Assembly: GCF_040112705.1 (NCBI RefSeq)
Contig: NZ_CP157804.1
Span: forward strand, 2,970,001 to 3,034,000
DNA from: Flagellimonas sp. MMG031
GTDB taxonomy: Bacteria > Bacteroidota > Bacteroidia > Flavobacteriales > Flavobacteriaceae
Direction of reading: 5' to 3'
Length of the DNA: 64,000 nucleotides
Position 1 is the stretch's first letter; the number at the start of each line of letters is the position of its first letter. The position numbers and the translations under genes are program-made. The notes below the pieces were generated by a model. It saw nothing but the letters and a program-made list of their open reading frames with translations. It did no database searches and was not told where the DNA came from. Shown piece by piece: positions 1-64,000 of the stretch.

Positions 1-152
1 AGGAATTGGGAGCTAAAAAACTGTTTTTGGAAAGCAACCGAAAACTGGGCCCTGCCCTATCCCTTTACAAAAAGCTGGGCTTTCGCGAAATGACCCAAAT
101 TGCATCGCCTTACAGCAGGAGTGATATTCAAATGGAGCTTAACATCAACTGA
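1..152 (+). CDS. GNAT family N-acetyltransferase, C-terminal fragment
   Basis: The window opens inside this gene; frame 3 reads 49 residues to a TGA at 150-152. The residues include ESNRKLGPALSLYKKLGF, which is the last helix and strand of GNAT acetyltransferases (the 'N..A..LY.KlGF' signature that lies beside acetyl-CoA). GNAT enzymes move an acetyl group from acetyl-CoA to an amine. The substrate cannot be told from this end of the protein. The family call is firm for so short a piece because the motif is specific; the start lies outside the window. Confidence 0.75.
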   Translation, partial: ELGAKKLFLESNRKLGPALSLYKKLGFREMTQIASPYSRSDIQMELNIN

Positions 153-272
153 ACCCTACCCATTTAGCAGGGGAAGTTGTACAAATCCCCGCCCAACGAA
201 AGGTTTAATCGTTTTTCCTGTCATATATCACTAAAAATGAGTACCTTATAAAGACACTTTAAACTTTTCGCC

Positions 273-695
273 ATGGGTCTCATTAAAAAGCTCAATAAAT
301 GGGCAAATGCCCATACCTATCTCCTACTCGACCTTGTTCGGGTCTTGCTGGGCGTTGTCTTTTTCGTAAAAGGCATCGAATTCATGAACAATTACCAAGA
401 GATGGAACGGCTCGCAAGTCCTTTTCAGGAGTGGCCGGGCGGTATGATTTTTCTACATTATTTAATTCCGGCCCACTTTGTGGGGGGATTGCTGATTGTT
501 GTGGGATTGCTTACGCGTTGGGCGGCCATTGCACAATTGCCCATCCTATTAGGGGCCATCCTTACCAATTTTTTGGGCCAGATGGACACCAATAACCTTA
601 TGCTGGCCATTATTGTACTGCTGACCACGCTCTTTTTTGCGGTGTACGGTTCGGGAAAACATTCGGTGGACTATTACTTGAAAATGCAGCAGTGA
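273..695 (+). CDS. DoxX family membrane protein
   Basis: A 140-residue integral membrane protein with about four hydrophobic segments (roughly residues 18-36, 62-84, 88-104 and 110-128). The N-terminal pattern LLDLVRVLLGVVFFVKGIEF and the HFVGGLLIVVGLLTRWAA segment are typical of DoxX/SURF4-like proteins. Some relatives take part in thiosulfate:quinone oxidation or in membrane-linked redox defence, but nothing nearby shows which role applies. The stop lies one base from the end of the converging receptor gene, so the two genes share no separate terminator. Confidence 0.8.
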   Translation: MGLIKKLNKWANAHTYLLLDLVRVLLGVVFFVKGIEFMNNYQEMERLASPFQEWPGGMIFLHYLIPAHFVGGLLIVVGLLTRWAAIAQLPILLGAILTNFLGQMDTNNLMLAIIVLLTTLFFAVYGSGKHSVDYYLKMQQ

Positions 696-696
696 C

Positions 697-2862
697 CTAT
701 AAATTATCCAGTTGATTGCTTTTTCCATCGGTACTGATGGTCCAGAAAAAACCAACGAAGAAAAAACTATCCGCTGGCGGAGTAATGGCCCTCCTATCAA
801 AAAACCCATCAGAATTAGGTGTATTCGCGTACTGATAGTTACTGATATTATTGGTGCCCAATACATTGTTCACCGAAAAGTAGAGTATTTTTTGTTGGTC
901 GATCAAATAGGCCCAGTTGAAGCTCAAATTGTTTAACGGCCTTGTACGTTCCCCCATAAAATCAGCGGTATTGGGGTTTTCATAAGGCCTACCGGTAGCA
1001 TAGGCGTATGAAAAACCAATTTGTGACCTCAAATCGTTTACCCAATATTTGGTGACCAACGAGAAGTTGTGTTTGGGAGCAAAATTGGGAGTGGCCTGTT
1101 CCGGAAAGTTCCTATACTGTCTTTCCGTATCCAAATAGGAATACGATGCCCAATAATCCAAGTTTTTGATGCTCTTGCTATCTCTCCAAAACACATCGAT
1201 TCCTTGCGCATAGCCACCCCCTGCATTGGTATAGACGGAATTGAACTGTGGCATTTCAGTGTTGAATTGAACCAACCCATCATAATCCTTATAATAAGCT
1301 TCGGCCCTAAAAGTTTTACCATTGTTGATATATTGATAGTTCAAGATATAATGGGTCGCCCTCTCCATGCCCACTTCCGCATCAAACTTCACCACCTCGG
1401 TGAGCGGTCGCTGATAGAAATCACCGTAAGCCAAGGAAAACTGCCCATTTTCCCATGGTTTGTAGGCCAATGATGCCCTCGGGGATAACTGAAACTCATC
1501 CAATAGGCTCGTCTGCTCGGCCCGAACACCCAACTTCATCGCAAATTGATGGGACAAAAAGATGTCGGATTCCGCAAAAGCAGCCCAAAGACCGTCCACA
1601 AAACCATTCTCGAACCGATTGTTGGATGCATCCTCAAAGGTTTCGTCGTAATCGGTATGGAAATACTCCGCCCCAAAACTCAAATCGAACCGATTGCTAA
1701 AGTTTTTTCTAGCTTTCAACTTCAGATGAGAGGAGGTTTCCTTGGTATCGACCTGGTCTTCCATAATGCCGATATCGTTGGTGTCCCAAGCAATGGAAGC
1801 TCCGGAGATAAGGCTCCAATCATTCTCAAAATAGTACTTGTACGACCCATTGAAATACAAATTGTTGTTCTTTAGCCTGAACCGCACAAAGTCATCAAAA
1901 TTGATGTCCTCTTGCTCTATATCCAAGTTGGCATGGTTAAACCCAGTGTAAAGCTTGAACATACTTTTTTCGCCCTTGCTCCGAAAGACAGTCTCACCGG
2001 AAATGGATTCATACGGACTTATCCAGTGCACACCTTGGGTGGAGGGAATCAATTCTTCATAAGGAGAAAGGTTTATATAATTAATGTTAAGGCTCAGCGA
2101 TTGTTCTTCATTCCATATTTTGGTATGTCCGATACCACCTCCTACGCTCATAATGGAAATATCCGTCTGCTCCTGAACCGGAACATCCGTGGTGTTCAAT
2201 AATAGTACACTGGAGAGGGCCTGACCGTACTCAGCGGAATAGCCCCCTGTACTAAAAGAGATACCCTTGAACAAAAAAGGTGAAAACCTACCCCGGGTCG
2301 GGGTGTTATTGGCAGTGGCATTAAAGGGTTGAAAAACACGGAGCCCATCGATAAAGACTTGGGTTTCATCGGCGGTACCACCTCGAACAAACAAGCGGCC
2401 GTCCTCGTTCACCGTTGTGGTTCCGGGCAAAGTTTGCAATGCGGCCACAAAATCCCCAGCGGCACCGGCCGTGGTCACAATGTCCAAAGGTTTCAATACT
2501 GACGCCTTGGAGTTGTCCCCAGCTTCAAAGGTGCCAGCGGTCAAGGTGACTCCATCCAACGAATTAAAGGATTCCAACAACTTCACTTCCATATCGGTGA
2601 AAAAGGAGATATCTCCAGCCTCGTAATGCGTTTCATAGGATAACATGGAAACCACCAAGGTTTGCATTCCTTCTTCGGCGGTTTCAAAGGTGAATTTCCC
2701 TTGGGCGTCGGAGGAGGCACCATCATAGGTGCCCTCCAAATAAATGTTGGCCCCCTCGATTGGATTGTTCTTGCTATCCGTTACCCTTCCTGAAATGGTA
2801 TGCTGCGCGAGCAACGTTCCAGAACTAAATAGGATAAGGATGATATAAATGGTATTTTTCAT
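697..2862 (-). CDS. TonB-dependent receptor with N-terminal carboxypeptidase-like domain
   Basis: An outer-membrane active transporter of about 721 residues. The start is set at the ATG whose product begins MKNTIYIILILFSS, a clean signal peptide ending LLAQ at about residue 20; upstream in-frame codons give a non-secretory N terminus. Order: signal peptide, CarboxypepD_reg-like beta sandwich (about 22-105, with SGRVTDSKNNPIEGANIYLEG), plug (about 130-235, with RLFVRGGTADETQVFIDG), then a long beta barrel ending in an aromatic C terminus. No SusD partner or FecR/sigma pair is adjacent, so the ligand is unknown. The gene diverges from the DUF2141 gene. Confidence 0.88.
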   Translation of the reverse strand: MKNTIYIILILFSSGTLLAQHTISGRVTDSKNNPIEGANIYLEGTYDGASSDAQGKFTFETAEEGMQTLVVSMLSYETHYEAGDISFFTDMEVKLLESFNSLDGVTLTAGTFEAGDNSKASVLKPLDIVTTAGAAGDFVAALQTLPGTTTVNEDGRLFVRGGTADETQVFIDGLRVFQPFNATANNTPTRGRFSPFLFKGISFSTGGYSAEYGQALSSVLLLNTTDVPVQEQTDISIMSVGGGIGHTKIWNEEQSLSLNINYINLSPYEELIPSTQGVHWISPYESISGETVFRSKGEKSMFKLYTGFNHANLDIEQEDINFDDFVRFRLKNNNLYFNGSYKYYFENDWSLISGASIAWDTNDIGIMEDQVDTKETSSHLKLKARKNFSNRFDLSFGAEYFHTDYDETFEDASNNRFENGFVDGLWAAFAESDIFLSHQFAMKLGVRAEQTSLLDEFQLSPRASLAYKPWENGQFSLAYGDFYQRPLTEVVKFDAEVGMERATHYILNYQYINNGKTFRAEAYYKDYDGLVQFNTEMPQFNSVYTNAGGGYAQGIDVFWRDSKSIKNLDYWASYSYLDTERQYRNFPEQATPNFAPKHNFSLVTKYWVNDLRSQIGFSYAYATGRPYENPNTADFMGERTRPLNNLSFNWAYLIDQQKILYFSVNNVLGTNNISNYQYANTPNSDGFFDRRAITPPADSFFFVGFFWTISTDGKSNQLDNL

Positions 2863-3074
2863 GACTGTTCGTTTTGTTTGATGGGACAAAAATGCCTCGG
2901 TGTTTTCAGCCAAACCAAAACCAAATACCCAGTTGTCGTTTTTTACAACTGAATTGATATGCCATTTTTCCGTTGCAGTTCACTCCAAAAATTCCACATT
3001 TCAGTCAACTTGAATTTGATGTGGCAAGTACATGTAGCAATTTTGGGGCATACAAATCATCAAAAACAAATCGT

Positions 3075-3494
3075 ATGAAAACTGTAACACTAGCTTTAAG
3101 TTTTTTCTTGGTAAGTATGATCGCCATTGCGCAAGACAACAATGGTGTGGATATTACCGTAACCATCGACAATGTACAGAGCAATGAAGGTCAAGTGCTT
3201 TTGGGACTGCACACCGCCGAAACTTTTATGAAAGGTCCAGGAATACAAAACCTCCAAAGCAACATTGAAGATGGAAAAGTGACCATGACCTTTACCAATG
3301 TTGCACCTGGTACATATGCCATAATGGCCCTGCACGATGCCAACGGAAACAAGCGCATGGATTATGAGCCAAACGGAATGCCCAAAGAAAGCTACGGAAT
3401 GTCCGGGAACGACATGACGATGGGTCCGCCGAACTTCAACAGCGCCCAATTTCAGGTCGCCAATGAGAATTTGGAGCTCAATATCCGGTTCTAA
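3075..3494 (+). CDS. DUF2141 domain-containing secreted protein
   Basis: A 139-residue protein with a signal peptide (MKTVTLALSFFLVSMIAIAQ) followed by one DUF2141 domain. Visible family signatures are the initial beta strands (VDITVTIDNVQSNEGQVLLGL), GTYAIMALHDANGNKRMDYE and the late NGMPKESYGMS turn. The fold is thought to be a small beta sandwich; the function is unknown. I chose the ATG at 3075 because it places the signal peptide at the N terminus; a longer in-frame version from 2973 adds a non-secretory stretch. A rho-independent terminator follows at 3521. Confidence 0.82.
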   Translation: MKTVTLALSFFLVSMIAIAQDNNGVDITVTIDNVQSNEGQVLLGLHTAETFMKGPGIQNLQSNIEDGKVTMTFTNVAPGTYAIMALHDANGNKRMDYEPNGMPKESYGMSGNDMTMGPPNFNSAQFQVANENLELNIRF

Positions 3495-3520
3495 TAAAAG
3501 TAACCAAACATTAATCGAAG

Positions 3521-3547
3521 GCCTGCCATAGTGCAGGCTTTTGTTTT
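3521..3547 (+). terminator. rho-independent terminator after the DUF2141 gene
   Basis: A 6-bp stem GCCTGC/GCAGGC with a CATAGT loop is followed directly by TTTTGTTTT, 27 bases past the DUF2141 stop. It separates this gene from oxyR on the same strand. Confidence 0.75.
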
Positions 3548-3632
3548 AGGACCACTGTAATTCACGATTCCAGATTTCCTATAGATTAGACTGATGGTTT
3601 TTCATACTTTTATGTCCTAAACTTATTATTGG

Positions 3633-4574
3633 ATGACCATTACCCAGCTACAATATGTCTTGGCCGTAGCGGAGCACAAGAATTTCACCTTGGCCGCAGA
3701 GAAAAGTTTTGTGACGCAGCCTACCTTGAGCATGCAGGTTCAAAAGTTGGAGGACGAACTCGATGTTCTCATTTTTGACCGAAGCAAAAAGCCCATCACC
3801 ATTACGGAAGTCGGAAAAAAAATCGTGGCGCAGGCCAAAAATATTGTTGCAGAAGCAGAACGCATCAAAGACATCGTAGATCAAGACAAAGGCTACATTG
3901 GTGGGGACTACACCTTGGGCATCATTCCAACGGTAATGCCCACCCTGCTCCCCATGTTTTTGAACGCTTTCATCAAAAAATATCCCAAGGTCAACCTTAT
4001 TATCAAGGAGCAGTCCACCCAAACCATGATCAAAAACATCTTGGACGGCCATTTGGATGCCGGGATTGCAGCTACCCCGCTGGAAATTGAATTTATTAAG
4101 GAACGTCCCCTTTATTATGAGCCTTTTGTGGGCTATGTGCCCAAAAACCACCGTTTGGCTTCCGAAGAATTGTTGACCACCGAGCACTTGGACGTAAGCG
4201 ATGTGCTTTTACTCCAAGATGGCCATTGTTTTCGGGAAGGGGTGATTAACCTTTGTAAAGCATCCCAGAACCTACGTGGCGAACATTTTAAGATAGAAAG
4301 CGGCAGTTTTGAAACTTTGGTAAGTTTGGCCGATGAGGGCATGGGCATGACCCTGCTTCCCTATCTGAACACACTGCATTTGGACAAGGAAAAAAGGGTG
4401 AATCTAAAAACCTTCAAAAATCCGGTACCCGCTAGGGAAATAAGTATGATCTACCACAAGAGCGAGCTTAAAATACAGATTACGGATGCACTCCGGGAAG
4501 TCATTTCGAGCATTGTTCGGGGCGCCATTGCCTTTCAGGATGTGAAGATTATCAGCCCTTTGGCCAAAAATTAA
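3633..4574 (+). CDS. oxyR: LysR-family hydrogen-peroxide sensor OxyR
   Basis: 313 residues. A LysR winged-helix DNA-binding domain covers about 1-60 (MTITQLQYVLAVAEHKNFTLAA), followed by a periplasmic-binding-fold regulatory domain. The peptide DGHCFREGVINLC carries cysteines at residues 199 and 208, the same numbers as the redox pair of E. coli OxyR, so a peroxide-driven disulfide switch is very likely. No catalase, Dps or peroxiredoxin gene lies beside it, so its targets are elsewhere. It has its own transcription unit, with a terminator before it and a weak hairpin after it. Confidence 0.92.
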   Translation: MTITQLQYVLAVAEHKNFTLAAEKSFVTQPTLSMQVQKLEDELDVLIFDRSKKPITITEVGKKIVAQAKNIVAEAERIKDIVDQDKGYIGGDYTLGIIPTVMPTLLPMFLNAFIKKYPKVNLIIKEQSTQTMIKNILDGHLDAGIAATPLEIEFIKERPLYYEPFVGYVPKNHRLASEELLTTEHLDVSDVLLLQDGHCFREGVINLCKASQNLRGEHFKIESGSFETLVSLADEGMGMTLLPYLNTLHLDKEKRVNLKTFKNPVPAREISMIYHKSELKIQITDALREVISSIVRGAIAFQDVKIISPLAKN

Positions 4575-4578
4575 AAGA

Positions 4579-4594
4579 GCCGCTTTTCAGCGGC
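4579..4594. terminator. short hairpin between converging genes
   Basis: GCCGC-ttttca-GCGGC lies between the oxyR stop (4574) and the stop of the small minus-strand gene (4609). It is T-poor on both sides, so it is only a plausible bidirectional terminator. Confidence 0.4.
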
Positions 4595-4608
4595 CCTTCG
4601 GTTCGTGT

Positions 4609-4806
4609 TTAAGTTTTTAATAGTAATAACGTTGATCGCAATTCTGGTTTGTCCACAATATAAAATTGCAACCAGATTTTTAGCTCTTCCACTTCATTGG
4701 GCAATAGTCTCGTAATTGCCTTTTGAAGTTCCCTAGCAAAAAGTTTAGCATCAAAACTCACCTTTTGCAGGACAGTTTTGGTGTATTCCAACATAGCTCT
4801 AGGCAT
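4609..4806 (-). CDS. small conserved flavobacterial protein of unknown function
   Basis: A 65-residue protein starting MPRAMLEYTKTVLQKVSFD and containing a run of charged helices (ELQKAITRLLPNEVEELKIWL). I recall near-identical short proteins as hypotheticals in many Flavobacteriaceae, but know no function. The ATG at 4806 is preferred over an in-frame start at 4944, because the extra 46 residues look like non-coding sequence and would run into the divergent dacB gene. No signal peptide or membrane segment is visible. Confidence 0.7.
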   Translation of the reverse strand: MPRAMLEYTKTVLQKVSFDAKLFARELQKAITRLLPNEVEELKIWLQFYIVDKPELRSTLLLLKT

Positions 4807-4926
4807 AATAATTTGATTAAATTGGGTCAATAGGTTGTGTTCTAAATTAGCAAAAAAGCGGTTTAAAAAACTTAACTTCCAGTTAAAAAATAAATATCTT
4901 GTTGTTAAAATCGATGAAGGCCTCCC

Positions 4927-6210
4927 ATGCGTAAACCCAACCAAAAACCACTCATTTTTTTGATTTTCAAAGCGTTGACCTTAGTTTTCTTGATTACGGG
5001 CTGTTCTTCCCTAAAAAGAACTTTGAACCAACGAATGGACCACGCCTCCTTTCAGCATTCCCTGCACGGACTTGTGGTCGTCGATGCCAACACCGGTGAG
5101 GAAATTTATGCGGTGAACGGTGATATCTACTTCACTCCTGCCAGCAATACCAAGATTGTGACCTTTTATACAGGGCTGCAATTATTGCCCAAAAACATCC
5201 CTTCCTTTCGATATGTTGTAGCGAACGACACCGTTTTTTTCGAGGGGTCGGGCGACCCCACTTGGCTGCACCCCTTTTTTAAGGACAGCACAGCCATCCG
5301 TTGGCTCCAAAAACAAGGAAATCTGGCCCTGTTTACGAAAAACCATCAAGAGGATCGATATGGTCCAGGTTGGGCCTGGGAGGATTACGACACCTATTTT
5401 TCCCCGGAAAAGTCGACTTTGCCGCTTTATGGGAACGTGGTCACGGTTTTCAACAACGAGGGGTTGGAGGTTTCCCCAGCAAATTTCAAAAGTCATATCA
5501 TCCTGAAGGACACGACGATACATCGCGAAGAGTTTCATAATCGATTTTACATATCCCCAATCGAACAGGATACATTGGAAATCCCCTTCATGACCAGTGA
5601 TACCTTAACCAAGGAACTACTGGAATCAGCTTTGGGAAGGAAAATCACCCTGTCCGATCATTTTCCCGAAGGGAAGAAACAGGTTATTTATGGAGTGGAG
5701 ACCGACTCCATTTACAAGCGAATGTTGTTTGCAAGTGATAATTTTTTGGCCGAACAATTGCTGTTGGCTGCTTCCGCTATGGTTTCCGACACACTGAGCA
5801 CCCAAAAAGCGATTGACTACATGTTGGATAACGATTTGAAAGATTTGGCGCAGCAGCCACGTTGGGTGGATGGTTCAGGGCTTTCGCGTTACAACCTGTT
5901 TACCCCACGGTCGTTTGTCCACATCCTTCAAAAATTGCACGATCAACTTCCAGAGGAGCGCCTATTCGCTATTTTCCCCATGTGGGGACCCGATCATACG
6001 GTGGAAAAATGGGAAGACCCTACCACGGAACCATTTCTTTTTGCAAAATCCGGTTCCGTGGGAAACAATTATAATTTGAGCGGGTACATCAAAACAAAAT
6101 CCGGTAAATTGCTCATCTTCAGCTTTATGAACAATCATTTTAGGGTGCCTTCACAAGTCATCAGGGAACAAATGTATACCACCCTAAAGCATCTCTACTT
6201 TAATTACTGA
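4927..6210 (+). CDS. dacB: D-alanyl-D-alanine carboxypeptidase/endopeptidase (PBP4, peptidase S13)
   Basis: 427 residues. A lipoprotein signal ends in LITGC (Cys26). Peptidase S13 motifs are complete: SxxK at 73-76 (SNTK), SxN at 270-272 (SDN) and KSG at 374-376. The enzyme trims the terminal D-Ala of peptidoglycan stems or cuts cross-links in the periplasm. The lipobox predicts membrane anchoring, whereas E. coli DacB is soluble. The last 7 bases overlap the end of the converging Nudix gene. Confidence 0.88.
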   Translation: MRKPNQKPLIFLIFKALTLVFLITGCSSLKRTLNQRMDHASFQHSLHGLVVVDANTGEEIYAVNGDIYFTPASNTKIVTFYTGLQLLPKNIPSFRYVVANDTVFFEGSGDPTWLHPFFKDSTAIRWLQKQGNLALFTKNHQEDRYGPGWAWEDYDTYFSPEKSTLPLYGNVVTVFNNEGLEVSPANFKSHIILKDTTIHREEFHNRFYISPIEQDTLEIPFMTSDTLTKELLESALGRKITLSDHFPEGKKQVIYGVETDSIYKRMLFASDNFLAEQLLLAASAMVSDTLSTQKAIDYMLDNDLKDLAQQPRWVDGSGLSRYNLFTPRSFVHILQKLHDQLPEERLFAIFPMWGPDHTVEKWEDPTTEPFLFAKSGSVGNNYNLSGYIKTKSGKLLIFSFMNNHFRVPSQVIREQMYTTLKHLYFNY

Positions 6211-6791
6211 TTGAAAATGCCCTCAATTTGGGCGTATTGCAACAACATAATGGTTTTCGCATCCTTTATTTCCCCAGATTTCATCATAGCAAGTGCTTTT
6301 TTGAAATCGAGCTCCAAGACTTCAATATTTTCCGTTTCATCATCTGCTCCGCCACCTTCGCTGATTTTCATTTCATCTTTATAGGCACCAATAAAAAAAT
6401 ATAGGATTTCTGTAACCGATCCGGGCGACATGTAGGACTCAAAGACCTTTTTGACTTTCTCGATCTTATAGCCTGTCTCCTCCTCTACTTCCATTTTAAT
6501 GGTTTCTTCGGCATTGCCCTTTTCCAATATACCAGCGCACGCTTCAATCATCATTCCATCGGCATTGCCGTTCACATAGGTAGGCATCCGAAACTGCTTG
6601 GTGAGCACCACCGTTCCTTTTTCCACGTTGTACAGTAAAATGACCGCTCCGTTGCCACGATCGTATGCCTCTCGGATTTGCTTTTCCCACACGCCATCGT
6701 CGCGCAAATATTCAAAAGTGATTTTTTCAAGGGAGTACCAGTTGTCCGAAAGCAGTTCCCGCTCTATGTTTCTAATTCTGTCGCTAGCCAA
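6204..6791 (-). CDS. nudK: Nudix hydrolase, NudK (GDP-mannose pyrophosphatase) type
   Basis: 195 residues with a Nudix box (GNAEETIKMEVEEETGY) at about 107-123. The usual Arg just before the first box Glu is not kept: the box reads KMEVEEETG. NudK-type marks are RMPTYVNGNADGMMIEACAG before the box and ESYMSPGSVTE, GGGADDETENIEVLEL and GEIKDAKT after it; these match the E. coli NudK pattern closely. The enzyme hydrolyses GDP-mannose and related nucleotide sugars in the cytoplasm. The gene is divergent from the M81 gene. Confidence 0.85.
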   Translation of the reverse strand: MASDRIRNIERELLSDNWYSLEKITFEYLRDDGVWEKQIREAYDRGNGAVILLYNVEKGTVVLTKQFRMPTYVNGNADGMMIEACAGILEKGNAEETIKMEVEEETGYKIEKVKKVFESYMSPGSVTEILYFFIGAYKDEMKISEGGGADDETENIEVLELDFKKALAMMKSGEIKDAKTIMLLQYAQIEGIFNQ

Positions 6792-6841
6792 AATGAATAA
6801 GTTTTTCTAAATATAAAGGTTATACCGATATTTATGCTTGA

Positions 6842-8428
6842 ATGAATCAAAAACCAACCAAACCTCATAAAATGCGTAACCCTTTACTTTTATTGTTGTT
6901 TTTTGGCTTACTGATGGGCTGTGAGAAGAAAACGGAACCACAATTGCCCCGAATAGCCATAGCCGGACTGGGCATTGAGTCCAGCACCTTTTCACCCGCG
7001 CTCACCCACGAGGAAGCCTTCCATGCCAAAATAGGGGACTCCATTTTTGGTCGCTACCCTTTTATGGATGCCGATTCCACCTTGAGGCAACAGGCCGAAT
7101 GGGTTCCCACTTTAGTGGGAAAATCACTGCCCGGAGGTACGGTGACCCGAGAAGCTTATGAATCCTTGGTAGGTCAAACCCTGACCCTATTGGAAAAAAA
7201 CATGCCATACGATGGGCTTTTCTTTGATATTCACGGTGCCATGAGCGTTGTTGGACTGGACGACCCGGAGGGCGACCTCATCCAACGAATTCGTGAAGTG
7301 GTCGGGACGGATGTATTGATTTCCACCTCCATGGATTTGCATGGAAATGTGTCCAAACGCTTGGCACAGCATACCGATTTAATTACATGTTATCGGATGG
7401 CCCCACACGAGGACGCCATCGAATCCAAGAAACGTGCTGTGGAAAATTTGGTGTCCCGACTGGAAAATGGAAAAGGCAAACCCAAATACAAGGCGTGGGT
7501 ACCAGTTCCTATTTTATTGCCTGGCGAAAAAACAAGTACCCGAGTGGAACCCGGAAAAAGCCTGTATGCCCAAGTGCCGGAAGTGGAACAAAAAGAAGGA
7601 GTTATAGATGCTGCCATTTGGATTGGCTACGCATGGGCGGATGAACCGCGAAACCATGCTGTAGTGATGGTAACTGGAGACGACAAGGAGCAAGTAACCC
7701 AAGGAGCGGAAAAACTGGCCAATAGTTTTTGGGATGTCCGCGAGGAGTTCGAATTCGTTGCTCCTACAAAGCCCTACGAAGAGGCGTTGGAGCAGGCCTT
7801 GGCTAGCAGCAAAAAACCGTTTATCCTAAGCGATATGGGTGACAACCCCACCGCAGGCGGTGCTGGTGATGTCACTTGGACCTTGACGGAACTCTTAAAA
7901 CGGGAGGAATTCCACACCTCCGAAGGTAAGTCATTGATCTACGCCTCCATTCCTGGGCCAAAGCTTGTGGAAGAGGCCCTTAAAGTGGGTGTCGGTGGAA
8001 AAGCAAGTGCACCGGTCGGTGCTGAAATCGATGACCGATATGCCCCACCGCTGTTATTAACTGGTGAAGTAACGGCTATTCGCCAGGGAGATGTGCATGC
8101 TGAAACCGAGGTGGTGGTAAAAGTGGACAATGCCCATATTATCGTCACCAAAAAAAGGAAACCCTATCATAGAAAGTCTGACTTTACCAACTTGGGACTG
8201 AATCCAAGTGAAACCGACATCGTCGTGGTCAAAATCGGGTATTTGGTGCCCGAACTTTATGATATGAGGGGAGATTGGGTTATGGCCCTAACCCCGGGTG
8301 GCGTGGACCAAGACCTTCAACGGTTGGGTCACAAAAGAATCATTAGGCCCATGTTTCCTTATGATGAGGATATGGAACGGCCAGACTTATCGGCTCGTTT
8401 GATAGAAGCTTCCGACGAGCTGGATTAA
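6842..8428 (+). CDS. M81 family metallopeptidase (MlrC-like), predicted lipoprotein
   Basis: 528 residues. The N terminus has a lipoprotein signal (LLLLFFGLLMGC), so the protein is probably membrane-anchored on the outer side of the inner membrane; the ATG at 6872 (MRNPLLLLL) is an equally good start. The DUF1485/MlrC core shows FFDIHGAM and STSMDLHGN, which carry likely metal-binding Asp/His residues, and a C-terminal MlrC domain (DMGDNPTAGGAGD). MlrC finishes microcystin breakdown in sphingomonads, but most homologues act on unknown peptides. The stop overlaps the converging DUF2461 pseudogene by 4 bases. Confidence 0.85.
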   Translation: MNQKPTKPHKMRNPLLLLLFFGLLMGCEKKTEPQLPRIAIAGLGIESSTFSPALTHEEAFHAKIGDSIFGRYPFMDADSTLRQQAEWVPTLVGKSLPGGTVTREAYESLVGQTLTLLEKNMPYDGLFFDIHGAMSVVGLDDPEGDLIQRIREVVGTDVLISTSMDLHGNVSKRLAQHTDLITCYRMAPHEDAIESKKRAVENLVSRLENGKGKPKYKAWVPVPILLPGEKTSTRVEPGKSLYAQVPEVEQKEGVIDAAIWIGYAWADEPRNHAVVMVTGDDKEQVTQGAEKLANSFWDVREEFEFVAPTKPYEEALEQALASSKKPFILSDMGDNPTAGGAGDVTWTLTELLKREEFHTSEGKSLIYASIPGPKLVEEALKVGVGGKASAPVGAEIDDRYAPPLLLTGEVTAIRQGDVHAETEVVVKVDNAHIIVTKKRKPYHRKSDFTNLGLNPSETDIVVVKIGYLVPELYDMRGDWVMALTPGGVDQDLQRLGHKRIIRPMFPYDEDMERPDLSARLIEASDELD

Positions 8429-9077
8429 ACGGTAACCGCTTGGTTCAAATATTGACGGAACGGAAGCATTTCTTTGTAAACAGCTATGATTCTTTCCTTA
8501 AAATCAGGGCTCAGCACCTGAGCCTTGGTTAGTTTGTACTCCACGGCGAAGGTTTTGTTGCGCAACAATTCAATATGGGGGTGATCGTTGGAAAATCCCT
8601 TGGGCGACGATACTAATTTTTCATCTTCGTACAGTCCACCGAACATTTTTTTGAACGATGGTTTGTCCAAAATCTTTTGCAATTCCTCGCCATTGTAATC
8701 GATGGCATCACGGATACTTCGAAGTGTTTTGGAATCGGGGCGCCAACGACCTCCGGCCAGCAAGCATTGTTTTAGACCAATTTCGATATAAAAATCGGCG
8801 GAATTGGGTGCTTTGTCTAAACCAGCACCAAAATGATCTTTATAAATGGGTTTGTTTGGGTGGAACATCAAATTATTGTTGATTCTGTTGATGCCTTTTT
8901 TTCCAGGAGTTGGGTAATAATCATCATGGAGCTGGCCCATGGTCATATCCAAATCATCCAACCAAGTGATGAAATCGTTGCGGAGGGATTTTACCATTTA
9001 CGGTTGGCATCCATCCATTCCTTGTTATTGTTTTGTTGCAATTCTTCCAGAAAATGGAACAGGTCGTTGAAATCCAT
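8425..9077 (-). pseudogene. DUF2461 family gene with a one-base frameshift
   Basis: Two pieces of one DUF2461 protein lie in different frames. The first starts at the ATG at 9077 and reads MDFNDLFHFLEELQQNNNKE to KW, then hits TAA. The second, from 8997 downward, continues with KSLRNDFITWLDDLDMTMG and runs to the normal C terminus at 8425. Around 8998, AAATGGTAAAATCC would read KWYKS if one base were added after TGGTA. Family members usually carry this motif in one frame, so a single-base loss (natural or a sequencing error) is the simplest explanation. The function of DUF2461 is unknown. Confidence 0.72.
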
Positions 9078-9373
9078 ATGCACAAAAGAAGTGAATTTTT
9101 TGGGATTTGTGATAATGGATGTTGGATTGACGGATGATTGGATTTTGTATGGTTACGTAGTTTTAAGGTTTAGAGTTTAGAGTTTAGGGTTTGGGGTTTT
9201 GGACGTTTGGTGTTCACTGCCCACTGCAAACTGCCTACCAATAATGGTTCAGTTTCTATCATCATTTCGACATGAGGAACAAAGTGACGATGGGGAAATC
9301 CAGTGGAAAAACTCAAACTCAAATTTAAGTTTCAAGTTCAAAGTTTGAGGTTGAACTTCTAAGGGTTAATTCA
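9078..9373. other. gene-free repetitive spacer
   Basis: No coding region is recognisable. At 9169-9203 there is a low-complexity tract of GTTTAGA/GTTTAGG units. The rest resembles other parts of the repeat-rich island. Confidence 0.5.
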
Positions 9374-9910
9374 AATGACAAAGAACCCTATTCGTGCTAA
9401 TTCGTGAAATTAGTGTCAACTACCTACTAACCCGCAATGCGAAACACGCAACTCCCAATTTCGGTCTTCGGACTTCCAACTGCCCAACACATCAAGTCTA
9501 TTTTCCATCATCTTTTCCCTACTGATTCTTGGCTCTTGGTTCTTAACACCCCACTGAACAAGGTTCTCAATACATTTTTTGCCTCTTTTTTTCAAAAACC
9601 GCCAAAAAACACTCGAACTGACAAACTTTTTACAAAACCTTCAATTTCAACTGGCCACTAACTCGCAACTTCCGACTCCGGACTCCCGACTTCGGACTTC
9701 CGGTAGCCCATCAAACCAAGTCTATTTTCTATGGTCTTTTCTTTCCTGAGTCTTGACTCTTGTTTCCAGTAAAGAATTCTCGACTGCCCCCTCGGCTCAT
9801 TTCGACTTCCTGCCCGTCCGGCAGGCGGGCGCTCAATGACCTTCGCTCAGGGTTACAGCTCGAAATGACATCTTAACTCCGAACTCATAACTCTCGACTG
9901 TCTAAAATCC
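9374..9910. repeat. long degenerate direct repeat, copy 1
   Basis: Matches the block at 11919-12460 in the same orientation and order. The first 57 bases (9374-9430) are identical to 11919-11975. Shared later landmarks include the AACAAGGTTCTC...ATACATTTTTTGCCTC stretch, a CCGCCAAAAAACACTCGAACTGAC segment, CATCAAACCAAGTCTATTTT, and CTTGACTCTTGTTTCCAGTA. Short CTTCGG-type heptamers separate the landmarks. At 9809-9825 there is a perfect CCTGCC/GGCAGG hairpin. No gene is recognisable. Confidence 0.75.
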
Positions 9911-9945
9911 CATTTCCCACCCCTAAAATCCATATGCTCAAAAAA

Positions 9946-10008
9946 ATCCGTCAGATCAAACAGGGCATTCGTCAGATCGTAGCCTGCATCCGTCAGATCG
10001 TAGCCTTG
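9946..10008. repeat. 21-bp tandem repeat, three units
   Basis: Three adjacent 21-bp units begin at 9946, 9967 and 9988 and share the core CGTCAGATC. The reverse complement of the first unit closely resembles the unit of a second array at 22138-22200. The array ends 56 bases before the start codon of the surface lipoprotein gene. Confidence 0.8.
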
Positions 10009-10064
10009 GCGTGAGCTTATACAATGTAATTTGGCCGCCTAATAAATTTTTAAACAGTTTTACA

Positions 10065-11495
10065 ATGAAAAGAATTTCAAAAATTTCAGTCTTAATGCTC
10101 GCAACATTTGCGTTGATATATACGACATCATGTAGCAAAGATGACGAGCCGACACCTTCACCACTAAACAACGAAAATCCTATTGGAAATCCAGACAATA
10201 CGGATAGTGGCAATTCCAATCAACCCCCTACAGCCAATGCGCAAAAGTTTGAGGTGGCCGAAGATGCGGTCGCAGGCGACGTAATTGGTGTAGTAGAAGC
10301 CGAAGATCTTGAGGGTAACCCCCTTACCTACAGCTTGGTAGAAGATGCCAGCGAACTTTTCCTAGTCGCAGAAAATGGTGAGATTACCTTGGCCGAAGGC
10401 AAGAGTCTAGACTTTGAGACCACTATTGGTTATAGTCTCACACTCCATGTAAGCGACGGCATCAACGAACCTGTTGAATTTACGGTTAACATTAAGGTGG
10501 TTAATGTGATAGAGAACCTTTTTGAGGATCCTGAATCATTTATTCTAAAGTTTGAGGTTACTGCTGGGCAAGCTTTGACTATTGGAACTAATTCTGAGTT
10601 TGAATACGACTACACCATAGATTGGGGCGATGGTTCTGATGAAGAAACCCTTACTCTCCAAAATCCAACGCACGAATATCTTAATGAAGATATTTATTTG
10701 GTCGCTATCAAGGGTAACTTTCCGGCATTAAAGATGTATCAAGATGCTCAAGATGGCCTTCAAGACAGCAGGGATGCCTTGGTTGATGTGGTACAGTGGG
10801 GTGCACAAAAATGGCAGTCTATGCAAAATGCTTTTAAAAACTGTCAGAATATAGTTGAGTTTAGCGCCACAGATCAACCAGATTGGTCAGAGACTACAAA
10901 TATGAGTTCCATGTTCTTAGGTGCAGTAAATTTTAATGGAGCAATTGGCAATTGGGTTACCAACAATGTTACTGATATGTCTTCTATGTTTCTTGGAGCT
11001 ACTAGTTTCAATCAAGATATCGGAAATTGGGCAACAAATAGTGTAACTTCTATGGTTTACATGTTTGGACAAACAGAGGTGTTTAATCAAGATTTAAGCA
11101 AATGGGTCACAAGTAAGGTTACCGATATGGGAAGTATGTTTGAGGAAGCAAAAGCTTTCAATCAAGATATTAGTGGTTGGGATGTAAGCAATGTCACTGA
11201 TATGAGTTATATGTTTGACAAAGCGGCTGCTTTTGACCAAAATTTAGGTGCGTGGGAAATAGCCAGTGTCACTCAAATGGAAAATATGTTGGATAACACC
11301 AACTTAAGTACAGAAAATGTAAATGCCACATTAGTTGGATGGGAAGAGTTTGTTAGCAATAACGACGGTCCTAAAGATATTAAGTTAGGAATGGCATCCC
11401 TTGAAGCGTGTGGTGAAGGTTACCTTTCAAAAGTTGTTTTGGAGAATTTTAATGGATGGATCATTAATGTTGGATCATCGATTGAATGTCCTTAA
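10065..11495 (+). CDS. surface lipoprotein with cadherin-like domain and DUF285 (BspA-type) repeats
   Basis: 476 residues starting at MKRISKISVL; the lipobox TTSC gives Cys23. Order: Asp/Glu-rich linker, a cadherin-like domain (about 47-150, with VAEDAVAGDVIGVVEAEDLEG and LDFETTIGYSLTLHVSDG), a PKD-like segment (about 165-225, with IDWGDGSDE) and about five DUF285 repeats (about 265-420) such as NVTDMSYMFDKAAAFDQNLG. DUF285 repeats occur in BspA-type adhesion proteins and mycoplasma surface proteins. The gene sits alone between two large repeat blocks, which suggests acquisition or recombination. No partner gene is adjacent. Confidence 0.85.
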   Translation: MKRISKISVLMLATFALIYTTSCSKDDEPTPSPLNNENPIGNPDNTDSGNSNQPPTANAQKFEVAEDAVAGDVIGVVEAEDLEGNPLTYSLVEDASELFLVAENGEITLAEGKSLDFETTIGYSLTLHVSDGINEPVEFTVNIKVVNVIENLFEDPESFILKFEVTAGQALTIGTNSEFEYDYTIDWGDGSDEETLTLQNPTHEYLNEDIYLVAIKGNFPALKMYQDAQDGLQDSRDALVDVVQWGAQKWQSMQNAFKNCQNIVEFSATDQPDWSETTNMSSMFLGAVNFNGAIGNWVTNNVTDMSSMFLGATSFNQDIGNWATNSVTSMVYMFGQTEVFNQDLSKWVTSKVTDMGSMFEEAKAFNQDISGWDVSNVTDMSYMFDKAAAFDQNLGAWEIASVTQMENMLDNTNLSTENVNATLVGWEEFVSNNDGPKDIKLGMASLEACGEGYLSKVVLENFNGWIINVGSSIECP

Positions 11496-11918
11496 AACCT
11501 ATCTAATAACGATTTTGTCCATTTCTGATTAAGGACATAAAGAGCCACTGGCGACTTTCGGGTTTCCGGTGGTTTTTGCATTCTATACCTGATGCGGAAT
11601 CCATTTTTGTGGGATGCTGAAACCAGTTCAGCATGAAGGCAATAAGTCATTTCGATATGAGATGCAATGCATCGATTGAGAAATCTCTTTGAAAAACTCA
11701 AGATCAAATTCAAGTTCAAACTCAATGGACAAGTTCAAGGTTGAGGGTTGAAGGTTGAAAAGTGATTTTTTGGTGATTTTCGGCAAGCCGAATCGGCATG
11801 GCTATTTTTTTTTTGATGGCTCAACTGGAAACTGCCCACTCACAACTCGCAACACGAAACACGCAACGCTAGACTTCGGACTTCCGACGTCCATCAAAGA
11901 TTTCTCGACTGCGCTCGA
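11496..11918. other. gene-free repetitive spacer
   Basis: No gene is visible. It contains a TGCTGAAACCAGTTCAGCA hairpin at about 11615-11633 and CTTCGGACTTCCGACG-type short repeats near 11873. Confidence 0.5.
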
Positions 11919-12460
11919 AATGACAAAGAACCCTATTCGTGCTAATTCGTGAAATTAGTGTCAACTACCTACTAATACGCAATACGAAACACGCAACTCT
12001 AAACTCACAACTCCCAACTTCGGTCTTCGGACTCCCAATAGATTCCTCACTTCGTTTCGAAATGACATCTTAACTCCTGTCTTTCGACTTCGGTCTTCGG
12101 TCTTCGGTCTTCCAACTGCCCATCAAACCAAGTCTATTTTCCATCGTCTTTTTTCTCCTGGGTCCTGGTTCTTGGTTCTTGGCTCCCCACTGAACAAGGT
12201 TCTCGATACATTTTTTGCCTCTTTTTTTTGCAAAAAACCGCCAAAAAACACTCGAACTGACCCCCTATCTTACAAGACCATCAACTGCATACTGCCAACT
12301 GAATCCTGACTTCGGACTTCGGTCTTCGGACTTCCACCTGCCCATCAAACCAAGTCTATTTTCTATCTTCTTTCCTCTCCTGAATTTGATTCTTGACTCT
12401 TGTTTCCAGTAAAGATTTCTCGACTGCGCTCGAAATGACATCATAAATCCTGACTCCCGA
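11919..12460. repeat. long degenerate direct repeat, copy 2
   Basis: Second copy of the block at 9374-9910. It begins with the same 57 bases (11919-11975), then carries the same ordered landmarks. It holds its own expansion of the heptamer CTTCGGT at 12088-12111, where copy 1 has a single degenerate unit. It contains the dispersed motif CTCGACTGCGCTCGAAATGA at 12419. Confidence 0.75.
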
Positions 12461-12504
12461 CTTCGGACTACTACCCAAAAATCGTAACTCCTGTCTCCTA
12501 AAGA

Positions 12505-13305
12505 TTAAAACCGATTGTCACCATCCAAAAGGTCACCCAATCCACCCAAGATACTGCCTTCACCTTTGTCTTTTCCACCTCCTCTTGGTGCAGCGGCCCA
12601 AACACGGCTGGCCAACCTGCTAAATGGTAGGGATTGAACATAAACGGTTCCAGGACCTCTAAGTGTAGCAAAGAAGAGCCCTTCACCACCAAATACGGTA
12701 TTTCGGATGCCGCCCACAAATTCAATGTCGTAGTCCACGGTCTGGGAAAAACCAACAATACAGCCCGTATCCACACGTAAGGTCTCCCCTGCTGCCAAGG
12801 TCTTTTTTGCCATGGTACCGCCGGCGTGTACAAACGCCATTCCATCACCCTCCAGTTTCTGCATGATAAAGCCCTCACCGCCAAAAAAGCCACGTCCCAA
12901 ACGTTTGGAGAACTCAATCCCTACCGAAACACCTTTGGCGGCGCAGAGAAAAGCATCTTTTTGGCAAATGAATTTCCCGCCTTTTTCGGATAGGTCGATG
13001 GGCACGATTTTTCCAGGATAGGGCGAGGCAAAACTCACCTTCTTTTTTCCTTGGCCTATATTGAGGAAAGCCGTCATAAACAGACTTTCGCCGGTAAGCA
13101 AGCGTTTACCCGCGGAAAAGAGTTTACCCAAAACCCCGGTATCTTGATTGGATCCATCGCCAAAAATGGTATCCATTTTAATGTCTTGGTCCATCATCAT
13201 AAAACTGCCCGCTTCGGCCACAACAGCTTCTTGGGGGTCCAATTCTATTTCCACATATTGCATTTCTTCGCCGTAAATGTGGTAGTCTATTTCGTGTGCG
13301 TTCAT
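12505..13305 (-). CDS. AIM24 / TIGR00266 family protein
   Basis: 266 residues. The sequence begins [20 protein letters not shown] and has the glycine-rich beta-roll pattern of TIGR00266/AIM24 proteins ([51 protein letters not shown]). The C terminus is Gly/Lys-rich. Eukaryotic AIM24 supports mitochondrial membrane organisation; bacterial members have no settled function. Its 5' leader contains a 54-bp element almost identical to the one before the DUF2807 gene at 17099. The DUF4442 gene lies 168 bases upstream on the same strand. Confidence 0.85.
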
Positions 13306-13312
13306 TTTTTGA

Positions 13313-13366
13313 TTGTTTTTTTATACTCAGCTTGACTGAGTATCTCTCAGTTTGACTGGGTATCTT
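13313..13366 (-). promoter_or_regulatory. 54-bp 5' leader element with 20-bp tandem repeat, copy A
   Basis: Read on the minus strand it holds two adjacent 20-bp units, AGATACCCAGTCAAACTGAG and AGATACTCAGTCAAGCTGAG, then TATAAAAAAACAA, ending 7 bases before the AIM24 start codon. It matches 17040-17093 at 49 of 54 positions, with five transitions only. It may be an operator, an mRNA leader motif or a mobile repeat. Confidence 0.7.
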
Positions 13367-13473
13367 GTTGTTCTGTTTATTTGTTGATTTGTTAGTGGTT
13401 TTGTTACATTCAATAAAAAATCCTTTCACCATTAATGAAAGTTTGACCTTTAAGCATTCAGCCTTTACCCCTG

Positions 13474-13929
13474 TTACGCCTTCACCTTGACGGTCCACTC
13501 AAAATGAAAAGTAGACACGGCTACCCCATCTTGGTTTACGCCCACAGCTTTCATCCAGCATGTTTGGCCCTCTCCTGTTTCTACGGTTTTTTTTATCGCA
13601 TCGGCAATCTTTTCGCCATCCTCGCAAGTAAAATTGATGCGCCCCGTAGCTTTTTTGGTAAAGGTGGCTTTGTTATTCGCTACGAGCATGGAAACTTTTT
13701 TGCCGCTCTTCTGGATTTCGTTCATCACCAATGCGCCTGTACTCAGCTCGGCAGCCATGCCTTGAACGGCCCAAAACATGGATTTAAACGGATTTTGATT
13801 GATCCATTTATGCTTTACCGTAGTTGTAGCCTTTTTTTCGTCAATATATTTTAGACGCACTCCGCACCACCATGCCGAGGGGAGCTTCATAAATGTGAAC
13901 ATATTGATTTTACTGGGTGTCAGTGCCAT
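13474..13929 (-). CDS. DUF4442 domain-containing (hotdog-fold) protein
   Basis: 151 residues. The pattern PSAWWCGVRLKYIDEKKATTTVKHKWINQNPFKSMFWAVQGMAAELSTG is the DUF4442 signature, a hotdog thioesterase-like fold (note NPFKSMFWAVQGMAAE). Members may hydrolyse acyl thioesters, but no substrate is known. No signal peptide is visible. It is the probable first gene of a minus-strand unit with AIM24. Confidence 0.8.
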   Translation of the reverse strand: MALTPSKINMFTFMKLPSAWWCGVRLKYIDEKKATTTVKHKWINQNPFKSMFWAVQGMAAELSTGALVMNEIQKSGKKVSMLVANNKATFTKKATGRINFTCEDGEKIADAIKKTVETGEGQTCWMKAVGVNQDGVAVSTFHFEWTVKVKA

Positions 13930-14012
13930 ATCCTTGATTTATGTCAGCCTAAAAATAGGTAAAAAGAAATTATCTATTACTGTTAATTATATGTTAAATT
14001 ATAGTACTTTGT

Positions 14013-14045
14013 TTTGCATAGTACCATCTTTTGGATATATATTTG
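14013..14045 (+). promoter_or_regulatory. Bacteroidota-type promoter for the DUF4870 gene
   Basis: TTG at 14014-14016, 21 bases, then TATATTTG at 14038-14045. This matches the TTG-N19-21-TAnnTTTG consensus of the flavobacterial housekeeping sigma factor. It lies 53 bases before the start codon. Confidence 0.6.
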
Positions 14046-14098
14046 CATCGTAAGCTAATAGGTTAACCCTTTTACAATCAAAAAACAGCAATCAAAAA

Positions 14099-14581
14099 AT
14101 GGCAACTACTATCACCAAACACGAACGAAATTTATCCGCGATCATCCACGCGTCCATGTTCTCGAAGTACTTTATCCCGTTTGGGAATTTTATACTTCCG
14201 TTGATCTTGTGGACCGCCAACAAAAAAGAGCACGCGTTTGTCGATTACAACGGCAAACAGGCGCTCAACTTTCAGATTAGTATGTTGCTTTACTCCATCG
14301 TGGCAGGTTTGGTCACCATTCCGTTTTTTATCGGGTTTTGGCCAGACTTGTTCGATTGGAACTTTTTCGGGTTCCACGGGTTGAGCGACCTTAACAACCT
14401 AAATATTCATTTCGATAGTGACGATTTTAGGTTTGGGAGACTGATTTGGCCCGTAGGCATATCCGGTTTTTTACAAGTGGCCTTGGCCGTGGTGAACATC
14501 GTATTTACCATCTTGGCCACGATACGAACCAACGAAGGGGAATATTTTAAATATCCATTTACCATAAAATTTATCAAATAA
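14099..14581 (+). CDS. DUF4870 domain-containing membrane protein
   Basis: 160 residues. The family signature is present: NLSAIIHASMFSKYFIPFGNF, ILPLILWTANKKEHAFVDYNG and KQALNFQISMLLY. About three to four membrane segments are predicted. DUF4870 (Tic20-like) proteins are common in Bacteroidota next to PspC, PadR and DUF2807 genes, as here. The function is unknown. Confidence 0.85.
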   Translation: MATTITKHERNLSAIIHASMFSKYFIPFGNFILPLILWTANKKEHAFVDYNGKQALNFQISMLLYSIVAGLVTIPFFIGFWPDLFDWNFFGFHGLSDLNNLNIHFDSDDFRFGRLIWPVGISGFLQVALAVVNIVFTILATIRTNEGEYFKYPFTIKFIK

Positions 14582-14727
14582 CATAGGAGCTTCATCACCT
14601 CCAAAGCATTCATCATCGATCAAAGAAAAAGGAGTTTAATCACTAGCCCTGAGCGAGTTTATGCTGAGCGTAGTCGAAGCAAAGGGTCAATCAAAAAACG
14701 AAAGAAACAATCATCAATCAAAGGACC

Positions 14728-14769
14728 GTTTCCACTCCCCTGCCCAATTCAGGGGAATGGAGTGGAAAC
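14728..14769. repeat. long near-perfect hairpin upstream of the PadR operon
   Basis: Outer arms GTTTCCACTCC / GGAGTGGAAAC are perfect and inner arms CCCCTG / CAGGGG continue the stem, with one AAT bulge and a 7-base loop. No T run follows on the + strand, so it is not a classic terminator. It lies 86 bases before the PadR start. Confidence 0.75.
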
Positions 14770-14854
14770 GAAACCAAACCAAGTTTGGAGAACAAGAAAA
14801 AACTGTTAATCAGATGCCGAACCCAGTTCAGCATAAATTTAGAACCATGAAATT

Positions 14855-15184
14855 ATGAACATAGAAAACACAAAAGCACAAATGCGCAAGGGGGTTCTGG
14901 AGTATTGCATCTTGTCCATTTTAAAGGATGACGACAAGTATGCCTCAGAAATTCTGGAAGCCTTGAAAGACGCAAAGATGTTAGTAGTGGAAGGTACCAT
15001 ATACCCTTTGCTCACAAGGCTAAAGAACGCGGGACTGCTCAACTACCGTTGGGAAGAATCCACATCGGGACCTCCCCGCAAGTATTACGCGCTCACCGAA
15101 ACAGGGCAGTTGTTCCTCAACGAGCTCAACGGCACCTGGGATGAACTTAGAAATGCAGTCAATCTGGTAACCAACACAAAATAG
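14855..15184 (+). CDS. PadR family transcriptional regulator
   Basis: 109 residues covering one PadR winged-helix domain: RKGVLEYCILSILKDDDKYASEI (helices 1-2), VVEGTIYPLLTRLKNAGLL (recognition helix) and GPPRKYYALTETG (wing). PadR regulators are usually repressors released by ligands. It starts a three-gene unit with the PspC gene 9 bases downstream and the DUF2807 gene, which it most likely controls. Confidence 0.9.
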   Translation: MNIENTKAQMRKGVLEYCILSILKDDDKYASEILEALKDAKMLVVEGTIYPLLTRLKNAGLLNYRWEESTSGPPRKYYALTETGQLFLNELNGTWDELRNAVNLVTNTK

Positions 15185-15193
15185 AATCAAAAA

Positions 15194-16930
15194 ATGAACA
15201 AGACAGTAAATATAAATTTAGCAAATACGCTTTTCCATATCGACGACGACGCGTATAACAAGCTGAGACGGTACCTGGAGTCCATAAAGCGCTCCTTTTC
15301 CGGTACCAAGGGCAGCGACGAGATCATTGCCGATATCGAGGCCAGGATCGCCGAACTCTTTCTCGAAAAAATGGAAAACGAACGCCAAGTGATCACCAAC
15401 AAAGAGGTAGATCAGGTAATTGATGTAATGGGACAACCCGAAGATTACATGGTGGACGAGGACATTTTTGAGGACGAACCCAAAAAGAGCTACGCACAAC
15501 CCGTAACCCGGGCCAAAAAATTGTACCGCGACATCGACCATAAATATATTGGTGGTGTTTGTGCCGGTTTGGAACATTATTTGGGCATCGATGCCCTCTG
15601 GGTAAGGCTAATCTTTATCCTACTGGCCGTATTTACCAGTGGTTTTGGGCTCATCGCCTATATCCTTTTATGGATTTTGGTTCCCGAGGCCGCCACTACC
15701 TCCCAAAAATTGGACATGCGGGGGGAGCCCGTCAACATCAGCAATATAGAACGCAAAGTTAAAGAGGGGTTTGATGATGTTGCAGACAAAGTAAAAAACG
15801 TTGACTACGAAAAAGTGGGCAACAAGGTCAAAAGCGGCTCCAAGACCTTTTTCGATACCATCGGGGACATTATCCTGTTCCTGTTCAAGGTATTTGGCAA
15901 GTTCATAGGCATATTGTTGATTATTATCGGGGCATCCACTCTGGTAGGCTTGTTCTTCGGATTGTTTACAGTAGGTATGTTCGATGCCGTAAATGTACCA
16001 GGTGTAGATTTTTACGAAATCGTGAACACCTCTGGTGCGCCGGTTTGGTTGGTATCCATCCTGTTGTTTTTCGCCGTGGGCATTCCGTTCTTCTTCGTTC
16101 TATATCTAGGTTTGAAGATTTTGGTGAACAACCTGAAATCCATCGGAAATATTGCCAAATTCGCTTTGTTGGGTCTCTGGCTGATTTCCGTGGGCACCTT
16201 GATTGTGTTCGGCATACGGCAAGCTGCTGAGTTCTCGTACACCGGAAGTGTAAACGAAAGAACAGAACTGGCTTTCGAAATACCCTCCGATACCTTGATG
16301 ATCACCATGAAGGACGGTTTTAGGGAATACGACCGGGAAGATATCCATTTTGGCCGAATGACCTTTGGATATGACGACAACGACAATCGGATTTTGATAT
16401 CGGACGAAGTGGATATCAAAATACGAAGGGCCGAAAGTGACTCCATCAGCATCAACATTCGAAAAGATGCCGATGGAAACTCCACCTTGGCCGCGAGGGA
16501 CCGAGCCAAAAACATCTCCTACGGGTATAGCCTAACTGGCAACGAGATCCTACTGGACAAGTATTTGACCACGGAAACAGCCAACAAGGCAAGAAATCAA
16601 GAGGTGACCGTTACCATTTATGTTCCAGAGGGGAAGACCGTTTATTTCGACGACAACACCAGCCGCTATATCGGCAGGGGAATCGATAACGACCAAGGCT
16701 ACTACCGAAGTGGTATTGCAGGCCAATACTGGTTGATGGATGACGACGGAGAGTTGCAATGCTTGGATTGCCCCGAAGATGATGACGATGAGGATAGAAA
16801 CGGCAAGGGCAAGATCATTATCAACGAAGATGGTATCGATATCGACATTAAGGACGACCAAGATTCCTTTGAAATGAAGATCAATGAAGACGGCGTAAAA
16901 GTGAAGGCTAACGAAAAAAGTAACAATTGA
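15194..16930 (+). CDS. PspC domain-containing membrane protein
   Basis: 578 residues. The soluble N-terminal part (1-105) is rich in charged helices (DEIIADIEARIAELFLEKM). The PspC domain covers about 107-166 (YIGGVCAGLEHYLGIDALWVRLIF, then ILLWILVPE) with its membrane helix. Further membrane segments lie at about 225-260, 285-310 and 325-350. A long beta-rich, acidic C-terminal part ends with an Asp/Glu-rich stretch. PspC proteins sense or signal envelope stress. The order PadR > PspC > DUF2807 is a common one in Bacteroidota. Confidence 0.88.
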   Translation: MNKTVNINLANTLFHIDDDAYNKLRRYLESIKRSFSGTKGSDEIIADIEARIAELFLEKMENERQVITNKEVDQVIDVMGQPEDYMVDEDIFEDEPKKSYAQPVTRAKKLYRDIDHKYIGGVCAGLEHYLGIDALWVRLIFILLAVFTSGFGLIAYILLWILVPEAATTSQKLDMRGEPVNISNIERKVKEGFDDVADKVKNVDYEKVGNKVKSGSKTFFDTIGDIILFLFKVFGKFIGILLIIIGASTLVGLFFGLFTVGMFDAVNVPGVDFYEIVNTSGAPVWLVSILLFFAVGIPFFFVLYLGLKILVNNLKSIGNIAKFALLGLWLISVGTLIVFGIRQAAEFSYTGSVNERTELAFEIPSDTLMITMKDGFREYDREDIHFGRMTFGYDDNDNRILISDEVDIKIRRAESDSISINIRKDADGNSTLAARDRAKNISYGYSLTGNEILLDKYLTTETANKARNQEVTVTIYVPEGKTVYFDDNTSRYIGRGIDNDQGYYRSGIAGQYWLMDDDGELQCLDCPEDDDDEDRNGKGKIIINEDGIDIDIKDDQDSFEMKINEDGVKVKANEKSNN

Positions 16931-17039
16931 GTCGCTTATTTCGTCAATTCAGTAGATTTAAATACCAAAATAAAGCACATAATCAGACATTTACACTGAA
17001 TTTGTTTCAGTAATTTTAAAATCAATCTCAACATCAATC

Positions 17040-17093
17040 AAGATGCCCAGTCAAGCTAAGAGATACCCAGTCAAGCTGAGCATAAAAAAACAA
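17040..17093 (+). promoter_or_regulatory. 54-bp 5' leader element with 20-bp tandem repeat, copy B
   Basis: Two adjacent 20-bp units (17041-17060 and 17061-17080) precede CATAAAAAAACAA and the start codon at 17099. It is the + strand counterpart of 13313-13366, with 49 of 54 positions identical. Both copies hold the same place relative to the gene they precede. Confidence 0.7.
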
Positions 17094-17098
17094 CAATC

Positions 17099-17821
17099 AT
17101 GACAACACTAGCAAGATTAGCAATCGCCGCACTACTATCCCTCTTCGCATCCTCCTGCATGATGGATGTGAATTTTGGCAATGGAAAAACCGGAAACGGT
17201 GAAATCGTGGAAGAAAGCCGCGATGTAAAGGAAGACTTTGACGTGGTGTCCGCCTCGGAGGGCATAGATGTATTTGTTACCCAAGGTTCCGAATTCAACA
17301 TCACCGTGGAGGCCGACGAGAACATTATCGACCTTATCGGAACCGACATCAAAGATGGAAGATTACGGATCCATGCTATCGAAAACATTGGCAGGGCCAC
17401 CAAAAACGTTTACGTAACCTTACCGGAAATCACGGCTTTGGAGAGTTCCAGTGGAGCCGACCTTATCGCACAAAATGTAGTTAAGGCCCAGAATATTGAA
17501 CTGGATGCCAGTAGCGGTTCCGATTTGCACGTAGAGCTGGTTGCCGGAGAAGTTTCTGCCGATGCCAGTAGCGGCGCCGATATCAAAATATCAGGTCAGG
17601 CAGATGCTCTTTTTGCCGATGCCAGCAGTGGTTCCGATATTAAGGCGCAGGACCTTATGGTAAAAAGGTGCAATGCAGATGCCAGTAGCGGTTCCGACAT
17701 TTCGGTAAACGTTTCAGAATCCCTAGTGGCCGATGCCAGCAGTGGAGCAGACATTCGGTATACTGGTGATGCCAGTGTACAGACCAAAAAATCCGTCTCT
17801 GGAAGCGTGAGCAAATATTAA
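17099..17821 (+). CDS. DUF2807 head 'GIN' domain lipoprotein
   Basis: 240 residues. A lipoprotein signal (LLSLFASSC, Cys at about residue 18) precedes a DUF2807 domain, a putative auto-transporter adhesin head with a beta-solenoid made of short repeats. The repeat DASSG(S/A)D occurs five times between about residues 136 and 223, and its coding DNA is repeated too (GATGCCAGTAGCGGTTCCGA-like units). Cell-surface or periplasmic, likely structural. Last gene of the PadR-PspC unit, with its own 168-base leader; a strong terminator follows. Confidence 0.87.
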   Translation: MTTLARLAIAALLSLFASSCMMDVNFGNGKTGNGEIVEESRDVKEDFDVVSASEGIDVFVTQGSEFNITVEADENIIDLIGTDIKDGRLRIHAIENIGRATKNVYVTLPEITALESSSGADLIAQNVVKAQNIELDASSGSDLHVELVAGEVSADASSGADIKISGQADALFADASSGSDIKAQDLMVKRCNADASSGSDISVNVSESLVADASSGADIRYTGDASVQTKKSVSGSVSKY

Positions 17822-17845
17822 TCCAATTCCCTTTAAATATGCAAA

Positions 17846-17875
17846 GGCCCGCCGAGTTTTCGGTGGGCTTTTGTC
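17846..17875 (+). terminator. rho-independent terminator after the DUF2807 gene
   Basis: Stem GCCCGCCG / CGGTGGGC with an AGTTTT loop, followed by TTTTGTCTTT. It begins 25 bases after the DUF2807 stop, inside a spurious N-terminal extension of the next gene, which supports the later start at 17929. Confidence 0.85.
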
Positions 17876-17928
17876 TTTATTATGTTTGGGTGAAGTCCTA
17901 TCTTAGCAAGACGCAATACAAACCACCT

Positions 17929-18939
17929 ATGCAGATAGTCCTTAAAAAATACATACTCCAACTTGCCCATACCTTCACTATTTCCAGGGAATCGCGGGAC
18001 GAACAAGACACTCTTATCGTAGGTCTCTCCCTAAATGGCAAAACAGGATACGGGGAAGCGACTTCCAACGATTACTACAAAATTACCATTGAAGGGATGA
18101 TGGCCGAAATCGAAGGCGTCAGAAGCCAAATTGAAGCCTATGATTTTGACACTCCGGAAAGGTTTTACGAGTTTTTGGAATCACTCGATCTCCACAAATT
18201 TACCCTTTGCGCCTTGGATTTGGCCGCCAACGACCTGTACGGCAAGCTTCGGGGAAAACCGCTTTATGAGCTTTGGGGTACCTCTGTTGACAAATATCCA
18301 ATGACCAATTACACCATCGGTATAGATACCATCGAAAAAATGGTAGCCAAACTGCAAGAAAAACCGTGGCCCCTGTACAAAATCAAATTAGGTACTTCTG
18401 ATGATGTCGCCATAGTGCGCGAACTGCGCAAACATACCGATAGTATTTTCCGAATTGATGCCAATACCGCATGGACAGCGGAGGAAACCATTAAAAATGC
18501 ACCATTATTGAAAGAATTGGGCGTGGAATTTTTGGAACAACCCCTCAAGGCTGATGATTGGGAAGGTATGGCACTGGTAAAAGAAAAGTCGGTACTTCCC
18601 GTAATTGCCGATGAAAGCTGTATTGTGGAGGAGGATGTAGAGCGATGTGGGCCCTATTTTCATGGCATCAATATCAAACTGACCAAATGTGGTGGGTTGA
18701 CGCCCGGGCGACGCATGATCAAAAAAGGTAAAGAACTCGGACTACAGTTGATGGTGGGCTGCATGACAGAGTCTACTGTAGGTATATCGGCCATCGCCCA
18801 ACTATTGCCGCAATTGGACTATGTAGATATGGATGGCGCAATGCTGTTAAAAAGCGATATTGCCACAGGTGTAACCATTTTGGAAGGTGGACGAGTCGTT
18901 TTTCCAGAACTGCCCGGTAGCGGCATAGAATTGCTCTAA
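17929..18939 (+). CDS. dipeptide epimerase (L-Ala-D/L-Glu type, enolase superfamily)
   Basis: 336 residues starting at MQIVLKKYIL. Enolase-superfamily marks in order: KIKLG (Lys151 and Lys153, general base), RIDANTAW (Asp177), FLEQPL (Glu203), IADES (Asp228) as metal ligands, NIKLTKCGG (Lys250/Lys253, opposite base), then GCMTESTVG. These enzymes interconvert L-Ala-D-Glu and L-Ala-L-Glu during recycling of peptidoglycan peptides. The exact dipeptide specificity is not readable. The stop TAA shares its last base with the ATG of the next gene, so the two are translationally coupled. Confidence 0.87.
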   Translation: MQIVLKKYILQLAHTFTISRESRDEQDTLIVGLSLNGKTGYGEATSNDYYKITIEGMMAEIEGVRSQIEAYDFDTPERFYEFLESLDLHKFTLCALDLAANDLYGKLRGKPLYELWGTSVDKYPMTNYTIGIDTIEKMVAKLQEKPWPLYKIKLGTSDDVAIVRELRKHTDSIFRIDANTAWTAEETIKNAPLLKELGVEFLEQPLKADDWEGMALVKEKSVLPVIADESCIVEEDVERCGPYFHGINIKLTKCGGLTPGRRMIKKGKELGLQLMVGCMTESTVGISAIAQLLPQLDYVDMDGAMLLKSDIATGVTILEGGRVVFPELPGSGIELL

Positions 18940-19985
18940 TGGCACATTCGGTTCAGCGCATACCGGATAGGGAAATCCTAATTGATGGACAATCCTACCT
19001 CTATTTTGGAGGTACGGCCTATTTGGGCCTTCAAAATTATGCTCCCTTCAAGGAGCTTTACCTTACAAATATATCCAAGTTTGGCATGCACTACGGCGCT
19101 TCGCGCAAAGCGAACATTGCATTGGACATTTATAAAGAAACGGAAGACCATTTGGCCCATTGGGTAGGCAGTGAAGACTGTTTGAGTATGTCCAGCGGCT
19201 ATTTGGCTGCACAATTGGTCGTTGATCATTTTATCAAAAAGGGGCATCCGGTCATTGCAACCCCCGATGCGCACACTGCGCTTCGAATTAATGGGGTAAT
19301 GACAACTCAAAGTTTTGATGAATTGGAAACCTTGGTTTCCCAAAAATTATCCAAAAACGCTTTGGCCCCTGTTATCCTTTTTGATACCATCGACTTTTCC
19401 GGTAAACTGTACCCCAACTTTGATGGATTACGCCAACTACCTTTGGAACAACTGATTTTGGTGGGGGACGACTCTCATGGTATCGGTCTTGTTGGGAGTA
19501 ATGGAAACGGTTGTTTTGGGATGCTACAAACATTGGGAGCACAAAAGCTATTGGTCTGCTGTTCACTTGGAAAAGCCATGGGCATACAGGCAGGAGCTGT
19601 TTTTGGGAATTTGGTGGACATCGAAGTGTTGGAATCTACCCCCTTTTTTGGTGGTGCCAGTCCTGCATCACCAGCATTTATGGCCACGCTTTTGGGAGCT
19701 AAGGACCTTTATTCGGAACGCTTACGTATTTTAAGAGAAAACTATCATCATTTTCGTTCCCTGTTGAAATCCCCGAGCTTCTTTGTTCATTTACCGGGTC
19801 ATCCCACATTTGAATTCCAGAACGCCACTTTGGCTTCGCGATTGGAACAAAAGGGATTTTTGTTCACCAATTTCAACTACCCGGATGCAAACGGACCTTT
19901 GGTTAGCCGCCTTGTATTATCTGCCTATCATACCAAAAAAGATATAGAGCAACTCTGTGCTGCGCTGGACACTTTGTTGCCCTAA
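18939..19985 (+). CDS. PLP-dependent aminotransferase of the AONS/KBL (alpha-oxoamine synthase) type
   Basis: 348 residues. Fold-type I PLP enzyme: YFGGTAYLGL near the N terminus, HYGASRKANIALDIYKETED, GDDSHGIG (Asp177, binds the PLP nitrogen) and CCSLGKAMG with the Schiff-base Lys212. The closest family is 8-amino-7-oxononanoate synthase and glycine C-acetyltransferase, but the protein is shorter than the usual 380-400 residues. No bio genes are near. Coupling to the dipeptide epimerase suggests a role in using amino acids from peptidoglycan peptides; that is inference. Confidence 0.8.
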   Translation: MAHSVQRIPDREILIDGQSYLYFGGTAYLGLQNYAPFKELYLTNISKFGMHYGASRKANIALDIYKETEDHLAHWVGSEDCLSMSSGYLAAQLVVDHFIKKGHPVIATPDAHTALRINGVMTTQSFDELETLVSQKLSKNALAPVILFDTIDFSGKLYPNFDGLRQLPLEQLILVGDDSHGIGLVGSNGNGCFGMLQTLGAQKLLVCCSLGKAMGIQAGAVFGNLVDIEVLESTPFFGGASPASPAFMATLLGAKDLYSERLRILRENYHHFRSLLKSPSFFVHLPGHPTFEFQNATLASRLEQKGFLFTNFNYPDANGPLVSRLVLSAYHTKKDIEQLCAALDTLLP

Positions 19986-20180
19986 AAAACGCGCTATGGC
20001 CTCCACCAAATTTCCTACCTGTTATATTCTTCAGTAAAATTGAATTATCATTATGATTTTAACAACAAAAAACACTTAAAAATACACTTTACATAATTTA
20101 TATAGGGTATAATTTAATATTGTTAAAATTTATTCTTACCTTTTAGATATCACATTTAGGAACTTAAAAGGTAGGGCACT

Positions 20181-20624
20181 ATGAAAAAATCAGTTTTACT
20201 TTTCGCATTTATCCTGGTTCTCTTGATGGCAGTAAGCTTTACAGGACCTTATCCAAACAGCCCTAGCATTGAAGGAACGTGGGAATTAGAGAGTTTTTAC
20301 AACTATGACGGCGAAAACGTCATAGATACGATTGAAAAATCGGATGGTTACCGACAGGTTAAAATGTATTCCAAGGAGAAAATTATGTGGACCCGATATG
20401 TTCCGGACGAACCCAACGGAAGGTTTGGCTACGGATCATACAAGGTAACTGACAACTCGTTGATAGAGGTTATCGAATACGGGGACGACGACATGATGAA
20501 GGCCTTGGATACCATGAGAAACTTTACATTTGAACTCATTTTAAACGAGGACTCCTTCAGCCAAATTACGGTTGATTCGGAGGGTAACCGAACGTTTTCC
20601 GAAAATTACAAGCGGATTGATTAA
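20181..20624 (+). CDS. secreted lipocalin-like hypothetical protein
   Basis: 147 residues. It has an N-terminal signal or membrane anchor (LLFAFILVLLMAVSFTG), then SIEGTWELESFYNYDGE, the 'GtW.l' opening of lipocalin-like DUF families, and several beta strands. I do not recognise a specific family. The 195-base upstream region is very AT-rich. It stands alone, followed by a palindromic element that separates it from trxB. Confidence 0.65.
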   Translation: MKKSVLLFAFILVLLMAVSFTGPYPNSPSIEGTWELESFYNYDGENVIDTIEKSDGYRQVKMYSKEKIMWTRYVPDEPNGRFGYGSYKVTDNSLIEVIEYGDDDMMKALDTMRNFTFELILNEDSFSQITVDSEGNRTFSENYKRID

Positions 20625-20633
20625 ATTACAATC

Positions 20634-20777
20634 ACAAAAAAAGCTGTCTAAAAAGAGAATTATCTGTCAGTTCGAGCGCAGTCGAGAACTTAATAATCAT
20701 TCACGACCATTGGGTTTCGACTGCGCTCAACCTGACAATGTTCAAATATAAAAGCCTTTTAGACAGCGTTTTTTTGA
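20634..20777. repeat. nested palindromic element between converging genes
   Basis: Outer arms (A)nGCTGTCTAAAA at 20636-20655 pair with TTTTAGACAGC(G)T(n) at 20756-20775. Inner arms TGTCAGTTCGAGCGCAGTCG at 20665-20684 pair with the complement of 20717-20736. The inner motif is the dispersed GACTGCGCTC sequence also found in the 9-12 kb island. It may act as a two-way terminator or be a small non-autonomous mobile repeat. Confidence 0.75.
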
Positions 20778-20790
20778 GGAAAACTCCAAT

Positions 20791-21762
20791 TTATTCCGAA
20801 GTCTGAAGCTCTTTGCTCTCCACGGCTGCTAAATAGCGTTCGGCATCCAAGGCTGCCATACAGCCCGTACCCGCAGCGGTAACTGCCTGCCTATAGATTT
20901 TGTCCTGTGCATCACCACTGGCAAAAACGCCGGGCTTGTTCGTTTTGGTGGATTTGGGCTGGGTGATGATATAGCCCGTATCATCCATATCCAATTGTCC
21001 TTTGAACACATCCGTGTTCGGTTTGTGACCGATTGCTATAAACAGTCCTGTTACTGGGATATCTTCTTTCTCCCCTGTTTCGTTGTTCACCACACGAACG
21101 CCTTCTACCACCTGTTCGCCCAATACTTCTTCAACCTCTGTATTGTATCGAATTTCAATATTATCCAAACTGTTCACGCGATGTTGCATGGCTTTGGAGG
21201 CACGCATGTAATCCTTACGGACGAGCATGGTCACTTTGGTACAGATATTGGCCAAATAGGATGCCTCTTCGGCGGCTGTATCCCCTGCCCCAACAATGGC
21301 GACCTCTTGTCCTTTATAAAAGAAGCCATCACAAACGGCACAAGCAGAGACACCTCCGCCCCTTAAACGTTGCTCGCTGGGCAAATTCAAATATTTCGCG
21401 GATGCTCCGGTTGAAATAATAACAGTTTCGGCCTCCAACTGTGTGCTATCATCCACGGTAATTTTATGGATACCTCCTACTTCATCGCTCAACTCCACTG
21501 CGGTTACCATACCTATGCGCACGTCCGTTCCAAACCTTTCGGCCTGTTGTTGCAACTGCATCATCATGGTAGGACCATCCACTCCTTCGGGGTACCCTGG
21601 GAAGTTGTCCACTTCAGTAGTGGTGGTCAACTGGCCACCGGGCTCCATTCCCGTATACAAAACTGGTTTTAAATCCGCCCTAGAGGCGTAAATGGCAGCG
21701 GTATACCCTGCTGGACCCGATCCGATAATCAATGTTTTGATTCTTTCCACTTGTTCTGACAT
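20791..21762 (-). CDS. trxB: thioredoxin-disulfide reductase
   Basis: 323 residues. FAD site IIGSGPAGYTAAIYASRA (about 12-29), redox motif CAVCDG with Cys141 and Cys144, NAD(P) site VAIVGAGDTAAEE and C-terminal FAD motif VFASGDAQDK. The length and order match bacterial low-molecular-weight TrxB, which passes NADPH electrons to thioredoxin in the cytoplasm. A possible -7 box (TACTTTTG on the minus strand) lies at 21789-21796. Confidence 0.94.
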   Translation of the reverse strand: MSEQVERIKTLIIGSGPAGYTAAIYASRADLKPVLYTGMEPGGQLTTTTEVDNFPGYPEGVDGPTMMMQLQQQAERFGTDVRIGMVTAVELSDEVGGIHKITVDDSTQLEAETVIISTGASAKYLNLPSEQRLRGGGVSACAVCDGFFYKGQEVAIVGAGDTAAEEASYLANICTKVTMLVRKDYMRASKAMQHRVNSLDNIEIRYNTEVEEVLGEQVVEGVRVVNNETGEKEDIPVTGLFIAIGHKPNTDVFKGQLDMDDTGYIITQPKSTKTNKPGVFASGDAQDKIYRQAVTAAGTGCMAALDAERYLAAVESKELQTSE

Positions 21763-22272
21763 AAATCTTCTCCTGATAAATTACCTTACAAAAGTAGGTT
21801 TTTTGTCCAAAAACTTACACCATCAGGTTTTCCAGTTTTTTTAAAAGATGTAAACAATTGGGGTGAAGGACCTTTCTCGGGCAAAAAAAGCCCATAAATA
21901 AAAAGTAGGTCAAATTTATGGGAACATATATTTGATCTTAGAAACCGTTACAACCAAGGGGCTCAACCTCAAAAAACCCCTTGGAGCAACGTAAACCTTG
22001 TTAACAAATAAGATGTCAGGCAAAGAACACTTAGTACCCTATAAATCACCCCAATCCTATTTAAGGTTTTAACTCAAGCTTGGCAGCTTTCGTTATCTGG
22101 TACAAACATAGTGCTGCCCGTTGGATTTTTAGTGGGTGAATTTACGGATGGCCCTTCTGAATTGACGGATGCCCCTTTTGAATTGATCGATGCGTTTTTT
22201 GGACCTCGCGTAGGAAAATATGACAAAAATAGCAAAATGTTGAATTCCAGCTATTTAATCAAAAAAACAAAA
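21763..22272. other. 510-base intergenic region with hairpin and tandem repeat
   Basis: No convincing gene. It contains the trxB upstream region, a perfect 8-bp hairpin CCAAGGGG/CCCCTTGG at 21954-21984 and the 21-bp tandem array at 22138-22200. The array translates as seven-residue repeats in one frame (EFTDGPS, ELTDAPF, ELIDAFF), but the reading frame has no plausible start context. Confidence 0.5.
22138..22200. repeat. 21-bp tandem repeat, three units, second array
   Basis: Units start at 22138, 22159 and 22180 and share GAATT(G/T)A(C/T)(C/G)GATG. The middle unit matches 17 of 21 bases of the reverse complement of the first unit of the 9946-10008 array, after rotation. Confidence 0.8.
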
Positions 22273-23643
22273 TTATTGCTTGTATTTCAGTTTACGCTCA
22301 ATGGTTTCGATCATTACATTGGCAATATCCTTGCCGGTGGTATTTTCGATACCTTCAAGACCGGGAGAAGAGTTTACTTCCAACAATAATGGTCCTTTGT
22401 TGGAACGAATAAGGTCTACACCGGCCACATCCAGATTGAAGACCTTGGCGGATTTGATGGCCAATTTACGCTCTTCTGGAGTGATTTTCACCTTTGAAGC
22501 CGCTCCTCCTTGGTGGATATTGGCACGGAACTCGCCTTTTTGCGCAGTCCGTTGCATGGAGGCCACTACCTTGCCATTCACCACAAAGCAACGGATATCG
22601 TGTCCGTTGGCCTCTTTGATAAACTCCTGTACCAAGATGTTGGTCTGTACACTCTTAAAGGCATTGATTACACTTTCTGCAGCCTTATTGGTTTCTGCCA
22701 GCACTACACCTTTTCCCTGGGTACTCTCCAATAATTTTATGATCAAAGGGGCACCGCTCACCATACGGATAAGGTCCTTGGTGTCCATCGGGGATTTGGC
22801 GAAGCCCGTTGTTGGAATGTGAATATCGTTTTTGGAGAACAATTGTGAGGCAAATAATTTATCACGAGATCTACCAATAGAGTCAGCTGAATTTAAACAA
22901 TAGACACCCAAGGTATCAAACTGTCGCAGTAAAGCACAGCCATAAAAAGTGACAGCAGGTTTGATTCGGGGAATCACGGCATCGAACTTGTCCAAAATGT
23001 TCCCTCCGCGGTATCTGATTTCGGGGGTGGCCGCATCCAACTTCATGTACACATGTTCCACATTCAAAAAGACAACTTTGTGACCTCTCATTTCGCCAGC
23101 CTCGATAATGCGCTTGTTGCTGTACAAATTGGGGTTACTGGCCAAAAGCCCTATGCGCAAGCCCTTTTTTTCTGTGGTATAGGGCTTGTACTTCTCTTCT
23201 AACTCATCATCTGTAATGTCCCCTTGAAGAAAACTTTGGGAAGGATCTACCAGATATCTTCCATTCATGGCTTCACGGCCCAATAACATCCGATACTCCA
23301 TGGTATCCCGATTGGCCAAGGTAAGGTCTATTTCAAACACATTACCTGCTATATTTACTTTGGTCCGTATCACCGGTCGTTCTTCACCGATACCAGCAGA
23401 GCTTTTTACGTTTCGTACATCGACCAATTTGGCTTGGCAAAGAATTCCTATGCTTCTATTGTCTTGAACAGGATTGACCTCAAACCTAACCCATTCTTCC
23501 AATCCTTTGTTGAATACTTTGATCTTACTGGCTTGGATAGATGATGTTTTTGCCCCAGAGTCCACTCTGGCCTTTATGGCCGGAATTCCCAAATCATCGA
23601 AACGGCACCATTCTTCGCTGCCCAAAACTTTAATATCGCTCAA
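22273..23643 (-). CDS. rimK: fusion of RimK-associated zinc-protease-like domain with RimK ATP-grasp ligase
   Basis: 456 residues. The N-terminal domain (about 5-150) is the retropepsin-like domain often encoded beside RimK (PF05618 type), with [16 protein letters not shown] and [10 protein letters not shown]. The RimK ATP-grasp part (about 170-456) carries [43 protein letters not shown] (ATP-binding Lys), [11 protein letters not shown] and [15 protein letters not shown]. RimK adds glutamates to ribosomal protein S6; relatives make other amide bonds. It is the last gene of the polyamine operon, 13 bases after the DUF155 gene. Confidence 0.87.
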
Positions 23644-23656
23644 AATACTGTCTTTT

Positions 23657-24442
23657 TTAACTGATTAATCGCATAATGAACAAGTCTACCACCTCTACCA
23701 AAATCAATATAATAATGATCCACTCGAGCCTACTGCTCTCCCTGTGGTCCATTATATTCATGAAAAGGCTCAGGTTTTCCTTGATCACATGTCCTTGTTC
23801 CTTTATGTTCCTATACCTTTCCTTTAGGTCAAAGATTTGTTTGAGGCCCTTATCCAATCGATCCAGTTCCAAATCTTCCCAAACTACTTCGTGGGAATCA
23901 AAAATATACAGGTTTTCGGAAATCTGGTTGTTTATGTTCAATACTTTTGCAATATGCCGCTTTAGCTTTTTGCCGCCGATGTCCAATTTCCCGTTTTCCT
24001 CCAAATAGGTGGTATGCTCGCGAGTCTCTTTCATGGCCTGTTCGGACAGACCTGCATAATAATCCATTGCCACGGACTGCGACAAATGTAACAGGGCCAA
24101 ACGTATGCCTTCTACGTTTGATTTTGGCAGAAGCACCTTTTCATTTTCTATGCTTGCGTTTTCCCGATCGGACACCAACTCCATTTCCATGGTTTCGTTG
24201 ATGTCGGATGGACGCCATTCTTCACAATAGGGCTCAATTTCTTTCAAAAGTTGGGCTATTTCAGGCTCCGAATACCCAAAAAACGAGACCACCCCATACC
24301 TGAATATATAGAGGTAACGCGATGCATCGGAATAGAAAAGCTCGTCCCTATCCCCTACAATCAGTTCTTTGTCCAAGGCTTTCCTGCACGCAGTTATATT
24401 GATACTGGTGGCAAGATGCAGGGCCAATGCCTCTGATGCCAT
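23657..24442 (-). CDS. RMD1/YagE (DUF155) family membrane-anchored protein
   Basis: 261 residues. DUF155 features: [21 protein letters not shown], then [37 protein letters not shown] and [16 protein letters not shown]. The C terminus has one membrane segment ([17 protein letters not shown]). Yeast relatives act in mitochondrial translation and sporulation; bacterial function is unknown. Position between the deoxyhypusine-synthase-like operon genes and rimK suggests a shared transcript and perhaps a role linked to translation or polyamines. Confidence 0.82.
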
Positions 24443-24471
24443 TTCGGTAAAATATGAAGTTATTGTTGCAA

Positions 24472-24780
24472 CTATTCCTCCTCGGAACCTTCCAGTTCGT
24501 CGGTGTTCAAATCTGATTCGTCCTCGGAATCGTTGTCCGAATCATCAAAATCCTCCATGGCCATAACCAATCGTTTGCTCACCTTGACCAGATAGGCCGT
24601 GTCCTCGGTACGGACTTCAACACACTCCACCACCTCGTTATTGGCGTTCCTGTATGTCACGATATCGTCATCATCGTAACCATCGGGAAATTTTTCCACC
24701 AGAAGGTTGAGCATGTGTTTGTCCAATTTCTTAAAATCTACGATCACTCGTTTTAAAGCGGGGGTTTGTCCTTTCCTCAT
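24472..24780 (-). CDS. small acidic conserved protein in the polyamine operon
   Basis: 102 residues. Basic N terminus (MRKGQTPALKRVIVDFKKLD) and a strongly acidic tail rich in Asp, Glu and Ser from about residue 76. The middle part (LVEKFPDGYDDDDIVTYRNANNEVVECVEVRTEDTAYLVKV) looks like a small alpha/beta fold. I know it only as a hypothetical in this context in flavobacteria. It starts 3 bases from the stop of the deoxyhypusine-synthase-like gene, so the pair is co-translated. Confidence 0.72.
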   Translation of the reverse strand: MRKGQTPALKRVIVDFKKLDKHMLNLLVEKFPDGYDDDDIVTYRNANNEVVECVEVRTEDTAYLVKVSKRLVMAMEDFDDSDNDSEDESDLNTDELEGSEEE

Positions 24781-24782
24781 GA

Positions 24783-25757
24783 TTACATGTCTAGTAAATA
24801 AGCGAAAATCAAAGGCGCCACGATGGTCGCATCGGATTCTACAATGAATTTTGGGGTGTCGATATCCAGCTTGCCCCAGGTAATCTTTTCGTTGGGAACA
24901 GCTCCGGAGTATGAGCCATAACTTGTGGTGGAATCACTAATTTGGCAGAAATAGCTCCAGAAAGGGGTATCGGTCTGTTCCAAATCTTGGTATAACATGG
25001 GCACTACGCAAATCGGGAAATCCCCTGCAATACCGCCTCCAATTTGGAAGAAACCTATCCCGTTTTCCGAATTTTTTTGGTACCAATCGGCCAAAAAGGT
25101 CATGTACTCGATACCGGATTTGACGGTGCTGGCCTTTAATTCTCCTTTGATTACGTAACTGGCGAAAATGTTCCCCATGGTACTGTCTTCCCAGCCTGGA
25201 ACCACGATAGGCAGGTTCTTTTTCGCTGCGGCGTACATCCACGAATCTTTGATATCTATCTCGTAATATTGCTCCAAAACACCGGACAACAGCAGCTTGT
25301 ACATAAACTCATGTGGAAAATACCGCTCTCCTTTTTCGTCAGCCTCTTTCCAAATATCATAAATATGCTTTTGTAGCCTTCTGAATGCCTCTTCTTCTGG
25401 AATACAAGTATCGGTGACCCTATTGAGTCCGTTTTCCAACAAGTCCCATTCCTGCTGTGGTGTCAAATCGCGATAGTTGGGCACTCTTTTGTAGTGCGAG
25501 TGCGCCACCAAATTCATAAGGTCCTCCTCGAGGTTCGCTCCGGTACAGGAGACAATGTGGACCTTATCGGTACGGATGATCTCTGCAAAGATTTTTCCCA
25601 GTTCTGCCGTACTCATGGCGCCCGCCAAGGAAACCAGCATTTTGGAACCTTTTTCCAGTTGATCTTCGTACCCTTTAGCGGCATCCACAAGGGCGGCCGA
25701 ATTAAAGTGCAAAAAGTATTTTTGTATGAATTTTGATATTTCTCCTTTGTTACTCAT
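24783..25757 (-). CDS. deoxyhypusine synthase-like protein (possible homospermidine synthase)
   Basis: 324 residues. DHS-family landmarks: LVSLAGAMSTAELGKIFAEI (NAD site), HIVSCTGANLEEDL, PGWEDSTMGNIFA, FFQIGGGIAGDFPICVVPML and the catalytic lysine motif ITWGKLD (Lys296), followed by VESDATIVAPL. Eukaryotic DHS modifies eIF5A, which bacteria lack; homospermidine synthases arose from DHS. With putrescine-making genes directly upstream and an 8-base overlap with speB, a putrescine- or spermidine-derived aminobutyl transfer, most simply homospermidine formation, is likely. Product specificity is inference. Confidence 0.85.
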   Translation of the reverse strand: MSNKGEISKFIQKYFLHFNSAALVDAAKGYEDQLEKGSKMLVSLAGAMSTAELGKIFAEIIRTDKVHIVSCTGANLEEDLMNLVAHSHYKRVPNYRDLTPQQEWDLLENGLNRVTDTCIPEEEAFRRLQKHIYDIWKEADEKGERYFPHEFMYKLLLSGVLEQYYEIDIKDSWMYAAAKKNLPIVVPGWEDSTMGNIFASYVIKGELKASTVKSGIEYMTFLADWYQKNSENGIGFFQIGGGIAGDFPICVVPMLYQDLEQTDTPFWSYFCQISDSTTSYGSYSGAVPNEKITWGKLDIDTPKFIVESDATIVAPLIFAYLLDM

Positions 25758-26685
25758 CGTAATCTTCTAAATTGTTTTTGGATTTTTTGAAGTCGTCATC
25801 GTCCTCAAAACTTTCATCCATGAATTCGTTATTGTTTGAAAATTTATAGCTCAACATTTTATAGTAGAGCTTGGCTGCCAAGAAATCTGACGAGCGGTCC
25901 ACATCATTGGGGCATAGTTCCACGATGTCAAAACCTACGACATTCTTCTCACTGAAAACCCTGCGCAAAAAGTCTAGGGTCTCGTACCAAAACAGCCCAC
26001 CAGGTTCTGGTGTTCCGGTCGATGGCAGTATGGATGGGTCGAAGGCATCCAAATCGAAGGTAATGTATACGTTGTCCGTCATCAAGTCCAAGGCGGCATC
26101 CATCCAAAAATCATCGGAAACCATTTCATGGGCGAAGAATACGTTGTCCCTGTCCATCACCAAGGTTTCGGTATGGTCCATGCTACGAATCCCCACCTGT
26201 ACCAAATTGGTGGTCTCATTGGCTTCGTACAACGCGCAGGCATGATTGTATTTGGTACCACCGTATTCTTTTCGCAAGTCGGCATGGGCATCGATTTGCA
26301 AAACGGTAAGGTCTTCAAAACACTCGTTGAATGCCCTGATCGCTCCAATGGAAATGGAATGTTCCCCACCAAACATGGTTACCATTTTATTTCGGTTGAT
26401 GTAATCCTTCACCGTTTTGTGAACAGATTCCACCATAGCATCGGGTGTATCAAAACCATCTAGGGCATCGGCCAGATAAATGCCCTGTTTGTACACTTCG
26501 CTATCCGTTTCAATATCGTAAATTTCCATATTCTCCGAGGCTTCCAAGAAGGCTTCCGGACCTTTGTCCGCACCTTTGCCCCAAGTACTGGTACCATCGT
26601 AGGGAACGGGCAACAATACTACTTTGGCCTTTTCGGCCGAACCGTATTCCTTTGGAATACCGGCATATGTTCTTTCTGTTTTCAT
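25750..26685 (-). CDS. speB: agmatinase
   Basis: 311 residues from the ATG at 26685 (MKTERTYAGIPKEYGS); an upstream in-frame extension overlaps speA and is rejected. Ureohydrolase metal motifs: FGGEHSIS, QIDAHADLR and ITFDLDAFDPS, which bind the two Mn ions. It converts agmatine to putrescine and urea. The acidic tail (SFEDDDDF...) is unusual but does not touch the catalytic core. The 3' end overlaps the next gene by 8 bases; speA ends 19 bases upstream. Confidence 0.92.
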   Translation of the reverse strand: MKTERTYAGIPKEYGSAEKAKVVLLPVPYDGTSTWGKGADKGPEAFLEASENMEIYDIETDSEVYKQGIYLADALDGFDTPDAMVESVHKTVKDYINRNKMVTMFGGEHSISIGAIRAFNECFEDLTVLQIDAHADLRKEYGGTKYNHACALYEANETTNLVQVGIRSMDHTETLVMDRDNVFFAHEMVSDDFWMDAALDLMTDNVYITFDLDAFDPSILPSTGTPEPGGLFWYETLDFLRRVFSEKNVVGFDIVELCPNDVDRSSDFLAAKLYYKMLSYKFSNNNEFMDESFEDDDDFKKSKNNLEDYDE

Positions 26686-26704
26686 TTTTTTATTGATTTC
26701 CTTT

Positions 26705-28159
26705 TCAATTATTGCTAGATACCGACACATCATCGGCTTCAACCAATTCATCTGTCTTATCCTTGCTTTCGTAACCCAAAATGGACAGAAACTCTCCAGC
26801 TGTCTGTTGTTCGGCAAAAACCGATGTTTCTAGGTTGCCCTCTTCATCCTGTTGGATCAAAACGTGTTTGGGATGAGGAATCAAACAATGCTGCAATCCT
26901 CCAAATCCACCGATCGTTTCTTGATAGGCTCCTGTATTGAAAAATCCAATGTAAAGTGGCCTGTCCTTTCGATATTTGGGTAGATAAATGGCGTTCATGT
27001 GCTGTTCCGAATTGTAATAGTCGTCACTATCGCAGGTAAGTCCGCCCAAAAGCACACGCTCGTACTCGTCGTTCCAGCGGTTGATGGGCAGCATGATAAA
27101 TCTTTTGCTTATGGCCCAAGAATCCGGCATGGTTGTGATGAAGGAGGAATTGATCATGTTCCACTTTTCGCGGTCGTTCTGTTGCTTTTGGTAGAGGATT
27201 TCGTAAATGGTACCACCACTTTCGCCCACGGTAAAGCTTCCGAATTCGGTAAAAATATGGGGAGGCTCCACTCCTGCTTCCTGACAGGCCTGACCAATTT
27301 GATGGATGATTTCATCCACCATGTACTCATAATCATACTCGAATGCCAAGGAATTTTTGATGGGGAACCCACCTCCTATATTAAGGCTATCCAACGTAGG
27401 ACACACCTTTTTTAGATTGATGTACACCTTCAAACATTTGAGCAGCTCGTTCCAATAATAGGCGGTATCGCGAATTCCCGTGTTGATGAAGAAATGGAGC
27501 ATTTTAAGCTCAACTTGCTCATTTGGTTTTATGGATTGATTAAAGAAGGGTACAATATTCTTGTAACCAATACCCAGTCTTGAGGTATAAAACTCAAACT
27601 TGGGTTCTTCCTCGGATGCAATCCGAATCCCGATCTGGAACCTGCCATCAATAGCTTCGCCCAATAAGTTGATCTCTTCGTAATTATCGATAATGGGAAT
27701 GCACTTCCTGTGTCCATTGTTGATCAATCCAGCGATGTTGTTGATGTATTGATCTCGTTTAAAACCATTACAGATCACAAAAGTATCCTTGGTAATTTTA
27801 CCAGCTTTCTTCAGGTGCTGCACAATGTTGATATCAAAGGCTGACGAGGTCTCGATATGGATGTCGTTTTTCAAGGCTTCGTTGAGGACATGCTCAAAAT
27901 GGGAACTTTTGGTACAGTAGCAATAATGGTACTTACCGGCATATTTATGCTTTTTGATGGCTGCATTGAACCAACCCTTTGCCCTTTGGATATTGTCGGA
28001 TATTTTGGGCAAATAGGTAAACTTTAACGGGCTACCGTATTTTTGGACCAATCCAAATAAATCAATACCGTGAAACTCCAGTCTGTTGTTGTTCAATTGA
28101 AATTCCTCTTGTGGGAAATCATAGGTTTGCTCGATCAGATCGATGTACTTTGTTTTCAT
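26705..28159 (-). CDS. speA: arginine decarboxylase (fold-type III, biosynthetic)
   Basis: 484 residues. Alanine-racemase-fold decarboxylase: YHYCYCTKSSHFEH with the likely PLP lysine, HIETSSAFDINIV, LNIGGGFPIKN, FTEFGSFTVGESGG, LLGGLTCDSDDYYN and FFNTGAYQETIGGFGG. It is shorter than the E. coli enzyme, as is usual in Bacteroidota. It makes agmatine from arginine and opens the polyamine operon. A 53-codon Arg-rich ORF ends 61 bases upstream. Confidence 0.9.
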   Translation of the reverse strand: MKTKYIDLIEQTYDFPQEEFQLNNNRLEFHGIDLFGLVQKYGSPLKFTYLPKISDNIQRAKGWFNAAIKKHKYAGKYHYCYCTKSSHFEHVLNEALKNDIHIETSSAFDINIVQHLKKAGKITKDTFVICNGFKRDQYINNIAGLINNGHRKCIPIIDNYEEINLLGEAIDGRFQIGIRIASEEEPKFEFYTSRLGIGYKNIVPFFNQSIKPNEQVELKMLHFFINTGIRDTAYYWNELLKCLKVYINLKKVCPTLDSLNIGGGFPIKNSLAFEYDYEYMVDEIIHQIGQACQEAGVEPPHIFTEFGSFTVGESGGTIYEILYQKQQNDREKWNMINSSFITTMPDSWAISKRFIMLPINRWNDEYERVLLGGLTCDSDDYYNSEQHMNAIYLPKYRKDRPLYIGFFNTGAYQETIGGFGGLQHCLIPHPKHVLIQQDEEGNLETSVFAEQQTAGEFLSILGYESKDKTDELVEADDVSVSSNN

Positions 28160-28220
28160 TTAAATTTCGTTGTTGAATAAAAGATAGTGAGAAATATAGA
28201 ACCAGAAAAATCACCATTTC

Positions 28221-28382
28221 TCAAATACGAAATTCAAATACGGTATAGGGTACAAAGTAGGGAATCCGTGAAATATCACGGTTGATATCATGTGGTTTTT
28301 CGAAAGTCAGCCCGTGTATCCGGTGTCTTCTTCTTAAGACGGCTTGTTGGGTAGACTTTCTTATCCCCAAAAGCCCGAACAT
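28221..28382 (-). CDS. small Arg/His-rich ORF in the speA leader (candidate leader peptide)
   Basis: An ATG at 28382 opens 53 codons ending with TGA at 28221. The product begins MFGLLGIRKSTQQAVL and contains the run RRRHRIHG, where AGA AGA AGA CAC CGG are adjacent codons. It lies between the proposed promoter at 28443-28471 and speA, on the same strand, so it is translated from the same mRNA if translated at all. It could be a ribosome-arrest or attenuation peptide that senses arginine, or a small conserved protein. No homology check was possible. Confidence 0.5.
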   Translation of the reverse strand: MFGLLGIRKSTQQAVLRRRHRIHGLTFEKPHDINRDISRIPYFVPYTVFEFRI

Positions 28383-28442
28383 GAAAAAAGTCTTCAAAGC
28401 TTATAGGCAATGCGTCCAATTTGGTTGGACTCATTTATGGGG

Positions 28443-28471
28443 CAAACATAACTAAAAATCCAATACTGCAA
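28443..28471 (-). promoter_or_regulatory. Bacteroidota-type promoter for the polyamine operon
   Basis: On the minus strand TTG (28471-28469) is followed after 18 bases by TATGTTTG (28450-28443). This fits the flavobacterial consensus and would start the transcript about 50 bases upstream of the leader ORF. Confidence 0.55.
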
Positions 28472-28626
28472 GTTTTTTTACATAAAAAATTCATCAACAC
28501 AAACCAATGATTATCAATATTTTATGTCTTAAAAATCAAAATAACGATTCGTGAAAAGAAAAACTGGCCAGTAACAAAACGCTACTGACCAGTTTAGGTT
28601 TTTAAAAATATGTTGAACGGTACTAC

Positions 28627-30828
28627 CTAACCTACCAATGGTGGCTTGTCGTTAATGAACGGCTGCTTGTAAAAGCGTCTTCCCGTTGCTTGGTACAGTG
28701 CATTGGACAATGCACCTATTGCCGGGGGCAGGGAAGGTTCTCCCAACCCAGTCGGGTCGATACCGTTGTCCACAAAGTGTACCTCAATATTCTTCGGTGC
28801 CTCGGAGTGACGAATGAGTCGATAGGTATCAAAATTGGACTGCTCCGGTCTACCATTTTCAAAGCTCAGGGCACTGTAGGTGGCGTGACCGATACCATCG
28901 ATCATACCTCCTTCAATCTGGTTTTTGGCTGCCAGTGGATTGATTACTATACCGCAATCCACAGCGCAGGTGATTTTATCCACTCTGGGCATATCGCCCC
29001 CATCTTCCAGTTCCAGTACTTGTGCAACGTAGGAATTGTGGCAGTAATAGGCCGCTACCCCACGCGCTTTGCCCGTATCGGTACCCCAATTGGCTTTTTC
29101 TTTGACCAACTTAAGGACGCCTGCATATCGTTCTGGATCGTAATCGTTCTTTTCCGGATCGCCCACAGGGTTGTTGATGGCCCTATCAAAAAGTTCCAAT
29201 CTAAATTCCAATGGGTCTTTTCCGGCAGCTTCCGCCACCTCATCCATAAAGGCCTGTTCGGCCCCGGCAATAAAGTTGGAACGCGGTGCTCTCCAAGCTC
29301 CAGTAGTTACATTGGTGGACAAGCTATGCTTTTCTGCCAGGTAATTATCCACGGCACCCGCTGGGAAACGATTTTCGAAAACCAAATCATCGTTGGTTCC
29401 TGCTCCGCGAACGTGCCATGCAATCAAATTGCCATTTTCGTCCAAACCTGCCCTATACTTAACCTTGTAAGAAGGTCTGTAAGTACCTTGGGTCATATCA
29501 TCTTCCCTTGTGTACACCAATTTTATGGGTGCATTCATTTTTTGGGAGATCACGGCGGCCTCGATTACGAACGGGCCATAAAGTCTACGACCAAAACCAC
29601 CGCCCATTCGGGTCATCATGATATCTATTTTTTCCAAGGGCATGCCCAAACGGGCAGCCAAAGATTTTTCTGCAAATTCCGGGGTCTGTATGGGCCCTAA
29701 CAATTCAGCCTTTTCTGGGGTAACATGCGCAAAAAAGTTCATCGGCTCCATGGTATTGTGCGCCAAGTAAGGTGCCGAATAGGTGCTTTCCACAATTTTT
29801 GCCGCCTTTTTGAAAGCCGCATCCACATCACCATCTTTTCTTGCAGGAGTCTCTGTGGGCTTTTCCAACAGTTGGGCCAAGGACTCTTCGTGATAGGAGG
29901 TGCTTTCGGCCTTGGAGTCTTGCTCCCACTCTACATTGAGCGCTTTTTTTGCCTGCATGCATTCCCAAGTGCTGTTCCCTACGATGGCCACCAATTCTGG
30001 AATACCTCCTTGATCGGACCATTGTTTTTCCATGCCTTCGGGATAGACCTCAAAGTGGAAAACATCTTTGATTCCGGGCATTGTTTTTACGGCATCGGCG
30101 TTCATTCCCTTGTATTTCATTCCGAACGCAGGGGGATGAACGATCATCGCTGTCAACATACCTTCCTTGTATACATCCAATCCAAACAAGGGTTTACCGG
30201 TTACAATGGCTTTACCATCCACGTTTTTCTTATCAGTACCGATAATGGAAAAACTATCGTTGTCCTTGAGTTCCACTTCGTCGGGCACTTCAATGCTCGT
30301 TGCAGCAGAGGCCATTTCACCATATCCAGCCGATTTTCCGCTGGCTTCATGGGTCAGCGTTCCATCTTTAGTGGTGATTTCGTTGGCTGGCACGCTCCAT
30401 GCCTGAGCTGCCGCCTCTTTCAACATATATCTTGCGGTAGCACCGGCCATTCTCAAACCTTCCCACCCTTGTCGGATGGACTGGCTACCTCCGGCCAACT
30501 GCCGGGTAAAGATAGCAGTGTTTAGGGGTGCTTGTTCCACAATAACGTCTTTCCAGGCCACATCGAGCTCTTCGGCCACGATCATGGGCATGGATGTTTT
30601 TACGTTTTGCCCTATTTCAGGGTTTGGGGACATAATGGTTACCAAACCATTGTCGCCCACCTTTAAAAAGCCGTTCAGTTCGAACCACTCCTTGGGTAGG
30701 CTGTTGACCTGCTCGGGCGTCATTTTACAAGAAGCCAACCAATTAAACCCAATAACGAGTCCACCACTGGCCAATCCTGCATTCCGAATAAAGGCGCGTC
30801 GTCCTATTTTAGTCTTTACAAGTGTCAT
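28627..30828 (-). CDS. xanthine-dehydrogenase-family molybdopterin-binding subunit (IorB/isoquinoline 1-oxidoreductase beta type)
   Basis: 733 residues. The N terminus has a twin-arginine signal (GRRAFIRNAGLASGG) ending in LASCK, which could also be a lipobox. Next come LPKEWFELNGFLKVGDNGLVTI and the aldehyde oxidase core: GGGFGRRLYGPFVIEAA, TREDDMTQGTYRP, TGAWRAPRSNFIAGAEQAF and a C-terminal GLGEPSLPPAIGAL with the usual catalytic Glu. IorB-type enzymes oxidise N-heterocycles or aldehydes in the periplasm. The 2Fe-2S partner gene is 18 bases upstream; no cytochrome or XdhC-type maturation gene is adjacent. Confidence 0.85.
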   Translation of the reverse strand: MTLVKTKIGRRAFIRNAGLASGGLVIGFNWLASCKMTPEQVNSLPKEWFELNGFLKVGDNGLVTIMSPNPEIGQNVKTSMPMIVAEELDVAWKDVIVEQAPLNTAIFTRQLAGGSQSIRQGWEGLRMAGATARYMLKEAAAQAWSVPANEITTKDGTLTHEASGKSAGYGEMASAATSIEVPDEVELKDNDSFSIIGTDKKNVDGKAIVTGKPLFGLDVYKEGMLTAMIVHPPAFGMKYKGMNADAVKTMPGIKDVFHFEVYPEGMEKQWSDQGGIPELVAIVGNSTWECMQAKKALNVEWEQDSKAESTSYHEESLAQLLEKPTETPARKDGDVDAAFKKAAKIVESTYSAPYLAHNTMEPMNFFAHVTPEKAELLGPIQTPEFAEKSLAARLGMPLEKIDIMMTRMGGGFGRRLYGPFVIEAAVISQKMNAPIKLVYTREDDMTQGTYRPSYKVKYRAGLDENGNLIAWHVRGAGTNDDLVFENRFPAGAVDNYLAEKHSLSTNVTTGAWRAPRSNFIAGAEQAFMDEVAEAAGKDPLEFRLELFDRAINNPVGDPEKNDYDPERYAGVLKLVKEKANWGTDTGKARGVAAYYCHNSYVAQVLELEDGGDMPRVDKITCAVDCGIVINPLAAKNQIEGGMIDGIGHATYSALSFENGRPEQSNFDTYRLIRHSEAPKNIEVHFVDNGIDPTGLGEPSLPPAIGALSNALYQATGRRFYKQPFINDKPPLVG

Positions 30829-30846
30829 GATTACTGTTTTTTGGAT

Positions 30847-31302
30847 TTATGATTTGGCCGCTAGCTTGACGGCTTTCTTGATTCTGGTATAGGTACCACA
30901 ACGGCAGATGTTACCGTTCATGGCCATTTCGATTTCCTCGTCGGTCGGGTTTGGGTTTTTCTCCAAAAGCGCCGAAGCGGTCATGATCTGACCCGCCTGA
31001 CAATATCCACATTGGGGCACATCCACCTCTAACCAAGCTTTTTGGACCGGATGATCGCCTTCTTCCGATAATCCTTCTATCGTAGTGATCTCCGAATTTC
31101 CTACGGAAGACACGGTGAGCATGCAAGCCCTTGTTGCCGTTCCATCCAAATGAATCGTGCAAGCACCGCATTGTGCGATACCACATCCATATTTTGTTCC
31201 CACTAAATTGAGGTGATCTCTTAAAACCCAGAGCATGGGTGTAGACGGATCTACATCCACCTCCTGTTGTTTTCCATTAATGTTGAGTGTAAATGAAGCC
31301 AT
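30847..31302 (-). CDS. (2Fe-2S)-binding subunit (IorA-type)
   Basis: 151 residues. Two iron-sulfur domains: the plant-ferredoxin type cluster ([16 protein letters not shown] then ATRAC) and the helical cluster (CGYCQAGQ then [11 protein letters not shown]). The length equals that of small subunits of two-subunit molybdenum hydroxylases. It passes electrons from the molybdopterin subunit encoded just downstream. It has no signal of its own and is presumably carried through Tat with its partner. Confidence 0.92.
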
Positions 31303-31485
31303 ATGAGTTGATTAATTGTCCTTCAAGTTAAAGATTTATTGTCTAAAATGAGTGGCGAAACCTAAACATCCTGTTAAAATTAACATTGTTTTTTGGTTTT
31401 TTGCCCTTACTTAAAACCAGTATAAATAACTCGGCCATATTTGGTATTTGGACTGTGATAAGTGCAACAAGCCAAGCTTTATTTT

Positions 31486-32316
31486 TTAGTAGGCCAATCG
31501 GGCAAAAACAGGCAAGTGATCGGAAGGATATCGGGTATCCCTGGAATCGCTCAAAATGGCGCTTTTAAGCACCTCGAAATCGTCCGAAACAAAAATATAG
31601 TCAATTCTCCGCTCCACAGGCTCTCTAAATTTAAACCCATTAAATGTCCCCTTTGGACCAAAAGCATTGGTTCCTGCTGCAATGTGGGCATCGGCCATTG
31701 CGGTCAAGATTACCTGAACCCCTTTGCTATCACTTTCCAGATTGAAATCTCCCATAATCACCACGGGGTCATCCTCAGTGTTCAGCTCCTTGGCTTTTTC
31801 CAAAATCAATTTGGAACTTTCTTCCCTAGCTTGGGCACCCACATGATCAAAATGGGTATTGAAAACCATGAAACGGGTGCCATCCTCCCTTTTTTCAAAA
31901 AGACCGTAGGTACAGGTTCGGGGCAAAGCAGCATCCCAGCCTTTGGATGGCTTTTCGGGGGTGGTAGACAGCCAAAAGGTGGATTGTTCGATGAGTTTCA
32001 CCGTTGTGGTGTTGTAAAAAACCGCGGTGTGCTCCCCACGCTCATCCCCATGGTCACGACCCACCCCAAAATAGGCGTACTCCTTTAGACCATTATCAAT
32101 TTCTTTCACCTGATGAATCAATCCTTCTTGAATACCGAATACATCGGGTTGGTAAAATTTGAGTTGGGAAATCAAAAAATTCTTTCGGTTGTCCCAATGA
32201 TTGGGCGCGTCTCCCGGATTATCAAACCGGATATTATAGGAAATCAAATCGATGGTCTGCGCATTGGCTTGTACCATCAATCCAAAGAAAAAAATAATAA
32301 AAGAAATGTGCTTCAC
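31486..32316 (-). CDS. endonuclease/exonuclease/phosphatase family secreted hydrolase
   Basis: About 276 residues if the GTG at 32316 is the start, which puts a signal peptide (KHISFIIFFFGLMVQANA) at the N terminus; an in-frame ATG at 32364 is the alternative. EEP-fold motifs: LISYNIRFDN, PDVFGIQEGL (metal Glu), FMVFNTHFDHVG, VIMGDFNLESDS, RRIDYIFVSDD and YPSDHLPVFARL (catalytic Asp-His). The best-known close relatives are secreted phosphodiesterases or nucleases; the substrate is not shown. Confidence 0.83.
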   Translation of the reverse strand: MKHISFIIFFFGLMVQANAQTIDLISYNIRFDNPGDAPNHWDNRKNFLISQLKFYQPDVFGIQEGLIHQVKEIDNGLKEYAYFGVGRDHGDERGEHTAVFYNTTTVKLIEQSTFWLSTTPEKPSKGWDAALPRTCTYGLFEKREDGTRFMVFNTHFDHVGAQAREESSKLILEKAKELNTEDDPVVIMGDFNLESDSKGVQVILTAMADAHIAAGTNAFGPKGTFNGFKFREPVERRIDYIFVSDDFEVLKSAILSDSRDTRYPSDHLPVFARLAY

Positions 32317-32408
32317 GATGTTTGAATTAACGCTGTTGCAAGATAAGAGGTCTTGCCGAAACATGCAGCTGTCCTCCATTACCGTATCATTAAATTGTTC
32401 CTATTGAT

Positions 32409-33020
32409 CTATTGGGAGATTATTGTTCGAAACGTAAGATTAATTCTAGCGGACCTCACCTTTTTGCTGGGCGGTAAACGGTGCAACCAATGGTTTTGTG
32501 TTGCCCCTTTCATCACCAGCAGGCTTCCGTGATCCAGCAGCAATTCCACTTTTTCTTTGGTGGTTTTGTGCTTAAATACAAATTTGCGTTCCGCCCCAAA
32601 ACTATAGGAGGCTATGGCTCCATTCTTTTTTAGTTCCTTTTCGTTGTCCGTATGCCAGCCCATCCCCTCTTCTCCTGTGTGGTACAGGTTCAACAGGCAT
32701 GAATTATAGGTTTCGTTGGTCAGGTTTTCGGCCATTTCCTTGAGTTCCCTTAGTGCCGGAGTCCATGGCAACGCCTTTTTTGTACTGTTGGAATAGGTAT
32801 AATCATAAGGTTGGTCGCCATACCAGGCCACTTTTCGCTTGGTTACGATGCGCTTGCCGAACATATGCACCACATCCGCTTCCCACGGAATGGTATCCGC
32901 AAGGATTTTAAAGAAGTCATCGGCTTGCTCCAAGGGTATGATCGGGCCAAAATAGTTCACTACCCCATCCTTGGGCAACCAATTTTTGGATGGATCAATC
33001 TGTTCCGTAAATAAATCCAT
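32409..33020 (-). CDS. alkB: AlkB-type alpha-ketoglutarate-dependent dioxygenase
   Basis: 203 residues of ALKBH2/3-like type. Iron ligands His123 and Asp125 in GWHTDNE and a distal His at 177 or 180 in NHWLHRLP; the 2-oxoglutarate arginines are Arg192 and Arg198 in RINLTFR. The flipped-base lid pattern YSNSTKKALPWTPAL is present. It directly reverses alkyl damage on DNA or RNA bases, using Fe(II), oxygen and 2-oxoglutarate. It ends 9 bases from the WYL regulator gene on the same strand. Confidence 0.9.
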   Translation of the reverse strand: MDLFTEQIDPSKNWLPKDGVVNYFGPIIPLEQADDFFKILADTIPWEADVVHMFGKRIVTKRKVAWYGDQPYDYTYSNSTKKALPWTPALRELKEMAENLTNETYNSCLLNLYHTGEEGMGWHTDNEKELKKNGAIASYSFGAERKFVFKHKTTKEKVELLLDHGSLLVMKGATQNHWLHRLPPSKKVRSARINLTFRTIISQ

Positions 33021-33029
33021 TTCCTTTTT

Positions 33030-33986
33030 TTAGGTCAACAATCTTTTTTGGCTGTTCGTCAATATTTCTCCCACTCGATCTTTGAGTTTTTGGGGTTCCA
33101 CTATGTTCGCATAGTCGGCAAACATCAGATACCAACGGGCAAAACCGTTATGGCAGTCGGTGGTCATAAAGGTCATTTCCACTTCGTCACCTTTGGTGTG
33201 TTCGGAGATCAGCCCGTAATATTTGCACTGTCCGCGAATATACTTGGCCACGGATTTATCCACCATTATCTTCACCTTGGTTTTTTCCACCGCTTCGGTT
33301 TTCTGGCGATGTTCGTCCATAGTACCGTGTTCTAGGATAAAATCCAAAGATGTTCTGTTGATTTTATGGATTCTATCTGTCCTAAAATGACGATAATCGG
33401 TCCGCAGATGGCAGTAGCCCAGAATATACCAAAAACCGTTTTCATGAAAAAGGCCCACTGGCTCAATGCGGCGTTCAGAGGGTGCTTCTTCCCGAAGGGA
33501 TTCGTACCGCAGGAATACCTGTTTGCGTTCGGCAATGCTCTCGAACAAAATTTCCAGGGCATCGGGCACCTCAGCATTGAACAACACCTGACCGGGAACA
33601 ATGGATACTTGGGACTCCAATGTTTCCACCCAATCCTTCTCCTTGCCGCGCAATACGGATTTGAGCTTGAACATGGCAGATTCGTAATAGGCCCCCAAGG
33701 ATTTATCGGTAAATTTTTGCATCAGTTTTTCGGCTGCTACAAAACTTCCCGCTTCCTCACGGGTGAACATCACCGGGGGCAAACGGTAGCCCTCCATGAT
33801 GGAGTAGCCCACCCCGGCCTCGCTCACAATGGGCACGCCGGAGGCTTCGAGGGTTCTGATGTCCCTATAAATGGTGCGCAAACTAACCTCAAAACGGTCT
33901 GCAAGCTCTTGTGCCTTAACAATACGCTTACTTTGTAACTGTACCAAAATGGCTACTATTCGGTCAAAACGTTTTACGGTGTCCAT
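33030..33986 (-). CDS. YafY-type HTH/WYL transcriptional regulator
   Basis: 318 residues from MDTVKRFDRIVAILVQLQSK; an in-frame ATG two codons earlier is equally possible. DeoR-like HTH at about 12-65 (RIVKAQELADRFEVSLRTIYRDIRTLEASG), then a WYL domain (about 140-320) with SERRIEPVGLFHENGFWYILGYCHLR. WYL domains bind nucleic-acid or nucleotide ligands and often control DNA-damage genes. It is divergent from dinB-like 34217 and directly precedes alkB, so both are likely targets. Confidence 0.88.
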   Translation of the reverse strand: MDTVKRFDRIVAILVQLQSKRIVKAQELADRFEVSLRTIYRDIRTLEASGVPIVSEAGVGYSIMEGYRLPPVMFTREEAGSFVAAEKLMQKFTDKSLGAYYESAMFKLKSVLRGKEKDWVETLESQVSIVPGQVLFNAEVPDALEILFESIAERKQVFLRYESLREEAPSERRIEPVGLFHENGFWYILGYCHLRTDYRHFRTDRIHKINRTSLDFILEHGTMDEHRQKTEAVEKTKVKIMVDKSVAKYIRGQCKYYGLISEHTKGDEVEMTFMTTDCHNGFARWYLMFADYANIVEPQKLKDRVGEILTNSQKRLLT

Positions 33987-34216
33987 TCCCATAATTGTGT
34001 GAGCTATATCCCAAAGATAGGATTTCAGTCCGTGGATGGGAGTTCTTTTCCAGCTCATATGTAATCATTTATAATTTGATAAAACTAGGGTTGACCAGTG
34101 ACAACGGACTGTCAACACGATTTTTTTTGATGTTGTTTTTTACTGCTGACACATGGCTGTCACCCACCCCTCCTAATTTTGGTTTCAGAAACAATAAACC
34201 TTTAAATCACAATTTC

Positions 34217-34714
34217 ATGGAAAACACCATTAATGAACAAACATCGGCCCAAGTCATTACCCCCGCACAATTCTTGGAACATTACCAAGGTCACAGGCGG
34301 CTTACACGAAAACTCATCGAGGCCTTTCCCGAAAAAGAGTTTTTTACCCATAGTATTGGTGGGATGAGACCCTTTTCCGAGATGGTGAAAGAGCTTTTCG
34401 CCATTGCGGTTCCCGGACTCACCGAAATTGTTTCCGGTAAAGTCGGAGATTTTGATGAGCATCGGGATTTTGGGAATACCAAAGCCCAGTTTTTGGCAAA
34501 ATGGGACCAAGACACCGAGGACATCAACAAGCTGTGGGCAAAAATTTCGGAAGTTCGCTATCAGGAGCACGTGAAACTTTTTGGCCAATACGAAGGTTCT
34601 GTGCAATCTTCTATCCTTTATTTTATTGACAACGAGGTGCACCACCGAGGCCAGGGGTATGTTTACCTGCGTTCCTTGGGGATTGAACCACCGTTTTTTT
34701 ACGATCGCGATTAA
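34217..34714 (+). CDS. DinB family protein
   Basis: 165 residues from MENTINEQTSA; a longer in-frame start at 33995 would run through the WYL regulator and its promoter region and is rejected. DinB four-helix fold features: FLEHYQGHRRLTRKLIEAFP, FFTHSIGGMRPFSEMVKEL and the second His motif NEVHHRGQGYVYLRSLG. DinB-fold proteins bind metal through three His residues and many are thiol-dependent transferases. The gene is divergent from the WYL regulator. Confidence 0.85.
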   Translation: MENTINEQTSAQVITPAQFLEHYQGHRRLTRKLIEAFPEKEFFTHSIGGMRPFSEMVKELFAIAVPGLTEIVSGKVGDFDEHRDFGNTKAQFLAKWDQDTEDINKLWAKISEVRYQEHVKLFGQYEGSVQSSILYFIDNEVHHRGQGYVYLRSLGIEPPFFYDRD

Positions 34715-34723
34715 ATTGAAGCC

Positions 34724-34942
34724 ATGAAGACTATACTCGTATTCAAAACCTCGGTAAAACAAAAGGGCGAAGTGAACCAACTTCGTCCGTGGTTGAACAA
34801 GTTGGTCAATAGCAATGGGTGCTGGAACTTTGACTTGGAGGATTGCGATAAAATTCTTCGGGTGGAAACACAAAGCCTTCACGCTCCAACGATTGCTTCA
34901 CTCCTGAAAAACCAAGGATTTTATTGTGAAGAATTGCATTGA
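34724..34942 (+). CDS. small HMA-like hypothetical protein
   Basis: 72 residues starting MKTILVFKTSVKQKGEVNQL, with the beta-alpha-beta-beta-alpha-beta look of heavy-metal-associated folds (KLVNSNGCWNFDLEDCDKILRVE, then IASLLKNQGFYCEEL). The metal-binding CxxC motif of true HMA domains is absent. It follows the DinB gene by 9 bases, so the two are probably one unit. A hairpin terminator follows. Confidence 0.7.
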   Translation: MKTILVFKTSVKQKGEVNQLRPWLNKLVNSNGCWNFDLEDCDKILRVETQSLHAPTIASLLKNQGFYCEELH

Positions 34943-34954
34943 AGCTCATCAAAG

Positions 34955-34993
34955 AATTCTGAAGCCCCGCCAAAAAAGCAGGGCTTCAGAATG
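34955..34993. terminator. long hairpin between converging genes
   Basis: Arms ATTCTGAAGCCC / GGGCTTCAGAAT are perfectly complementary over 12 bp, with near pairing inside. It lies 13 bases after the small HMA-like gene and 28 before the end of the Asp-box protein gene. It likely ends transcription from both sides. Confidence 0.7.
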
Positions 34994-35020
34994 ATGTATA
35001 CCTTTCAAACCATGTCCAAA

Positions 35021-38000
35021 TTATAAATTGGCTTTTTGTTTGAGTGCATTGAACTGAGTCAACAATTCTTGGTAACGGTCTTTTTCTTCTTGCCCGGGTA
35101 CTTTGTCGCCACTACTTAAAATGTAATATAAATAGGAGATTTGGGCCACCATTACTACCTCGGGATAAGCGCCATCATCATTTTTGAGTTCCTTCAAAAT
35201 ATCTTTGTAAGGCTGAAGCTGACTTTCAGTGGCATTGGCCTTTTCAAGTTCCTTTATCTTTTCCTCTACCTTATCTTGAAGCATTCGAGCCTCCGACAAT
35301 AAATCTATCACCTTTAACTGAAGGGCCTGCTGGGCCTGCAAATCGGCCATGGTAACGCCATCATCCTCCAATTTCGGATCCATCAAAATCTCAAACTGTT
35401 TTTCGAAAGATTGGTTACCAACGGTCAACTTGGCGGTGTACTTGCCCGGCAAGGCCATGGGGCCATTTCGGTAACGTCTTCTTTTGTTCTTCGCCCAAGC
35501 CCCTTTTTGTTCCAAGTTCCACTCAAAACGATTGATACCCTTTTTGGTTTCCAATTTTTCATCCATGTACACAAAGGTCATGCTCAAGCTCATATCCTCC
35601 ACTTTCTCCGAAGTGGATTTCAACTGGGTGGAGTCGCTGACAATGGTGGCCACCTCTTTGCCTTGGGCATCCAAAATTTGCAGGCTCACCCCGTCCTTGA
35701 TATCAGAAGGCAAATAATAATCAATAATTACGCTTGTTGATGGGTAATTTGGGAAATCACCTCCCCATGGGGTTTGATAGCGATAGGTGTCGTCGGGTTG
35801 AAACAATACAGGACTATCGCCCAATTGTGTGATTTTTTCATCCTGAAGCGTGGTCACTTTGTCCAAGATCCAGAAACCACGGCCCATGGTACTCAATACC
35901 AAATCCCCTCGGAATAGGGTTATATCGGTAATGGGGGTGACGGGCAGGTTTTGCTGGAATTTTTTCCACGTAGTGCCGTCGTCAAAAGACACGAACATTC
36001 CATATTCAGTTCCCGCGTAGAGCAATCCTTCACGCACGGGGTCTTCCCGTAAAACCCTTGTGGTGTAATCGGAAGGAATTCCGTTGGAAGTTGTACTGAT
36101 CAGCTCCCAACTTTCCCCATAGTTATCGGTTTTATAGAGATAGGGTGTTTCATCGCCCAATAAATGACGGTCCACAGCGATGTAGGCCTTGGCCGGATTG
36201 AACTGTGATGGTTCCACGGACTCCACTCTGCCCCCTTTGGGCATTTTTTTGGGTGTGACGTTCTTCCATGTTTTCCCGCCGTCCTTGGTCACAGAGATCA
36301 TCCCATCGTTGGAGCCGGTCCAAATCAAGCCCTTGCTGATTTTCGATTCCCTGATGGAATATAGGGTGCTGTAGTATTCCTCCCCTGTAATGTCGCGGGT
36401 AATGGGATTACCAGAGATTACTTGCTTATCGGGTTCGTTAGCCGTAAGGTCTGGTGAGATAATTTCCCAATTTTGACCACCGTTGCTGGTTTTGTGCAAA
36501 AATTGGGACCCCATGTAAACGGTTTCGGGGTCGTAAGGGGACACATGGATGGGTGCCACACGCTGAAATCTATATTTTAAATCCTTTGGATTGTGTCCGT
36601 AAATGTTGGATGCCCCAATGGAATATTCACGGCTTTGTCCAGTTTTCTTGCTGTATACGCTAAAGCGTCCTTTACAATTGTTGTAAACGATGTAGTGGTT
36701 GCCGGGCATAGGGATCACCGGTCCAGTTTCGCATCCCCCTACATCCAACATCACGGGTCCATTTATTGGAGAAGTTGCCGAAGGCGCCATGCTTGGAATG
36801 GCCAAGGTGGTATTGTCCTGCTGTGCGCCATAGACCCAATAGGGATATTGGTCGTCCACCGCTACTTGATAGATTTCGGCGGTAGGTTGGTTGTATTGTG
36901 TGGACCATGTTTTTCCGCCATTGTGCGATACGTTGGCTCCGCCATCGTTACATTGGATCAACAAATCGGGATTATCCGGGTTCAACCATATATCGTGGTT
37001 ATCTCCGTGGGGGACACTCATGCGTGTCCAAGTCTTGCCCCCATCCACGGATTTGATCAATGGGTTGGCATTGGAATACACAATATCGGGATTGGTGGGG
37101 TCCAACTCAATATTGGTATAATAAAATGGTCGGTTGACCAAACGTTCATCATCCGAAACATGGACAAAGGATTTTCCTTGATCCACCGATTTGTACAATC
37201 CTCGTTCATCTCCCGGGGCTTCTACAACGGCGTAAAGGATACTGGAATCCACTGGTGACACGGCCAAATCAATTTTACCGATCAAACCTTTTGGGAGTCC
37301 GTCTTCCAGTTTCACCCAATCTTTCCCTCCGTTCACGGATTTATAGATACCGCCTTCGTTGTTTTTACCCCCAGAATCTATGGTCCATGGGGTCCTTCGC
37401 GCTTTCCATGCGGCTGCGTACACCACGTTGGGATTTCCTGGCAATAATTCCAAGTCGGCAAAACCGGTTTCTTCGGAAACATACAATACCTTTTCCCAGG
37501 TTTTTCCGCCATCGGTGGTTTTAAAAACACCTCGTTCTTCGTTGGGTTTAAAGGCGTTTCCAATAGCCGCCACCCAGACTATATTGCTATTGGTGGGGTC
37601 TATTTCCACGGCACCAATCTGGCCCGCATTCTCTAAGCCGATGTGCTCCCATGTTTTCCCGGCATCAATGGACTTATATACGCCTTTACCAGAGATAATA
37701 TTACTTCGTATACCGTCAGAACCCGTTCCGACGTAGACAATGTTGGGATCATTGGCAGCGATTTCAATCGCACCGATGGAAGGTGTTTTAAAAAAGCCAT
37801 CAGAAACATTATGCCAAGAGGTTCCATAATCCTCGGTTTTCCAGACACCGGCACCAGAAGCCCCAAAATAAAAGGTTCCCGGTTGCAGAGGAGTTCCGGT
37901 TACCGTAGTTACACGGCCTCCCCGGGAGGGTCCTATGGTACGGTATTGCAAGGCTTCAAAATCCTGTGCAAAAAGGGCACAACTCAGTAAAAATGAAAAA

Positions 38001-38032
38001 AGAAAAGAAAAAGAACGTTGCTTTAAGCTCAT
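35021..38032 (-). CDS. secreted Asp-box / sortilin-like (VPS10-type) beta-propeller protein
   Basis: 1003 residues. A signal peptide (FSFLFSFLLSCALFAQ) precedes RTIGPSRGGRVTTVTG and many Asp-box (BNR) repeats of the form S-x-D-x-G-x-T-W, such as KTEDYGTSW, KTTDGGKTW, KSVDGGKTW, VTKDGGKTW and KTDNYGESW. The C-terminal part has a beta-sandwich region (about 730-880) and a helical tail (about 900-1003, with QQALQLKVIDLLSEARMLQD). Annotated 'glycosyl hydrolase' in many genomes, but the repeats alone do not prove hydrolase activity. Located in the periplasm or on the surface. Confidence 0.85.
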   Translation of the reverse strand: MSLKQRSFSFLFSFLLSCALFAQDFEALQYRTIGPSRGGRVTTVTGTPLQPGTFYFGASGAGVWKTEDYGTSWHNVSDGFFKTPSIGAIEIAANDPNIVYVGTGSDGIRSNIISGKGVYKSIDAGKTWEHIGLENAGQIGAVEIDPTNSNIVWVAAIGNAFKPNEERGVFKTTDGGKTWEKVLYVSEETGFADLELLPGNPNVVYAAAWKARRTPWTIDSGGKNNEGGIYKSVNGGKDWVKLEDGLPKGLIGKIDLAVSPVDSSILYAVVEAPGDERGLYKSVDQGKSFVHVSDDERLVNRPFYYTNIELDPTNPDIVYSNANPLIKSVDGGKTWTRMSVPHGDNHDIWLNPDNPDLLIQCNDGGANVSHNGGKTWSTQYNQPTAEIYQVAVDDQYPYWVYGAQQDNTTLAIPSMAPSATSPINGPVMLDVGGCETGPVIPMPGNHYIVYNNCKGRFSVYSKKTGQSREYSIGASNIYGHNPKDLKYRFQRVAPIHVSPYDPETVYMGSQFLHKTSNGGQNWEIISPDLTANEPDKQVISGNPITRDITGEEYYSTLYSIRESKISKGLIWTGSNDGMISVTKDGGKTWKNVTPKKMPKGGRVESVEPSQFNPAKAYIAVDRHLLGDETPYLYKTDNYGESWELISTTSNGIPSDYTTRVLREDPVREGLLYAGTEYGMFVSFDDGTTWKKFQQNLPVTPITDITLFRGDLVLSTMGRGFWILDKVTTLQDEKITQLGDSPVLFQPDDTYRYQTPWGGDFPNYPSTSVIIDYYLPSDIKDGVSLQILDAQGKEVATIVSDSTQLKSTSEKVEDMSLSMTFVYMDEKLETKKGINRFEWNLEQKGAWAKNKRRRYRNGPMALPGKYTAKLTVGNQSFEKQFEILMDPKLEDDGVTMADLQAQQALQLKVIDLLSEARMLQDKVEEKIKELEKANATESQLQPYKDILKELKNDDGAYPEVVMVAQISYLYYILSSGDKVPGQEEKDRYQELLTQFNALKQKANL

Positions 38033-38225
38033 GAGTCAGTTGAATAGTTTGGTTGAACCCCAAATCTACTAAATACCTAGCCAATCTGAAACGGTCGGGA
38101 ATAGAATTGCAGGATTTTATGACCAACGAAAGCTCTCAGTACAAATGATCCGTCATCCTTTTCAAACCAACCTCAGGCAAAAACTGATCTGAAATGGTCA
38201 AAATCGCATGCAAGTTGTCCCGTAA

Positions 38226-38420
38226 TCAATCTAACTTAACCTCTTCGGGAGTTATAGACGTTTGTAAAAGATGAAGGGCCATATCGGCCAAAAGCAAACG
38301 CTGTTTTTCCAACCAGGCTTCATCATTTTTTTGGGCAGGGTGCTGCATATAGGCCGTTTCTATTTGATTGTGCAGTTCCCAGCTAACGTTTATCATTGCA
38401 ATTCGTTCCTCTTTGGTCAT
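38226..38420 (-). CDS. small hypothetical protein
   Basis: 64 residues from MTKEERIAMINVSWEL; an in-frame start at 38444 would add eight residues. It is helical throughout (EAWLEKQRLLLADMALHLLQTS), without signal or membrane segment. I do not recognise the family. It stands alone between the Asp-box protein gene and the NmrA-like gene; about 190 gene-free bases lie on its 3' side. Confidence 0.55.
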   Translation of the reverse strand: MTKEERIAMINVSWELHNQIETAYMQHPAQKNDEAWLEKQRLLLADMALHLLQTSITPEEVKLD

Positions 38421-38513
38421 ACAATTATGTTTAGCACGTACCAAACCAGTTTGGCACGTGCATGATTAATTCCAACGGTTAGGTCGAGTTGCCGTTTTAA
38501 ACATTACCCTCCC

Positions 38514-39359
38514 TTAAACGGTATGTGAGAGGTCTTGGTTCCAAATCCCCGTGGCTACGGTTTTTTCTACGTAGGTGTTGAAATCAGTTGCAGGCCGTCC
38601 CAAAACTTCTTCCACATCATAGGATATCTCTTGATTATCCGGGTTGCCCAACACCTCTTGGAACAGGTATCCGAAGAGCCAAACATAGGAGTCGGGCAAT
38701 CCGGCTTGCTTCATTCCCGCTTTGAACTCCTCAATGGTGATGGGGTGAAACTGTATTTCCTTTCCGATTCCTGCGGCCATGGCCTCCACAGCCTCCCCAA
38801 AGGTCATTTTTCGAGGTCCGGTTACGGTAATCGTCTGTCCGTTGTAGCGATCATCCACTAACACTTTGGCCACTACATCTGCGATGTCATCAGCATCTAC
38901 AAAGGGAATCTCCGCCTCTGGCATGGGGAGGGCCACTTGACCGTTCAATACGAACTCCAAAAAAGCGCCCTCACTAAAGTTTTGGTTGAACCAAGAAGCA
39001 CGTACCAAGGTGTAGTTTAAACCCGAATTGGCCACAATTTCTTCGCAAGCCTCAGCTTCCCTCTCCCCTTTTCCGGATAATAGCACCACCTTTTCCAATC
39101 CTTCGCGCAAGGCAGCCTCCGTAAGTTTTTCAATGGCTTCCTTAGCCCCAGGGACGGCAAGGTCGGGATAGTATACAATGTAGGCCCTATCCATCCCCTT
39201 TAAGGCGGCGGCATAGGAGGATGGGTCCTCCCAATCGAATGCCGGGCTCGTTTTTCTGCCAACAACCCTTACGTTGTGGCCTGATTGAATTACATTTTCT
39301 GCAACACGACGGCCCGTTTTTCCGGTTCCGCCAATAACTAAGATGTTCTCTGTTTTCAT
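38514..39359 (-). CDS. NAD(P)-binding NmrA-like atypical SDR protein
   Basis: 281 residues. Rossmann motif VIGGTGKTGRRVAENVI (about 7-23), then VVLLSGKGEREAEACEEIV, LVRASWFNQNFSEG and PFVDADDIADVVAKVL. The pattern is that of NmrA/TMR-like reductases and redox sensors that lack the classic Tyr-x3-Lys catalytic pair. Members act as quinone reductases or regulators. It is the third gene of a unit read from the AraC side: AraC-DUF1772-membrane protein-NmrA. Confidence 0.85.
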   Translation of the reverse strand: MKTENILVIGGTGKTGRRVAENVIQSGHNVRVVGRKTSPAFDWEDPSSYAAALKGMDRAYIVYYPDLAVPGAKEAIEKLTEAALREGLEKVVLLSGKGEREAEACEEIVANSGLNYTLVRASWFNQNFSEGAFLEFVLNGQVALPMPEAEIPFVDADDIADVVAKVLVDDRYNGQTITVTGPRKMTFGEAVEAMAAGIGKEIQFHPITIEEFKAGMKQAGLPDSYVWLFGYLFQEVLGNPDNQEISYDVEEVLGRPATDFNTYVEKTVATGIWNQDLSHTV

Positions 39360-39413
39360 GACTGTTATTTTTAGTTTTAATGTTTGTTCTACTTCAAAAA
39401 ATGATTGGTATGA

Positions 39414-39815
39414 TCAGGAATTGACTGTTTCCTTTTTTCCATATACCTCGACGTACCAATAGCAAGTTGCCGTGATGACAAACTCCATTCCGATAAGCCA
39501 AAAGCCAATGGCGGTGAAGAAACTGTAATAACTTCCTCCATAGGGCTCTATGAACAGGGGCACTGTGACCAATGCATCCAAAACCGCTGCAATCGAAAAG
39601 AAAACAAGCCCTAACCAGTAACCTTTGGTGGTGTAATTTTTCCTGTAGTATAATTTTGACCCGAACCAAACCAACGGTACTACGCCTATGGACAGAAATA
39701 TATTGGCTTGTAGCTCAGGGTTCTCCAAAACCGGGATATAAAATGATAAAGTATATAGGCTCACCCCGATAATCCAGATAAAAATACCTATCCCAATAGC
39801 TCTTACATGTTTCAT
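39414..39815 (-). CDS. small four-helix membrane protein
   Basis: 133 residues with four hydrophobic segments (about 8-26, 37-54, 67-88 and 100-122). No family is recognised with certainty. It sits between an NmrA-like gene and a DUF1772 gene on the same strand, a layout often seen with small membrane proteins of unknown function. Its A-rich leader (AAAAAACGAACAGTC-ATG) resembles that of the TonB receptor at 2862. Confidence 0.65.
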   Translation of the reverse strand: MKHVRAIGIGIFIWIIGVSLYTLSFYIPVLENPELQANIFLSIGVVPLVWFGSKLYYRKNYTTKGYWLGLVFFSIAAVLDALVTVPLFIEPYGGSYYSFFTAIGFWLIGMEFVITATCYWYVEVYGKKETVNS

Positions 39816-39835
39816 GACTGTTCGTTTTTTGATTG

Positions 39836-40336
39836 TTATGATTTAATTTTTGTGAATACCGTGATGAGCGATATCAAAAAGGACGCTAAAGCAAAAAGGG
39901 TGCGGATGGTATGAAACCGATTCCATTTGGTTTCGTAATAGTCCCTAAACGATTTCATTCTTTCCAAATCAAGTGCGGAGAGGTCCATGGCCTCCAACTC
40001 GTTGTTCAAAGGGACATTCCCCATACCGGTAACTGTGATGGTACCCAAAAGATATAGTAAGGATGACGCCAACAGCAGGCCAAAGGCCAACTTATCCGTT
40101 TGAAATTGGTAACTGGCCGCAACTCCCAAAGCGACAATACTTCCAAAGAAAACAATGAAAAATAAGGGGTTGAGTATGGCCCTGTTGATGGATTGCATGG
40201 TCTCTAGATAAGACTGGTCCGATATTTTCAGGGTTCCAGGGATTACCGATACCGACCAAGCATAAAACAAACCCGCCGACAATCCTGTCAATACGACCGA
40301 AGCAAATAGAGAAATTGTTTTGATAGAAACATCCAT
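39836..40336 (-). CDS. DUF1772 domain-containing membrane protein
   Basis: 166 residues from MDVSIKTISLFAS; in-frame sequence back to 40408 looks non-coding. DUF1772 features: GLSAGLFYAWSVSVIPGTLKI, YLETMQSINRAILNPLFF and FGLLLASSLLYLLGTITVTG, with four membrane helices and NVPLNNELEAMD in a loop. Family members are anthrone-oxygenase-like in fold. Its function here is unknown. Confidence 0.85.
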   Translation of the reverse strand: MDVSIKTISLFASVVLTGLSAGLFYAWSVSVIPGTLKISDQSYLETMQSINRAILNPLFFIVFFGSIVALGVAASYQFQTDKLAFGLLLASSLLYLLGTITVTGMGNVPLNNELEAMDLSALDLERMKSFRDYYETKWNRFHTIRTLFALASFLISLITVFTKIKS

Positions 40337-40439
40337 GATACACCTGTTTTTGATTCTGGGTGTAAAATTGGGATGATTGGGTCGGCCATGCTTGACCCTT
40401 TTTGCCAATCTTTTGACATTTTAAGCCAAACTCGCTGTT

Positions 40440-41429
40440 TTACTGTTGATTACGGAATTCCACAGGTGTCAGGTCAGTCCATCTTTTAAAGGCACGGTTA
40501 AAAGCACTCTGTTCGGAAAAGCCAGTTTCAAAAGCGATTTCGGCTATACTTCTTGAACTGTTCCTTAATAGATTCGTGGCGATACGTTCCTGTGTTTTTT
40601 TGATGAGATCCCGAAAAGACACTCCATTATCCGCAAGCCTGCGGGCCAAGGTACGGTTGCTCATCCCCATAAGGCTTGCAATGTGATGTATGCTAGGGAT
40701 ACCGCTGGGCAGGGCATCCTGTATCAAGTTTTCACAATCGCTGGCAATTCTATTGGCATTGATTTCCATTCCCTTGGTCTCCTCCTCTACGCGCTCCACC
40801 AAAAAGCGGTTGATGTTTACATCGGCCTTTGCCGTTCGCATTGCCAAATCTGCCGTGGTATAGGAGATGGAATACTGGGGTTGATTGAAGTGAATGGGAC
40901 AATTGAACGACTTTTCATAGGTACTGATATCCGAAGGGGCACTATGTTTAAAACAAACTTCGGTCGGAGAGATGTTGGACTCCGACATAGCCCGAAGCAC
41001 GACAACCGTTGCCGAAAGTGTGGCTTCGTTGGACAACTCCAATCCCTTGCGGTGGGGTTCCCTCAATAAATGGATGACAGAAAAGGGATTTCCCTTCTCC
41101 ACCTTAAAAACATAGGTGTTGGACAGCATCTTAAAATACCGCTCCGAGCGCTCAAAGATTTCCCCCACGTAGGAACAAGTGCGCCACGAAAGTCCCAAAA
41201 CCCCGTAGTCCTCGATTTTCATTTGCTGCCCTACCCTTATGGAAAACCCCGGTCCCAGCGTATCATCCAAACGTTCGTGGAGTTCAAAGAATTCCTCTGC
41301 TGGAACCGCTTTAACCGCTTCCAAATCCTTATAAGGTGTTTTGAATGCATTGAGATAAGCCATGGCCACCCCCTCTTTCAGGGCACAGTCCATCATTTTC
41401 CGATAAAGGCTTACGGCGGTATATTTCAT
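40440..41429 (-). CDS. AraC family transcriptional regulator (OruR/ArcD type)
   Basis: 329 residues. The N-terminal part is the 'arabinose-binding-like' domain seen in OruR/VirF-type regulators (GFSIRVGQQMKIEDYGVLGLSWRTC). Two AraC helix-turn-helix motifs are at the C terminus (GIPSIHHIASLMGMSNRTLARRL and RSIAEIAFETGFSEQSAFNRAFKRWTDLTPVEFR). It starts at the ATG at 41429; another in-frame codon at 41453 is less likely. It lies at the head of the unit with DUF1772 and NmrA-like genes and probably controls it. Confidence 0.88.
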   Translation of the reverse strand: MKYTAVSLYRKMMDCALKEGVAMAYLNAFKTPYKDLEAVKAVPAEEFFELHERLDDTLGPGFSIRVGQQMKIEDYGVLGLSWRTCSYVGEIFERSERYFKMLSNTYVFKVEKGNPFSVIHLLREPHRKGLELSNEATLSATVVVLRAMSESNISPTEVCFKHSAPSDISTYEKSFNCPIHFNQPQYSISYTTADLAMRTAKADVNINRFLVERVEEETKGMEINANRIASDCENLIQDALPSGIPSIHHIASLMGMSNRTLARRLADNGVSFRDLIKKTQERIATNLLRNSSRSIAEIAFETGFSEQSAFNRAFKRWTDLTPVEFRNQQ

Positions 41430-41906
41430 CCTTATGAAAATTTTGACGACCACCCCACTTTGTATCTCAACATCTCCAAACTTTCAGTAAACCAAAAATG
41501 CTTGATATGCCCATTATTTGGTCCGAAGGACGATCAAAAAAAGATTCGATAGCTCAATATAGGCATCTTTGGGGATATAACCCCCTAATGCATGAATGTG
41601 GCATTAGAGACCTATCTATTTTTCAATGAATAATAGTATCAAAATAGATAGCACCTTTGGTGATAAGCTATTTATTCGTTTCATCTGAACGTATAAGTGT
41701 ATCTTCTATGCCCACGCTCCATAAATCATTTGAGGAAACCTAGATTTTCGACATAATTGCAACCTCATCCCCATAATCAGATTACAATTTCCAACATTTT
41801 AACACATCTAATCGATAGGATTTATTTTTTATGAAAAATATTTATAACTTCATCGGTAGTTCTCCTACAAAAAGAATTTTAAAAGTTTACAATTATTTTA
41901 TCCCCT
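41430..41906. other. intergenic region, no gene seen
   Basis: AT-rich region between the AraC gene and the sensor kinase gene. A short ORF from 41831 overlaps the kinase start in another frame and has no family features. No clear terminator or consensus promoter was seen. Confidence 0.5.
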
Positions 41907-43717
41907 ATGTGGAGAAATATACTAAAAGCCGCTGTTGCGCTGTACGTTCCACTTCTCATCTTCTCTTTGTATTGGGGTTATGTACAAAAGCAAAGCCTCA
42001 TACAAAGTATGGGAAGCATACAGCAGCGGAACATTCTCAATAAAAGCTACCACTTGATCGATCAAAGCATCAATTTGATCAGTATAACCTCCTTTTGGTC
42101 GGATATCAACTTCCCTGAAGCCTTTTCAAAAACCAACCCCCTTGATGCTACCTTCATCAACAACTACATCCGAATTATGCAGGGTTACCCCATTTATGAC
42201 CAATTGCGGTTTATCGACTTGCATGGGGACGAGGTGCTACGGTTTGAAAGAATAGCCCTAGACAGCATGGCCCCTAAAGAACTGCAAAACAAAATCGATA
42301 GGGATTATATTAAAAGAGGACTAGCCTTGGAGAGAGGCCAAGTCTATGTGAGCCCCATTGAACTGAATAAGGAAAATGGTGTGATTGAGGTTCCCCACAG
42401 ACCGGTGTTGCGAGGGGTGACCCAAATTTTTGATGGCAACGATGTGCAGGTAGGATTGGCCGTGGTCAATTTTAACATGGACAACATTTTCAGTTTTATG
42501 AAATCACGAATTACTGAAGATAACTTTTTCTTGCTGGACACCGATGGCCGTATCATTACCTCCAATCTTGACTTTAATACCCTTGCGCATCAAAATAAGA
42601 TGACCCCAAAGGACTCCTCCATCCAAAAAAGATTGGAGCTAAAAAACCTCATTTTTAAGAAGGATACCTTTTTTATGGAAAACGGGAGTCTCTGGACCTA
42701 TCAAAATGTGCGAACAGGATATGAAAGGGATGTGGGCATGAACCGCTATGCGGGCATGGCGGAAATTGTTTCCGATAACGATTGGGCCATTGTCCAAGAA
42801 ATTCCGCCCACCTACATAAGGAGCCGTTTGGATACCATTCGTAAAAACTTGATTCTTTTTAACGTACTCACATTGGGTGTCATCGGCTTAATTGGTTTTG
42901 GCTATGCCCACACCCAAAAGGAAAAGCGAAACTTTGTTGCCCAGCTCAAAAGAAAAAACAAAGAACTTTTGGCCAGTGAGGCCAAACTCCATGAATCCAA
43001 TAAGCTAGTGGAACGCTCCAATGAGCAACTAAGGGTTCGCAATAAGCAACTGGAAGATTTTAACTACGTAGTGGCGCATAACCTGAAGGCTCCAGTAAGC
43101 AGTATGAATATTATTGTGGACCTTTTGAGCAAGTCCCCTGACCAGAAAACGTTTGAGGAACTGTTCCCAAAACTGGAAACCATTTCGTCCAACATCCAAA
43201 CCCTAACGGATGATGTGCAAACCTATGTGTCCATTTTGAACAAACGGAAGTTGAAACTGGAGAACATCAACCTCCTTTTAAAGTTAAAGGAGGTAGAAAA
43301 GGATTTTGTGGAACGACTACTCGATGAGGAAGAACAAAACTTTACCATCGAATATCATTTTGATGAATGGCATGCCTTAAAATGCAATAGATTCTATATG
43401 AGGAGCATTTTGCACAACCTGTTGTCCAACGCCCTCAAATTCCGAAGGCCCGATGTGAAATCCCATATCATTTTTGAAACCGCTTGGGAAGCGGCAAGAA
43501 AGTTCTTTATGTGAAAGATAACGGTCTTGGCATTGACCTAGAGCGGCATGGCGACAACCTTTTTAAATTATATAAGCGGTTCCATCGCGATGTTTCCGGT
43601 AAGGGCATGGGGCTTTTTATTGTAAAATCCCAATTGGAGGCCATGAACGCTTCCATTACCGTAGACAGTGAGGTCGGAGTTGGTACCACATTCAAAATCA
43701 TATTCAACAATTCGTAA
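41907..43717 (+). pseudogene. sensor histidine kinase split by a one-base frameshift
   Basis: The first frame gives 535 residues: membrane helix (8-24), a dCache-like extracellular sensor (about 35-310, with DTDGRIITSN), membrane helix (314-334), coiled coil (340-385), then a HisKA box with His391 (VAHNLKAPVS) and the N box NLLSNALKF. It stops at 43514. From about 43484 a second frame supplies KKVLYVKDNGLGID (G1) and GKGMGLFIVKSQ (G2) to 43717. Adding one base near 43487-43493 (GGGAAGCGG) restores one kinase of about 600 residues. A natural mutation or a sequencing error are both possible. Confidence 0.8.
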
Positions 43718-43726
43718 TAAGAAGAA

Positions 43727-44140
43727 ATGAGAAATCCCAGTATCCTTTTAGTGGATGATGACGAAGTCTATATCTACGTGACCAAGAAAATCTTGGCCAA
43801 TATGTCCGATGATATTTCCGTAAAATCCTTTAATGATGGGGAACGGGCCATCGAATTCATCCAAACGTGCACACAGGAGAACAACCCGCTACCGGGAGTT
43901 ATTTTGCTGGACATCAATATGCCCTATTTGGATGGGTGGGGCTTTTTATCGGAATTCAAAAAATTGGTGCCCAAACTGGCGGAGAGAGAAGTGAACATTT
44001 ATATGGTCACCTCTTCCAATGACCCGCACGATATGGAACGGGCCAAGGAATTTGAACAAGTTACAGGCTACGTTGTAAAACCTGTTTTCGAGGACAAGTT
44101 GGCAGAAATTCTAACAGATGTATACGATGAAAATTGGTAG
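43727..44140 (+). CDS. receiver-only response regulator
   Basis: 137 residues consisting of one REC domain: acidic pair in ILLVDDDEVY, phosphoacceptor Asp62 in VILLDINMPYLDGW, Ser/Thr switch in YMVTSSND and Lys118 in GYVVKPV. There is no output domain, as in CheY- or Rcp1-type regulators. It begins 9 bases after the kinase, so the two form a two-component pair. Without an intact kinase its input is uncertain. Confidence 0.9.
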   Translation: MRNPSILLVDDDEVYIYVTKKILANMSDDISVKSFNDGERAIEFIQTCTQENNPLPGVILLDINMPYLDGWGFLSEFKKLVPKLAEREVNIYMVTSSNDPHDMERAKEFEQVTGYVVKPVFEDKLAEILTDVYDENW

Positions 44141-44248
44141 ATCATGTTTTGACCCTGTTTTAGGGGGTTTCTAAGACTTTGCTGATTTTGCTCATATCCC
44201 AACTCGGGATTTTGTTGGTACTTTGAGGCATATTCCATCTTAGTTACC

Positions 44249-45334
44249 ATGAAGTACCTTGTGTTTTCGGTGATTGGTGCCTACCTCCTATTGGCTTGTT
44301 CGGGGCCAAAGGAAAAGACGTACCCGCAAAAACTACCCATGACGGAATCCGTATATGCTTCGGCGACCGTTCAGCCGGACAGTCTGTACCATGCCTATTC
44401 CGTGGCCACCGGTATTCTTGAACATATTTGGGTGGAAGAAGGCGACACCGTTTCCAAAGGGGATTTGCTGCTTCAGATTAACAATACTTCCCCGGAAATG
44501 AACAAGGAAAATGCGCGACTGGCCCTTGAACTGGCCCAAAAAAATTATACGAGCACATCTGCCGTATTGAACAGCATCAAAGATGAAATCGAAGCAGCAG
44601 TGTTGCAATTGGGCAATGATTCCATCAACTTTTACCGACAAAAAAAGCTTTGGGACCAAAACATTGGATCTAAAGTGGAGTTTGACAACAAAAAGCTGGC
44701 CTACGAACTTGCCCGTAACCGACTCGATGCCCTAAAAAAGAAATTTGAACGAACCAAAAATGAACTTGAAACACAGTTAAGGCAAGCGGAAAACAATTAC
44801 AGATCCTCGCTTACCAACACCAACGATTTTACCATTACAAGCAAGATTAACGGAACGGTATATGCACTGCACAAAAATCTTGGAGAAATTGTCAATACCG
44901 TAGAACCCGTGGCAACGTTGGGCATGACCAATAGGTTTATTGTGGAACTGTTGGTGGATGAGGTCGACATCATCAAACTGCGCAGGGGACAAAAAGTCTA
45001 TATTACCTTGGATTCCTATGGCGATATCGTATTTGAAGGTACGGTGCACAAAATCTATCCTCGAAAAGATGAGCGCTCACAGACCTTTACAGTGGAAGCC
45101 ATATTCAACACCCCTCCAAAGACATTATATCCGGGGCTTTCGGGAGAGGGCAATATTGTTATTTCGGAAACCAAGGAGGCATTGGTGATTCCAAAAACAT
45201 ATCTGATCAATGGTAGCACGGTGTTGACGGATGAGGGGGAAACACAGGTAACCACAGGACTGGAAAATATGTCCATGGTTGAAATCCTTGACGGCATCGA
45301 TGAACATACGGCACTTTATCCTCCCGAACCATGA
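44249..45334 (+). CDS. HlyD/MacA-type periplasmic adaptor lipoprotein
   Basis: 361 residues. Lipobox LLLACSG; membrane-fusion-protein order: TGILEHIWVEEGDTVSKGDLLLQI (biotinyl-lipoyl half), a long coiled-coil hairpin (about 85-185), NDFTITSKINGTVYALHKNLGEIV (second half), then a beta-barrel domain (VDEVDIIKLRRGQKVYITLD). It links the ABC transporter encoded downstream to an outer-membrane exit duct, which is not encoded nearby. The 3' end overlaps the permease gene by 4 bases (ATGA). Confidence 0.88.
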   Translation: MKYLVFSVIGAYLLLACSGPKEKTYPQKLPMTESVYASATVQPDSLYHAYSVATGILEHIWVEEGDTVSKGDLLLQINNTSPEMNKENARLALELAQKNYTSTSAVLNSIKDEIEAAVLQLGNDSINFYRQKKLWDQNIGSKVEFDNKKLAYELARNRLDALKKKFERTKNELETQLRQAENNYRSSLTNTNDFTITSKINGTVYALHKNLGEIVNTVEPVATLGMTNRFIVELLVDEVDIIKLRRGQKVYITLDSYGDIVFEGTVHKIYPRKDERSQTFTVEAIFNTPPKTLYPGLSGEGNIVISETKEALVIPKTYLINGSTVLTDEGETQVTTGLENMSMVEILDGIDEHTALYPPEP

Positions 45335-46593
45335 TCAATTGGAGCGTCATATTGGGCATTGCCAAAACCCATCTTATTACCAAGATGAAATCCACCATAA
45401 CCGCCACCCTTGGAGTCACTTTTGGAATAGGTGCCTATATTACTTTGGTAAGTTTTATGACGGGGCTGAACACCATGCTGGATAATCTGGTACTCAATCA
45501 AACCCCACATATCCATTTGTATAATGAAATCCGCCCCTCCGATGATCAACCCATCACTATGACCGAGGCGTTCCAAAACGGATTCAACGTAGTTCACTCC
45601 ATTAAACCCAAACTGAGCCAAACTAAAATCCATAATGCCCTCCCCATCCTCAGTTATCTCAAAAAGCAACCCAACGTAGATGGAGCAACCCCGCAGCTAC
45701 GGGCCCAAATTTTCTATCTGTCAGGTTCCATGGAACTTGGAGGAAACTTGGTAGGGGTTGATATTATGGAGGAAGTCCGATTGTCCAATCTACGGGATAA
45801 CATCGTGGAAGGCTCCCCGGAGGACCTGAAAAACAACGCTAATGGAATTCTCCTCGGCTCAGGTTTGGCCGAAAAGATGTCGTTAACCACAGGAGATAGG
45901 GTACAGATCAGTACGGTATCCGGCACCGTGTTCCCGCTAAAAATTGTAGGTATCTATCAAAGTGGGATTGCAGAGGTAGATAATGTTCAAAGTTTTGCCA
46001 ATCTAAAAACGGTACAACGTATTTTGGGGGAGGCAGAAAATTATGTTACGGACATCAACATTAGATTGGTGGATATTGCCCAGGCGGAATCCATGGCCAA
46101 AAGCTTGGAAAATCAGTTTGACGTGCAGGCCATGGGAATCAATGAAGCCAATGCACAGTTTGAGACGGGTTCAAACATTAGAAACCTCATCACCTATGCA
46201 GTTTCCATCACCTTGTTGATCGTAGCCGGATTTGGTATCTACAATATCCTGAACATGTTGATTTATGAGAAAATGAAGGATATTGCTATTCTCAAGGCCA
46301 CTGGCTTTTCGGGAAATGATGTGCAGCTCATTTTTATGGGTCAGGCCATCATCATAGGCATCGTTGGAGGTGCTTTGGGTCTGTTGATCGGCTTTTCACT
46401 TTCAAGCCTTATCGATCAAACCCCTTTTGAAACTGACGCTTTGCCGACGATTACCACCTATCCGGTAAATTACGATCCCGTTTATTACCTCATCGGGATA
46501 GTTTTTGCCCTTTTGTCCACTTTCATTGCAGGTTACCTGCCCTCCCTGAGGGCCAAAAAAATTGACCCTGTAAAAATTATTCGAGGAACTTGA
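45331..46593 (+). CDS. ABC transporter permease (FtsX/LolE/MacB fold)
   Basis: 420 residues. N-terminal membrane helix (about 21-46), MacB-PCD-like periplasmic domain (about 50-270, with GILLGSGLAEKMSLTTGDRV), then three helices at about 288-312, 335-360 and 385-410. The FtsX signature is NMLIYEKMKDIAILKATGFSG; a C-terminal LRAKKIDPVKIIRG is typical of the family. With the adaptor and ATPase it forms a MacAB- or Lol-like export or lipoprotein-sorting machine; the substrate is unknown. Confidence 0.88.
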   Translation: MINWSVILGIAKTHLITKMKSTITATLGVTFGIGAYITLVSFMTGLNTMLDNLVLNQTPHIHLYNEIRPSDDQPITMTEAFQNGFNVVHSIKPKLSQTKIHNALPILSYLKKQPNVDGATPQLRAQIFYLSGSMELGGNLVGVDIMEEVRLSNLRDNIVEGSPEDLKNNANGILLGSGLAEKMSLTTGDRVQISTVSGTVFPLKIVGIYQSGIAEVDNVQSFANLKTVQRILGEAENYVTDINIRLVDIAQAESMAKSLENQFDVQAMGINEANAQFETGSNIRNLITYAVSITLLIVAGFGIYNILNMLIYEKMKDIAILKATGFSGNDVQLIFMGQAIIIGIVGGALGLLIGFSLSSLIDQTPFETDALPTITTYPVNYDPVYYLIGIVFALLSTFIAGYLPSLRAKKIDPVKIIRGT

Positions 46594-46594
46594 T

Positions 46595-47281
46595 ATGGGG
46601 GCTATGGAATTTGTTTTGGAAACCAAACATATCAACAAATACTTTCGTAAGCCAAAAGAGTTTCATGTGCTGAAGGATATCTCCTTTGGAGTGAAAAAGG
46701 GAGAGTTTACGTCCATTATGGGGAAGTCCGGCTCCGGAAAATCCACCTTGCTCTATATCTTGTCTACCATGGATACGGATTATGAGGGGCAATTATACCT
46801 CAATGATCAACTGATTACTGGTAAATCGCATAAGGAACTGTCCCGCATACGAAACAAGAACATTGGATTTGTATTCCAGTTCCACTATTTATTGTCGGAA
46901 TTCAGTGTTTTGGAAAATGTGATGTTGCCCGCCAAAAAGCTTGGGGAAAAGTCCCTTGCGGAAATTGAGCACAATGCGCAACAAAAACTGGAAATGCTGC
47001 ACATTGGTCATTTGGCGCATCAACGGGCCTCCAGGATATCGGGAGGGGAAAAACAGCGTGTGGCCATCGCCAGGGCTTTGATCAACGACCCCACTATTTT
47101 GATGGGAGATGAGCCCACGGGAAATTTGGACAGTCATAACTCGGACAATGTGTTCAATATCTTCAAAAAACTGAAGGAGGAACAAGGATTGTCCCTTTTG
47201 GTGGTGACCCATGATGAGGATTTTGCGAAAAGGACCGATCGCATTGTCCAATTGGAGGATGGTAAAATTATGTCGCAGTGA
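46595..47281 (+). CDS. ABC transporter ATP-binding protein (LolD/MacB type)
   Basis: 228 residues. Walker A GKSGSGKST, Q-loop FVFQFHYLLSEFSV, signature ISGGEKQRVAIARA, Walker B ILMGDEPTGNLD and H-loop VVTHDEDF. It starts one base after the permease stop. An in-frame ATG three codons later is an alternative start. Confidence 0.93.
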   Translation: MGAMEFVLETKHINKYFRKPKEFHVLKDISFGVKKGEFTSIMGKSGSGKSTLLYILSTMDTDYEGQLYLNDQLITGKSHKELSRIRNKNIGFVFQFHYLLSEFSVLENVMLPAKKLGEKSLAEIEHNAQQKLEMLHIGHLAHQRASRISGGEKQRVAIARALINDPTILMGDEPTGNLDSHNSDNVFNIFKKLKEEQGLSLLVVTHDEDFAKRTDRIVQLEDGKIMSQ

Positions 47282-47429
47282 TAACTATTTACCTGCATTT
47301 GACCGCTTGCAAAATACCTCGGATGATTTAAGCATCTGCATAGGTGGAATACAATATCTCCAACTTTCGCCCTGAGGTCATCTGAGTTTGTATCGGTCCA
47401 TGCTTAAGGGACATGAAAAGAAAACTAAA

Positions 47430-49850
47430 CTACTGGGCTGCGGACGATACCCTGACCCGTTCCATGGAAGAAGTCAACCTTCCATCTTCGTCCATACCCT
47501 CTACGAACAAAAAGATTTCTTCGTATCCGTAGTCGGGTATTTTTAGTGTACACGTCCCGTTTTTATTGATGGTGGGGTTAGGATACCATCCAATGCTTCC
47601 AAAATAACGGAACGACTCACTGGACAGGTTGTTGTACTTGGGCGTATAGTATTGCTTTGCGGGCATGAACCCATTGGATACCCTATGCGTAAAAAACCTT
47701 TCATCCGGCGTGAATTTGTCCGAGTGCCCGGCACCAACGTCGCCCTCCTTGCGGGTATAGACCCGAATGACACCCCCTGCCCCTCCGGCTTCCATGGCCC
47801 CGGTACGATCGATATAATAGCTTTTTACCCTAGTTGTGGGGAAATCCAACAAAATATCAAAATCTGGATAGCGGACATCGTCAATGTATAGAATCGGGGA
47901 TGGTTGTACCAAAGAAAAGGACAAGACCCGTTTTGTGGTAATGCGTATCCTATCGTACCCAGCATTGGGAACCTCCCAAACATTGAAACCACTGGAACGT
48001 ATAATATCCAGCAATCGAGGATAGAGTCCCTCCGTCTCCTCGGTCACAACTTTTAGGTTACCTTCGGACACAAAGGGTGTGGTGATTCTTTTGATAGCCC
48101 TGTTTTCGCTTATCACTACTTCCTCAAGGCTAATCGTATTTTGTTCCGGTAAAACAAAGTTTTGCAGTTCAAATTCTCCCAAACCATCCACCAGCACGTC
48201 ATTTTCTATTCCCCTAAAAGGTTCCAGTTCATATATTCTGTCCGTGGATTGTCCTGTATCCAACCTCAAAAAAAGATTGGGCATGGAGAGCTCGCCACGC
48301 TTGTTGAGCAAGGTAAGCCTCATCTCTTCGCCCTGTTCCACAAAATAATTGTCCAAACTAAAGGCTTCTGATTGTTCCGATAATGGGATGACGGTAGGTT
48401 CACTTTGGTTACCAGCATAAACCAAAAGGTCGGTACTCTTGGGGACCTTTGAGTTAATGGAGCCGAATACATCAATTCCTGCGCGATACTGTATTTTCTT
48501 TTGGGGAGGCTCGTTGAAGATGTTGTCCCAATCATACTTGGACCAGCCCTGTGTGAGCAACAACATATCCAAATCTTCCATGGCACGTTTTGAAAAATCC
48601 GTAAAATACTGGTCGGCCTCTTCGATATAACCACGTACATAAGGTTTCAGCAAAAATGAGCTTAGGATATTGGAATTGAAATTGTAGGCTTTGGTGCCTA
48701 CCGGAAGCACTGAAATACTCGCGAAGGAGGTTGTACGCTTTTCAAACCCCGAGAGGGCCACTTCCATGGAATCTTTGTCCACTTTTTGCACATTCGCGTC
48801 CAACGATAGGGGTTTTATTTGCTTATCATTGAAAAACAGTCGTTCCGCAATGGGCACTCCGCGGTTATCTATCAAGGTAAGAATATTCATGCCCGAATGG
48901 AGCTCGCGCTTATCCAAGATATGGGAGGCATAAAGTTGATTTTCCTTGAAAACTACATCCAAACTTTTGAGCAATCCATCCCTATGGATAAGAATACTGT
49001 ACGGCTTTGAACCTATTTCCCTTTTTGTCTCGGCATTGGTGCCTACCAAAACCAGAATTCTATCTTCCGATATATTTCTGGTGGATAGCACTAGCCCCAA
49101 CGAATCGATAGCTGGGAGTGGCACCCTCCATTCCTTACCATTAGGGTTTGACAAGGTGGCCCAATACCGTTCGCTTGCAGAGGGGGTCATTATCACTTTT
49201 GCAAAACCAAGTCGATTGGTCCTGAAACGAACTATTTCTTCTCCGATGTGGTTCCTTATGATACCAACCATATTGGCCCCGGCATTCCCATTTTCATCAA
49301 TCATCTTAATACCCAAAACACTTTGGACATTGGAGACCAAGTGCCCGCTTTCGGGGAAAAATTGAATATCGTAATCCTCTGAAGTGTTATTATTATCAAG
49401 CACCAATTCGCTATTCAACACCATAAATTGCTGAACAAAGGAATCATCCTCCTTAAGGTCCTTCATCCAACTGGTGGAGGCTTTGATATAATATTGCCCA
49501 TCCACAAAAGAGGAGTCTATGGCAATTTGTCCCTGAAGCTGCCCCTCCTTACTCAACACCAAGTGTTTTTCCTTCTGGTTGCCATCCTTGTCATAAATAC
49601 CCACGTACACATTTACAGCTTCCTTAAAGGGCTCTGCCTTCACACGATTATACATATATCCTTTAAACCAGATATGCTCTCCACGTACATAAGTACTTTT
49701 GTTCATGTGTAGAAAAATAGATATGCGCGGATTGCCAAAGTATTCCTGAAAAGCAGGCTTGATTTTACCTGTGACGGATAAGTTTTGTCCAAAAAGTGGG
49801 AGTGCGAGGAAGAACAATAACAAACCAAAAATCGAATTCTTGGATAACAT
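47430..49850 (-). CDS. MG2-like / TonB-plug-like secreted protein
   Basis: 806 residues. A signal peptide (FGLLLFFLALPLFGQ) precedes an MG2-like domain (about 45-145, STYVRGEHIWFKGYMYN then GQYYIKASTSWM). A Pro-rich middle and a plug-like C-terminal section (about 640-735) follow, with SPILYIDDVRYPDF and RTGAMEAGGAGGVIRVYTR. It lacks a transmembrane beta barrel, so it is not a receptor. It shares domain order with the 50454-52232 protein; both probably act at the outer membrane. It converges with the ABC transporter unit. Confidence 0.78.
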   Translation of the reverse strand: MLSKNSIFGLLLFFLALPLFGQNLSVTGKIKPAFQEYFGNPRISIFLHMNKSTYVRGEHIWFKGYMYNRVKAEPFKEAVNVYVGIYDKDGNQKEKHLVLSKEGQLQGQIAIDSSFVDGQYYIKASTSWMKDLKEDDSFVQQFMVLNSELVLDNNNTSEDYDIQFFPESGHLVSNVQSVLGIKMIDENGNAGANMVGIIRNHIGEEIVRFRTNRLGFAKVIMTPSASERYWATLSNPNGKEWRVPLPAIDSLGLVLSTRNISEDRILVLVGTNAETKREIGSKPYSILIHRDGLLKSLDVVFKENQLYASHILDKRELHSGMNILTLIDNRGVPIAERLFFNDKQIKPLSLDANVQKVDKDSMEVALSGFEKRTTSFASISVLPVGTKAYNFNSNILSSFLLKPYVRGYIEEADQYFTDFSKRAMEDLDMLLLTQGWSKYDWDNIFNEPPQKKIQYRAGIDVFGSINSKVPKSTDLLVYAGNQSEPTVIPLSEQSEAFSLDNYFVEQGEEMRLTLLNKRGELSMPNLFLRLDTGQSTDRIYELEPFRGIENDVLVDGLGEFELQNFVLPEQNTISLEEVVISENRAIKRITTPFVSEGNLKVVTEETEGLYPRLLDIIRSSGFNVWEVPNAGYDRIRITTKRVLSFSLVQPSPILYIDDVRYPDFDILLDFPTTRVKSYYIDRTGAMEAGGAGGVIRVYTRKEGDVGAGHSDKFTPDERFFTHRVSNGFMPAKQYYTPKYNNLSSESFRYFGSIGWYPNPTINKNGTCTLKIPDYGYEEIFLFVEGMDEDGRLTSSMERVRVSSAAQ

Positions 49851-50453
49851 TGAAAAGATTTTACAAATTGAATGTTTTTAAAGATACCACTTTCGGGAGT
49901 GATATGAGTTAGTGAAAAGTTAATATGAAAACTAAAGAGAAAACCCCGACATAGAAGACCTGAAAAGAAAAGAATCCCTAATTGTTTATCCGCGGACCGC
50001 TTCAGTGCTGTAAGGGAATCGCACACTTAAAATGTGGGCTTTGCTATTTAAGATAGACAAGCTACAAACAAAAAACACTGAAAATCATAAGATTAACAGT
50101 GTTTTGATTTTACTTAAATAAGGTAAGTCGGGATGACTGGAAGAAAGTCGACTACACAACATTCTAACAATCAACGCCTTATACTGTACTTTAGAACTGA
50201 TTAACCGAACTCTAAACTGTATTCAAAACAGGACATTCAGCGGCAAAACTTAAGGATGTTTTGTTAAGTAAAGATACAAGTTCGTCTATTGAAATTCCAA
50301 TTAAATTCTTAATTTTTCTAAAATAAGAAAATAATTTCATTGAACTTTGTCTACAATTTATCTTTGAGAAAAATACCCTATAAATTATCAACAAAAAACT
50401 ACAACCAACTCAATAAAAATTGTAAGTTCATTGTTAAATAAAGTAATCAAGAC
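49851..50453. other. intergenic region between two MG2/plug-like genes
   Basis: About 600 gene-free bases. A hairpin AAAACACTG / CAGTGTTTT at 50072-50105 is followed by GATTTT and may terminate the 50454-57563 operon. A 60-codon ORF at 50212-50394 shows no family features and lies in AT-rich sequence, so I do not call it a gene. Confidence 0.5.
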
Positions 50454-52232
50454 TTAATTTTGAGCGCTACCGTTGGCTTTTACGGTAAAAACCTCATAAA
50501 CATAGATTGGCTTTCCGTAGCTGGTGAATCCATCCAAGACTACTTCAAATTCCCCAGTAAGGTCCGAAGTATAAAACTCGAACTGCAGGTCCTCATCGGA
50601 AATCTCTACCTGTGGTTCCCATAACAGAATACGTCTGTAGTCAGGAATGTTATTTTGGTCGATTTCTTCGGCTCCGTAACGTTGTTCAAAATAGCTTTTT
50701 TGTGGTATGGGCTTTTTTATGGGCACATTGATTCCATAGGCCGGTGAGTAGGTTTCAAAATAATCGCCTTTTATGGTTTTGACGGACATAATTCCTTGAT
50801 AATCCTTTCCCGCCATCACAAACTGGTCCGAAACCGTGCTGATGGATTCGATTTTACGGGCATCAAAGTCCTTTATTTTTTCATGGTCGGGAATATACAC
50901 CCCATCGAACAACACAATGGCCGGATAACTATTGGCCTCTTCGGTATACTTCTCAAAGTCCTGCGCAATCCGGATATAGTCACTGCCACTACTACTGTTC
51001 CTGTAGCCTGCTAAATTAAAGACTTCCACCAAGGTTTCCTGAAAGGTGGGGAAACGTGTATAATCGTCCAAATAAATGGTATTGGGTATTCCCCCATCAA
51101 AAGGGTCTACAGGGTCTCCCAAAAGAACGGAATCCGGCTTTGCAGAAAAGAACTGGTTTTCCAGTTGATTGTAAATACTGCGCTTTTTTATCGCTTCAAT
51201 AGCACTGGATTGTAAGCGAAAATCACCAAATACAAGTCCCGAAGCATCCAGATTCGGCAAGGCGCCGAAGGATACCCGAACATCCTGTGTATGATCGGTG
51301 GGCTGGATAATGGCCCTGTCCTGCTTATAGTCCTTTCTCAGATAGGTGTAAAAGTTCCCCTGTGCGTCGGTGGTGGCGAATTTGAGCAAGAAACCCTCAC
51401 CTGGCACGGAAACCACTATTTTGGCATCGGGCAATGGGTTCCCCTGTGGGTCGGTCACCTTACCGAACAAGAGTTCCCCGCGCTGCTCGGGCAGAAAAAG
51501 GCTGTCGCCCACCTTCTTGTCCAGCTCGCCCTTCACATCAAAATAGGAACGGGCATAGGAAATGGCGTTTTCGGCAGGTTTTGTTTTGATTTCGTCCTTT
51601 TTTTGGACCTTTAAGGTATACGTTCCATGACCCAGCTTGGCCTTGTAGTTCACCAACTGTAAACTGACTTTTGTTCGGGTGCCTACCCTTTTTTCTGACA
51701 GTTTTATCTGCACCATGGAGGAATCCACAGGTCGTGTTGTTTCAATAACGCCACTTTCCTCTTCCAAAGAAGTGGACATCAGTTGTGACTGGTCCTGTTG
51801 GTAGGGGTTGATGATGACCAGATCATCCTTGAAGACCTGTTCCAATCCATTGTTCTTCATCCATTGGGTATACCCTAACAGTTTATAGTTTCCCGAAGGA
51901 ACGTCGGTGTTGACAAAAAAATCGCCGTGGGACAGGCCATTCTGCAACCGCACCTTTTGTTCCAGCACGTATTCCCCTTTTTGGTTGACCAAGGCCACGT
52001 AGCCTGTAAAACTGATATCACTGGCCCGGTTGTTCTGCGCATTGAAACAATAAAAGGCGTAATGCACATACTCTCCCGTAAACACGATGGGGCCCGTATG
52101 GTGCAGATAGACCTTTTCCTGCGGCAGACTTTTGAGATTCTTTAATTCTTCCGCACTGCCTATGACGTATTGTGCCTTGACCTGAAAGGCCAAGGATGCG
52201 ACAACCCAAAAAAGTATCCAATGTGTTTTCAT
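50454..52232 (-). CDS. MG2-like / plug-like secreted protein, last gene of the receptor operon
   Basis: 592 residues from MKTHWILFWVVASLAFQVKAQ (signal peptide). MG2-like domain (about 40-145): GPIVFTGEYVHYAFYCFN and GNYKLLGYTQWMKNNGL. A CarboxypepD_reg-like part follows at about 255-320 (LLFGKVTDPQGNPLPDAKIV). The plug-like section at about 455-510 has AIVLFDGVYIPDHEKIKDFD. It begins 11 bases after the second DUF4249 gene, so it is the fourth gene of the TonB receptor operon and is likely a partner of that receptor. Confidence 0.78.
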   Translation of the reverse strand: MKTHWILFWVVASLAFQVKAQYVIGSAEELKNLKSLPQEKVYLHHTGPIVFTGEYVHYAFYCFNAQNNRASDISFTGYVALVNQKGEYVLEQKVRLQNGLSHGDFFVNTDVPSGNYKLLGYTQWMKNNGLEQVFKDDLVIINPYQQDQSQLMSTSLEEESGVIETTRPVDSSMVQIKLSEKRVGTRTKVSLQLVNYKAKLGHGTYTLKVQKKDEIKTKPAENAISYARSYFDVKGELDKKVGDSLFLPEQRGELLFGKVTDPQGNPLPDAKIVVSVPGEGFLLKFATTDAQGNFYTYLRKDYKQDRAIIQPTDHTQDVRVSFGALPNLDASGLVFGDFRLQSSAIEAIKKRSIYNQLENQFFSAKPDSVLLGDPVDPFDGGIPNTIYLDDYTRFPTFQETLVEVFNLAGYRNSSSGSDYIRIAQDFEKYTEEANSYPAIVLFDGVYIPDHEKIKDFDARKIESISTVSDQFVMAGKDYQGIMSVKTIKGDYFETYSPAYGINVPIKKPIPQKSYFEQRYGAEEIDQNNIPDYRRILLWEPQVEISDEDLQFEFYTSDLTGEFEVVLDGFTSYGKPIYVYEVFTVKANGSAQN

Positions 52233-52243
52233 AATCTTTGCGG

Positions 52244-53470
52244 TTATTCTATCCAAAAATCGGGTTCTACATTACTGCCTAATTGCGTGCAATCACCACA
52301 TGGTGTAAACGTAACAAAATAGGGGAGCTCATCCGGCCCTGGATTTTCATTATTTCCAACAAACTCTACTCTCCCTGCAAGTATATCATCATCAATACTG
52401 GGAGTAAAGATGGTACATTCAAAAGGATAAGGAGGGAGTGCCGCATTTGGAAAAAAGTCTTCATAGTTAAAGAAGATTCTTCTCTTTGAAACCGAAACAA
52501 CGTCGAAAAACCCGATTACCCTGGCATCTGAATTTACAGCTCTAATATTTCCTTCCAAAAATCCAGGCTGAACTTGAGAAAAAATGTTTTCCGAGCTCGA
52601 GAATGATGATAGTATATTGTAAAACTCAAACGCTTCTTGTGTCCGAATTTGTTGCCTTATTTCGATACTGTAACGATGGGAAATAAAAAAATTATCAGAA
52701 CCTAAAAAACGAACCATAAATCCATTCAAACGATTCGAGTCAAAGTCTACATTTGGTGCCTGTATGATTTCGTTGGATTCCCTACTGTTGAAGCATACCC
52801 TTTCCTCTTGGGTTCTCGCTGCCACTGAAAAAGTACCATCGCCAGGTCTGATAAATTCAAAAGGATCCCAATTTGGAGCGATAATTTTATACGTTTCCAA
52901 GTAAGTGTAATTAAAAAAATTTCCAGTGTTGGCCGTGTTCCTGCTATCAATAAAAATACCGATGCCCTCTATCCCATCATTACTGGTCGTACGCATCGCA
53001 TAAACCGAATCAATGACGGAAATAGCCTCATTTTTAACCATTGAAGATGCATATTCCAAACCGTTGGACAGGGACACGAACAATTGGTAGGAAACATTGG
53101 GCATAGCCGCAAATGGAGTCAAGGATTCGTAGGAGCCATTTCCTACTGCTTCAAAGGCATAAACAGCACCATTGTCAGTGCGAATTTCAACGGTAGCATT
53201 ACTTTCAAATTCATTTTCAATACCGTTCTCTTTTATTCTGGATGTGTTTGTATTAAAAAGTGGCCCTTCTTCTCCACCATTTTGGAGAGCTTGTACACTG
53301 CTCAAAAAAACCCTCTGAATCTCTTCCTCGCTAGTAATGTTGGCTTCAACCACCAAAGTACCAAGTAAACTCGTATCGGAACGGATTTCCGAGGTTGCAT
53401 CAAAAGGTTCTACACAAGCTGATACCAACCGGCCTAAAACCAAACCATATATGTATGTCTTAGCACTCAT
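52244..53470 (-). CDS. DUF4249 lipoprotein, second copy
   Basis: 408 residues from MSAKTYIYGLVLGRLVSAC (lipobox, Cys19); the ATG overlaps the upstream stop by 4 bases (ATGA). The DUF4249 domain spans nearly the whole protein: LLGTLVVEANITSEEEIQRVFLS, GSYESLTPFAAMPNVSYQL, FISHRYSIEIRQQIRTQEAFEF and FSSSENIFSQVQPGFLEGNIRA, ending CGDCTQLGSNVEPDFW. DUF4249 proteins are encoded after TonB receptors in Bacteroidota; their ligand is unknown. Confidence 0.87.
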   Translation of the reverse strand: MSAKTYIYGLVLGRLVSACVEPFDATSEIRSDTSLLGTLVVEANITSEEEIQRVFLSSVQALQNGGEEGPLFNTNTSRIKENGIENEFESNATVEIRTDNGAVYAFEAVGNGSYESLTPFAAMPNVSYQLFVSLSNGLEYASSMVKNEAISVIDSVYAMRTTSNDGIEGIGIFIDSRNTANTGNFFNYTYLETYKIIAPNWDPFEFIRPGDGTFSVAARTQEERVCFNSRESNEIIQAPNVDFDSNRLNGFMVRFLGSDNFFISHRYSIEIRQQIRTQEAFEFYNILSSFSSSENIFSQVQPGFLEGNIRAVNSDARVIGFFDVVSVSKRRIFFNYEDFFPNAALPPYPFECTIFTPSIDDDILAGRVEFVGNNENPGPDELPYFVTFTPCGDCTQLGSNVEPDFWIE

Positions 53471-54774
53471 TCTTCCACCCAAAAATCAGGTTCAACATTA
53501 TCACCCAAGAGCGTGCAATCACCACATAACCGAGGAACAAAAACATATGGCCCAATACAGGTAGCCAAAGGAACCAAACTCTCGTCATATGGAGCATAAT
53601 ATGTTATAAGGCCCAAATCTACCCTGTCCAAAACCCCTTGTGGACATCCACGAACTGTGAATAATGGAGACGTTTGAAAATTACAGTTAAAGCCAAAAGC
53701 ATATGGCGGAAGCTCCTCTCCAGGAAAAAAATCCTCATAATCAAAAAACAACCGCCTTTCAGATACGGTCACCGCCTCCACGTAGCCCAAGATATTTTCT
53801 TCCGCACCGTCAACCCTGCGCACATTGGCATTGAGAGCACCAGGTTGCACCTGTGAAAAAACATTCTCGGACTGCGAAAAGCTCTTCAAGGTTTCGTAAA
53901 AGGAATAAGCATCCGCTGATTGCACCTGCTGCTTCACCAAAATGCTGTACCTGTGGGAAATTATAAAGTTTTCCTTGCCGATGAACCTTACCATATGCCG
54001 TTGAATGCCAGCACCAGTTCCCACAGTGCTGATTTGGTCAATTGTGCTTGAAAAAACCGTATTGTAACAGATTCGGTTCTGTATTTCACGAGGCACTATT
54101 TCCAAATTATAGGTAGGAAAGGGAGTAGTGGTGGGGTCATAATCGGTCAATTCAAAATCGTTCTCTTGCCAATATGGAGCAATGATCTTATAGGTTTCCT
54201 CATAGGTATACCTGTAGTTTTTCGGATTCCCCTGCGTCGGTTCGCTGTCTAGGTATATGGCCACTCCTTCCACTCCGGTATCGCTGACAGCTTTTTCAGC
54301 ATATACATTGGTGAGTTGCGACTTTCCTTGCACGTTCAATGGGTCGGAAACATACTCCCTTCCATTGCTGGTCACGATTTCCAAGGTGTAATCCACCCCC
54401 ATTTCAAGCGCAAAAGGTTGATTGGAAAGGTAAGTGCCCTCTTCACCTTCTGTAAAATTGAATTCAATACCGTTTTCGCCCAGCACTCGAACCGTGGCCC
54501 CTCCTTCCATGTCAACGGAATCCCTGGGACCCCTGCCAAGGGGAACATTCGGGTTGTAAACGGTGTCCGTCTCAAGATCCAATCGTAAACTACTCCTACT
54601 TAAGTACACTTTTTGTGTGATCAGCTCATCGGTCAACACGGCTTCCACTACCAAAACCGGCTCTTGCTCCTCATTGCTCAAGGTTTGAATATCCAATTCA
54701 TCCAAACATGCCCCTAGCGATGTTAGAAGAATGATTCCCAAAATAATGCGATATGAAACTTTCAGAAATTTCAT
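53467..54774 (-). CDS. DUF4249 lipoprotein, first copy
   Basis: 435 residues from MKFLKVSYRIILGIILLTSLGAC (lipobox, Cys23). DUF4249 domain with LVVEAVLTDELITQKVYLSRS, GREYVSDPLNVQG, FIISHRYSILVKQQVQSADAY, FSQSENVFSQVQPGALNANVRR and CGDCTLLGDNVEPDFW. It is a clear paralogue of its downstream neighbour, so the pair looks like a tandem duplication. Its ATG overlaps the receptor stop by one base (TGATG), which predicts translational coupling. Confidence 0.87.
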   Translation of the reverse strand: MKFLKVSYRIILGIILLTSLGACLDELDIQTLSNEEQEPVLVVEAVLTDELITQKVYLSRSSLRLDLETDTVYNPNVPLGRGPRDSVDMEGGATVRVLGENGIEFNFTEGEEGTYLSNQPFALEMGVDYTLEIVTSNGREYVSDPLNVQGKSQLTNVYAEKAVSDTGVEGVAIYLDSEPTQGNPKNYRYTYEETYKIIAPYWQENDFELTDYDPTTTPFPTYNLEIVPREIQNRICYNTVFSSTIDQISTVGTGAGIQRHMVRFIGKENFIISHRYSILVKQQVQSADAYSFYETLKSFSQSENVFSQVQPGALNANVRRVDGAEENILGYVEAVTVSERRLFFDYEDFFPGEELPPYAFGFNCNFQTSPLFTVRGCPQGVLDRVDLGLITYYAPYDESLVPLATCIGPYVFVPRLCGDCTLLGDNVEPDFWVEE

Positions 54775-57563
54775 CAAAACTTAAAATTATAGGTTATGGA
54801 GGGTATGGGCATGGCAAAAATGGAGCTTTGCAGGGCCTTTACCTCCCCATTTTCGGTCACAAAGAATACCGAATACGGATTGTTCCGGCCCAAAACGTTG
54901 TATACCTGTATGGTGATGAAACTGTGGGCCAACTTGTTCTTTTTATGGTTGCCCTCTATATTGATGCCCAGATCCAAACGGTAGTAGTCGGGTATCCTGA
55001 AGGCATTCCGATCGCTGAAAGCCACAAAGTCCGCATTGTTGAACCTAAAGGTTCCCACCGGAAAGGTCACCGGACGCCCGGTCTGATAGGCAAAGTTCAT
55101 CGAAAAACTGTACCGCCGGGTAAACTTATAGTTGGCGATGACGCTCAGGTCGTGGGGCTTGTCAAAATTGGACGGGAAAAACTCCCCATCATTGATACGC
55201 TCTTCCGGGGTACTGCCATCGAACCGATATTTGGAACGGGAGTAGGTATAGCTGAGCCACCCATTAAAATCACCTCGGTTCTTCCGCAACAGGAATTCGA
55301 CACCATAGGCTTTCCCCTGGCCTTGGAGCACCTCGGTCTCCACATTCTCGTTCAGCAAAAGGTCGGCCCCCGTTTTAAAGTCCAGCACATCCTCCATACG
55401 CTTGTAGTATCCCTCTAAGCTGAGTTCGTACATATTGTCGTTGAAGTTCTTGAAGAATCCCAAGGTGGCCTGATATCCCCTTTGGGGCGCTATGTTCAGG
55501 TCCGATAGTTTCCAGGTATCGATGGGCGAAACCGTGGTATTGTTGGAGAGCGTGTGTATAAACTGATAGGAATTGTTGAAGCTCGTCTTTACCGAAAAAT
55601 CGTCAGTGATCAAGTATCGTGCGGAAAATCGTGCTTCTGGCCCGCCATAGGTTTCGATAAATTCTCCTGAGCCATAGGATATGGTGTCCTGTACGGTCGA
55701 CCGGTTTCGCGGGGCGCCATTCTGATAGGTGTTTTGCGTTCCTTCCCCAAGGGCGGCGTAAAAGGCATAGCGTACCCCGACGTTGAACAGCAGCCTGTCC
55801 GATGCCCGGAATTCGTCCCCAATAAAAAGAGCGCCTTCCAGGGCCTGCTCCCTGTCTATGGAAACGGGGGCTATATTGGAATTCTCCCCTGATGGCCTCA
55901 CATCGCCCGGCAGTAAGGAATAAAATTTTGCCGAAAGACCATAATCCAACGTATGGGCACTGTTCAATCGGGTATTCAGTTTGTACCTGAGCTCGGATTC
56001 GTTGATGGTATAGTCCAGCTCAAAGTTCCCGTTCCCTTCGCCTTCGTAGTCAATCCCAAAATTATAGCTGCTAAAGCTTCCCGTAAGTACCCCAGTGGTG
56101 TTCTGGTTGAGCTTGTGCGCCCAGCGCAGCGAGCCCAACCGGTTGCTGTAATTGTAGAGGGAATCGGAAGTGATGCTGAAATTGTCGCGGCTGTAGTAAG
56201 CTGTCCCCCTGATTTCGCTGTTCTCGTTAAACTTATGGTGGTATTTTACGATACCGTCAAAGAACGAGGCTTCGCTGTTGCTCAGGGACTCTTCGTCCAA
56301 GGACCTCAATATCCAATCGGCATACACGCCCCTGCCCCCTATCACCAGGGAAGAGACGTCCTTTTTCAATGGAATTTCCAGGGCCAGGTTTCCGGTCACG
56401 GGCCCAATGGAGCCCTCCCCTGATATTTTTTCGGTATTCCCGTTCTTGGTCTCGATGTCCAGCACGGAGGAGAGCCTTCCCCCGAACTCCATGGGCGCGG
56501 CGCCTTTGTAGATGTTCACCTTTTCGGTGGTGAACGGGTTGAGTGCCTGAAAGATGCCAAAAAAATGGGTGGGATTGTACAGCACCGCATCGTCCAGCAG
56601 CACCAGGTTCTGATCGGTCTTGCCCCCTCTCACGTTCAGGCCCGTGGCCCCCTCGCCTGCCGACGATATGCCGGGAAGTGCCTTGGCCACTTCCAAAATG
56701 TTTCTTTCCCCGAGCACCAACGGAATGTCCTTGGCTTCTTCGGAGTTGATTTCCTCGCTGCCCGAAATGGCATCCTCCACGTTGCTCACCGCATCGGCCT
56801 CCACTACCACCTCTTCCAACTGTTCCAAACTTTCCTGTAGCACAAAATCCAAGGTGCCATCGTTGTACATGATCACCTCGCGCTCCGAATCCTGGATTCC
56901 CATCGCACTGGTAGAAACCAGATTGTATCCTGCGGGAAGTTCCAGTTCATAGGCCCCACGTTCATCGGTCACGGCCACCCGTCCACCGCTCCTTATGGCC
57001 AGGTCCGGGATGGGCGCACCATTTTCCGCATTGAGCACACGGCCCGATAAGCGGTAGCTCGACCTCAGGTCCTGTTCGTCAGCACGTCCCACACGGGCAA
57101 CGGGCAATTGTTGTTGCCGTTGTACAACTTCATCCTGAAAAAAGGTTGGGGGCGGAAGGTTGCCCCGGGTCTCGGCGGTCTGGGACTGTAAAATGGTATC
57201 GCTCTGTTGATAGAAACTTAGGGGCAGTTCATCATAAATGATGGTATTTTGCAACAGGAACACCCGTTTTTCTTCTTCCAGGATGTAATAGTTCAATGAG
57301 GTTTCGGATAAAAGGGTGTCCAAAATCTCGGATAGGGAAGCGTTGGGTATATTTTCCGGCAAGGCCAGACCATCCATCCATTCCTCAAGGTAGAAGAAGG
57401 TGTATCCCGATTTTTGCTGTAGTTCTTGGAAGATTTCGGAAGCCGTTTTCGAAGTGCTTGCGCTGTTACTAGGTTCAACTTGAGCGAGAGAAACCTGTAC
57501 GAAACACAGTAACACCAAGACAACTCCATACTTGATGAAAAATGAACAAAATTTAACTAGCAA
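54774..57563 (-). CDS. TonB-dependent receptor with STN and carboxypeptidase-like domains
   Basis: 929 residues. Signal peptide (VVLVLLCFVQVSLAQ), STN-like domain (about 40-105, SEIFQELQQKSGYTFFYLEEW), CarboxypepD_reg-like beta sandwich (about 170-250), plug (about 280-380, LVLGERNILEVAKALPGISS and GLNVRGGKTDQNLVLLDDAVL) and beta barrel with a C-terminal Phe (TYNFKF). An STN domain normally signals to a FecR/sigma pair, but none is adjacent. It heads an operon with two DUF4249 lipoproteins and a MG2-like protein and probably imports one shared ligand. Confidence 0.9.
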   Translation of the reverse strand: MLVKFCSFFIKYGVVLVLLCFVQVSLAQVEPSNSASTSKTASEIFQELQQKSGYTFFYLEEWMDGLALPENIPNASLSEILDTLLSETSLNYYILEEEKRVFLLQNTIIYDELPLSFYQQSDTILQSQTAETRGNLPPPTFFQDEVVQRQQQLPVARVGRADEQDLRSSYRLSGRVLNAENGAPIPDLAIRSGGRVAVTDERGAYELELPAGYNLVSTSAMGIQDSEREVIMYNDGTLDFVLQESLEQLEEVVVEADAVSNVEDAISGSEEINSEEAKDIPLVLGERNILEVAKALPGISSAGEGATGLNVRGGKTDQNLVLLDDAVLYNPTHFFGIFQALNPFTTEKVNIYKGAAPMEFGGRLSSVLDIETKNGNTEKISGEGSIGPVTGNLALEIPLKKDVSSLVIGGRGVYADWILRSLDEESLSNSEASFFDGIVKYHHKFNENSEIRGTAYYSRDNFSITSDSLYNYSNRLGSLRWAHKLNQNTTGVLTGSFSSYNFGIDYEGEGNGNFELDYTINESELRYKLNTRLNSAHTLDYGLSAKFYSLLPGDVRPSGENSNIAPVSIDREQALEGALFIGDEFRASDRLLFNVGVRYAFYAALGEGTQNTYQNGAPRNRSTVQDTISYGSGEFIETYGGPEARFSARYLITDDFSVKTSFNNSYQFIHTLSNNTTVSPIDTWKLSDLNIAPQRGYQATLGFFKNFNDNMYELSLEGYYKRMEDVLDFKTGADLLLNENVETEVLQGQGKAYGVEFLLRKNRGDFNGWLSYTYSRSKYRFDGSTPEERINDGEFFPSNFDKPHDLSVIANYKFTRRYSFSMNFAYQTGRPVTFPVGTFRFNNADFVAFSDRNAFRIPDYYRLDLGINIEGNHKKNKLAHSFITIQVYNVLGRNNPYSVFFVTENGEVKALQSSIFAMPIPSITYNFKF

Positions 57564-58062
57564 TAGTTTTAATTTGAATGGTTAGCATCCGAAAAATATA
57601 AAAATCTTTTGCACAATAGAAAAGAATCAACGAAATCTTAAAAAAATACCGAATCATCAATTTTTAACATCAATAATAACAAATGTAAGAATAAACTTAT
57701 TTAATAGGTGAGTATTTGATATTTTTTTGGCACTCCCTAGCTGTAAAGTCCCTTAACCAGCTCGTTACCTCAAAAATTTAACCCTACACTATTGATAAAT
57801 TAGATTCTGAGCAACCTAACCCAAGCCACTCTTTTTTTTGTAGGCAAAGCAACAACATCCTTCCTTGCAGCCTGCATAAAGCCAGAACCCCATCGAAGTG
57901 GAGTCTCTTTTCTATATGGTTTGCGCAAAAATGGAAACGCCGGGAATAGAATACTGTACTCACCGGATAAAATTGAGCACTATTGGAACTAAAAAATAAT
58001 TTTGGCTTTCAAAGCACTAAGGCCAATTATTGGGTTTCTCAAATCTTCCGTTTTTGCTGGTA
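57564..58062. other. gene-free region, possible left part of a mobile element
   Basis: About 500 bases without a gene. The 5' part is the receptor upstream region. No tRNA, IS remnant or direct repeat is recognisable, so an element end cannot be placed here with confidence. Confidence 0.4.
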
Positions 58063-58446
58063 TCAACCATCCAGCTCATCCATTTTGGGTTGCCAATCAT
58101 GTTTATTTTTTAAAAGGAGTTTTTCTATCCGATCGTAACTGTCCAACTGGTCATCCGGGAGAATATCAATGACCAATTCCAGTATGGTGATCACTGCATC
58201 ATCCTTGGATAGAAAGGGAAGTCTTGGGGAGTCCAATTCGTTTTCATTGTCAATGGTGGACATACACAACCTTAATAAGCAAGAGATGACATAACGCAAT
58301 TCTGAATTGTTTTCCACCTTGAACACTACTTCTTGGACTTGCGGTTCATCCTTGCCATGATACCTTCGTTTTCTTGGGTTCAACAAACCAATCACTTCAT
58401 CCATTAGTTCCTTTTCGTTGTTGTGACTTTCAAATTTCTTTTCCAT
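58063..58446 (-). CDS. hypothetical protein downstream of the HEPN gene
   Basis: 127 residues from MEKKFESHNNEKELMDEV; in-frame sequence further upstream overlaps the HEPN gene. It is helical, with ELRYVISCLLRLCMSTIDNENE and KDDAVITILELVIDILPDDQL. This helical part vaguely resembles the C terminus of the HEPN protein (CILALDEQ... TVLEFAKNLIPSEE), which might mean a shared ancestor. It starts 10 bases after the HEPN gene, so the two are one operon. No known function. Confidence 0.65.
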   Translation of the reverse strand: MEKKFESHNNEKELMDEVIGLLNPRKRRYHGKDEPQVQEVVFKVENNSELRYVISCLLRLCMSTIDNENELDSPRLPFLSKDDAVITILELVIDILPDDQLDSYDRIEKLLLKNKHDWQPKMDELDG

Positions 58447-58456
58447 GTCTTCTTCG

Positions 58457-59647
58457 TTAAGTTTTGGTTTCCTGATCGGAAAGCATGAGTTCTCGCATTT
58501 CATCCAGATAGTTACCCTCTTCCGAGGGTATGAGGTTCTTCGCAAACTCCAGTACGGTCTTTACATCCTCCTTGATGTTTTTGATATCCAAGGTCATGTC
58601 ACATTGCTCGTCTAAGGCCAGGATACATACATTAAGGGTCGATTTTAAGGTGTAGAAAAGGGAAAAGTGACTGTGGACGTAGACATGGTTGAGATAATAT
58701 CCTTTTTTTGTCCTTCGATTTGCAGGTCTCATCATTTCAAAGTTTTCCTTACTCAATTGCCTAATCGATTCTAATAGGTTGGCCCCTTCTACATTTTGAG
58801 GTTCAACTGAAGTCTTTTTTACACTTGTAACAAGAGTCTGTAGAAGTTCAAGTTCCTGTTCGAAGAATCGCCTGATTTCATCCAAAAAGCATTCAAGCTT
58901 TTGTTTCAAAATGTCCAACTGATCCCGTTCCATATGGAAGGAGTTATCATATCTTGAACTGGAATAGGCCCTATCCAATAGTTCCAATAAATCCATCTCT
59001 GCATTGTCATCAAGGTTGAACATTCCCTTTGTTCTGTTTATGTTCCTTTCCAAGAACTTTTGATGGACCTCAATCTTATGGCATATCTTTACTTTTCCGC
59101 AGAGAAAGCCCTCCAAGACCCGGTATCCAAGTTCAAAGCCTTGATGGGCCATAAAGGCGGCTTGGGAAAGGTTGTTATCCGACATAAAGTATATGAACCC
59201 CTTTTGAAAGGACAAACAGCCTTCCAAGGATGTCCGAAAGTCCTCTTCAATGATTGTCAGGAAGTCTTCGTTTGTTATATCTTCAAAATGGTTCCAAGGA
59301 AAGGCAATATCCTGATTTCCAAAGATTAGATGTTCGGTTCGACAATGGTTGATGAAATAAAGATTGCCATTTGCCAATTCCGTTTTGGCGTAATCACGGG
59401 AAAAGATATTGTGGAAATAATCTTGATGGTCAAAAAACAACCCTTGGACAATTGGAAGGAACTTGTTGTTGATGTCATTTTTGGATGCATCAATAATGAT
59501 GTTCCACCTGTATCTAAAGGTGTTCTTTTTTTTAAGGCCCTTGTTCAGATAGACCTGTACAACATTCGGAATTACTTTGATAATGTCCGATAAAAGCCCC
59601 TGTATCTGGGGGTCAACATGTTTCTTTCTTTGCGTTAAGGAGTCCAT
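58457..59647 (-). CDS. HEPN domain-containing protein with N-terminal nucleotidyltransferase-like part
   Basis: 396 residues. The HEPN domain lies at about 155-265 (SQAAFMAHQGFELGYRVLEG, then LDRAYSSSRYDNSF with the SRYD motif at 231-234). The N-terminal part (about 15-115) resembles a minimal nucleotidyltransferase fold but lacks the GS-x10-DxD catalytic motif. I do not see a clear Rx4-6H RNase motif. HEPN proteins often act in toxin-antitoxin or defence modules; here the small gene downstream may be its partner. The gene is divergent from the HTH/HipA-like module. Confidence 0.72.
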   Translation of the reverse strand: MDSLTQRKKHVDPQIQGLLSDIIKVIPNVVQVYLNKGLKKKNTFRYRWNIIIDASKNDINNKFLPIVQGLFFDHQDYFHNIFSRDYAKTELANGNLYFINHCRTEHLIFGNQDIAFPWNHFEDITNEDFLTIIEEDFRTSLEGCLSFQKGFIYFMSDNNLSQAAFMAHQGFELGYRVLEGFLCGKVKICHKIEVHQKFLERNINRTKGMFNLDDNAEMDLLELLDRAYSSSRYDNSFHMERDQLDILKQKLECFLDEIRRFFEQELELLQTLVTSVKKTSVEPQNVEGANLLESIRQLSKENFEMMRPANRRTKKGYYLNHVYVHSHFSLFYTLKSTLNVCILALDEQCDMTLDIKNIKEDVKTVLEFAKNLIPSEEGNYLDEMRELMLSDQETKT

Positions 59648-59801
59648 ATATCAATATTTTAAGTTGAATTTCAATTCAATTGTGTAGATTTTCTGTACTA
59701 ATGTATAAAATAAATACTCATTTTCTATGCCGATTGGATAAAATTTTATATAGGTGTATCTAAAATCTATCTTTATGTATCAAAATTTTACCTACCCTAT
59801 A

Positions 59802-60017
59802 ATGACAGACCTAGGATTATATTTGGCCAAAAAGTCCATCAACAAAGCGGAAGTAGCGAGACGGACTGGCATAAGCAAATCAAGGATAAGTCAATTGAGT
59901 TCCAACCCAACCACTAAACTTAGGGCGGAGGAACTCTACCTTATTTCATTGGCCATTGACATCGACCCCTGTGAAGTAATCAAAGAGTTATATGGAGGCC
60001 TGAAGCTTCCTAATTAA
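59802..60017 (+). CDS. HipB-like XRE-family HTH regulator
   Basis: 71 residues from MTDLGLYLAKKSINKAE (an ATG at 59775 would add nine residues). Helix-turn-helix of XRE type: KAEVARRTGISKSRISQLSSN, then EELYLISLAIDIDPCEVIKEL. The size and position fit an antitoxin-type DNA-binding protein that represses its own promoter. A 149-base gap separates it from the kinase gene, which could hold a second promoter. Confidence 0.8.
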   Translation: MTDLGLYLAKKSINKAEVARRTGISKSRISQLSSNPTTKLRAEELYLISLAIDIDPCEVIKELYGGLKLPN

Positions 60018-60166
60018 TGTTTTCCCCGCAATCGTGAATTAGGTTTAGAGGATTTTGTCAGACTAAACTGCAATCTACTTCGTTCGGCGCTAAATTTTTT
60101 TTCATTTATATTGGGCTTGAGAAATAAAATTGATTTCGTAAGCAATAATTTACTCAGACTTTTATC

Positions 60167-61186
60167 ATGAAGAAAAAATTGGACCAAAGTGATAATTTTA
60201 TACACCTAAAGCCATTACCTATTCTTGGCAAGAGTGGTTATAAACATGGTATGTCTGGTCTATTGGTAGCTAAAAAACATTCTTACTCAGTAATAAAGGA
60301 TGTAGCTGTTGGAGGAGACGCACCCAAGGATTTAATAAGGCTTTACGAATATGGATGCGGAAGAAAAACAAATTTCAATGGTTGGCCTATATATATTGCA
60401 AAATTAGGCCATAAATGGTATCCCTGTGAATCAATAACAGAACAACTTATTTCAGATATTGGAAGATGGTTGGGGTTTTTACTTGCGGATTCTAAATTAT
60501 GTGTCCTAGGTGGTCAAATTAGATTTTTATCCAAATACTTTTTATCTAGAAACAAGGAACAGCTATATCATGGGGCTAATTTGTATGCCGGGTATTTAAA
60601 TGATGAGCAATTTGTTGATGAAGTAGAACTTGCCCAACAGACTCAATCTTTTTTCACAGTGAATTTTACAAAAGAAACATTAAGTCATTTTTTTAAGGAC
60701 ACTAAAGAAGAGTTGTTTGCCAGATTTATGGAGATGCTTTTTTTTGATGCTTTGGTGGGAAATAATGACCGACATATGTACAATTGGGGTGTCATAAGAG
60801 ATTTATTTGGCATAAAGAACGCAAAATATGCGCCAATTTATGATTCGGCACGAGGTTTGCTCTGGAATTATACTGAAAAAAAGATAGATAATATTTTAAA
60901 TAGTGGTCAAACAAAATTATCAATAGAAAGTTATTGCAATGCTAGCCGACCAAAAATAGGTGTTGAAGGAAAAAGCAAAATAAATCACTTTACATTAATC
61001 GAAGTTCATAAAGAATATTTTAAAACACTTGATTTGGTGAAGAATTCCCTTAAACCTGAAGTTTTGGACCAAGTTCTGGAAAATATTGATAAGAATTACA
61101 AAACACTATTAAGCAATAATAGACGTTTATTAATTAAGGATATTTTAAGATATCGAGTTGAAGTAATTAGAAATACATTAATTTAG
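60167..61186 (+). CDS. HipA-like kinase lacking the HipA_N domain (HipT-like)
   Basis: 339 residues. Kinase-type marks of the HipA_C family: a Gly/Ser-rich N-terminal loop (ILGKSGYKHGMSGLL, residues 19-33), Lys79 (IYIAKLG), Glu92 in a helix (TEQLISDIGRWLG), catalytic GNNDRHMYNWG with Asp201 and Asn206, and YAPIYDSARGLLW with Asp226 in the DFG-like position. The N-terminal subdomain of HipA is missing; a HipA_N-like protein is encoded 4 bases downstream. HipA kinases phosphorylate tRNA synthetases (GltX, TrpS). The gene is AT-rich against the background, which suggests transfer. Confidence 0.82.
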   Translation: MKKKLDQSDNFIHLKPLPILGKSGYKHGMSGLLVAKKHSYSVIKDVAVGGDAPKDLIRLYEYGCGRKTNFNGWPIYIAKLGHKWYPCESITEQLISDIGRWLGFLLADSKLCVLGGQIRFLSKYFLSRNKEQLYHGANLYAGYLNDEQFVDEVELAQQTQSFFTVNFTKETLSHFFKDTKEELFARFMEMLFFDALVGNNDRHMYNWGVIRDLFGIKNAKYAPIYDSARGLLWNYTEKKIDNILNSGQTKLSIESYCNASRPKIGVEGKSKINHFTLIEVHKEYFKTLDLVKNSLKPEVLDQVLENIDKNYKTLLSNNRRLLIKDILRYRVEVIRNTLI

Positions 61187-61190
61187 CACC

Positions 61191-61601
61191 ATGAAAGAAG
61201 TTATAAAAGACGTATTTAAAAAACTGACGCCTTGGGCGGTGGATCCGGATATTAAGTCAGACTTCAAAAATGAAAATGATCATGGAGAGTTTGAACTTAA
61301 ATTTGAAAACAATATAATTGGTTTTTTGAAATACGATGATTCAAAATGGACTTTTAAATATTCTGATGAATTTATTTCGGAGAAACCTCTTTTACCGTTG
61401 ATTGATTTTCCAAATGTTAATAAGGTTTATGAATTTGAGCATTTGATGCCATTTTTTGCTGCTCGAATTCCAAATTTGAACCAACCTTATCATGAGAAGA
61501 AGATTAAAAAATTTAATGGAAATAAAAAAAGTGAAGTGTCTATGTTGAGGATTTTCGGAAAGAAATCTATTAATAATCCTTTTGAATTAAGTTTTATATA
61601 A
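61191..61601 (+). CDS. HipA_N-like small protein (HipS-like)
   Basis: 136 residues. The middle and end follow the HipA_N pattern: IIGFLKYDDSKWTFKYSDEF (compare 'G.L....G..tFkY...w'), PLLPLIDFPNVNKVYEFEHL and LMPFFAARIPNLNQPYHEK (compare 'F.NLLPD...R'), ending with IFGKKSINNPFELSF. In HipBST systems a stand-alone HipA_N protein, HipS, is the antitoxin of the kinase HipT. Here the order is B, then T, then S. It begins 4 bases after the kinase stop. A terminator follows. Confidence 0.68.
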   Translation: MKEVIKDVFKKLTPWAVDPDIKSDFKNENDHGEFELKFENNIIGFLKYDDSKWTFKYSDEFISEKPLLPLIDFPNVNKVYEFEHLMPFFAARIPNLNQPYHEKKIKKFNGNKKSEVSMLRIFGKKSINNPFELSFI

Positions 61602-61624
61602 AGCTTTAAGAATTCATAGAAAAA

Positions 61625-61650
61625 GGTCAACAATTTGTTGGCCTTTTTTT
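61625..61650 (+). terminator. rho-independent terminator of the HipB/T/S-like module
   Basis: Stem GGTCAACA / TGTTGGCC (8 bp with one G-T pair), loop ATT, then seven T residues. It starts 23 bases after the last gene of the module. Confidence 0.88.
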
Positions 61651-61755
61651 GTTACCGCTAGATTCTATAAGACATTATGTAAATCCTTATATATTATTGT
61701 TTTTAAAAGCATAAAAATAGCCCCCAAATTTTACCCCCAACTTTTGCGCATGGAT

Positions 61756-61811
61756 CCTGTCGGGTTTTTGTAGCGTTCAGGCAGATAAGCGTAAAGCAAA
61801 AACCCGATAGG
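61756..61811. repeat. long inverted repeat at the 3' end of the mobilization operon
   Basis: Arms CCTGTCGGGTTTTTG (61756-61770) and CAAAAACCCGATAGG (61797-61811) pair over 15 bp with one G-T pair; the loop is 26 bases. No T run follows on either strand. A nearby G-tract pair (GGGGGTAAAATTTGGGGG on the minus strand) lies at about 61722-61739. It is either a terminator-like structure or part of a transfer or attachment site. Confidence 0.7.
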
Positions 61812-61832
61812 GCGCAACCTACTTGTTGGATT

Positions 61833-62855
61833 TCAGTAGCCCATGTCCTCACCAGTACCTCTGCCCTTATCGATACTCCTTCCAAGGGCTTTGATAATCT
61901 TGGCCGCAATCTGTACTTTATTGGTCGGGATACTGGGAGCTTTGACCCCCATGGTCTTAAGTAGTTTAAAGGCCATGTCCTTTTCCTTGGTGGGCAGACC
62001 CATGACCTTGGCAAAGAACTTTCCCGGTTCCTTGGCATGGGCTTTTCTACCAACATAGGATTCCACATAGTTCCTCTTGAAGCCCGTTGTCCTGTCAAAG
62101 GTCTTCTCGGCTGCTTGGTAAAAACTGTCCCGATCAAATCCTCTCTTGACCGTCTTTCCGTTCAGTTCCACTTCCGAGGCCTTGTGCTTTGCCATTGGGG
62201 AAAGCGTATAGGTGTTCGTCACGTCCCTTCTGCTGACAATGATATGAATGTGGGTCTGTGGCCCCTCTTTTTGCATTCCTGCGGCCACCAATTGCTCGTT
62301 CTGTTTATGTGGGGCCAATCTTTCTTGCTCTTTGATCCTTTTTTCAAGCTCATTGACATTCCCGATGGATTCGCCCCGTTCCACTTTCCGTATCTCGTTC
62401 CTGAGTCTAGCTATTTCACCACGGTACGGCGCATTCTCCTGAACCTGTTTGTCAAATCCCCGATAGGTGCGCTCATGCTCTATCTTGGCATAATATTTCA
62501 GGTTCTCGGCCTTGACCTCTTGGTTCCTATGAAAACTCTTGGCATAGTCCTCCATGAGTTTCCTTGTGTATTCCCTTAGCATGTTCGGGTCATTTCCAAT
62601 GGCCTTAAGTTCCCTTTGGTTGGGACTGACCACTATGGAATAGAATTTTGGATCCTTCTGCCTCAGTTTGGCCGTATTGGCATCTATTTCATCGATAACC
62701 GTTTGAGGGCTTACGTTGTCGTTCTCTTGGTCAAAGAATTCCTCCCTGAGTTCGGGCGACCTATCCTCGTTCTCCTTTTCCAGATAGTCCACATAGTTCC
62801 CCACACTGGAGTTGTAGGTACTGCCCATTTTCTGTGCTGAGATGGTAAGGTACAT
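61833..62855 (-). CDS. MobB-type relaxase (DUF5712 family)
   Basis: 340 residues. Relaxase features: N-terminal GNYVDYLEKEN, KIEHERTYRG (about 124-133) and the histidine motif THIHIIVSRRD at 201-211, which holds the metal-binding HxH. The C terminus is basic (AAKIIKALGRSIDKGRG). DUF5712 proteins are the large mobilization proteins of Bacteroidota mobilizable elements and nick oriT with the help of MobA. It begins 5 bases after the MobA gene, so they form one operon. Confidence 0.85.
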   Translation of the reverse strand: MYLTISAQKMGSTYNSSVGNYVDYLEKENEDRSPELREEFFDQENDNVSPQTVIDEIDANTAKLRQKDPKFYSIVVSPNQRELKAIGNDPNMLREYTRKLMEDYAKSFHRNQEVKAENLKYYAKIEHERTYRGFDKQVQENAPYRGEIARLRNEIRKVERGESIGNVNELEKRIKEQERLAPHKQNEQLVAAGMQKEGPQTHIHIIVSRRDVTNTYTLSPMAKHKASEVELNGKTVKRGFDRDSFYQAAEKTFDRTTGFKRNYVESYVGRKAHAKEPGKFFAKVMGLPTKEKDMAFKLLKTMGVKAPSIPTNKVQIAAKIIKALGRSIDKGRGTGEDMGY

Positions 62856-62860
62856 GGGCG

Positions 62861-63445
62861 TTATCTTAATTGATGTTTCAGGCTTTCAAAATCCCCAAAG
62901 CCCATATTGATCTTTAGATATGGCTTTCCCATCATTGGCTCCACCTTCTCAACATTGTGCAGAATCTCATTACAGCGTTTCTTATAGCTTTGAAATTCTT
63001 TTAGCATTCTATCGTGCTCCACTTTTGGAACGGTATTCCTAGGTTCCAAAAAATCCATTCGTTCTTCATGCATCTTGACGGGTTCACGTTTAGGTTTTCT
63101 CCCATCCTTTACATAGGCCTCGTAAAGAATGAGCATCATTTCATAAGTGGGCCTTATACTGGTCTTCTCCATGTTCTTGATAATGGCGATGAGCCTATCG
63201 AATTTTTTCATCATATTCACTTCCAGCTTTTTGATACTGTCAAGGATGACCTTTGTTCCCTCACCAAAAGGGTCAAGGTTGTTCTCCTTGAAGTAGCTTA
63301 TCATTCCATCCAACACTTCGCTATGCGATTTGTTGAACCTTTTGGAATAAGTGCGAAAGCGTGTGGCCGTTTCCTTCTTTACCGTGATATTGGAATAACC
63401 TCCTGTTCCTTTCTTTGTTCTGCCATTTGTTTTTTGCTTTTCCAT
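62861..63445 (-). CDS. MobA-type accessory protein (BfmA/BtgA family)
   Basis: 194 residues. The basic N terminus has ITVKKETATRFRTYSKRFNKSHSEVLDGMI, a ribbon-helix-helix-like element for oriT binding, and a coiled region follows (EHDRMLKEFQSYKKRCNEIL). BfmA and BtgA are small mobilization proteins of Bacteroides elements, always beside a relaxase, as here. The region 63446-63700 upstream is the expected place for oriT. Confidence 0.82.
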   Translation of the reverse strand: MEKQKTNGRTKKGTGGYSNITVKKETATRFRTYSKRFNKSHSEVLDGMISYFKENNLDPFGEGTKVILDSIKKLEVNMMKKFDRLIAIIKNMEKTSIRPTYEMMLILYEAYVKDGRKPKREPVKMHEERMDFLEPRNTVPKVEHDRMLKEFQSYKKRCNEILHNVEKVEPMMGKPYLKINMGFGDFESLKHQLR

Positions 63446-63631
63446 AGGTATGATTTTGTTTTTTAGTGAAATTGCGTCAATTTTTTCGTCAAAAATTTCC
63501 AGTGTTTACAGGGCTTCCCAAAGGGTTTACTGTAGATTTCGGAAAAGTCTACTGTAGCCCCAATTTTTGCACAGTATTTCAAATGCTGTTCAATTGACTG
63601 GTTTTCAACTTGTTGAAGACCCGAAAACAAC

Positions 63632-63689
63632 GGTGATGGCGCAATTTGCGCATCACCCTCTTGCTATTCCTACGTCCCGCAAGCGGGAC
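63632..63689. other. oriT-like hairpin pair upstream of mobA
   Basis: Two palindromes stand between the integrase and mobA genes. At 63632-63657, GGTGATG and CATCACC enclose CGCAA/TTGCG (12-bp stem with one unpaired G). At 63674-63689, GTCCCGC/GCGGGAC encloses AA. Nearby at 63526-63556 TACTGTAG occurs twice directly. Neither hairpin has a T run, so they are not typical terminators. Placement next to mobA suggests oriT. Confidence 0.45.
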
Positions 63690-63707
63690 CGAAGAAATAC
63701 AGCCTTC

Positions 63708-64000
63708 TCATCCTTCGGCTGCTTTTTTGGTCTGCATATGTTCTATAAGGTTTTGCATGTCCTCCCCTATCTTATGCTCCAGTACCCTTGCATAGATCTG
63801 GGTAGTGGAAAGTTTGGTATGGCCGAGCATTTTTGAAACGGTTTCTATCGGCACTCCATTGGAAAGGGTTACCGTTGTTGCAAAAGTGTGCCTGGCCGAA
63901 TGAAAGGATATGGTCTTGTAAATACCACAAGCCTTGGTAATCTCTTTTAGATATTTGTTTGTCTTTTGATTAGAGAGTACAGGTAGTATTTTAGTATTGG
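63708..64000 (-). CDS. tyrosine-type site-specific recombinase, C-terminal part
   Basis: The window edge cuts the gene; about 97 codons remain, ending with TGA at 63708-63710. Catalytic-domain motifs are complete: SFHSARHTFATT (H-x-x-R box), MLGHTKLSTTQIYARV (H/W position and nucleophile Tyr). The end (EDMQNLIEHMQTKKAAEG) is typical of Bacteroidota conjugative-transposon integrases. It moves the element that carries the mob genes and, by position, perhaps the HEPN and HipA-like modules. Confidence 0.9.
   Translation of the reverse strand, partial: NTKILPVLSNQKTNKYLKEITKACGIYKTISFHSARHTFATTVTLSNGVPIETVSKMLGHTKLSTTQIYARVLEHKIGEDMQNLIEHMQTKKAAEG

Follow-up and report, generated by a model that had tools for sequence, protein, structure and literature searches.

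Two-gene and three-gene systems built on Hip kinases provide the closest described counterparts of the locus considered here. In the hipBST systems of E. coli O127 and Legionella, stand-alone HipS proteins act as antitoxins (PMC10627512, PMC9325769, in the sections drawn on here), and the corresponding N-subdomain 1 in HipA is described as part of the active toxin (same sections of PMC10627512). Kinase-first pairs without a helix-turn-helix (HTH) partner, named hipJS and hipIN, are described in the relevant part of the survey by Gerdes et al. (2021, PMC8262856). A literature search on these two names returned that survey and no functional study, and the name PDC-M03, a PADLOC candidate system, did not occur in the literature found by our search. 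The strings "bacteroid" and "flavobacter" are absent from the main text of the survey.

The locus lies in a 64,000-nucleotide stretch of the Flagellimonas sp. MMG031 genome, and "the window" below means the whole of that stretch. A preliminary description had read it as a three-gene relative of HipBST in the order B-T-S, with an HTH gene (B), a kinase gene (T) and a small HipA_N-like gene (S). Its features, in window coordinates, are as follows.

59802..60017, + strand: B, XRE-type HTH gene, 71 aa (ORF; Pfam HTH_26, 9.2e-9, above the curated cut-off), judged a neighbour of the pair and not a member
60018..60090, + strand: tail of the B block in a divergent form (multiple alignment with ten relatives)
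60091..60166, + strand: stretch of about 76 bases leading up to T, where the T-S cassette likely begins (3' of the resemblance to the B-block tail)
60167..61186, + strand: T, 339 aa, Ser/Thr kinase core of the HipA_C type and likely toxin (ORF, Pfam, PADLOC)
60305..60328, + strand: Gly-rich loop of T, residues 47-54, with Ala47 and Gly49 (motif of relatives)
60758..60784, + strand: catalytic motif of T, GNNDRHMYN, residues 198-206, with D201 and N206 (pattern in relatives)
60839..60847, + strand: Mg-binding motif of T, YDS, with D226 (pattern in relatives)
61191..61601, + strand: S, 136 aa, separate protein of the HipS / HipA N-subdomain 1 type and likely antitoxin
61449..61484, + strand: S motif PFFAARIPNLNQ, residues 87-98; E. 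coli HipS has PEGW at this place
61616..61652, + strand: terminator-like hairpin 3' of S (folding against shuffles)

Layout of the locus

Open reading frames and Pfam matches agree with the preliminary description in placing an XRE HTH protein, a HipA-family kinase and a 136-residue HipA_N-like protein here, separated by 149 bases (B to T) and 4 bases (T to S) in ORF coordinates. A longer form of B could start at a GTG at 59754; the frame starts at ATG in several relatives. The earlier statement that all three genes lie in AT-rich sequence holds for T (31.8% GC) and S (28.2%) but not for B, which at 42.6% is close to the window (43.8%). The strong terminator that had been noticed after S is supported by folding (-18.8 kcal/mol, z -5.4, with none of 200 shuffles equally good), although the hairpin is not in the output of a simple terminator scan. 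The 149 bases between B and T consist of about 73 bases showing weak alignment to the B-block tail and about 76 before T. A clear second promoter was rejected for these bases, because a scan with a Bacteroidota-type promoter motif, allowing at most one mismatch in the -7 box, gave no match in this gap; the same scan gave one match upstream of B.

On the minus strand behind the pair lie a gene of the relaxase-like family DUF5712 (window 61833-62855; 4.7e-106) and one for a tyrosine integrase of 411 aa (6.7e-19; window 63708-64000 and on to 64943 in contig L090), so that T-S stands beside mobility genes. Elsewhere in the same genome, outside the window, a HipA_C protein in a 430-aa frame (G000:C1:1863423-1864058; 2.4e-53) is likely a canonical HipA.

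B belongs to a block of its own

When the DNA of 59600-61700 was compared with the genus, matches were found in 20 of 71 genomes, over the whole length only in the window's own genome and in G021 (F. oceanensis), which is probably the same record as locus L008, a near-copy of the window. At ten places in nine genomes the match, at 86-89% identity, is confined to query positions 1 to 416-456, which hold B and the DNA upstream of it. B has more distant matches, at 66-71%, in eight further genomes, and one other genome matches 37 bases elsewhere. T is absent from all eighteen genomes with a partial match, and B stands without T-S ten times in nine of the 71 genomes. These ten places share a block of about 2.7-3.4 kb, 82-92% identical among themselves, whose genes (about 115, 115, 147 and 405 aa) point away from B. 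The shared block ends 243-296 bases past the start of B (at least 285 in nine of the ten), with different genes beyond, and the window's close match to six of the ten ends at 60015-60055, followed by a weaker resemblance to about 60090.

Seen from the side of the pair, a relative of B was found only at L008 among the loci of the best 80 of 122 relatives of T. HTH genes of another kind stand upstream at L009, L022, L027 and L058, by reading of the neighbourhoods, and a scan of 74 small upstream ORFs, drawn from the 75 of the 80 loci that have at least 300 bases upstream, found HTH_3 in four and HTH_26 in four, the near-copy included. With its own block, its ten places without T-S and its single relative beside a T-S pair, B was rejected as the HipB of this locus. 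The proposed three-gene module was not confirmed, B being the end of another block. The window and G021 share B-T-S together with the relaxase gene that follows, at 92% over 57906-63670, so B may have a role in these two genomes.

The block (58063-60090 in the window; contigs L100-L109 from nine Flagellimonas genomes) ends past B with a tail some 70 bases long, which looks like an insertion site for cargo. Genes beyond the tail differ from place to place, with GNAT-like and type I restriction genes among them by eye. In L104 a second copy of the tail lies about 3.7 kb further along (97% identical over 72 bases). A 25-base part of the tail, at up to two mismatches, was located in 12 of 70 genomes of the genus, with four occurrences in G001.

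T and S occur as a pair across phyla

Scanning genome contigs with an alignment of T gave 122 confirmed relatives, the best 80 of which were kept as L008-L087; L055 and L056 are apparently duplicate entries of a single contig. At all 80 of these loci S lies downstream of T on the same strand, so the T-before-S order of the preliminary description stood up in the neighbourhood survey. The gap between the two genes is between -60 and +40 in 69 of 75 single-frame loci (extremes -154 and 313) and most commonly -4 (18 loci by hand count). Bacteroidota, Verrucomicrobiota, Planctomycetota, Latescibacterota and Chlorobiota are the phyla named in the record titles. Motif counts were taken from 72 of the 80 loci, the eight in which T or S is split or shortened entering the order count only; in the alignment used, the last T residues are still shifted and one S row is misplaced.

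One relative, P0091, has an 84% identical T, and another, P0134, is a natural T-S fusion in one chain, the single case among 317 candidates of that size found by searching with the S part; its predicted model has a pTM of 0.67, and the fusion may have arisen from a lost stop codon. Within the genus T is found in two of 71 genomes and is absent from G381, a genome of the same species, which fits horizontal spread, and S is found in two of 299 genomes of the family. T has no match in 72,556 plasmid records, one distant match in phage records, which is a hipIN-type pair, and two loci in a virus collection, where the search with S confirmed no locus. The T-S pairs on the two virus-collection contigs lie at L175 2713-4126 and L176 4926-6339. 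By eye, genes resembling type I restriction genes stand just upstream of T-S at L070, L071, L072, L074 and L077; family scans of the 74 upstream neighbours bore out restriction-type genes for a few.

T is an intact kinase core and S has a predicted HipS fold

T matches Pfam HipA_C at 3.9e-8, above the curated cut-off, and its closest solved relative is CtkA of Helicobacter pylori (profile E 1.4e-10). It is a complete kinase core without N-subdomain 1: the domain matches agree with the absence of the N-terminal HipA subdomain first noticed, and Asp201, Asn206 and Asp226 are where they had been placed. The catalytic (DRH) and Mg-binding (YDS) patterns are both present in 72 of 72 intact relatives (from the best 80 of 122), and the motifs of T itself are intact. 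In the Gly-rich loop, which we matched to Ser150 of HipA by our own alignment, Ser or Thr stands at position 47 or 49 in 46 of the 71 relatives that have the motif, one of the 72 intact loci being left out for want of the pattern; the near-copy L008 is among the 25 with neither. Given Ala and Gly at these two positions of T, the autophosphorylation switch known from HipT may, to judge from sequence, be missing in this copy and others like it.

S matches Couple_hipA in Pfam (1.8e-6) and couple_hipA in NCBIfam (7.9e-7), both above curated cut-offs, and shows no other Pfam domain up to E 1, HIRAN included. Structure prediction, a check proposed in the preliminary description, gave a model that matches both HipA N-subdomain 1 and HipS, and as modelled S carries the N-subdomain 1 fold as a separate protein. 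When S is aligned to 7ab3_B, two residues are absent where Gly-Trp stand. Arg92 and Pro94 are invariant in the 72 S proteins of intact loci (from the best 80 of 122), 70 of which have PFFxxR(I/L)P and 70 an NPFxL-like tail; no Trp follows within ten residues of PFFxxR(I/L)P in any of the 70 with that motif. Trp15 of S (LTPW) was considered as a wedge candidate and dropped, TPW occurring near the start in only five of 72 relatives. Because S lacks the wedge's Gly-Trp and carries an invariant Arg near that place, it likely contacts the kinase in another way than E. coli HipS does.

T groups with hipIN-type kinases and apart from HipT

A tree of 50 kinases, labelled by gene order and length, comprised 22 of the 72 T proteins, 7 hipIN-type kinases, 9 HipT and 12 HipA. 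T and the hipIN-type kinases are split from HipT and HipA with support 100/99; T forms one group (91/86), and T and the hipIN-type kinases are separate groups. Placing T in one group with the nine HipT rows, so labelled by gene order and length, was rejected (p-AU 0.0068), and T was accordingly rejected as a HipT. Profile scores run in the same order, with 60-80 bits for hipIN-type kinases, at most 33 for HipT and at most 15 for HipA against the T profile, and 28-49 bits for hipIN-type partners and at most 26 for HipS against the S profile.

Our searches also met five hipBST operons, at L003, L005 and L007 (genus), L006 (order) and L075 (Gillisia). All are B-S-T, the HTH gene overlapping hipS or ending 9 bases before it and the kinase gene following, and their HipS proteins have PEG in all five and PEGW in two. 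With true hipBST in this order, B found elsewhere without T-S and T off the HipT side, the idea of a HipBST relative with its own HipB was not supported. At L075 a T-S pair is also present, about 1.3 kb beyond the hipBST operon.

The second model of PDC-M03, judged by its matches, is HipS plus HIRAN. HIRAN was detected at 2.2e-12 in the partner protein of Clostridioides phage phiCDKH02, used as a control, and at 6.9e-5, below the cut-off, in the partner at L114. In that phage (L134 2863-4452) the hipIN-type kinase and HIRAN pair adjoins an integrase gene.

Discussion

We consider it probable that the locus is a two-gene pair, T-S, likely a type II toxin-antitoxin module, and that B comes from a different DNA block; because B belongs elsewhere, T-S is likely a member of a known two-gene toxin-antitoxin kind. 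A rearranged HipBST, with B as cognate repressor, T as HipT and S as HipS shifted to the end, would account for B lying 149 bases upstream of T on the same strand, for the B-T-S order that the window shares with F. oceanensis, and for some HTH gene being upstream at a few other loci (L009, L022, L027, L058). We give it hardly any credence, however, because B occurs ten times in its own block without T-S and has no relative at the best 80 of 122 loci apart from L008, because T falls outside the HipT group, and because the five true hipBST operons are B-S-T. It is also very improbable that T-S is a two-subunit regulatory kinase in which S steers or activates T and is no antitoxin. In HipA the subdomain that corresponds to S belongs to the active toxin (PMC10627512, in the section cited above), S follows T without exception at the best 80 of 122 loci and P0134 joins the two, but the known stand-alone HipS proteins (E. 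coli O127, Legionella) are described as antitoxins in the cited parts of PMC10627512 and PMC9325769, and the patchy distribution fits a mobile module.

Another possibility, which we think unlikely, is that the pair is chiefly anti-phage, with S holding T until a phage product removes S and T then aborting infection. T and S both match PDC-M03 (5.2e-35 to PDC-M03A, 8.4e-12 to PDC-M03B), T-S pairs occur on two virus-collection contigs, and a hipIN-type pair sits beside an integrase in a phage. The 74 upstream neighbours include two restriction, two methyltransferase and two specificity model matches of type I, counts that come without a control set, so that we claim no enrichment. On the other hand, the upstream families among the matches listed are mostly not defence genes, and PDC-M03 is only a candidate, whose second model S matches only in the first half (profile positions 21-106 of 245). 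A defence role and a toxin-antitoxin mechanism are in any case compatible with each other.

If T-S is a toxin-antitoxin pair, T would halt growth by phosphorylating an essential protein of the host, possibly an aminoacyl-tRNA synthetase; toxicity of T and neutralisation by S are likely by analogy with HipT and HipS. The HipS fold of S makes the corresponding site on T the prime candidate for binding. S would then occupy the N-lobe of T in the way HipS occupies that of HipT, through a contact that is probably unlike that of E. coli HipS, and would keep the Gly-rich loop from closing on ATP; the HipS of Legionella is described as changing this same loop and stopping ATP binding (PMC9325769, in the section used). 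S would follow T on one transcript, with frames adjacent or overlapping. Neither T nor S yielded a DNA-binding domain in the searches, so the pair would lack repression by a HipB. T would be freed when some trigger causes S to be lost or released, and the pair likely travels between genomes as cargo.

More tentatively, and with more doubt than confidence, we speculate that T-S represents a separate large family of Hip kinases in Bacteroidota, Verrucomicrobiota, Planctomycetota and neighbours, with neither HipB nor HIRAN. Its antitoxin would block the kinase through a new contact, in which the invariant Arg in the PFFxxRIP loop and the conserved NPFxL-like tail replace the Trp wedge. Kinase-then-HipS would be the ancient arrangement in this branch, found in hipIN and hipL as well, and hipBST would have come to separate kinase and HipS genes independently, in the opposite order.

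The locus corrects a tempting annotation, since an XRE gene does not become the HipB of a Hip kinase simply by lying upstream of it. Kinase-first HipS pairs form a wide family in phyla hardly treated by the main text of the Hip survey (PMC8262856), and the HipS-fold protein of T-S pairs is without the known inhibitory Trp. With such a family at hand, it becomes directly testable whether inhibition of Hip kinases by HipS-fold proteins follows one shared principle, the holding of the Gly-rich loop, or depends on family-specific contacts.

Comparison with known systems

T-S resembles hipBST, as described for E. coli O127 and Legionella in the cited parts of PMC10627512 and PMC9325769, in having the kinase core and N-subdomain 1 as separate proteins and in the HipS fold of S. 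It differs in its order, T-S instead of S-T, in that B is not cognate and T lies outside the HipT group, and in that S is without the Gly-Trp wedge (Trp65 in E. coli; the wedge is not present in all HipS). Phosphorylation of TrpS is a further hallmark of hipBST. With hipIN, as outlined in PMC8262856 and corresponding by content to PADLOC PDC-M03, it shares a kinase gene in first place, a HipS-like domain encoded downstream and the grouping of T with its kinases, but S has no HIRAN and T and the hipIN-type kinases form separate groups on the tree. The toxin-before-antitoxin order, which the preliminary description had taken to change the regulatory logic, would hold for T-S but is not new, as hipJS and hipIN have it in that account. 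T is longer (339 aa) than the 279-321 aa given in PMC8262856 for the short families together, hipJS among them. In organisation, as described there, T-S fits hipJS: a kinase gene comes first and a stand-alone HipS-like gene second, with no DNA-binding partner and no DNA-binding domain in the partner protein.
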